This document shows, in pieces, positions 1-34,042 of a stretch of DNA of 34,042 nucleotides. The DNA is from Gammaproteobacteria bacterium (lineage in GTDB: Bacteria > Pseudomonadota > Gammaproteobacteria > UBA9214). A program made the position numbers and the translations under genes. The first letter of the stretch is position 1; each line of letters starts with the position of its first letter. The notes below the pieces were generated by a model, which searched no databases, was not told where the DNA came from, and saw nothing but the letters and a program-made list of their open reading frames with translations. The stretch is from assembly GCA_020344335.1 (NCBI GenBank), contig CP070821.1, forward strand, positions 1,907,425 to 1,941,466, read 5' to 3'.

Positions 1-369
1 CGACTGTTCCGGTACCCTTGAGGGTTTGCTGAGAATGAACGTGGCTCCATACAGCATCAGCAGTGCGATTAACGCCTTGAGCCAGGCGCTGACCTCGGTG
101 AAGAAGGCCAGGTATACGAAACTCACCGCCATGGTGGCGAGCGCCAGGTATTTCGCCCTGTCCGGGATTACCCGGTGGGAACGCCACTGCTGCAGCGGTG
201 GCCCGAACAGCGGGTGCGTGTACAGCCAGAGATGAAAACGCCGTGAGCTCTTCGAGAACGCCCACAGGGCGAGCAGCATGAAGGGCGTCGTCGGCAAGCC
301 CGGCACCACGGTTCCGACGGCTCCCAGGCCAAAGAAACACCAGCCGAGCAGGAAATACAGGGGCCTCAT
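1..369 (-). CDS. DUF454 (YbaN-like) inner membrane protein, C-terminus cut by window edge
   Basis: An open minus-strand frame begins at an ATG at 369 and runs off the left edge without a stop, giving 123 residues. The N-terminus reads MRPLYFLLGWCFFGLGAVGT and continues with a PGLPTTPFMLLALWAFSKSS segment, which is the hallmark of the small DUF454/YbaN inner-membrane family. Hydrophobic stretches near residues 3-20, 25-40 and about 80-115 are likely membrane helices, with a polar FHLWLYTHPLFGP loop between them. The family is about 115-150 residues long, so most of the protein is present. Its biochemical function is not known. No strong ribosome binding site precedes the ATG and no nearby in-frame start lies upstream. 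Family assignment is fairly secure; physiological role is open. Confidence 0.8.
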   Translation of the reverse strand, partial: MRPLYFLLGWCFFGLGAVGTVVPGLPTTPFMLLALWAFSKSSRRFHLWLYTHPLFGPPLQQWRSHRVIPDRAKYLALATMAVSFVYLAFFTEVSAWLKALIALLMLYGATFILSKPSRVPEQS

Positions 370-764
370 AATGAAATGATTGTAGAACACGGCTGCATTT
401 TCGCCCAAGCCGGTGGATGCCCGGCCATGTGACGAGCGCAGCATCCGCTGTCAGGCACACGCCCCGGAGCCGGGTTCGCCGGGGCAGCAGCCTTGATTTT
501 ATTCCACTTTTCATTTAGCCGTCCCGGCCACTCCCGTGGTGGTGCCTGACTGTCTGCAACGGTGGGTTGCCTGTAGCACGAACCGTAGCGCTACCCGCAA
601 CCGGGAATGACCGGGACCGGTCGTACCCGGAAGTTTTGGTGTATTCGACCCCTTCAGGGCGCCTTGACGAGTAGCGATTTTTTTTCGGTAATCCAGTCGA
701 AACCGTAACTCTGCGATTAGAATCAAGTGCGAATGGTCTTGCATGCAAAACAAGGAGGGCAGAT
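370..764. other. intergenic region without a convincing gene
   Basis: This 395-base stretch separates the minus-strand DUF454 gene from the plus-strand membrane protein gene at 765. Short overlapping frames exist on both strands but resemble no known protein. A GC-rich stem-loop (GCCCCGG at 461-467 pairing with CCGGGGC at 479-485) is present, without a following T-run. A candidate promoter for the downstream gene lies at 664-692 and is listed separately. Confidence 0.5.
664..692 (+). promoter_or_regulatory. candidate sigma70 promoter for the membrane protein at 765
   Basis: TTGACG at 664-669 matches five of six bases of the -35 consensus. After a 17-base spacer, GGTAAT at 687-692 matches four of six bases of the -10 consensus. 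The predicted transcript would have a leader of roughly 65 bases. This rests on pattern only. Confidence 0.35.
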
Positions 765-1199
765 ATGTTTGGCAAACCATCATTAGTAACCCGGATCGCA
801 ATCGGCAAGGGGGTTGGTTTTTTGTTCGGGCTTGCCGGCTTTGTCCTTTTGCCCTATTTCCTGCCGGAAGCCGATTGGCTGCTGCGATGGGGGATATTGT
901 TGTGGTACACAACACTCGGCGCCATTATCGGCGTGTTTGGTGTTTTTACCTATCACCCGGTGCTAAAACTGCCCTTTCCCTGGTGGTTTCGTGCCCCGCT
1001 GATGGGTGCCTGGATGAACTTTGTTCTGACTTTCTTCGCCTATGACACGATGCAGGCCGTGATGGTGAACATGTTCGGTGAGGGAGGCGTCTTCCGCTCG
1101 CCGTTCTGGTTTACGGCAGAAGGCGCCATGGTGGGGTTGATCATTGGTTACTTTGCGACCCGCTATGGCGGTGAAGGAAAGGAAACTGTCGGTAAGTAA
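765..1199 (+). CDS. small multi-pass membrane protein of unknown function
   Basis: A 144-residue protein preceded by a strong ribosome binding site, AAGGAGG at 752-758, with a 6-base spacer before the ATG; this fixes the start. It is very hydrophobic, with about four likely transmembrane helices near residues 12-32, 40-62, 74-95 and 118-136. The loops carry aromatic and proline-rich motifs such as TYHPVLKLPFPWWFRAP, and the tail (RYGGEGKETVGK) is polar and probably cytoplasmic. I do not recognise the family. It is not obviously co-transcribed with the glycosylase gene 45 bases downstream, although both are on the plus strand. The excellent ribosome site and protein-like composition make it a real gene. 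Confidence 0.7.
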   Translation: MFGKPSLVTRIAIGKGVGFLFGLAGFVLLPYFLPEADWLLRWGILLWYTTLGAIIGVFGVFTYHPVLKLPFPWWFRAPLMGAWMNFVLTFFAYDTMQAVMVNMFGEGGVFRSPFWFTAEGAMVGLIIGYFATRYGGEGKETVGK

Positions 1200-1244
1200 T
1201 TTTCAAATCCAGGGGTCAGTACCGATAAAGTAGCGGGATTAACC

Positions 1245-1928
1245 GTGTTGCCCGCCCGCATGAGAATCATGAAGAATCCACAATTTCGCCGCAAGCTGCG
1301 CAGCGTCTTCGACGTGCTGCACGCGCACCACGGTCCCCAGCACTGGTGGCCAGGCGAAACGCCGTTTGAGATCATGGTCGGAGCCGTGCTGACCCAGAAC
1401 ACGGCCTGGTCGAATGTGGAGAAGGCCATCGGCAATCTTGTTGCAAGGAATAAACTCGATCCTGCAGCTATTGTTGCCGCCCGCAAGGATCACCTCGCCT
1501 CCTGGTTGCGGCCATCCGGTTATTTCAATATCAAGGCGACGCGACTTAAAAACTTCTGCCGCTGGTACCTGCAGGCAGGTGGTTTCAACCACCTGGATCG
1601 CCTGGGCACCGGAGAGTTACGCATGGCCCTGCTGGGTGTGAACGGTATCGGCAGGGAGACCGCCGATGATATCCTGCTGTATGCCTTTAACCGCCCGGTG
1701 TTTGTCATCGATGCCTACACGCGCCGCTTGTTTGAGCGCCTCGGGCTATATACCGGGGACGACGACTACGACGCCATGCGTCTTGCCATCGAGCAGGCGC
1801 TTGGTCCCGACGTGGCGTTATTTAATGAGTACCATGCCCTGATCGTCAGGCATGCCAAGGATATCTGCCGTGTCAGGCCGCGGTGTGCCGGGTGTGTCCT
1901 GAAACGGCGCTGCCCGTCGGCACAATAA
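1245..1928 (+). CDS. endonuclease III-like HhH-GPD DNA glycosylase with 4Fe-4S cluster
   Basis: A 227-residue member of the HhH-GPD base-excision repair superfamily, closest in style to the endonuclease III-related group that includes H. pylori MagIII. Visible features are an N-terminal QHWWPGETPFEIMVGAVLTQNT block, a helix-hairpin-helix LLGVNGIGRETADDIL (about 129-144), the catalytic aspartate D156 in FVIDAYTRR, and a C-terminal cysteine cluster C208, C214, C217, C223 that should hold a 4Fe-4S cluster. At the position where bifunctional Nth has its lyase lysine (GRKTA) this protein has glutamate (GRETA, E138), which suggests a monofunctional glycosylase. The substrate base cannot be read from sequence; an alkylated purine is plausible. 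The GTG at 1245 is the longest start; in-frame ATGs at 1260 and 1269 are equally possible. It converges with the next gene, 7 bases away. Confidence 0.85.
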   Translation: MLPARMRIMKNPQFRRKLRSVFDVLHAHHGPQHWWPGETPFEIMVGAVLTQNTAWSNVEKAIGNLVARNKLDPAAIVAARKDHLASWLRPSGYFNIKATRLKNFCRWYLQAGGFNHLDRLGTGELRMALLGVNGIGRETADDILLYAFNRPVFVIDAYTRRLFERLGLYTGDDDYDAMRLAIEQALGPDVALFNEYHALIVRHAKDICRVRPRCAGCVLKRRCPSAQ

Positions 1929-1935
1929 CGCAATT

Positions 1936-2502
1936 CTATCCCTGGCGGACTTCGGGCAGAATGTTTCCGCTGACCACTGCCTCGAGATCGAAGGCGTCTT
2001 CCGGCAGGGCTGCTTTTTCGATTTCTGACAACAGACCGTTGCGCTCAAGATAGGCAGCCTGGCTTTCGAACAGTGGCGGATCATTGATATCGAGAGGTTT
2101 TCCCTTGTGGACGGCCCTGCCCAGTATCCCGGTGTCCTGTGCCGTGATCCAGTACCTGGGAATGCCGAACACAAAGGCGGGTGCATACTTCAGGACCTCG
2201 TGTTTGGGTGTGCCCGTCCCGCCGACACGCTGCCGGATTCCGGGAGCATCGAAACACCACCATGCGTAGGGCCGCGTGCCCGGGTGTTCGTCTATCCATG
2301 AACTGAGTATTTTCTTTCGTGCGATCGACCACTCGAGTTTTACCGGGTCAGGGTCAAGCGCTGTGTGATAGACCCAGTCCGCACCGGTGTAGTAGGCATC
2401 GAATTCCGGTATCTTGTCCAGCATCCCGGCTTCAAAAAACCGCAACTTCCAGGCCGGCAACACTGCATTTTGCCGCTTTGTACTTCCAGATTTTACTGCC
2501 AT
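1936..2502 (-). CDS. phage-type hypothetical protein, orphan
   Basis: The frame is open from further upstream, but protein-like sequence begins at the ATG at 2502 (MAVKSGSTKRQNAVLPAWKL), preceded by a GGCGGGGGG stretch that can act as ribosome site; this gives 188 residues. Its centre contains GTRPYAWWCFDAP followed by RQRVGGTGTPKHE, and the C-terminal part has DPPLFESQAAYLERNGLLSE. From memory, similar proteins of unknown function sit near terminase and portal genes in prophages, where they describe land-marks such as WW-F-DAP, GGTGTP and FES-A-YL-R-GLL. No other phage gene is visible nearby, so it is either a prophage remnant or a domesticated gene. I cannot assign a molecular function. Family recognition is moderate. 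Confidence 0.6.
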   Translation of the reverse strand: MAVKSGSTKRQNAVLPAWKLRFFEAGMLDKIPEFDAYYTGADWVYHTALDPDPVKLEWSIARKKILSSWIDEHPGTRPYAWWCFDAPGIRQRVGGTGTPKHEVLKYAPAFVFGIPRYWITAQDTGILGRAVHKGKPLDINDPPLFESQAAYLERNGLLSEIEKAALPEDAFDLEAVVSGNILPEVRQG

Positions 2503-2647
2503 GACATGGCCCCCCGCCAACAGGTCACCAACGGTCGCGATCGACCTGTTACACATGGTAGTGCAAGTCATGGATACAAATCTGTGATTGCGTACTATTC
2601 GGGGTGTGAACAGGGTTGCAATAATGCAATCCAGGGAGAACGCCTGT

Positions 2648-3418
2648 TTACTGGCTGTCCGCAAAGACAAATTGCTGGCCGGTAATCCCCATGCTGTCCG
2701 GTCCCAGCAGGTAGAGGAAGGGATTGGTAACATCTGCCGGCAGATGCAGTCGGTTGCGATCTTCGGCAGGGTAGGCGATCGCACGCAACGCCGTGCGTGC
2801 TGCGCCCGGGTCGATGCTGTTGACACGTATCCCGGTGTTCGTTACCAGTTCATCCGCGAGTACCTGCATCATGTTCTCGATCCCGGCCTTCGAGATGCCA
2901 TAGGCACCCCAGTAGGCCTTGCCGTGGCGACCGACACGATCACTGTTGAACACGATAGCAGCCTCCTCCGGGCGCTCCAGGAGTGCGAGGCATGCCTTGG
3001 TCAGCAGGAAGGGCGCATGCAGATTCGTTTGCATGACTTCGTACCAGAGTTCGTCTTCGGTATGTGACAGGGGGGTCAGGGTGCCGAGGCAGGCGGCGTT
3101 ATGTACGAGGCCATCGAGCCGGCCGAATTCTTTTTCCAGCGTATCCGCGAGTGACTGGTAATCTCCCGGTGTTGCCCCCTTGAGATCCATGGGGTAAATG
3201 GCCGGTTCCGGGTGCCCGGCGTCCAGGATTTCATCATAGAGCGTCTCCAGACCCGGCACATTGCGGTCGAGCAGGACAACGGTCGCGCGGCAATTTGCGC
3301 AGGCGACTGAAACGGCGCGACCGATGCCATCTGCGGCCCCGGTAACCAGGATGACCCGGTTTTCCAGCAGGTCGTCCACAGGCTGCCAGGCGGGATCGAT
3401 GGTCTGGAAATTCGACAT
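2648..3418 (-). CDS. SDR family oxidoreductase, YciK-like
   Basis: A 256-residue short-chain dehydrogenase/reductase starting at the ATG at 3418 (MSNFQTIDPAWQPVDDLLEN). The frame is open upstream only because it reads through the repeat at 3458-3552. The Rossmann nucleotide motif VTGAADGIGRAV is near residues 24-35, NAA occurs in the usual central position, and the Y-x3-K catalytic pair is present in WGAYGISKAG. The WGAY context and the overall length resemble E. coli YciK and its Pseudomonas homologue beside ubiG-mupP. The catalytic serine position, thirteen residues before the tyrosine, is aspartate (NSDRVG), with serine one residue earlier. Substrate is unknown. It is the last gene of the minus-strand cluster that starts at mtaD. 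Confidence 0.85.
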   Translation of the reverse strand: MSNFQTIDPAWQPVDDLLENRVILVTGAADGIGRAVSVACANCRATVVLLDRNVPGLETLYDEILDAGHPEPAIYPMDLKGATPGDYQSLADTLEKEFGRLDGLVHNAACLGTLTPLSHTEDELWYEVMQTNLHAPFLLTKACLALLERPEEAAIVFNSDRVGRHGKAYWGAYGISKAGIENMMQVLADELVTNTGIRVNSIDPGAARTALRAIAYPAEDRNRLHLPADVTNPFLYLLGPDSMGITGQQFVFADSQ

Positions 3419-3457
3419 CAGCAGTTGCGCACTGTCCGTACTTGAGGAACGTCGGTT

Positions 3458-3552
3458 TGCGTCATCATTGCGGGCGGGGCGTAGCGGAGACCGGAATCCG
3501 GTTGCAGGGAGTCCATATAGTAATGGATTCCCGTTTTCGCGGGAATGACGAT
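3458..3552. repeat. dispersed palindromic intergenic repeat
   Basis: A roughly 95-base unit between rmuC and the SDR gene. Its right end holds the perfect 7-bp stem ATTCCCG (3527-3533) and CGGGAAT (3540-3546) with a 6-base loop, followed by GACG. The left end, CGTCATCATTGCGGG, partly mirrors the right end. Inside is GTAGCGGAGACCGG with a small ACCGG-AAT-CCGGT stem. The minus-strand reading yields the RHSRENGNP-type peptide that I know as the signature of dispersed non-coding repeats in proteobacteria. Related sequence occurs at 14403-14707. It may cap the rmuC transcript, but it has no T-run. Confidence 0.65.
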
Positions 3553-3563
3553 AAAGAAATGAT

Positions 3564-4844
3564 TCAGGACTTACTGACCGTTTCTTCCGGCGTTTCAATG
3601 CTGCGCGCTATGTGATCGATCTGCTCCGGTTCGGGGACCTGCTTTCTGGCCTTGATGCCCATCTCGGTAAACTTGCGGGCACTCGGGAGGATGCGGGTGT
3701 CGAATGAGCCGACTGCCTTGTTGTAGGTTTCCACGCTGCCGTTCAGGCTGCGTCCCAACCGGGAAAGATGTTCACCGAAGGTGGCCAGGCGGGAGTACAT
3801 CTCCTGGCCGAGTTCGCGGATGGCCTCGGCATTTTCGGCCAGCGCCTCCTGACGCCAGCCATAGGCCACCGCACGCAGCAGTGCGACAAAGCTGGTCGGT
3901 GTCGCCAGGATAACCTGCTGGGATAGCGCATCTTCCAGCAGGCTGTGGTCGAGATCCAGTGCGGCTGCCAGGAACTGGTCACCGGGGATGAAGAGGACGA
4001 CAAAATCCGGGCTGTGCGGGAACTGGGCCCAGTAGCTTTTGCCGGCCAGTTCCCGGACACGTTCGCGCACATTCCGGGCGTGGTGTTCCAGGTGTGACTT
4101 GCGGGTTACGTCATCGGTGGCCTCGATGGCCTCCAGATAGGCATCCAGCGGGGTCTTCGAGTCCACCACGATCTCGCGCCGGTCCGGCATGCGGATGACC
4201 ATGTCCGGTCGCAGCTTGCCGTCCTCGGTCGGTACCGATTCCTGTTCAAAAAAGTCGCAGTGTTCCACCATGCCGGCGAGCTCGGCCAGGCGCTTCAGCG
4301 TCAGCTCGCCCCACTGCCCGCGGACCTCGGGACGCCGCAGGGCGGTCACGAGGTTGCGCGTTTCGTTCTGCAGCAGCCGGTGGGAGTCGGCAATGGTCTC
4401 CAGTTGTTTCGTCAGGGCGCCGTGGGCCTCCTGGCGTGCATTCTCCATCTTGCGGATCTGGGATTCGGTCTTGTCGAGTGCTTCGCGAATCGGCTTGACC
4501 AGGTTCTCGACCGCCTTCTCGCGTTTTTCCAGATCCTCTTCCGCCTTGACCTGGAACTTGCCGAGGTTTTCGCGGGCAAGCCGGAGAAATTGCTCGTTGT
4601 TGTCCTTGAGGGCGCTCGAGGCCATGGCATTGAAGGTGTCCTTGAGCTGCTGTGACATGGCGCCATAGGCTTCCTTCTGCTCCCTGGATGACTTGCGTTC
4701 GAATTCCAGCTCGGTTTCAAGACGGGTATTTTCACGCTGCACTCCGTGCAGCCTGCCGCGCAGCAACAGATAACCTGCCAGTGCGCCGGCCAATACGGCG
4801 ATAATGGCAACAGACAGCAATACTGGTATCTGGTCAGCAAGCAT
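3564..4844 (-). CDS. rmuC: DNA recombination protein RmuC
   Basis: A 426-residue RmuC family protein. An N-terminal transmembrane anchor (residues about 7-28, VLLSVAIIAVLAGALAGYLL) is followed by a long charged coiled-coil region (about 30-170), rich in Glu, Lys, Arg and Gln. The conserved nuclease-like RmuC domain then begins at about 175 with RPEVRGQWGELTLKRLAELAG and contains PDMVIRMPDRREIVVDSKTPLDAY. E. coli RmuC limits inversions at short inverted repeats and is predicted to be a nuclease; the reaction is not established. Length fits the family (about 400-475). It starts 29 bases downstream of the HAD phosphatase stop and is probably in its operon. The dispersed repeat lies just after its stop. 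Confidence 0.95.
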   Translation of the reverse strand: MLADQIPVLLSVAIIAVLAGALAGYLLLRGRLHGVQRENTRLETELEFERKSSREQKEAYGAMSQQLKDTFNAMASSALKDNNEQFLRLARENLGKFQVKAEEDLEKREKAVENLVKPIREALDKTESQIRKMENARQEAHGALTKQLETIADSHRLLQNETRNLVTALRRPEVRGQWGELTLKRLAELAGMVEHCDFFEQESVPTEDGKLRPDMVIRMPDRREIVVDSKTPLDAYLEAIEATDDVTRKSHLEHHARNVRERVRELAGKSYWAQFPHSPDFVVLFIPGDQFLAAALDLDHSLLEDALSQQVILATPTSFVALLRAVAYGWRQEALAENAEAIRELGQEMYSRLATFGEHLSRLGRSLNGSVETYNKAVGSFDTRILPSARKFTEMGIKARKQVPEPEQIDHIARSIETPEETVSKS

Positions 4845-4873
4845 GGTGCTTCATCATATCACTGCAGTGCCTG

Positions 4874-5542
4874 TCAGGGCTGGCCGTTGTGCTCCAGCCA
4901 ATACAGCAGATCCCGGGGCGATTCGAGCATTCCGTCGGCCTGCCATTCATGGGGCCGGTCACCATCCATGAAATAACCGAACAGGGCGACCAGGGTATGC
5001 ATATTGGCATTCTTGCCTGCCTCGATGTCGCGCCGGGCATCCCCTATATAGACACACTGTTCCGGCCGGCTGCCGGCCTTTGCACAGGCATGCAGCATCG
5101 GGGCGGGATGGGGCTTGCGTTCCTTCAGTGTATCTCCGCTGACGACACAGGCCGCACGCTCCAGCAGTCCGAGGTCCTGCAGCAGGGGTTCGGTGAGCCA
5201 TGCCGGCTTGTTGGTTACCACGCCCCAGTTGCGGCCGTTCTGTTCCAGCTGTTCGAGCAGTTCTGTCATGCCGGGGAATGGCCGGGTCTTGTTGGACAGG
5301 TTGTCACGGTAGACCGACAGCAGGCGCTGGCGCAACGGTTCGAATCGGGGGTCGGTCTCATCCAGTCTGAAACCGAGCTTGATAAGCGCCATGCCACCGT
5401 GTGATACCGCGCCGCGAATGGTTGCATAGGGGAGTGGTTCATGCCGGTTTTCGACGAGGACGGTGTTCAGTGCATCGGCCAGGTCCGGGGCCGTATCCAG
5501 CAGGGTGCCATCGAGATCAAACAGGACTGTGTTTATCTGCAT
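4874..5542 (-). CDS. HAD phosphatase: phosphoglycolate phosphatase or MupP
   Basis: A 222-residue HAD hydrolase of the Gph type from the ATG at 5542; a TTG three codons upstream (5551) is also in frame. The nucleophile motif DLDGTLLDT is at residues 9-17 (D9 nucleophile, D11 acid/base). Motif II VTNKP lies at about 120, the motif III lysine is in LKERKPHPAPML, and motif IV GDARRDIEAGKNA follows. Two readings are possible. Gph clears 2-phosphoglycolate. MupP, its Pseudomonas paralogue, dephosphorylates N-acetylmuramic acid 6-phosphate in peptidoglycan recycling. The neighbourhood (gyrA, mtnA, mtaD, ubiG upstream and an SDR gene downstream) matches that of P. aeruginosa mupP, and the length of about 225 residues also fits. 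I lean to MupP but leave the symbol empty. Confidence 0.85.
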   Translation of the reverse strand: MQINTVLFDLDGTLLDTAPDLADALNTVLVENRHEPLPYATIRGAVSHGGMALIKLGFRLDETDPRFEPLRQRLLSVYRDNLSNKTRPFPGMTELLEQLEQNGRNWGVVTNKPAWLTEPLLQDLGLLERAACVVSGDTLKERKPHPAPMLHACAKAGSRPEQCVYIGDARRDIEAGKNANMHTLVALFGYFMDGDRPHEWQADGMLESPRDLLYWLEHNGQP

Positions 5543-5559
5543 GCCCGGCAACGGGAAGG

Positions 5560-6276
5560 TCAGGCCTTGCGAAAACTGGCCAGGTAATTGACTGAAACGT
5601 CGGTGCCGAGACTGTATTCCCGGGTCAGCGGGTTGTAGCTCATCCCGGTCAGGTCGGTAAGTTGCAAGTCGCTGGCCCGGGCCCAGGACTCCATCTCCGA
5701 TGGCCGGATAAACTTGCTGTACTCATGCGTACCTTTCGGGAGTATGTTGAGGAGATATTCCGCTCCGATCACTGCGAACAGCCACGCCTTCGGATTCCGG
5801 TTGATGGTCGACAGGAACAACTGGCCGTCGTCCTTTAGCAGTTGTGCGCAGGCGTGGATGACGCCCGCTGGGTCTGGGACATGCTCCAGCATTTCCAGGC
5901 AGGTAACCACGTCATAGCTGTCGGGTTGCTGCTCCGCCAGTTGCTCTGCGGTGACCTGACGGTAGTCGATTTCCAGACCGGATTCATGCTGGTGCAGGCG
6001 TGCCACGTTCAGTGGCGCCTTGCCCATGTCGATCCCGGTGACGATTGCGCCGTGTGTTGCCATCGCTTCGGTCAGCAGCCCACCGCCACAGCCGACATCC
6101 AGTACCTGCTTGCCTTTCAGCCCCTGCTGGCCGGCTCGTGCCTCGATATAGTCCAGCCGCAAGGGGTTGATGTCATGCAGCGGCTTGAACTCACTTTTGG
6201 GGTCCCACCAGCGGGCGGCCAGTTTTTCAAACTTGTTGATCTCGCCGGGATCGACGTTGTGTACGGTCTCTGACAT
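5560..6276 (-). CDS. ubiG: ubiquinone biosynthesis O-methyltransferase UbiG
   Basis: A 238-residue class I SAM methyltransferase. The N-terminus [20 protein letters not shown] and the following [15 protein letters not shown] are diagnostic of UbiG. The SAM-binding motif [16 protein letters not shown] is at about residues 59-74, and [15 protein letters not shown] forms the later methyltransferase motifs. UbiG performs both O-methylations in ubiquinone synthesis, of 2-polyprenyl-6-hydroxyphenol and of demethylubiquinol. Presence of ubiquinone synthesis fits the quinol-dependent NapC encoded later in the window. It starts 14 bases after mtaD and ends 17 bases before the HAD phosphatase, so the three genes are probably co-transcribed. 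Length matches E. coli UbiG (240 residues). Confidence 0.97.
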
Positions 6277-6290
6277 GGATGAGATTTCTG

Positions 6291-7613
6291 CTATCTATCG
6301 GTGCTGCGGATCTTCGTTTGCCAGGCACGTGTCCTTTGGAGGATTTCATTGCCGTCAAGGGTTGTCAGGCGACGTTCCTTGAGCAAGTGCTGTCCCGCTA
6401 CCCAGACATCGGTCACCTGTTCCCGGCTGCAAGCATATACCAGTTGCGAGACCGGGTCATAAAGTGGCCGGGTCTCCAGGGTATCCAGGCGGACGGCGGT
6501 CAGATCGGCCCACTTTCCGGGTACGAGAGAACCGGTGTCCTCTCCCAGCCCCAGCGCCTTGGCCCCGTTCAGGGTAGCCATCCGGAGCACAGTCCCTGCC
6601 GGCAGGGCACTGGCATCACCGCTGGTTGCCTTGGCAAGCAAGGCGGCGCTGCGCATTTCCCCGAGCATGTCTAGGTCATTGTTGCTGGCCGCGCCATCGG
6701 TACCGAGTGCAATATTGACCCCGGCCCGCGCCAGTTCAACCACGGGGGAGAAGCCGCTGGCGAGTTTCATGTTGGATTCGGGGCAGTGCACGACATGACC
6801 GCCTCCCTCCGCATATTGACGGATCTCGTCGGCAGTCAGCTGGGTCATGTGGACGGCCAGCAGGGCAGGGGAGATGAGTCCCAGGTCCTGCAGCCGGGCC
6901 AGGGGTCGCTTGCCGGTCAGTTCCAGTGCCTTGCCGACCTCAGCGGCAGTCTCGTGCACGTGCATGTGGATGCTTATATCCAGCTCGTCGGCAAGCACGC
7001 GAATATGCTCCAGCGGTGCGTCGGAGACGGTGTAGGGTGCGTGCGGTGCAAACAGGGTGCTGATCAGCGGGTCGCTGCGGTAGCGGTCATGAACCTCCAG
7101 TCCCTTGGATATGTATTCATCCGCATCCTGTGCCCATATCGTGGGGAAATCGAGGATAATCAGTCCTGCGCAGACACGGATGCCGCTGTGTGCTGCAACT
7201 CTTGCGGTGACATCAGGGAAAAAATACATGTCGTTGAAACAGGTTGTCCCGCTGCGCAGCATTTCCGCGATCGCAAGCTGTGTACCGTCATGTACGAAGT
7301 CCTCATTTACCCAGCGGGATTCCGCAGGCCAGATGTGCCGGTTCAGCCACTCGTCGAGCGGCAGATCATCCGCGATACCGCGCAGCAGGGTCATGGCGGC
7401 ATGGGTATGGGTATTGACGAGCCCCGGTATCAGCAGGTGCCGGCCGAGGTCATGTTCGATATCGGCCCGGTAAGTCTCGCGCGCCTGCTGCGCAGGAAGC
7501 ATATCCACAATCCGCCCTTCATTCACCGCAAGGCTGTGGTTTTCGTAGACGGTCGCATCCGGTTCTACGGGAGCTATCCAGCGGGCATGGATAAGGCTGT
7601 CAATGGTTTGCAT
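6291..7613 (-). CDS. mtaD: 5-methylthioadenosine / S-adenosylhomocysteine deaminase
   Basis: A 440-residue amidohydrolase of the TRZ/ATZ group. Metal ligands are visible: H69 and H71 in [13 protein letters not shown], a histidine in IHMHVHE (about 218-220), the later histidine in VHMTQL (H255), and D306 in [15 protein letters not shown]-terminal beta-strand domain returns with [16 protein letters not shown]. MtaD deaminates methylthioadenosine to methylthioinosine, and some members also act on S-adenosylhomocysteine. Together with mtnA at 9415 it supports the inosine branch of methionine salvage known in Pseudomonas, where mtaD and mtnA are neighbours of gyrA. It is the first gene of the minus-strand cluster. 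No strong ribosome site is seen before the ATG at 7613. Confidence 0.9.
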
Positions 7614-7726
7614 GCGGTGACGGCGTTGGCTTCTGAAATACAGGGAGAATTGCGGTAGCAGGAGTCGTGCGGGAGTGCAGACCGGGCCGGCAGTGCCCGG
7701 TCTGCAGACACTGACAAGGACCCGGG

Positions 7727-8557
7727 TTATGCAACGTTGTGCATGTACACATCCTGTTGCGGGTAGGGAATACTGATACCGTTTTCATCAAATGACAGCT
7801 TGATACGTTCCATCAGGTCTGAACGCACCGCCCAGTAATCTTCCGATTTCACCCACGGACGCACGTTGAAGTTAACGCTGCTGTCCGCCAGTTCCGCCAT
7901 GGCAACTGCCGGTGCCGGGTCTTTCAGTATGCGTTCGTCTGCCGCGAATGCGGCTTCGATCAGTTGCCTGGCCTTTTTGATGTCATCTTCATAACCGATG
8001 CCGAATACCATGTCGATACGCCGTGTCGGGCGTGCTGAGACATTTACTATCGGGCCCGCGTAGATGTGACTGTTGGGTACGATGATTTCGCGGTTGTCCG
8101 CCGTGCGGAACAGGGTATTGAAGATGCGGACCTCTTCCACGATGCCGGTGATGCCGGCCGCCTCGATCAGGTCGCCGGCCTTGAACGGCCGGAAGATGAT
8201 GAGCATGACGCCGGACGAGAAATTCGCCAGCGAGTCCTTGAGTGCCAGACCGATAGCCAGACCGGCTGCGCCAAATACGGCAAGCAGTGACGTGGTCTGT
8301 ACGCCCAGCTGGTCGAGCGCGGCAATCACCACGACCAGCAGCAGGACGGTGTAGAGAATATTGCCGAGAAAGGCGATCAGCATGTCATCCAGCCTGGCCT
8401 TGCCCATCATGCGTTCGGCAAAGCGTACCACCACTTTTGCGATCCAGCGGCCGATAACGAAGATGGCGAGGGCAAGGGCGATGCGTATACCCCACGGAAT
8501 CAGGTAGGTGTTGATGAGTTCGGGATCAAGCAATTGTCCAATTTGTTCCTGGTTCAT
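7727..8557 (-). CDS. mscS: small-conductance mechanosensitive channel, MscS family
   Basis: A 276-residue MscS-type channel. The ATG at 8557 (MNQEQIGQLL) is preceded by AGAGGA at good spacing, so the longer frame from 8575 is not used. Helices TM1 and TM2 lie near residues 24-46 and 64-90. The pore-lining TM3 is AVFGAAGLAIGLALKDSLAN with its alternating Gly and Ala, followed by the signature FSSGVMLIIFRPFKAGD leading into the beta domain and the cytoplasmic cage. Length is close to E. coli MscS (286). It opens when membrane tension rises and protects against hypo-osmotic shock. The ompA-type gene upstream on the same strand is separated by a strong terminator, so mscS needs its own promoter, probably within or before that region. 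Confidence 0.93.
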   Translation of the reverse strand: MNQEQIGQLLDPELINTYLIPWGIRIALALAIFVIGRWIAKVVVRFAERMMGKARLDDMLIAFLGNILYTVLLLVVVIAALDQLGVQTTSLLAVFGAAGLAIGLALKDSLANFSSGVMLIIFRPFKAGDLIEAAGITGIVEEVRIFNTLFRTADNREIIVPNSHIYAGPIVNVSARPTRRIDMVFGIGYEDDIKKARQLIEAAFAADERILKDPAPAVAMAELADSSVNFNVRPWVKSEDYWAVRSDLMERIKLSFDENGISIPYPQQDVYMHNVA

Positions 8558-8573
8558 TGTTTTTCCTCTTTGC

Positions 8574-8608
8574 AAAAAAAACCCACCATCCCGTGAAGGA
8601 TGGTGGGT
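8574..8608 (-). terminator. rho-independent terminator of the OmpA-family gene
   Basis: Read on the minus strand, an 11-bp perfect stem (plus-strand arms ACCCACCATCC at 8581-8591 and GGATGGTGGGT at 8598-8608) with a 6-base loop is followed by a run of eight T residues (8581-8574). It lies about 20 bases after the stop of the OmpA-family gene and just before the mscS ribosome site. This is a textbook intrinsic terminator. Confidence 0.92.
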
Positions 8609-8627
8609 CTGTAGTTACTTGCCTGTG

Positions 8628-9263
8628 CTATTTCGGTGCACTTGCGCCGATTTGGATTTCAACACGGCGGTTCTGGGCACGGCCTTCCTTCGTCCCGTTG
8701 TCCGCAACCGGGCTGGATTCACCCTTGCCGCTGACATCGATGATCCCGGCGTCGATACCCTGGCTGACCATGTAGTCCTTCACCGCGGTTGCGCGACGTA
8801 CTGACAACTGCTGGTTGTACTCTTCCGGACCAACACTGTCAGTATGGCCGATTACGTTGATGTCAACGACGGAGGCGCCCTTGGCCTTGATCTTCTGGCC
8901 GAGATCCTCGATAGCGGTCTTGCCTTCATCCTTGAGGATTGCCTTGTCGAAATCAAACAGCGCGGTGGCAGAAAGGGTGACCTTTTCATAGACAGGTTGT
9001 GGCGGTGGTGGCGGAGCAGGCGGGGCCTCAGCCTTTTTCTCTTCAGCAGGGAACAGTTCCGGGTTACATTCCTTGGTGGCCGTTTTCTTGCTCCATGAGG
9101 AAGTTCTGACACAATTGCCTGCGCTGTCCAGCACATAGTGTTTGTTCGAGTCGCCAACATAGGCCTCGGTTACCTTGCCACCTTCATGGGCGACTGCAAC
9201 ATTCGCCGTCAGGGCAGATGCTGCGAGTACAGCCATCAAAGATTTAAGGATAGACTTGTTCAT
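8628..9263 (-). CDS. OmpA-family outer membrane / peptidoglycan-binding protein
   Basis: A 211-residue exported protein starting at the ATG at 9263 (MNKSILKSLMAVLAASALTA), with AGGAGTGG as ribosome site. A signal peptide of about 25 residues ends at NVAVA. The short mature N-terminal region contains two cysteines (GNCVRT and KECNPELF) that could form a disulfide. A proline-rich linker (PPAPPPPPQP) leads to a C-terminal OmpA domain with VIGHTDSVGPEEYNQQLSVRRA and GRAQNRRVEI, the peptidoglycan-binding signature. It lacks the eight-stranded barrel of classical OmpA. Its likely role is to tie the outer membrane or envelope to peptidoglycan. It is monocistronic, divergent from mtnA, and ended by the terminator at 8574-8608. 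Confidence 0.92.
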   Translation of the reverse strand: MNKSILKSLMAVLAASALTANVAVAHEGGKVTEAYVGDSNKHYVLDSAGNCVRTSSWSKKTATKECNPELFPAEEKKAEAPPAPPPPPQPVYEKVTLSATALFDFDKAILKDEGKTAIEDLGQKIKAKGASVVDINVIGHTDSVGPEEYNQQLSVRRATAVKDYMVSQGIDAGIIDVSGKGESSPVADNGTKEGRAQNRRVEIQIGASAPK

Positions 9264-9414
9264 TATTACCACTCCTGTGTTGTGCAGAAAGATGATTAAT
9301 ACTCTTGCTGGTATTCTAGACATATATTTCTGCCAAAGCTAGAGTTTTCCAAGGGTTTTTGAGGGCTATCGTCCGGGCGGAAGTCCATGTCCCGGAACCA
9401 GCCAGACAAGCGAT

Positions 9415-10458
9415 ATGCAAGAAGACAGTGATTCGATTAGAGCTATCCAGTGGACCGGAGACAGCCTGCGCTTGCTCGATCAGCGTGACCTCCCGGCCAG
9501 CGTAAATTACCTCGAGCTCGTGGATGCCGTATCGGTTGCCGCAGCGATTCGCGATATGGTGGTGCGGGGTGCACCGGCAATCGGAATTACCGCCGCCTAC
9601 GGTGTGGTGCTGGCGGCGCGACAGCGTTATGCCGAGTCCCCGCAGGGCTGGCAGGGGCTGCTGGAAGGAGACATCCGCCTGCTCACCGCTGCCCGTCCCA
9701 CGGCAGTCAACCTCGCCTGGGCGCTGCAGCGCATGCAACGCTGTGCCGCCGGAACAGAAGGTGATCCGGTACCGCTACTGCTTGAGGAAGCCAGGCAGAT
9801 ACATGCAGAAGACATCGATGCCAACCGGCAGATGGGGGCGCATGGCGCGGCGCTGATCGATGCGAATTCCTCCGTGTTGACCTATTGCAATACCGGGTCC
9901 CTTGCGACCGGTGGCTATGGCACTGCGCTCGGTGTCATCCGCAGTGCATGGGCGGCCGGCAAGTTGCAGCAGGTCTATGCCAGCGAAACCCGCCCCTGGC
10001 TGCAGGGTTCGCGTTTGACAGCCTGGGAGCTGACCTGCGACCGGATCCCGGTCACTTTGATCACGGACAATGCGGCCGGTTTCCTGATGCAGAACCGGCG
10101 GGTGCAGTGGGTCATTACCGGTGCTGACCGGGTCACGGCCAACGGTGATGTGATCAACAAAATCGGTACCTCGAGCCTCGCCGTCATGTGCCGTCACTAC
10201 GATGTCGGCTTCATGGTTGTGGCGCCCTGCTCCACGCTGGATTTCAGTCTCGACAGCGGTGCACAGGTCAACATAGAGCAGCGCTCCGAGGATGAGGTGC
10301 TGACGCTGGCTGACCACCGGATTGCCGCAGCAGGGGCTTCGGCATGGAACCCGGCGTTTGATATCACCCCCGCTGACCTGGTCGACTGCCTGGTGACCGA
10401 ACGGGGGGTGATCAGGGCGCCGGACCGTGCAAAACTGGCAGTCCTGAAGCCGGACTGA
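9415..10458 (+). CDS. mtnA: methylthioribose-1-phosphate isomerase
   Basis: A 347-residue MtnA of the eIF2B-like fold. Key blocks are MVVRGAPAIGITAAYGVVLA (about 48-67), LTAARPTAVNLAWAL, the catalytic cysteine C158 in TYCNTGSLATGGYGTALG, and the catalytic aspartate D238 in ITGADRVTANGDVINKIGT. It converts the aldose 5-methylthioribose 1-phosphate to the ketose 5-methylthioribulose 1-phosphate in methionine salvage. Length fits the family (about 350). It lies upstream of gyrA as in Pseudomonas and shares the salvage task with mtaD on the other side of the OmpA and MscS genes. Other genes of the pathway (mtnB, mtnC, mtnD, the nucleosidase or phosphorylase) are not in the window. Confidence 0.95.
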   Translation: MQEDSDSIRAIQWTGDSLRLLDQRDLPASVNYLELVDAVSVAAAIRDMVVRGAPAIGITAAYGVVLAARQRYAESPQGWQGLLEGDIRLLTAARPTAVNLAWALQRMQRCAAGTEGDPVPLLLEEARQIHAEDIDANRQMGAHGAALIDANSSVLTYCNTGSLATGGYGTALGVIRSAWAAGKLQQVYASETRPWLQGSRLTAWELTCDRIPVTLITDNAAGFLMQNRRVQWVITGADRVTANGDVINKIGTSSLAVMCRHYDVGFMVVAPCSTLDFSLDSGAQVNIEQRSEDEVLTLADHRIAAAGASAWNPAFDITPADLVDCLVTERGVIRAPDRAKLAVLKPD

Positions 10459-10560
10459 TCCGGAGTGGTCAAATCGACCCGCTGACCCGCAGATAGTCGG
10501 TACAGGCCCTGAGCGGCCCCAGAAAAGCCTGTTTTTCTGATGTAGTGGGGTAGGCGAGTG

Positions 10561-10569
10561 TGCTAAGAT
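10561..10569 (+). promoter_or_regulatory. possible extended -10 promoter element for gyrA
   Basis: TGCTAAGAT is a TGn-TAAGAT extended -10 element, with TAAGAT five of six bases from consensus. No good -35 is seen at the usual distance, which is tolerated for extended -10 promoters. Its position, about 85 bases before the gyrA start and 100 bases after the mtnA stop, suits a gyrA promoter. Pattern evidence only. Confidence 0.3.
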
Positions 10570-10610
10570 TCCCTGTCTTGTTTGCTGTCTAGGCCTCAGG
10601 CGGTTTTTTG

Positions 10611-10632
10611 CCCAAGCGACGATATGCTTGGG
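10611..10632 (+). promoter_or_regulatory. stem-loop in gyrA leader
   Basis: CCCAAGC (10611-10617) and GCTTGGG (10626-10632) form a perfect 7-bp stem with an 8-base loop, ending 20 bases before the gyrA ATG. A run of six T residues precedes rather than follows it, so it is not a terminator in the plus direction. Function is unknown; it could affect translation initiation or be a protein-binding dyad. Confidence 0.4.
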
Positions 10633-10652
10633 ATGGCTTGCCCCATACCTGA

Positions 10653-13211
<2,559 letters not shown>

Positions 13212-13220
13212 TCCGGCGCT

Positions 13221-14303
13221 GTGACGGATATCTATAATTTCAGTGCCGGACCGGCAGTACTGCCTGCCGCAGTCCTGCGCCGGGCACAGGATGAACTACT
13301 CGACTGGCACGGTTCCGGTATGTCGGTCATGGAGATGAGCCACCGCGGCAAGGAATTTGTCTCGATCGCAGAGCAGGCCGAGGCAGATTTCCGCGAGCTG
13401 CTGGAGATATCTCCCGATTACCATGTGTTGTTCCTGCAGGGTGGCGCGACCAGCCAGTTCGCGATGGTGCCAATGAACCTCTTGCCAGGGAAGCAGCAGG
13501 CCGACTACATCAATACCGGTGCCTGGTCGAAGAAGGCCATTGCCGAAGCGCGGCGTTATTGCACGGTCAATGTGGCGGCAACGTCCGAGGCCTCCGGTTT
13601 CACGACGATTCCGGCAGCAGATGACTGGCAGCTGGATCCCGCCTCGGCCTACGTCCACTACACGCCGAACGAAACCATCGGCGGGGTTGAGTTCAGCTGG
13701 ATCCCCGAGACCGGAGATGTGCCACTGGTCGCCGACATGTCGTCCACCATCCTGTCACGACCGCTTGATGTTTCCCGTTTCGGTGTCATTTATGCCGGTG
13801 CACAAAAGAACATCGGCCCCGCCGGTCTGACGGTTGTGATTGTCCGGAAGGACCTGGCCGGCACCACGCTCGAGGGGACGCCGACGATGTACGATTACCA
13901 GGCACATGCTGACAATGGCTCGATGCTGAATACGCCACCCACCTATAGCTGGTACCTGGCCGGACTGGTATTCCAGTGGCTTCGGGAACAGGGCGGGTTG
14001 GCAGCGCTGGCGGAGATCAACCAGCGCAAGGCCGCGGCATTGTATGCTGCAATTGATGACAGCGACTTTTATAAAAGCCCCGTGGACCGCGTGTACCGCT
14101 CCTGGATGAATGTGCCATTTACCCTGGCGGATGACGCGCTCGACGGGGATTTCCTGGAGCAGGCCGCCAGTGCCGGGCTGCTGAACCTGAAGGGCCATCG
14201 TTCCGTCGGTGGCATGCGTGCCAGCATCTACAATGCCATGCCCGAGGCCGGTGTAAACGCGCTGGTTGACTTCATGCAGGAGTTCGAGCGTACCCGCGGC
14301 TGA
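13221..14303 (+). CDS. serC: phosphoserine aminotransferase
   Basis: A 360-residue SerC that starts with GTG (MTDIYNFSAGPAVLPAAVL). The PLP-binding lysine is K196 in YAGAQKNIGPAGL. MSHRGKEF (residues 39-46) and FLQGGATSQFAMVPMNL (71-87) are conserved family blocks. It transaminates 3-phosphohydroxypyruvate to phosphoserine, and in many bacteria also acts in pyridoxal phosphate synthesis. Length matches E. coli SerC (362). It begins 9 bases after gyrA and is probably co-transcribed with it. serA, which makes its substrate, follows but is separated by 435 bases of repeat-rich DNA. Confidence 0.98.
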   Translation: MTDIYNFSAGPAVLPAAVLRRAQDELLDWHGSGMSVMEMSHRGKEFVSIAEQAEADFRELLEISPDYHVLFLQGGATSQFAMVPMNLLPGKQQADYINTGAWSKKAIAEARRYCTVNVAATSEASGFTTIPAADDWQLDPASAYVHYTPNETIGGVEFSWIPETGDVPLVADMSSTILSRPLDVSRFGVIYAGAQKNIGPAGLTVVIVRKDLAGTTLEGTPTMYDYQAHADNGSMLNTPPTYSWYLAGLVFQWLREQGGLAALAEINQRKAAALYAAIDDSDFYKSPVDRVYRSWMNVPFTLADDALDGDFLEQAASAGLLNLKGHRSVGGMRASIYNAMPEAGVNALVDFMQEFERTRG

Positions 14304-14427
14304 ACGGGTCATGCTGGTTGCCAGATGTTGCACGGCCAGACAGTGCGTACCATCCGGATTATGATTGCTTGTGAAAATCTGGCTGAATCGTTATTCCGGG
14401 TGGAGCGTAGCGGACGCCGGCATGGGG

Positions 14428-14535
14428 AAGGTGAGACCGGAAACCGGTCGAGAGACTGGCCTGGGCCATGCCGGCGGTACGACTCCAGGGAGAAGGTGAG
14501 ACCGGTAAGCGGTCGAGAAGCTGGCCTGGGCCATG
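14428..14535. repeat. imperfect direct repeat, two 43-base copies
   Basis: Copies at 14428-14470 and 14493-14535 start with AAGGTGAGACCGG and end with TGGCCTGGGCCATG. They differ at four of 43 positions, with a 65-base period. Each has an internal dyad: GACCGG-AAA-CCGGTC in copy one and GACCG-GTAAG-CGGTC in copy two, so the stem is retained although the loop sequence differs. Confidence 0.8.
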
Positions 14536-14613
14536 GAGGAGGTAGAGCCGCGCCGGGAGCAGCGGCCGAGAGCAATGCATGGAGCGATTGCCGAAACCCG
14601 GGATCCAGCCGTC

Positions 14614-14707
14614 TCTATTGTCACTGGATTTCCGCTTGGCCGCTCACGGCATCCATGCCTTACGCGGCACTCGTACGTCCTGTACATCGCGCGGGAATGA
14701 CAATAGA
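14614..14707. repeat. 94-base unit with 10-bp terminal inverted repeats
   Basis: TCTATTGTCA at 14614-14623 is the exact reverse complement of TGACAATAGA at 14698-14707. The right end GCGGGAATGACAATAGA matches the style of the dispersed repeat at 3458-3552 (CGGGAATGACG). No open frame lies within. It looks like a small non-autonomous or REP-like element; no clear target-site duplication was found. Confidence 0.6.
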
Positions 14708-14738
14708 GTAAACAGAAACATCCCTCGAAGGACTGACG

Positions 14739-15905
14739 ATGTTCAAGATCTTAACCCTGAACAATATATCCCCGGTCGGCCTGGAACACTTTCCGCGCGT
14801 GTCCTACGAAGTCGCTTCCGAAATCACACACCCGGATGCCATCCTGCTGCGATCGTTCAATATGCATGGCATGGATGTGCTGCCATCCGTCAAGGCGGTC
14901 GGCCGTGCCGGTGCCGGTGTCAACAACATCCCCGTTGACCGCATGAGTGCTGCCGGCATCCCGGTGTTCAATGCCCCTGGCGCGAATGCCAATGCAGTCA
15001 AGGAACTGGTAATTGCCGGCATGCTGATGGCGGCGCGCAACCTGACCCAGGGCTGGTCATTTGCGCGTTCGCTGCAGGGTGAAGACAGCCAGATTCACAG
15101 GGAGGTCGAGGCTGGCAAGAAACAGTTTGTCGGGTTCGAGCTGCCCGGCAAGACACTGGGCGTTGTCGGACTTGGCGCCATCGGCGTCCAGGTGGCCAAC
15201 GGGGCGCTAGCCCTGGGAATGAACGTTATCGGGTTTGACCCGGGCATCACCGTCCAGCGTGCCTGGGAAATGTCCTCGCAGGTACGCCAGGCACTTAGTA
15301 TGGAGGAGCTGCTGGCGAGTGCCGACTTTATTTCCTTCCATGTGCCGCTGGTCGACGAGACCCGCGACATGATCAATGCGGAACGCCTGAAACTGGCACG
15401 CGAAAACGTGATTATCCTGAACTTCTCGCGTAGCGGGGTAGTGGACGATGCCGCCGTGGTGGACGCCATCGATGCCGGCAGGATCTATGCCTATGTATGT
15501 GACTTTCCCAGCAATCTGCTAAAAGACCATCAGCGGGTCATCACGCTACCGCACCTGGGGGCCTCCACGCAGCAGGCGGAAGAAAACTGCGCCGTGATGG
15601 TGGTAGAACAGGTCCGTGATTTCCTGGAAAACGGGAATATCCGGAATTCGGTAAATTTCCCCGAATTGCTGATGCCGCGCGATGACAGCGGATTCCGCAT
15701 AGCGATTGCCAATGCCAACGTGCCGAACATGCTCGGGCAGATCTCGACGGGTCTCGCCGATGCCGGCCTGAATATCATCGACATGCTTAACAAGTCGCGC
15801 GCTGACCTCGCCTTTACGCTGGTAGACGTCGACGAGCAGCCATCCGCGGAATGTCTCGCGCAAATTGCCGGGATCGACGGCGTCCTGAACGTCAGGGCAT
15901 TGTGA
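14739..15905 (+). CDS. serA: D-3-phosphoglycerate dehydrogenase
   Basis: A 388-residue SerA of the short type. The NAD-binding motif GLGAIG is at 144-149, the substrate arginine is in NFSRSGVVDD (about 231), and the catalytic histidine is in TLPHLGAST (about 270). The C-terminal ACT domain (about 315-388, NANVPNMLGQISTGLADAG) probably senses serine. It oxidises 3-phosphoglycerate to 3-phosphohydroxypyruvate, the first step of serine synthesis, and SerC upstream performs the second. The usual VF-x2-EP segment that supplies the catalytic glutamate is replaced by CDFPSNLL, a feature I associate with this subfamily. Start ATG 14739 has GAAGGA upstream. Confidence 0.95.
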   Translation: MFKILTLNNISPVGLEHFPRVSYEVASEITHPDAILLRSFNMHGMDVLPSVKAVGRAGAGVNNIPVDRMSAAGIPVFNAPGANANAVKELVIAGMLMAARNLTQGWSFARSLQGEDSQIHREVEAGKKQFVGFELPGKTLGVVGLGAIGVQVANGALALGMNVIGFDPGITVQRAWEMSSQVRQALSMEELLASADFISFHVPLVDETRDMINAERLKLARENVIILNFSRSGVVDDAAVVDAIDAGRIYAYVCDFPSNLLKDHQRVITLPHLGASTQQAEENCAVMVVEQVRDFLENGNIRNSVNFPELLMPRDDSGFRIAIANANVPNMLGQISTGLADAGLNIIDMLNKSRADLAFTLVDVDEQPSAECLAQIAGIDGVLNVRAL

Positions 15906-15967
15906 TTTTCGGTGTGTATCTTCACTATGTACAATGGATTGTGAAAGTATCCTGACATTCCGGTCCG

Positions 15968-15997
15968 GGCCCAGGCCCGCTTCAGGGCGGGCGGGCC
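15968..15997 (+). other. GC-rich stem-loop between serA and pheA
   Basis: GGCCC (15968-15972) pairs with GGGCC (15993-15997), and GCCCGC (15975-15980) with GCGGGC (15987-15992), with a 2-base bulge and a 6-base loop: 11 bp in all. No T-run follows, so it is not a classical terminator. It could be an mRNA processing barrier or part of a pheA leader; no Phe-rich leader peptide is apparent. Confidence 0.5.
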
Positions 15998-16058
15998 AGG
16001 GATGGTGTAGTGTTATAAAACCTGTTTCCCATTAGTATGTGCTGAACGGATCTGACAC

Positions 16059-17144
16059 ATGAGTACTGACGATAAACTCGAAGCCTTGCGAGACAGTATT
16101 GATGCGCTGGACGAACAGATCCAGGACCTGATCAACCGGCGTGCGGTGCTGGCGCGGGAAATAGCCGAGGTGAAATCCGGGGATCGACAGGCAACGGATT
16201 TCTACCGCCCGGACCGGGAAGCCAGGGTGTTGCGGCGTATCAGCGAAAGAAATACCGGCCCGCTTCCTTCCGAGGAAATGGTACGCCTGTTCAGGGAAAT
16301 CATGTCGGCGTGCCTGGCCCTGGAGAAACCCCTGTCCATTGCCTTTCTGGGACCGGAGGGGACCTTTACCCAGGCGGCAGCACTGAAACACTTCGGTCAC
16401 TCGGTGAAAACCCTGGCAATGGACGGGATCGATGACGTGTTCCGGGAAGTCGAGGCGGGATCGGCAGACTATGGCGTGGTGCCGGTCGAAAATTCCACAG
16501 AGGGGGTAGTCAGCCATACACTGGACCTGTTTCAGCATTCGCCGCTGCAAATCTGCGGCGAGGTCGAGCAACGTATACATCATCACCTGCTGACACAGGA
16601 TGGCAGCCTTGCTGCAGTGAATCGCGTGCTCGCCCATCAACAGGCGCTGGCGCAATGCCGCGGCTGGCTGGATAGCCACCTGCCGCGCGCCGAACGGATA
16701 GCGGTCAGCAGCAATGCCGAGGCGGCACAGTTGGTTAGTGAGGCTCCGGGCAGTGCGGCAATCGCCGGTGAAACGGCCGCCGAGTTGTACGACGTGGCCA
16801 TCGCCGTGCGCAATATCGAGGACCAGCCGGACAACACCACCCGTTTTCTCGTCATCGGGACCCGTAATGTCGAGCCGAGCGGTGCCGACAAGACGTCGGT
16901 GCTGGTGTCGGTTCGCAACCAGCCCGGCGCGCTGTCGGCACTGCTGCAACCGATCGCCAAAAACAGGATCAGCATGACGCGCATCGAGTCGCGTCCCTCC
17001 CGCCAGGGCATGTGGGAGTACGTATTCTATATAGACATGGAGGGGCACCGGGATGACGCACCGGTAGCCGCCGCGCTGGCCGAGCTGGAGGCACAAGCCT
17101 TCGCCGTAAAGGTGCTCGGTTCCTACCCGAAGGCAGTTTTATAG
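16059..17144 (+). CDS. pheA: bifunctional chorismate mutase / prephenate dehydratase (P-protein)
   Basis: A 361-residue P-protein. An AroQ chorismate mutase domain covers about residues 1-90 (LRDSIDALDEQIQDLINRR, with R11, R28 and K39 at expected positions). The prephenate dehydratase domain starts with FLGPEGTFTQAAALKHFG (about 96-113) and ends with the catalytic NTTRFLVIG block. The C-terminal ACT domain (about 275-355) carries the ESRPSR phenylalanine-binding motif. It makes phenylpyruvate from chorismate, and phenylalanine should inhibit it through the ACT domain. The spacing of 51 bases to hisC and order with tyrA and aroA indicate an aromatic amino acid operon as in Pseudomonas. Confidence 0.98.
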   Translation: MSTDDKLEALRDSIDALDEQIQDLINRRAVLAREIAEVKSGDRQATDFYRPDREARVLRRISERNTGPLPSEEMVRLFREIMSACLALEKPLSIAFLGPEGTFTQAAALKHFGHSVKTLAMDGIDDVFREVEAGSADYGVVPVENSTEGVVSHTLDLFQHSPLQICGEVEQRIHHHLLTQDGSLAAVNRVLAHQQALAQCRGWLDSHLPRAERIAVSSNAEAAQLVSEAPGSAAIAGETAAELYDVAIAVRNIEDQPDNTTRFLVIGTRNVEPSGADKTSVLVSVRNQPGALSALLQPIAKNRISMTRIESRPSRQGMWEYVFYIDMEGHRDDAPVAAALAELEAQAFAVKVLGSYPKAVL

Positions 17145-17195
17145 CGCACAGCGCCCGGCGATCTGCCGGCACGCCAGCGCAATGCCCTGTTTCCA

Positions 17196-18311
17196 ATGGA
17201 TCATCCTGATACCCGCTACGAGGAACTGGCCGTACCCGGCGTGCGTGCCTTGCACCCCTACACACCAGGCAAGCCGATTGCCGAACTGGAACGCGAGTAC
17301 GGCATCCGCAATGCCGTCAAGCTGGCATCGAACGAGAATCCGCTGGGCCCCCCTCCGGCCGCGATTGCCGCGGCGCAACAGGAACTCGCCGGGCTGGCGC
17401 GCTACCCGGAGGGCAGCGGTAATCTGCTGACGGCGGCACTGGCGGAAAAACATGCCGTGCCTGCGGAAGCGATCACGCTGGGTAACGGATCCAACGACGT
17501 GCTGGATATGGTTGCGCGGGTATTTCTCGGGCCGGGCGGGGAGGCGGTGTTTTCCAGGCACGCCTTCGCGGTCTATCCGATTGTCGTTCAGGCAGTCGGT
17601 GCACGCGCGCGTCTTGCAGCCGCACAAGCCAGGACATGCGGGCATGATCTCGATGCCATGGTGGAACTCGTGGGTTCGGAAACCCGCGTCGTTTTTATCG
17701 CAAATCCGAATAACCCGACCGGTACCTGGCTTGCAGAACAGGAATTGCACCGCTTCGTGGCGGATCTGCCGGAACATGTCATTGTGGTCATCGACGAGGC
17801 CTATTTCGAATACGTCGAACAGCCGGACTACCCGGATACCAGCCGCTGGCTCGCGGAGTTTCCGAACCTGGTGGTGACGCGTACCTTTTCCAAGGCCTAC
17901 GGGCTGGCCGGCCTGCGTGTCGGTTACGCCGTCTCGGCGCCCGGGATTGCCGATTTGCTTAACCGCGTGCGCCATCCATTCAATGTGAATTCCGTTGCAC
18001 AGGCGGCGGCTGTTGCGGCACTGAATGACAGCGTGCACCTGGAAGCAGTCCTCCAGCTCAACCGGGACGGGATGCAGCAGCTGGAAACCGGTTTCAAAAT
18101 GCTGGGCTTGTCATGGATACCATCAGTGGGTAATTTCGTGACGATGGATACCGGGCAGGACGCGACAGCGGTTTATGAACGTCTGCTGCAGTTGGGTGTG
18201 ATTGTGCGCCCGGTTGCCAATTACGGTCTGCCGGAGTACCTGCGGGTGACGGTCGGTCTTCCGGAAGAGAATGAACGTTTTCTGTCAGCCATTGCGAGGG
18301 CGCTGGCATGA
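17196..18311 (+). CDS. hisC: histidinol-phosphate / aromatic aminotransferase
   Basis: A 371-residue class II-type aminotransferase of the HisC family. VKLASNENPLGPPP (41-54), NPNNPTG (170-176), DEAYFEY (200-206) and the PLP lysine K233 in TFSKAYGLAGLRVGY are visible. It starts at ATG 17196 (MDHPDTRYEELAVPGVRALH). HisC transaminates imidazole-acetol phosphate in histidine synthesis. Because it lies between pheA and tyrA, rather than in a his operon, it probably also or mainly transaminates phenylpyruvate and 4-hydroxyphenylpyruvate, as proposed for hisC2 of Pseudomonas. The tyrA start overlaps its stop (ATGA), implying coupled translation. Confidence 0.93.
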   Translation: MDHPDTRYEELAVPGVRALHPYTPGKPIAELEREYGIRNAVKLASNENPLGPPPAAIAAAQQELAGLARYPEGSGNLLTAALAEKHAVPAEAITLGNGSNDVLDMVARVFLGPGGEAVFSRHAFAVYPIVVQAVGARARLAAAQARTCGHDLDAMVELVGSETRVVFIANPNNPTGTWLAEQELHRFVADLPEHVIVVIDEAYFEYVEQPDYPDTSRWLAEFPNLVVTRTFSKAYGLAGLRVGYAVSAPGIADLLNRVRHPFNVNSVAQAAAVAALNDSVHLEAVLQLNRDGMQQLETGFKMLGLSWIPSVGNFVTMDTGQDATAVYERLLQLGVIVRPVANYGLPEYLRVTVGLPEENERFLSAIARALA

Positions 18312-19168
18312 TCAACAGCTTATGCATAATCGGCGTTGGATTGATCGGCGGCTCGCTGGCGCGGGCACTGCGCGCGACCGGTTACTGCAAGGAAGTGGTC
18401 GGTGGCGGCCGTGACCCGCAACACCTGCAGCAGGCCGTTGACCTGGGCGTGATCGACCGCTTCGATACCGACCTCGCCGCTGCCGTAGCCGGGGCCGACA
18501 TGGTGCTGGTGGCGGTACCACTGGGCGCGATGCAAACCGTGTTCGAAAAGATCCGTGATCACCTGGAAGACAACGCGGTACTGACCGATGCGGGCAGTGC
18601 GAAGGGCAGCGTAATCGAGGCGGCACAACGGGTCTTTGGCAGCGTACCGGCATGGTTCGTGCCAGGCCATCCGATTGCCGGAACGGAAAACAGCGGCGTC
18701 TCGGCGTCACTGCCCGACCTGTACCACGACCGTCGCGTAATCCTCACGCCAATGGAGAACACCGATGTGTCCGCGGTTAGTCGGGTGCGCAGGATGTGGG
18801 AGGCGGCCGGCGCAAAGGTCACCGAGATGGACTCCATTCACCACGATGCCGTGCTGGCGGCGACCAGCCACCTGCCGCACGTGCTGGCGTTCACGCTGGT
18901 CAACAGTCTGGGGAGGACGGGTGATCGCGAAGAACTGTTTGCATACGCGGCCGGGGGATTTCGTGATTTTACCCGGATTGCCTCGAGTGATCCGGTCATG
19001 TGGCGTGACATTTGTCTGGCCAACGGGGATGCCATTCTGTTACGGATTGATCAGTTCATCGAGGACCTGCAGGCGCTGCGCCGGTCCGTGCAGGAAGAGG
19101 ACGGGGAGCGACTGCTGGATCTGTTCGAATCGGCAAAACAGGTCCGCGATGCCTTTATCGAAAAATAA
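18308..19168 (+). CDS. tyrA: prephenate dehydrogenase
   Basis: A 286-residue stand-alone TyrA. The NAD-binding segment IIGVGLIGGSLARALR is at about residues 6-21, VPGHPIAGTENSGV (about 117-130) holds the catalytic histidine, and ATSHLPHVLAFTLVNSL is the helical C-terminal domain. It has no fused chorismate mutase domain, consistent with the mutase being on PheA. It oxidatively decarboxylates prephenate or arogenate on the way to tyrosine. Its ATG overlaps the hisC stop by four bases. aroA follows after 17 bases; in Pseudomonas the two are fused or adjacent, here they are separate proteins. Confidence 0.96.
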   Translation: MINSLCIIGVGLIGGSLARALRATGYCKEVVGGGRDPQHLQQAVDLGVIDRFDTDLAAAVAGADMVLVAVPLGAMQTVFEKIRDHLEDNAVLTDAGSAKGSVIEAAQRVFGSVPAWFVPGHPIAGTENSGVSASLPDLYHDRRVILTPMENTDVSAVSRVRRMWEAAGAKVTEMDSIHHDAVLAATSHLPHVLAFTLVNSLGRTGDREELFAYAAGGFRDFTRIASSDPVMWRDICLANGDAILLRIDQFIEDLQALRRSVQEEDGERLLDLFESAKQVRDAFIEK

Positions 19169-19185
19169 CCGGGAATGGTTCTTCG

Positions 19186-20499
19186 ATGTCTGATACACGC
19201 TTCAAGGTATCACCCGGCGGACAGCTGACGGGACGCCTGCGGGTGCCGGGTGACAAGTCGATTTCACATCGTTCTATCATGCTGGGCTCCCTGGCAAACG
19301 GTGTGACCGAAGTCAGCGGCTTTCTTGAGGGGGCCGACAGTTTGGCCACCCTGCAGGCCTTCCGCGCCATGGGTGTGGAGGTCACCGGCCCGGATAACGG
19401 CCATGTCACTATCCAGGGTGTGGGTCTGCGTGGCCTGCAGGCCCCGGCGCAGGCGCTGGATCTGGGTAACTCCGGTACGTCCATGCGCCTTATGAGCGGT
19501 CTGCTGGCCGGCCAGTCCTTCGATGTCACCTTGACCGGGGATGCTTCCCTGTCGAGTCGGCCGATGCAGCGCGTGGTGGAACCGTTATCCAGGATGGGTG
19601 CCCACATCACCACCACGCATGCCGGTACCGCACCGCTGGTGATCCGCGGTGGCGAGGTTCTCCATGGCATCGACTATGCGATGCCGATAGCCAGCGCCCA
19701 GGTCAAATCATGTCTGCTGCTTGCCGGCCTGTATGCAGACGGCACCACCTGCATAACGGAACCGGCGCCGACCCGGGACCATACCGAGCGCATGCTGAGT
19801 GGCATGGGCTATCCGCTGCGAAGCGAGTCGGGGCGTGTCTGCCTGGAGGGTGGACACCGCCTGAATGCCATTGCCATCGACGTGCCAACCGATATTTCAT
19901 CCGCGGCCTTTTTCCTGGCGGGCGCATGTATCGCGCCGGGGTCCGATCTTGTCCTCGAGCATGTCGGTATGAATCCGACACGTACCGGGGTGCTGACGAT
20001 CCTGCAGCAGATGGGTGCTGCGATTGAAGTGTCAAACCGGCGCGATGTTGGCGGGGAACCGGTCGCCGATCTGCACGTGCATCCCGCTGAACTCAAAGGC
20101 ATCGAGATTGATCCTGCACTGGTGCCGCTGGCCATTGATGAATTTCCCGCCCTGTTTGTCGCTGCCGCCTGTGCCCGTGGCCGGACCGTGTTGACCGGCG
20201 CAGAGGAACTGCGGGTCAAGGAAAGTGATCGCATCCAGGTGATGGCGGATGGCCTGCAGCAACTGGGTATCGATGCCACGCCGACACATGACGGCATGAT
20301 TATCGTAGGTGGCAGCCTGACTGCCGGGCGTGTCGACAGTCACGGTGATCACCGTATTGCCATGGCCTTTGCCATGGCGGCGTTGCGCTCACAGGGAGAG
20401 ATCGAAATCCTCGATTGTGAAAACGTCAATACCTCGTTCCCGGGCTTTGCCGACCTGGCAGCACAAACCGGTCTTTCAATTGTATCGGGTGGTCCGTAG
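19186..20499 (+). CDS. aroA: 3-phosphoshikimate 1-carboxyvinyltransferase (EPSP synthase), class II type
   Basis: A 437-residue EPSP synthase joining shikimate 3-phosphate and phosphoenolpyruvate in the pathway to chorismate. PGDKSISHRS at 21-30 and GNSGTSMRLMSG at 94-105 bind phosphate and PEP. All four motifs used to define class II enzymes are present: GDKS (22-25), SAQVK (170-174), RDHTE (197-201) and NPTR (263-266). The residue equivalent to E. coli G96 remains glycine (G97), unlike the alanine in the CP4 enzyme. The TAG stop at 20497-20499 lies inside the left arm of a 22-bp inverted repeat. It follows tyrA by 17 bases. Confidence 0.97.
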   Translation: MSDTRFKVSPGGQLTGRLRVPGDKSISHRSIMLGSLANGVTEVSGFLEGADSLATLQAFRAMGVEVTGPDNGHVTIQGVGLRGLQAPAQALDLGNSGTSMRLMSGLLAGQSFDVTLTGDASLSSRPMQRVVEPLSRMGAHITTTHAGTAPLVIRGGEVLHGIDYAMPIASAQVKSCLLLAGLYADGTTCITEPAPTRDHTERMLSGMGYPLRSESGRVCLEGGHRLNAIAIDVPTDISSAAFFLAGACIAPGSDLVLEHVGMNPTRTGVLTILQQMGAAIEVSNRRDVGGEPVADLHVHPAELKGIEIDPALVPLAIDEFPALFVAAACARGRTVLTGAEELRVKESDRIQVMADGLQQLGIDATPTHDGMIIVGGSLTAGRVDSHGDHRIAMAFAMAALRSQGEIEILDCENVNTSFPGFADLAAQTGLSIVSGGP

Positions 20500-20559
20500 G
20501 GTGCGCCGTGCGCACCATCTGGTTTCCGGTAATGACCTGGTGCGCACGGCGCACCCTAC
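20496..20559. repeat. 22-bp perfect inverted repeat between aroA and cmk
   Basis: The left arm 20496-20517 (starting GTAGGGTGCGCC) is an exact reverse complement of the right arm 20538-20559 (ending GGCGCACCCTAC), with a 20-base loop. The first arm includes the aroA stop codon. The hairpin ends 15 bases before the cmk GTG. GTAGGGTGCGC-type repeats are, from memory, scattered through many proteobacterial genomes. No T-run follows, so it is not a classical terminator, but such a stable stem should affect mRNA decay or readthrough. Confidence 0.88.
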
Positions 20560-20574
20560 TGTGACGATGTCGCC

Positions 20575-21246
20575 GTGTTTATACCTGTAATCACCATCGA
20601 TGGCCCCAGTGGTTCCGGCAAGGGGACCATCAGCAGGCTGTTGGCAAACAGGCTGGGCTGGCATTACCTCGATAGCGGGGCGTTGTATCGTCTGCTGGCC
20701 TGTGCCGCGCAACGCGATGGTGTGGCGCTCGATGACGTGGATGGCCTGGTCGGGCTGGCCGCCCGCATCCACGCAGAATTCCGAATCACCGCCGACGGCG
20801 AAGAAAGCGTGCTGCTGGACGGCGAGCCGGTGACCGGGGAACTGCGGACCGAGCAATCCGGAAACGCGGCCTCGGAGATCGCGGCGCTGCCAGCGGTACG
20901 GGCCGCGCTGCTGGACTGGCAGCGGCGCTACCGCGAGCCGCCCGGTCTGGTGGCCGACGGGCGTGACATGGGTACGGTGGTGTTCCCGGATGCCGCACTC
21001 AAAATATTCCTTACCGCCAGCCCGGAGGAGCGCGCCAACAGGAGATATAAGCAATTGAAAGATATGGGAAAAAGTGTTTCACTCGCGGAGATCATGACCG
21101 ATGTCAGGGCGCGTGATGCGCGCGACCGGTCACGGGCTGCGTCGCCCTTGGCACCTGCCGAGGATGCCCGTCTGCTCGATAACAGCACCCTGGGTATCGA
21201 GGAAACGGTTGCCCGTGTGCTCGATTATGCGCGCTCGATTTTTTAA
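20575..21246 (+). CDS. cmk: cytidylate kinase
   Basis: A 223-residue CMP kinase, matching the usual 220-230. The P-loop GPSGSGKGTISRLLANRLG is at about residues 9-27, LDSGALYRLLA follows, and DGRDMGTVVFPDA (about 125-137) and RAxxRYKQLK form the substrate and lid regions. It phosphorylates CMP and dCMP. The start is GTG at 20575; the nearby ATG at 20566 is out of frame. It stands between aroA and rpsA, a conserved gammaproteobacterial order. The inverted repeat at 20496-20559 lies immediately upstream of its ribosome binding region, and no clear Shine-Dalgarno sequence is seen. Confidence 0.97.
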   Translation: MFIPVITIDGPSGSGKGTISRLLANRLGWHYLDSGALYRLLACAAQRDGVALDDVDGLVGLAARIHAEFRITADGEESVLLDGEPVTGELRTEQSGNAASEIAALPAVRAALLDWQRRYREPPGLVADGRDMGTVVFPDAALKIFLTASPEERANRRYKQLKDMGKSVSLAEIMTDVRARDARDRSRAASPLAPAEDARLLDNSTLGIEETVARVLDYARSIF

Positions 21247-21254
21247 AAAAATCG

Positions 21255-21282
21255 TATACAATTAATTAGATACACGTATAAT
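21255..21282 (+). promoter_or_regulatory. probable rpsA promoter
   Basis: A perfect -10 hexamer TATAAT at 21277-21282 is preceded, with a 16-base spacer, by TATACA at 21255-21260, four of six bases from the -35 consensus. The region is AT-rich and lies directly after the cmk stop. Transcription would begin near 21289, giving an rpsA leader of about 115 bases. Confidence 0.65.
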
Positions 21283-21294
21283 ACTGCGTTTCGT

Positions 21295-21323
21295 GCCCAG
21301 GAGCTGCTTCCGGGCGTTTTATT
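21295..21323 (+). terminator. terminator-like hairpin in the rpsA leader
   Basis: GCCC (21295-21298) pairs with GGGC (21312-21315). After one mismatch the stem continues for three pairs including a G-T wobble, and GTTTTATT (21316-21323) follows. It may end cmk transcripts. Since it lies just downstream of the rpsA promoter, it could instead be a leader element that attenuates rpsA. Confidence 0.4.
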
Positions 21324-21404
21324 AACCTGACCCACCGTATCGCCAGATGCCGTGGCTGAAGACAAGTGAACAGGCCCTGTGCCGTTCAAGGACAACCCAA
21401 TCCC

Positions 21405-23078
21405 ATGACCGAGAGTTTTGCTGAACTATTTGAAGAAAGCCTTGCAAATCAGGAATTCCGCCGAGGCGCTGTAGTAACCGGTACCATTGTTGATATTCAA
21501 TCCGACAGTGTCATTGTCAATGCGGGACTGAAATCGGAAGGCATTATCCCGATTGCCCAGTTCAAGAATGCACAGGGTGAACTGGAGGTTGAAATCGGCG
21601 ATGAAGTGGAAGTTTCACTGGAAGCCATTGAAGACGGTTTTGGTGAAACCCGCCTGTCCAGGGAAAAGGCAAAACGTGACCAGGTCTGGAGAAGTCTCGA
21701 AGAATCTTTCGAAAAGGAAGAGATCGTCAAGGGAACCATCAGCGGCAAGGTCAAGGGTGGTTTCACGGTTGATATAGACGACATTCGCGCATTCCTGCCC
21801 GGTTCGCTGGTTGATGTCCGTCCGGTACGGGATTCCGCTTACCTCGAGGGCAAGGAACTCGAATTCAAGGTTATCAAGCTCGACAAGCGTCGCAACAACG
21901 TTGTGGTATCACGCCGTGCCGTTGTCGAAACAGAATTCAGCGCAGAGCGCGAGGCGCTGCTGGAAAGTTTACAGGAAGGCATCGTTGTCAAGGGGATTGT
22001 CAAGAATCTTACCGACTACGGTGTGTTCGTCGATCTCGGTGGTATCGATGGTCTGTTGCACATTACCGATATGGCATGGAAACGCGTCAAGCATCCTTCC
22101 GAGATCGTCAATGTCGGTGATGAAATTGAAGTCAAGGTCCTCAAGTTTGATCGCGAGCGCAATCGTGTGTCTCTCGGTATGAAACAGCTGGGCACGGATC
22201 CGTGGGCTGATCTGGCACGGCGTTATCCGGCCGGTTCACGCCTGTTTGGCAAGGTGACCAACATTGCGGACTATGGCTGCTTTATCGAGATCGAAGAGGG
22301 TGTTGAAGGCCTGGTACATGTTTCCGAGATGGACTGGACCAACAAGAACGTCAATCCTTCCAAGGTCGTGCATATCGGGCAGGAAATGGAAGTCATGGTG
22401 CTGGACATCGACGAGGAGCGCCGCCGCATCTCTCTGGGTATCAAGCAGTGTTTCCCGAATCCGTGGGACGAGTTCGCTGCAACACATAACAAGAATGACC
22501 ACGTCAAGGGTACTATCAAGTCAATCACCGATTTCGGTATTTTCATCGGGCTGGAGGGCGACATCGACGGGCTGATTCATCTTTCGGATATTTCCTGGAG
22601 CGAGCCGGGCGAGGAGGCCGTTCGGAATTACTCCAAGGGTGACGAGATCGAGGCTGTTGTGCTGTCCGTTGACCCGGAGCGTGAACGGATTTCGCTGGGA
22701 ATCAAGCAGCTCGAGAAGGACCCGTACTCGAACTTCGTTGCAGAACACAGCAAGGGCAGCATAGTAAAGGGAACCGTGAAGGAAGTGGATGCCAAGGCCG
22801 CCATCATTGATCTTGGCGACGGCGTGGAAGGTATACTGCGGGCGTCCGAGTTGTCACGGGACCGCACCGAGGATGTACGTACCAAGCTGAATCCCGGTGA
22901 CGAGGTCGAGGCCAAATTTATGGGGGTTGACCGCAAGAACCGCACCATCAGCCTGTCCGTCAAAGCCAAGGATACGGAAGATGAAGCCGCAATGCTGCAG
23001 GACTACGGATCGGACAGCTCTGAGGCAACAACAAATCTGGGGGATGTGCTCAAGCGGCAAATGAATGGGGATGAATAA
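21405..23078 (+). CDS. rpsA: 30S ribosomal protein S1
   Basis: A 557-residue S1, the same length as in E. coli, starting at ATG 21405 ([20 protein letters not shown]). An upstream in-frame start at 21366 adds 13 unlike residues and is rejected. Six S1 OB-fold repeats follow at about 21-87, 105-171, 192-260, 277-347, 364-434 and 451-520, recognisable by repeated [18 protein letters not shown]-like and RISLGIKQ blocks. The first two repeats dock on the ribosome and the others bind mRNA. The AAGGA at 21388-21392 is a distant Shine-Dalgarno; S1 synthesis is autoregulated in E. coli through a structured leader with a weak one. ihfB follows after 46 bases. Confidence 0.99.
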
Positions 23079-23124
23079 CCACTAAATAACAATCTGGTAT
23101 GGCAGATCCAGGAAGGTGGAGAAA

Positions 23125-23427
23125 ATGACAAAGTCTGAACTAATTGAAATTCTGGCGGCGAAAAACAGTCACCTTAATCACAAGGACGTGGAGCTTGCCG
23201 TCAAGAGTCTGCTTGAACAAATGAGTCAGGCGCTTGCATCGGGACAGCGAATCGAGATACGGGGTTTTGGCAGTTTCTCGCTGCATTACCGCCCACCGCG
23301 TATCGGAAGAAACCCGAAAACCGGCGAATCGGTTGCACTCGCAGCCAAGCACGTGCCGCATTTCAAGCCTGGCAAGGAACTGCGTGAACGGGTCAACAAT
23401 TATTTCCTGTTACACAAAGACGTATAA
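23125..23427 (+). CDS. ihfB: integration host factor subunit beta
   Basis: A 100-residue IHF beta starting at ATG 23125 ([20 protein letters not shown]), with GGAAGGTGGA as ribosome site; a GTG at 23116 adds three residues and is unlikely. [27 protein letters not shown] forms the DNA-bending beta arms with the intercalating proline in GRNPKTG, and [13 protein letters not shown] the C-terminal part. Together with IHF alpha (encoded elsewhere) it bends DNA by about 160 degrees. The position directly after rpsA is conserved across gammaproteobacteria. The C-terminal tail is about six residues longer than in E. coli. lapA, the usual next gene, is absent. Confidence 0.98.
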
Positions 23428-23870
23428 AACGGGTTGCTTCACCAGCTCCCCGCAAATCGTGCCAGCCAGACGGCCCTGGACCCCGGCGGCTGCATCGATG
23501 TTCATGTCCCGGTAATACCTGTTTGTACCTGCTCTCATCAGTCTGCCCTTCCCAAAGGCCGGCACGCAATTACCTGCATTCCTCGTTTGGCTGGGCCTGG
23601 CCCAGCGTCTGCCGCCGGCACACGACGCGATGGTACTATGTGATATCCAGCGGGGGAGCCGTACCCGCTTGATTGACTGGGCGCGGGAGATTGCTCCTGC
23701 CCCATGACGGATTGCCCCCCGGTACTGGTATGAATGACTGCTGGCGTGCGAGCAGAATAATAGGGAAGCGCTATGATTTATCCGGGAGCAGCCGGGCAGG
23801 TGCCCATCGGGATATGTTCGCGTCCAATCCAATGGAGAACCGGGAACTCTGGCAACAACAGGTAGCGGGA
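23428..23870. other. ihfB-pyrF gap with no recognised gene (lapA/lapB absent)
   Basis: In many gammaproteobacteria lapA and lapB occupy this place. Here 443 bases hold no frame resembling either LapA (DUF1049) or the tetratricopeptide protein LapB on either strand. A minus-strand frame (23410-23898) overlaps the ihfB end and the pyrF start and is not recognisable. An ATG at 23832 is in frame with pyrF but adds 13 residues unlike the family. Confidence 0.55.
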
Positions 23871-24584
23871 ATGAGTGAAATACAGGATCGGGGGACACGC
23901 ATTATCGTGGCGCTGGATTATCCGGATGCCAGGTCCGCGATGGAATTTGTCAGCCACGTCAATCCTGAACAGTGCCGGCTCAAGGTGGGAAAGGAACTGT
24001 TTACCAGTGCCGGACCGGATTTTGTGAAAAGTCTGGCAGGACTGGGATTCGACGTGTTTCTTGACCTGAAATACCATGACATTCCCAATACGGTGGCAAA
24101 GGCCTGCCGTGCGGCCGCCGGACTGGATGTCTGGATGCTGAACGTGCATGCCCTGGGCGGGAGACGCATGCTCGAAGCTGCGGCCGAGGCCGTTACCGCT
24201 ACCGCGCGACCCCCGATACTCGTTGCCGTCACGATCCTCACGAGCATGGACACGGCTGACCTGAAGTCCATCGGGCTCGGGAAGTTGCCGGAAGAGCACG
24301 TGCTGCAACTGGCGACGTTGGCCAGCGACTGCGGTCTCGATGGTGTGGTGTGCTCCTCGCGTGAAGCGCCACGGATACGTGAACAGTTGGGAGAAGAATT
24401 CCTGCTGGTCACTCCGGGGATTCGCCCCTTGGGCAGCCAGGCGGACGACCAGCGGCGGGTGATGACGCCTGCCGATGCCGTACGCAACGGGTCCACCTAT
24501 CTGGTTATCGGGCGCCCGGTGACACAGGCTGACGACCCGGCGGCCGTTTTGCTGACGATTAATTCAGAACTGGCAGCATTGTGA
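23871..24584 (+). CDS. pyrF: orotidine 5'-phosphate decarboxylase
   Basis: A 237-residue OMP decarboxylase from ATG 23871 ([20 protein letters not shown]). The catalytic Asp-Lys-x2-Asp array is visible in [12 protein letters not shown] (D65, K67, D70), with K38 in [17 protein letters not shown] (about 185-191) binds phosphate and [14 protein letters not shown] (about 211-224) closes the barrel. It makes UMP, the last step of de novo pyrimidine synthesis. The open frame extends 66 codons upstream to 23673, but that part is not family-like and the shorter form matches the usual 230-245 residues. Only a weak GCGGGA precedes the chosen ATG. The ComEA-like gene follows, as in related genomes. Confidence 0.97.
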
Positions 24585-24712
24585 CAGGTAGTCGTTATTG
24601 TATTCTATGACCTGTGCAGGCTGGTGCACCAGTGCATGCGGACCTGTTGCAGCGGGTAACCGGTTCCCGGTTATTCGATTCAAGGATGATCACAACAGAA
24701 AGGAGTCACACC

Positions 24713-24991
24713 ATGTCAATAATCAGATCCATGTTGTTGCTGGTTTCGATGCTGCTGGCAGCTTCGACACACGTGCTCGCTGGCCAGGTCAACATTAATA
24801 CTGCAGATGCCGGTACGCTGGCCAGCACCATCGACGGCGTCGGCGAACGCAAGGCGCAGGCAATTGTCGAGTACCGGCTGACAAACGGGCCGTTTGCCAG
24901 TGTTGACGAGCTGGCGAATGTCAAAGGTATCGGGACAAAGACCGTTGAGAACAATCGCGGCAGCCTGACCGTTGGTGCACCGGCACGCTAG
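24713..24991 (+). CDS. ComEA-like exported helix-hairpin-helix protein
   Basis: A 92-residue protein from ATG 24713 (MSIIRSMLLLVSMLLAASTH), with AAAGGAGTC as ribosome site. A signal peptide of about 23 residues ends near VLAG. The mature part is a double helix-hairpin-helix unit: VNINTADAGTLASTIDGVGERKAQAIVEYR and FASVDELANVKGIGTKTVENN. This is the compact ComEA form, about 65-70 mature residues, found in many gammaproteobacteria. ComEA proteins bind double-stranded DNA in the periplasm and pull it in during natural transformation. No other competence gene is nearby, so a role in uptake is an inference from family. A terminator follows. Confidence 0.9.
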   Translation: MSIIRSMLLLVSMLLAASTHVLAGQVNINTADAGTLASTIDGVGERKAQAIVEYRLTNGPFASVDELANVKGIGTKTVENNRGSLTVGAPAR

Positions 24992-25019
24992 GGCCGGCAT
25001 TTCCTGCCTCAAGGATGGA

Positions 25020-25050
25020 AGGGCGTCCGTGCAGGGCGCCCTATTTTATT
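25020..25050 (+). terminator. rho-independent terminator after the ComEA-like gene
   Basis: AGGGCG (25020-25025) pairs perfectly with CGCCCT (25037-25042) around an 11-base loop, followed by ATTTTATT. It lies 28 bases after the stop and marks the end of the long plus-strand housekeeping block before the AT-rich manC upstream region. Confidence 0.75.
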
Positions 25051-25186
25051 GTGCGGGTTGCCGCCGGGTTGCAGCTCCAGATGGTGTTTCATACCTTCAC
25101 AGGCGAATCAATAAGACAATAAATACAGAAAGATAGTTAATATCTGTTATTCTTGAACATATTTTCCGGTGAATAGCGGTATCCGG

Positions 25187-25215
25187 TTGTGCGATATTCA
25201 ATTATTCGCTGTAAT
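25187..25215 (+). promoter_or_regulatory. candidate manC promoter
   Basis: TTGTGC at 25187-25192 and TGTAAT at 25210-25215 are 17 bases apart. The -10 matches five of six bases; the -35 only the first three. The 25080-25230 region is clearly more AT-rich than its surroundings, which supports a promoter here, though another site may be used. Confidence 0.35.
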
Positions 25216-25281
25216 CGCCGATTAACATCGCAAGGATGCTCCATTGACGGAGTGGTCTGACACTCAGCACGGAACAACGTA

Positions 25282-26706
25282 ATGAAGCTCTACCCGGTAA
25301 TCCTTTCAGGCGGATCTGGATCGCGTCTCTGGCCCTTATCCAGGGAGCATTACCCGAAGCCGTTACTGCCCCTGACATCCGACCGGACCCTGTTGCAGGA
25401 AACCGCCCTGCGGCTGGAAGGGTTGCCTGACCTTGGTGATGCCATCTACGTCTGCAACGAGGAGCACCGTTTTCTGGTTGCCGAGCAGGTTACACAACTT
25501 GGCAAGACTCCAGCAGCCATTATCCTGGAGCCGGAAGGCCGGAACACGGCACCGGCACTGACACTTGCGGCCCTGTACCTCGAAAGCCGCGCACCGGATT
25601 CCATGATGATCGTCATGCCGGCCGATCATGTCATCACGGATCGGCCGGAATTCGTCAAGGCGGTCGGCAGGGGGATCAGTCCGGCCGGGGAGGGCTCGCT
25701 GGTAACATTCGGCGTGGTACCGGACGCACCGGAAACCGGCTATGGATATATAAAACGTGATGGTGCAATCAAGGGTAGTGAGGCATTCCAGGTGGCCCGC
25801 TTTATCGAAAAGCCGGACGTGGCAACCGCAGAACAATATATAAAGGAAGGCGATTACTACTGGAACAGCGGTATTTTCCTGATGCGTACCAGTCGCTGGC
25901 TCGAGGAAATCGCCGCGCATCGACCTGAGATCCTTGAGTGCTGCCGCAGCTGTGTCGATGGCGGTGCCGAAGACAGTGATTTCTTCAGGGTCAGTCGTGA
26001 AATATTCATGAGCTGTCCCTCGGACTCCATCGATTACGCGGTAATGGAAAAAACCCGGCAGGCTGTCGTGGTGCCGTTTGCTGCCGGCTGGTCTGACGTG
26101 GGTGCCTGGTCATCGCTGTGGAATGTCTGCCCCCGTGATGAAGCCGGGAATGTCGTCCAGGGTGACGTGATCGCCAGTGACACGCACAATGCCTTGCTCT
26201 TCGCCCAGCACCGCTGCCTTGCCGCTGTGGGAATAGATGATGTCGTCGTGGTGGAGACAGCCGATGCCGTGCTGGTTGCAAGCAAGGACAGGGCGCAGGA
26301 TGTCAAGGATATCGTCAGCAAGCTGAAGGAATCTGACCGGCACGAGTTCAAGGCCCACCGCCGGGTGTACCGTCCCTGGGGCTCATTTGAAGGAGTTGAT
26401 GCCGGTTCGCGCTTCCAGGTGAAGCGGCTGACGGTAAAACCGGGGGCGCAACTTTCACTGCAGATGCATCACCACCGCGCCGAGCACTGGGTCGTCGTGA
26501 AGGGCACGGCACGGGTGACCTGTGGCGATAATGTATTCGAGCTGCACGAGAACGAGTCGACCTATATACCGATTGGCGAGAAGCACCGACTCGAAAACCC
26601 CGGCAATATCGAGCTGGAAGTCATCGAGATCCAGTCAGGCAGTTACCTGGGTGAAGATGACATCGTGCGTTTCGAGGATGTGTATGATCGGGTACAGGAA
26701 AATTAG
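25282..26706 (+). CDS. manC: mannose-1-phosphate guanylyltransferase / mannose-6-phosphate isomerase
   Basis: A 474-residue bifunctional protein of the ManC/AlgA type. The N-terminal nucleotidyltransferase domain (about 1-290) starts MKLYPVILSGGSGSRLWPLS, with PKPLLPL next, MPADHVI in the centre, FIEKP at about 175 and GWSDVGAWSSLW at about 273. The C-terminal cupin domain (about 355-470) has VYRPWGSFEGVDAGSRFQVK and QMHHHRAEHWVVVKGTA with its metal-binding histidines, the type II phosphomannose isomerase. It makes GDP-mannose for surface polysaccharide. Length agrees with the family (about 470-480). galU follows after 16 bases and is likely in the same operon. Confidence 0.97.
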   Translation: MKLYPVILSGGSGSRLWPLSREHYPKPLLPLTSDRTLLQETALRLEGLPDLGDAIYVCNEEHRFLVAEQVTQLGKTPAAIILEPEGRNTAPALTLAALYLESRAPDSMMIVMPADHVITDRPEFVKAVGRGISPAGEGSLVTFGVVPDAPETGYGYIKRDGAIKGSEAFQVARFIEKPDVATAEQYIKEGDYYWNSGIFLMRTSRWLEEIAAHRPEILECCRSCVDGGAEDSDFFRVSREIFMSCPSDSIDYAVMEKTRQAVVVPFAAGWSDVGAWSSLWNVCPRDEAGNVVQGDVIASDTHNALLFAQHRCLAAVGIDDVVVVETADAVLVASKDRAQDVKDIVSKLKESDRHEFKAHRRVYRPWGSFEGVDAGSRFQVKRLTVKPGAQLSLQMHHHRAEHWVVVKGTARVTCGDNVFELHENESTYIPIGEKHRLENPGNIELEVIEIQSGSYLGEDDIVRFEDVYDRVQEN

Positions 26707-26722
26707 GATCAGGAACTGAATC

Positions 26723-27628
26723 ATGAGGAAAGCCATCAATAAAGCTGTGTTTCCCGTCGCCGGCATGGGTACGCGATTTCTTCCGGCAACCAAGGCAAAT
26801 CCAAAGGAAATGCTGCCGATCGTAGACAAGCCGCTGATCCAGTATGCCGCCGAAGAGGCGGTACGCGCGGGCATCAAGGAACTGATCTTTGTGACCAGCA
26901 GCAGCAAGCGGGCCATCGAGGACCATTTCGACAAAAACTACGAGCTGGAAACGGAACTCGAGAAGAAAGGCAAGCATGAGCTGCTCAGGATCGTTCAGGA
27001 AGTGGTACCCCCGGATGTGACCTGTGTGTATGTCCGGCAACCGGAGGCCCTGGGCCTGGGGCACGCAGTATTGTGTGCAGGGCCCGTTGTCGGCGATGAT
27101 CCCTTTGCAGTGATACTCGCAGACGATCTCATTAACTGCAATGGTAATCACGTACTGGGACAGATGATTTCGGTCTTCAACGATCGTGGTTGCAGCATTC
27201 TTGGTGTCGAGGAGGTGCCGCCGGAAGATACCGACAAATACGGCATAGTCGATCCGGAAGAGTCCCATGGACGGATTACCCATGTCAGGAATATCGTGGA
27301 GAAACCGGCACCTGCTGATGCCCGTTCCAACCTCGCCGTGGTCGGACGCTACATCCTTACACCGGCGATCTTCGCTCATCTCGAGAACATCCCGCGGGGT
27401 GCCGGCGGTGAGATCCAGCTGACCGATGCCATCGAGCGTTTGCTGCAGGATGAACAGGTGCTGGCGTATCGCTTTGAAGGCAAACGCTATGACTGCGGCA
27501 ACAAGCTGGGCTACCTCCAGGCCACCGTTGAACTCGCCCTGGAGCACCCGGAGCTGCGCGAAGCGTTTCTGGAATATCTGGAAACCGAGTTCGGCAGTGC
27601 GAAGAAGCTGCGTGCCATCAACGACTGA
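26723..27628 (+). CDS. galU: UTP-glucose-1-phosphate uridylyltransferase
   Basis: A 301-residue GalU, almost the E. coli length (302). The nucleotide-binding signature [20 protein letters not shown] starts at about residue 8, followed by [28 protein letters not shown] at about 135, VEKPAP at about 192 and [15 protein letters not shown] at about 252 are the other conserved blocks. It makes UDP-glucose for glycans and lipopolysaccharide. It is 16 bases after manC, so the pair supplies two activated sugars. The 3' fragment of tRNA-Asn begins 30 bases past its stop, meaning the presumed element was inserted immediately beside it. Confidence 0.98.
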
Positions 27629-27658
27629 CGCTGAACGCCATTCTATATGAAGTGAGAG

Positions 27659-27703
27659 TGGCTCCCCGGGACGGGCTCGAACCGCCGACCTAGTGATTAA
27701 CAG
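27659..27703 (-). pseudogene. 3' fragment of tRNA-Asn(GUU), probable attachment site
   Basis: Read on the minus strand, the sequence starts in the anticodon loop (CTGTTAA, anticodon GTT), and continues with the 3' anticodon stem TCACT, variable loop AGGTC, T-arm GGCGG-TTCGAGC-CCGTC and acceptor strand CCGGGGA-G-CCA. The 5' half is missing: the bases before CTGTTAA (TGCTA) cannot pair with TCACT and no D-arm or TCCCCGG acceptor strand is present. Truncation exactly at the anticodon loop is typical of the displaced half of a tRNA used as attB by a tyrosine recombinase. An intact copy would be expected further right, outside the window. Confidence 0.82.
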
Positions 27704-27736
27704 TAGCAGCGACACTCTGAATTGTGCCCAGAAAGC

Positions 27737-27994
27737 TTAAGAATCGGAAACGCTTTTCTGGCGGCCCTTGTGTTTGCTCTCCTCGACTGAAACAATCCCG
27801 AACCCTCCCGAGCATTCGGCTTCAGAATGTGCGCATTTTTTACTGCGTTTTCGAATGAGCTCAACGAGTTGCACCTTGTGGGCGACCGAGATTCCAGCGA
27901 ACCGACGACACAGCCGCCGCGTGGGGGAGGCGGGTCGCCGGAGGGCCGGAGCAACCTCGCGCCGGGTACGGTGCAGAGCGGGGCATGCGCAAAT
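27737..27994 (-). other. open frame without start, possible gene remnant
   Basis: A minus-strand frame free of stops for 85 codons, between TAA codons at 27995 and 27737, reads in its second half like a protein (HKVQLVELIRKRSKKC and VEESKHKGRQKSVSDS), including a Lys/Arg-rich C-terminus. There is no ATG; a GTG at about the middle would give only some 48 residues. It lies just inside the tRNA-Asn scar. It could be the tail of a decayed element gene or chance. The rest of 27629-28288 shows no other gene; 28010-28250 is AT-rich. Confidence 0.3.
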
Positions 27995-28288
27995 TTAAAT
28001 CAATCCAGCAAGCGCTACGATTTCTGAATGTGAACGCGGCTATTTACAATCTATTCAATCTGGGATGTCATTTGGTTTATGCGAAGTGCTATCGATTACC
28101 TCGATTGCCTGCATTTGCAACCTGGAGATATACGCAGATTTGAAATGACACTTTCGATAGGAATGTTCTGAGATCGAGTCGTTTTAACCACGCAGTACCC
28201 TTTTTCTAATATGGACTTTCGAGAGGCAGGTAACTATCCTGAGTGATATCGCTGGCGAGTTGCCCAGGCAACAGGAAAGACCAGAAGA

Positions 28289-28561
28289 ATGGGGCCAACC
28301 GAAGTCCACATTTCAGGCATGGTCGTGCTGACCCGCCCCGAAAGCCTGCAGGCCGTGAAGGAAGACATTGAACGCCTCCCGGGCGTCGAAGTTCATGGCG
28401 AGTCCGAAACTGGCAAGCTCGTGGTCGTGCTGGAGTCGGATCGACAGACCTACATCACCGATACCATTGAAACAATTAGAAATTTCGAACATGTGCTAAG
28501 CGCAGCGCTTGTTTATCACCAGATCGAGCCGTTAGATTCCCAGGAAACCGACCTATTATGA
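28289..28561 (+). CDS. napD: NapD, chaperone for periplasmic nitrate reductase maturation
   Basis: A 90-residue protein matching NapD in length and layout: [20 protein letters not shown] at residues 6-25, [20 protein letters not shown] in the middle and [15 protein letters not shown] near the end (ferredoxin-like fold). NapD binds the twin-arginine signal of NapA in the cytoplasm and delays export until the molybdenum cofactor is loaded. AGGAAA at 28273-28278 is a ribosome site with a 10-base spacer before the ATG. Its stop overlaps the napA start (ATGA at 28558-28561), so the two are translationally coupled. It is the first gene of the nap operon. Confidence 0.92.
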
Positions 28562-31044
28562 AACTGTCCAGACGCGCGTCCATCAAGGCAAATGCCGCGG
28601 CCGCGGCCGCCGCAGTTGCCGGCATCAGCTTGCCGGTGACGGCTACCAACCTGATAGTCGATCAGCAAAAGACCAAAATCTCCTGGGATAAGGCGCCCTG
28701 CCGATTCTGTGGCACCGGTTGTTCGGTGCTGGTGGGAACCCAGGCCGGTCGCGTGGTCGCAACCCAGGGCGATCCCGAGGCACCGGTCAATCGTGGGCTG
28801 AACTGCATCAAGGGTTATTTCCTCTCCAAGGTCATGTATGGCAGCGATCGCCTGCAATCCCCGATGCTACGCATGAAGGGTGGGCAGTACGACAAGAACG
28901 GCGATTTCGAGCCGGTCTCTTGGGACAAAGCCTTCGACATCATGGCGGAGAAGTGGAAAGCGGCCCTGAAAAAGCGTGGCCCCACCAGTGTCGGCATGTT
29001 TGGCTCGGGGCAGTGGACTGTGATGGAAGGCTACGCGGCAGCCAAAATGATGAAGGCCGGTTTCCGGTCGAACAACATCGACCCCAACGCGCGTCATTGC
29101 ATGGCCTCTGCGGTCGTTGGATTCATGCGCAGTTTCGGTATTGATGAACCCATGGGTTGCTACGATGATTTCGAAAGCGCGGACGCCTTCGTGTTGTGGG
29201 GCTCGAACATGGCGGAAATGCACCCTGTCCTGTGGACACGCCTGACCGACCGCCGCCTAAGCCACCCGCACGTCAAGGTGCACGTCATGTCCACCTATTA
29301 TCATCGCTCTTTCGAGCTGGCCGATAATCGCATGATTTTTACCCCGCAGACCGATTTGATCATCGCCAATTTCATCGCCAACTACATCATCCAGAACGAC
29401 GCGGTGAACTGGGACTTCGTCGACAAGCATACCCATTTCAAACGCGCCACTCCCGATATCGGCTATGGCCTGCGCGATGATGACCCACTACAGCAAAAAG
29501 CCGCCAATCCCAATTCCGGCGAAATGCACGCGATGTCCTTTGACGAATACAAGGAGGCAGTTTCCGACTATACCCTGGAACGGGCGATGGAGGCCTCGGG
29601 CGTCTCCGAGGAAAGCCTGCTGACTCTTGCAAAGGCCTATGCCGATCCCGGCACCAGGGTTATGTCGCTGTGGACCATGGGAGTGAATCAGCACACGCGC
29701 GGCGTGTGGATGAATAGCCTGATTTACAATATCCACCTGCTCACCGGCAAGATATCGCAGCCCGGCAATAGTCCTTTCTCGCTGACCGGTCAGCCTTCCG
29801 CTTGCGGCACAGCACGCGAGGTGGGCACTTTCTCGCATCGCCTGCCCGCCGATATGGTCGTTAAAAACAAGGCGCATCGCGACATCGCGGAAAAGATATG
29901 GAAACTTCCAGAGGGCACGATTCCCGCGAAACCGGGTTTCCATGCCGTGTTACAGAACCGCAAGCTCAATGACGGTGAACTCAATGTCTATTGGGTTATG
30001 TGCAACAACAACATCCAGGCCGCGCCCAACCTGATGGAGGAAGGGCTGCCCGGGTATCGCAATTCAGATAATTTCATCGTGACTTCCGATCCCTACCCAA
30101 CAGTGACCTGCCAGGCATCCGACCTTATTTTGCCAACAGCCATGTGGGTCGAGAAAGAAGGTGCCTACGGCAACGCGGAGCGACGCACCCAGACCTGGCA
30201 TCAGCAGGTCTCGCCACCCGGCGAAGCCAAGTCGGACCTGTGGCAAATCATGGAATTTACCAAGCGCTTCAAAATGGAAGAGGTCTGGACCGAGGAATTG
30301 CTGGCCGCCATGCCCGAGTATAAAGGCAAGACACTGTACGAGGTGATGTTCCGCAATGGCCAGGTTGATCGTTTCCCCGAAGCGGAAGCGCCGGAATTGA
30401 ACGACGAGTCCCACGACCATGGATTTTACGTGCAAAAAGGCTTGTTCGAAGAGTATGCCTCCTTCGGTCGCGGTCACGGCCACGACCTCGCGCCTTACGA
30501 TCGCTATCACCAGGAGCGCGGCCTGCGCTGGCCCGTGGTTGATGGCAAGGAAACCCTGTGGCGCTTTCGCGAAGGATCCGATCCCTACGTCAGGAAAGGC
30601 GCGGGTTTTGAGTTTTACGGTCACAAGGATGGCAAGGCCAACATTATTTTCGCGCCCTATGAAGCGGCGCCGGAAGAGCCGGATTCGGAATACAATCTGT
30701 GGCTCTGTACCGGTCGGGTGCTCGAACATTGGCATTCCGGTTCCATGACGCAACGCGTGCCCGAGCTTCACCGGGCGGTTCCGGATGCCATGTGCTACAT
30801 CCATCCGAACGACGCCAGTAACCGGGGCCTGCGCCGTGCGGACGAAGTAATTATTCGCTCACGCCGTGGTGAGATACGCTGTCGCATCGAAACCCGGGGG
30901 CGTAACAAGCCGCCCGAGGGCCTGGTGTTCGTGCCCTGGTTTGACGCGCGCATCCTGATTAACAAGGTAACGCTGGATGCAACCGATCCCCTGTCCAAGC
31001 AGACCGATTTCAAGAAATGCGCGATCAAGATTATAAAGGCGTGA
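28558..31044 (+). CDS. napA: periplasmic nitrate reductase catalytic subunit NapA
   Basis: An 828-residue NapA, the same length as in E. coli. A twin-arginine signal is at residues 4-10 (SRRASIK) followed by an alanine-rich stretch. The 4Fe-4S cysteines are C48, C51, C55 and C83, with K85 in CIKGYF linking cluster and cofactor. The molybdenum ligand is C181 in [22 protein letters not shown], the [20 protein letters not shown] block and [12 protein letters not shown] are conserved further on. It holds two MGD cofactors and reduces nitrate to nitrite in the periplasm with electrons from NapB. napB overlaps the stop (TGATG). Confidence 0.98.
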
Positions 31045-31556
31045 TGACAATGAACAGCAAGAATAGTGTGAACAGATTCATGGCCGGCCTGCTGATTGTT
31101 GTTGCATGCCTGCTGCTGCCAACGGTACAGGGCCAGCAGGCCGATAGCGGGAGCGGCATGGCCAAGACCGACAACGTGACGAATGGCGGACAGGCTTCGT
31201 TGCGGGGTCTCACCGAGCTCGACGAAACACGTGAGGCCGATTTGTTCAAGCCGGTGCCGCGGGATCGCAGGCCCTACAAAAGCGATTATGTATATCAGCC
31301 GCCACTGATTCCGCACAAGATTCGCGACTATGAATTGTCGGCTAACGCCAACAAGTGCCTGACCTGCCACAGTTTCAAAAATGCGGTGGATTCCGGCGCG
31401 ACAAAGATCAGTGTCACTCACTATGAATCCCGCCAGGGGCAGATACTTTCGGATGTGTCTCCGCGGCGCTACTTCTGCCTGCAGTGCCATGTGGTCCAGA
31501 CCGATACGCGCGAACTGATCAGCAATAACTTTAAACCGGTAGATTCCCTGCAATAG
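31044..31556 (+). CDS. napB: NapB, diheme cytochrome c subunit of nitrate reductase
   Basis: A 170-residue protein from ATG 31044, which overlaps the napA stop; ATG 31050 is an equal alternative. A signal peptide covers about residues 1-30 (FMAGLLIVVACLLLPTVQG). Two c-type heme motifs are CLTCH (105-109) and CLQCH (145-149), with candidate distal histidines H91 and H126. PPLIPHKIRDYE and the final HVVQTDTRELISNNF are NapB-like. NapB passes electrons from NapC to the NapA cluster. Its N-terminal part is somewhat longer than in some family members. Confidence 0.95.
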   Translation: MTMNSKNSVNRFMAGLLIVVACLLLPTVQGQQADSGSGMAKTDNVTNGGQASLRGLTELDETREADLFKPVPRDRRPYKSDYVYQPPLIPHKIRDYELSANANKCLTCHSFKNAVDSGATKISVTHYESRQGQILSDVSPRRYFCLQCHVVQTDTRELISNNFKPVDSLQ

Positions 31557-31579
31557 CAGGTAGACACGGCGCGAACGCA

Positions 31580-32158
31580 ATGAAGCAGCTGTTAATGACG
31601 TTTTGGAGCAGGCTTTCGCGGCCGAGCAAGGCATCCGCGGGGGTATTGCTGGGGCTTGGCTTCGTCGGCGGTATTCTCTTCTGGGGCGCATTTAATACCG
31701 GTATGGAAGCCACCAACACCGAGGCGTTTTGTTCCAGTTGCCATGCGCCCATCGTCGCGGAGATACGCGAAACCATTCACTACTCCAATCGATCGGGGGT
31801 GCGCGCGATCTGCTCCGACTGCCACGTTCCGCACGCCTGGACAGACAAGCTCGTGCGCAAGGTGCAGGCCAGTAAGGAACTGGTTGCCTTTGCCCTCGGA
31901 ACCATCAACACTCCGGAGAAGTTTCGCGCCCGAAGGGGGCACCTGGCCCACCGCGAATGGCAACGCATGAAAAACAACGATTCCCAGGAATGCCGTAACT
32001 GCCATAACTTCGATTTCATGGATTTTTCGGAACAGGGTCGCCGCAGCATTACTCAGCACTCCACGGCGCTGGCCTCCGGCGACAAGACCTGTGTCGACTG
32101 CCACAAGGGGGTCGCCCATCGGTTACCGAATATGAGCGGCGTAGAGGGTTGGCAATAA
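31580..32158 (+). CDS. napC: NapC, tetraheme quinol dehydrogenase
   Basis: A 192-residue NapC/NirT cytochrome. A single N-terminal membrane helix (about 20-40, GVLLGLGFVGGILFWGAFNT) anchors it. Four c-type heme motifs follow: CSSCH (51-55), CSDCH (78-82), CRNCH (138-142) and CVDCH (171-175), ending with KGVAHRLP. It oxidises membrane quinol and reduces NapB. Length is near E. coli NapC (200). No napG or napH for a menaquinol branch is present, so NapC should be the sole quinol entry point. The ribosome site is weak. It is 23 bases from napB and 16 bases from the next small gene. Confidence 0.96.
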   Translation: MKQLLMTFWSRLSRPSKASAGVLLGLGFVGGILFWGAFNTGMEATNTEAFCSSCHAPIVAEIRETIHYSNRSGVRAICSDCHVPHAWTDKLVRKVQASKELVAFALGTINTPEKFRARRGHLAHREWQRMKNNDSQECRNCHNFDFMDFSEQGRRSITQHSTALASGDKTCVDCHKGVAHRLPNMSGVEGWQ

Positions 32159-32174
32159 GCCTGTAACAACAAAT

Positions 32175-32309
32175 ATGAGTACACTCGAGAGCATTTTCTG
32201 GCACGTCCTGGGCTACGCAACCATGCCGTTCATTTTCATCGTCGGCTATATCGGCGTCGCCGCTGCCGCCCTGTGGCTTTTGTCGCTGGGCGTGGACAAG
32301 GATATTTAA
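32175..32309 (+). CDS. 44-residue single-helix membrane protein after napC
   Basis: ATG 32175 to TAA 32307-32309 encodes 44 residues. It begins MSTLESIFWHVLGYATMPF, is hydrophobic from about 11 to 38 and ends in the charged GVDKDI. It sits 16 bases after napC on the same strand. From memory, proteins of similar size, with a start MSTLE-x2-WH-x-LGY-x2-MP, occur downstream of napC in Vibrio and Shewanella and are listed as TIGR02808-type proteins of unknown function; I could not verify this. It is not NapE by obvious motif. A role in holding or tuning the NapC complex is a guess. No clear ribosome site, suggesting translational coupling. Confidence 0.7.
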   Translation: MSTLESIFWHVLGYATMPFIFIVGYIGVAAAALWLLSLGVDKDI

Positions 32310-32777
32310 CCGACCATCCGGGATTGCGCGCCTCCTTTGGGTGAGGTATCCCACCTCTTTGAAGAATTGGCGAATCAGCTGACCAGGATTTCAGTTTTTC
32401 AGAATTTCAGATTTTCACCCGCACAACCGGCACCGGAGGGAGTGGAGGGATGTCGAACGCCTTGAACGGCAGGTTTATGCCCAAACCCGGACTTTTAGGG
32501 TTGGCTAATATAAACCGGTGCTTAACGACAGGAACCGACCCTGAAGAGACATTCGAGCGTGTTTTTGGTACGGCAAAAATCGGGCACAATTCGGACATTA
32601 GAAGCTTAGGGGATGATGGCAAGACGTAGGTTCCTTCGTCACCTTTGGATGGTCCGTTAACGAGTCATGGTAAGGCGTTTATTTTTCTTATACTCAAGGC
32701 GAAGCTGGGGGTGGACGTTGAGCGCATCTGAGACATACCCAGCAGTGCTGCGACCAGATGGCTCAGCGCTGTAGTGC
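32310..32777. other. region between the nap operon and the transporter gene
   Basis: About 470 bases between convergent units. GAGGT (32343-32347) and ACCTC (32353-32357) form a small stem followed by three T residues, a weak candidate nap terminator. A minus-strand frame of 71 codons (32407-32622) ends in PPLPPVPVVRVKI. Its sequence looks familiar as a recurring short hypothetical in other genomes, but I cannot name it and would not call it a gene on this evidence. Nothing else is recognised. Confidence 0.4.
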
Positions 32778-34042
32778 TCAGGCGCTCCGCAGTCGTGTGA
32801 TGCGCGCCAGCCCTATGGCCAGCAGAGGCAGCGTCAGGGTGATCAGCATCGCCGTGACCAGCAGCCAGCCGAGCTCGCTGTAGTCAGCCGCCACCTGGAT
32901 AGCACCGGTGGCGCGATCGGTTACCTCGCGGGTAATCGTATACACTTGGTTGAGGTACTTGGTGCCGAGCTGCGAGGCGGACAGGGCCAGGTTGGTGAAG
33001 GATGCCATCACCGCGAAGAAGGTGGCCTTGAGGTGCGCCGGCGCCGAGTTGGCGATCCAGGCCAGCATGGGGATCATCGCCACTTGGCCCAGCGGGGACT
33101 CCAGCGCGGTGTTCACCAGCGCGATGAAACGCGCATCCACCACGCCGCCGGTGAACGCAGCGGTCCACTCATGCAGGCCGTAGTACATGCCGACCACTGG
33201 CAGGTACAGGATGGTGCTAACAATCGTCAGAAAGACCACCACGAAGGCAATGGAACGCTCCGCCATGAAACGGCGGAACAGGAACATGCCGAACAAAGCC
33301 AGGCTGGCGCCGATCAGCGACAGCACCGAGATGAATTTCTGGTCGAAGGCCAGCTCGTCGATCATCCACCAGGTTTCGCCGGGCCCGGGGCCCGGCATGG
33401 CGCGGTACACGAAGATGATGATGGCGGTACCCACCAGGACCCTGCGTGCCTCGGGCTCCAGCACTTTCACCAAGCGCCGCATCAGAAATAGCACGATCGC
33501 CAACGAGCCGATGAAGATGATCTCCTGGTTGAACGGGATGTCGCTCAGGCCCATCGACACCGTGAACACCACGAACACCAGGCTGCCGCCTAGAATCCAC
33601 CAGTTCGGCGCGGTGCGCTCCAGTTGACCATGTACCATGCCCCATGCATCACTGCTGGCGATCCCGCTGCGTCGCAGCTGGCGTAAGCGGCGCAGCTTCA
33701 GCCAGGCGGCAAGCAAAACACCCAGCACCGACACCACCGGGATCAGCAGCGCCATCTCATAGATGCGGATGTACACCGTCAGCTTGTCGGCCTCGGACAT
33801 GCTGTCCACGTCCGCGAACATGTAGATGTTTAGCAGCGACACCAGCACCCCACCGCCGACCAGCGCAACTCGGCCAAGTGTCTGCATGGTGGTGTGCATC
33901 AGGCGCAGCTGGCCAGCGGGCAGGGCGCGGCCCTTGGCATCCACCCGCGGCACCGCCTCCACAGTCATGGCATCGGCCACCACGTCCTGCACAACGTAAC
34001 CGATCGGCGCCAGCAGAACACTGACCACGAACCAGGCGCCCA
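32778..34042 (-). CDS. MFS transporter of the folate-biopterin (BT1) type, N-terminus outside window
   Basis: A minus-strand frame open to the right edge, with about 421 residues visible and stop at 32778. It begins in mid-protein (GAWFVVSVLLAPIGYVVQDV), so the true start lies beyond the window; the GTG at 34028 is an artefact. VVQDVVADAMTVEAVPR is the signature I associate with the BT1/folate-biopterin branch of the major facilitator superfamily. About ten further hydrophobic segments are visible, e.g. FVVVFLTIVSTILYLPVVGM and LLVTAMLITLTLPLLAIGL. Substrate is unknown; folate or pterin is only the family name. A second acidic-rich cytoplasmic loop separates the two halves. Confidence 0.75.
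   Translation of the reverse strand, partial: GAWFVVSVLLAPIGYVVQDVVADAMTVEAVPRVDAKGRALPAGQLRLMHTTMQTLGRVALVGGGVLVSLLNIYMFADVDSMSEADKLTVYIRIYEMALLIPVVSVLGVLLAAWLKLRRLRQLRRSGIASSDAWGMVHGQLERTAPNWWILGGSLVFVVFTVSMGLSDIPFNQEIIFIGSLAIVLFLMRRLVKVLEPEARRVLVGTAIIIFVYRAMPGPGPGETWWMIDELAFDQKFISVLSLIGASLALFGMFLFRRFMAERSIAFVVVFLTIVSTILYLPVVGMYYGLHEWTAAFTGGVVDARFIALVNTALESPLGQVAMIPMLAWIANSAPAHLKATFFAVMASFTNLALSASQLGTKYLNQVYTITREVTDRATGAIQVAADYSELGWLLVTAMLITLTLPLLAIGLARITRLRSA

Follow-up and report, generated by a model that had tools for sequence, protein, structure and literature searches.

A truncated tRNA-Asn gene and a recurrent element arm between galU and napDABC mark a probable integration boundary in an uncultured gammaproteobacterium

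The window, i.e. the whole stretch of 34,042 nucleotides that was analyzed (contig CP070821.1, positions 1,907,425 to 1,941,466), carries the following features from galU onward:

26723-27628, plus strand: galU, UTP-glucose-1-phosphate uridylyltransferase (NCBIfam TIGR01099, 385.9 bits against a cut-off of 326.8), a conserved flank outside the proposed element
27629-27658, no strand: 30-bp spacer between the galU stop and the tRNA 3' end, delimited by sequence comparison
27659-27704, minus strand: 3' half of tRNA-Asn(GTT), positions 31-76, a putative displaced half of attR type with the anticodon loop as crossover region and the 5' stem absent
27705-27932, minus strand: putative element end arm, "p2", 228 bp, recognized by alignment, shuffle controls and profile matches
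28289-28561, plus strand: napD, chaperone, putative cargo (PF03927, E 1.2e-29)
28558-31044, plus strand: napA, periplasmic nitrate reductase, putative cargo (NCBIfam TIGR01706 and NF010055, at least 1560 bits)
31017-31556, plus strand: napB, putative cargo (PF03892, E 6e-45)
31580-32158, plus strand: napC, putative cargo (PF03264, E 5.8e-70; TIGR02161, 292 bits, just below the cut-off of 310.6)
32778-34028, minus strand: MFS transporter of the BT1/folate-biopterin type, putative cargo, reaching the contig end (PF03092, E 6.7e-11)

By sequence comparison, all 46 bases of the tRNA-Asn half are identical to positions 31-76 of the intact tRNA-Asn of the same genome. A blastn search of the genome with 27640-27730 as query recovered tRNA-Asn(GTT) at C1:217428-217503 (100% over 46 bp, E 1e-17), which according to the blastn and tRNA searches is the only intact tRNA-Asn present. 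This match is far beyond chance. The CTGTTAA loop, the 3' strand of the anticodon stem (TCACT), the T arm and the 3' strand of the acceptor stem with its CCA are preserved, while positions 27-31 are occupied by TGCTA, for which pairing with TCACT is impossible, and the 5' half is missing. No tRNA was called over the window by ARAGORN and Rfam, and a permissive Rfam threshold around the half gave nothing relevant. The initial annotation had described a 3' tRNA-Asn part running from the anticodon loop to CCA, its 5' half gone and its upstream bases unpaired, and had proposed a search for an intact gene with the same 3' end; the description was borne out, and a gene with this 3' end is present at C1:217428-217503. 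Its placement of the half at 27659-27703 was right in location and one base short, the true end being 27704.

The galU flank is ordinary for this group, with 80-90% identity in the congeners and in most further members of the family that have galU. In two genomes of other families (G033 and G039) and one of the same family (G006), the DNA downstream of galU is variable (1.9, 4.4 and 33 kb, respectively) and leads to a convergent tRNA-Asn and then an aspartate-aminotransferase-like gene, with uvrB also located behind the latter two in G039 and G006. The tRNA-Asn site thus appears as a hotspot reused with differing content. The neighbors of the intact tRNA-Asn of the present genome are those found in G006, namely GspH, aminotransferase, uvrB, tRNA-Val and thrS (GspH is a Pfam result; the labels aminotransferase, uvrB and thrS were read from the sequences by the analyst). 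In addition, tRNA-Asn 3'-end remnants facing galU were identified in two other genomes, at a distance from the galU stop of about 40 bp in G004 and 2.1 kb in G007. Based on this gene order and these remnants, the half beside galU sits where, and points the way that, a host half displaced by integration into that tRNA would be expected to.

On its other side the half is abutted by the p2 arm. Over the 228 bp at 27705-27932, 67% of the positions (152 bp) are identical to the sequence adjoining a tRNA-Asn half in another genus (G020), with a local score of 55 against a shuffle maximum of 26 (n=1000). The arms of G011 and G015 are weaker but alignable, the score of G011 being attained by 1 of 1000 shuffles, and the core shared between genomes is the inner 73 bp (27705-27777). 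A profile constructed from five arms was used to search 23 genomes of the order. It gave eight matches, the five training sequences and three new ones (E 3.6e-16, 1.3e-13 and 6.4e-8) located in G019 and G007; the genomes with profile matches include G015, G011, G019, G020 and G007. Both new arms of G007 directly abut 3' halves of tRNA-Met(CAT) which begin at the anticodon loop, and next to the match in G019 comes what remains of a degraded tRNA-like sequence. Since the arm lies at tRNA-Asn and tRNA-Met halves across genomes, p2 is, as judged from these alignments, the end of an element which recurs at two different tRNAs. A junction-pattern scan of the genome collection returned only G020 and G011, both already known, and the same pattern had no match among viral contigs.

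A second shared arm, on the CCA side and near TTTCAAATCTTCGGCTTACG, accompanies the halves of G002, G020 and G015 and the half on contig C, a further contig of the same bin. At this position the window carries CTCTCACTTCATATAG, and the 30-bp spacer resembles neither this arm nor the native galU downstream sequence of the congener G002. The recurrence of p2, together with the lack of the CCA-side arm in the window, places the element on the right. In G002 itself (C126:4211-6978), an intact tRNA-Asn is followed by short cassettes encoding a RIO-domain kinase-like ORF and a small membrane ORF, each cassette ending in a tRNA-Asn 3' end and the same CCA-side arm.

Contig C (6982 bp, C1:914408-921389) contains the second tRNA-Asn half of the genome at C1:916006-916053. 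Here the half joins, at its anticodon loop, a galU 3' end of 105 bp that is 94% identical to the galU of the window (C1:915897-916053), and this galU end continues into native-like galU downstream sequence. Besides the CCA-side arm, contig C carries a SET-domain ORF and, about 500 bp on, a tRNA-Met(CAT)-like half. Contig C may represent the opposite end of the island seen in the window, a sibling strain in which galU received an insertion, or contamination.

The "single 2.6-Mb contig" of this assembly consists of contigs joined by spacers of 100 N; in the stretches fetched, exact 100-N runs occur about every 10 kb. The window is exactly one assembly contig, bounded on either side by such a run (1907325-1907424 and 1941467-1941566), and the contig bearing the intact tRNA-Asn stops 10 bp past the CCA at the spacer C1:217514-217613. 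With so short a flank, this contig would not reveal the integrase that the initial annotation expected beside the intact tRNA. Distances and orientations between contigs are therefore meaningless, long-range gene order is unsafe, and a physical link between nap and the intact tRNA-Asn is beyond what these coordinates can show. The half and the intact gene are on different contigs, and their orientation relative to galU agrees with the gene order of the relatives. Statements made here about the whole genome rest on searches. A tadA gene beside the intact tRNA-Asn was dismissed as a "right flank", its position being an artefact of the spacers. Two tadA-like genes with 81% identity are present in the bin (C1:217584-217955 and C1:732454-732807), one possibly a paralogue or part of a contaminating contig.

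Two rival explanations were weighed against integration. The half could mark a breakpoint of a large inversion between the tRNA-Asn copies, for in concatenated coordinates the intact gene (217k) and the half (1935k) are inverted and one inversion would restore the ancestral order. The chance of this is very slight and the inversion was rejected, as the 100-N spacers expose the coordinates as a concatenation, the window being one contig, and a conserved element arm requires no inversion. A chimeric assembly or strain mixture in this metagenome-assembled genome, by which galU and a nap contig were linked at the 46-bp tRNA repeat, would fit a fragmented bin whose contigs break at this site (that of tRNA-Asn after 10 bp, and that of galU in G001 at galU) and in which a related 105-bp galU end adjoins another tRNA-Asn half at 916k. 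We consider it improbable, because an arm homologous to those at the tRNA-Asn halves of other genomes and lying directly against the break would not be expected of such a join.

The preferred explanation, to which we assign a probability of about 0.8, is that an integrative element entered tRNA-Asn, that 27659-27704 is the galU-side boundary formed by the displaced half, and that the element extends from 27705 and most likely includes napDABC. In this lineage the target would have been a tRNA-Asn gene lying downstream of galU and pointing towards it, with the crossover falling within the anticodon loop. The tRNA would have been rebuilt by the 3'-half copy brought by the element, giving the intact gene which is now on another contig, while the original 3' half of the host would have been pushed to the far end, beside galU. 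The element would begin at 27705 with its conserved end arm, would most likely carry napDABC as its own cargo, and would have been integrated by a tyrosine recombinase that either acted in trans or has been lost since. The half itself, the arm, which is seen again at other tRNA halves, and the order of galU and tRNA-Asn in relatives directly support this account. The integration boundary, the crossover at the anticodon loop and the position of the element on the right, all put forward in the initial annotation, agree with the arm kept at other tRNA halves, with the convergent galU/tRNA-Asn order and with the G020 alignment; its further proposal that nitrate respiration arrived as cargo is retained as likely only.

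That the nap operon was carried by the element which entered tRNA-Asn is graded as no more than likely because the contig stops at 34042, before the far boundary, no integrase gene is nearby and the contigs provide no contiguous link to the intact tRNA-Asn. The napDABC genes are the next genes after the p2 arm. Full-type napA was absent from both congeners, which are drafts of 85-89% completeness, and among the family genomes searched its only other carrier was G010, in which the nap cluster is differently arranged. NapA shows a flat identity, at 68% to G010 and 70% to G030, a genome from another family. By contrast, ThrS and UvrB reach 83-86% to G010, and UvrB and GalU fall to 76% and 66%, respectively, to G030. 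A NapA identity that departs from kinship, against comparison proteins that follow it, suggests horizontal gain. Neither GC nor GC3 of the nap genes is shifted from that of core genes.

The scar and arm could instead be what is left of an older element that decayed within a tandem island, with nap a later, separate acquisition that is merely adjacent; nap could then have entered inside or beyond the older element. Within the family, tandem arrays of tRNA halves occur frequently (G002, G020, G015 and G007, with tRNA-Asn ends in G002, G007 and G020), about 360 bp of non-coding DNA separate the arm from napD, and the composition of nap resembles the core. The arm is however well conserved (E 4.9e-18 against the profile, which includes p2 itself), and the tRNA searches revealed no second tRNA 3' end or further boundary in 27704-34042. 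On balance this sequence of events is possible but unlikely.

No tyrosine recombinase or integrase gene was detected in the window by Pfam, and the Pfam integrase matches of the genome were limited to XerC, XerD and a single fragment beside tRNA-Met (714 kb). Fragments aside, at most two tyrosine recombinase genes were found in each of the four arm-bearing genomes G000 (the genome of the window), G011, G015 and G020; an assignment to XerC and XerD was made for G000 only. On the strength of these low numbers, one may speculate that the shared arm belongs to small family-specific cassettes without an integrase, which insert at the anticodon loop of tRNA-Asn and tRNA-Met and depend for their movement on enzymes supplied in trans, possibly the housekeeping XerC/XerD, an idea that we regard as rather doubtful.

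Displaced tRNA 3' ends were also observed elsewhere. Three tRNA-Cys 3' halves lie within 2.7 kb (C1:1241209, 1242994 and 1243842), each starting from the anticodon loop and with related AT-rich sequence before it; they represent small insertions arranged in tandem. Further 3' copies away from their intact genes were those of tRNA-Pro(GGG), tRNA-Leu(TAA) and tmRNA (C1:1444890, C1:2138440 and C1:2436054), the tRNA-Leu(TAA) copy also sharing at least 30 bp of downstream DNA. G026, which belongs to another family, has one tRNA-Asn 3' half together with several 3' halves resembling tRNA-Lys, spaced 2-5 kb apart (C24:31024-40209), with a PIN-domain-like ORF among the intervening genes.

Integration at a tRNA gene is a well-known mechanism, and the scar is of a well-known type, that of a tRNA-targeted additive genomic island. 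What is new is the element lineage, with its shared arm, its tRNA-Asn and tRNA-Met targets and, in this genome, XerC and XerD as the only integrases; the less ordinary part is an arm common to genera and tRNAs in arrays without visible integrases. The locus points to a specific and testable way in which periplasmic nitrate reduction may have been acquired by an uncultured gammaproteobacterium, and p2 defines an element end for which further genomes of the family can be screened. In the islands found by Islander, a split tRNA is likewise accompanied by a displaced identical 3' fragment (3760 of 3919 islands) and the crossover is centered on the anticodon loop in 2083 of 3919 (PMC4383910); the present element differs from these in that no integrase gene was seen in or near it and its far end is unassembled. 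Additive flexible genomic islands, in which one tRNA is reused by cassettes ending in a tRNA repeat, match the present case in the reuse of a tRNA hotspot with differing content, but an end arm of about 70-230 bp common to genera and to two tRNAs (Asn and Met) is not described in the portions of those reports considered here (PMC7771536, PMC4119200, PMC10872708). Tycheposons have a tRNA at their border, an associated tyrosine recombinase and cargo that is often nitrogen-related (PMC10872708). The present element has neither a detected tycheposon recombinase or hallmark gene nor an assembled far end and is not claimed as a member, while its tRNA border and nitrogen-related putative cargo are the features it shares with them.
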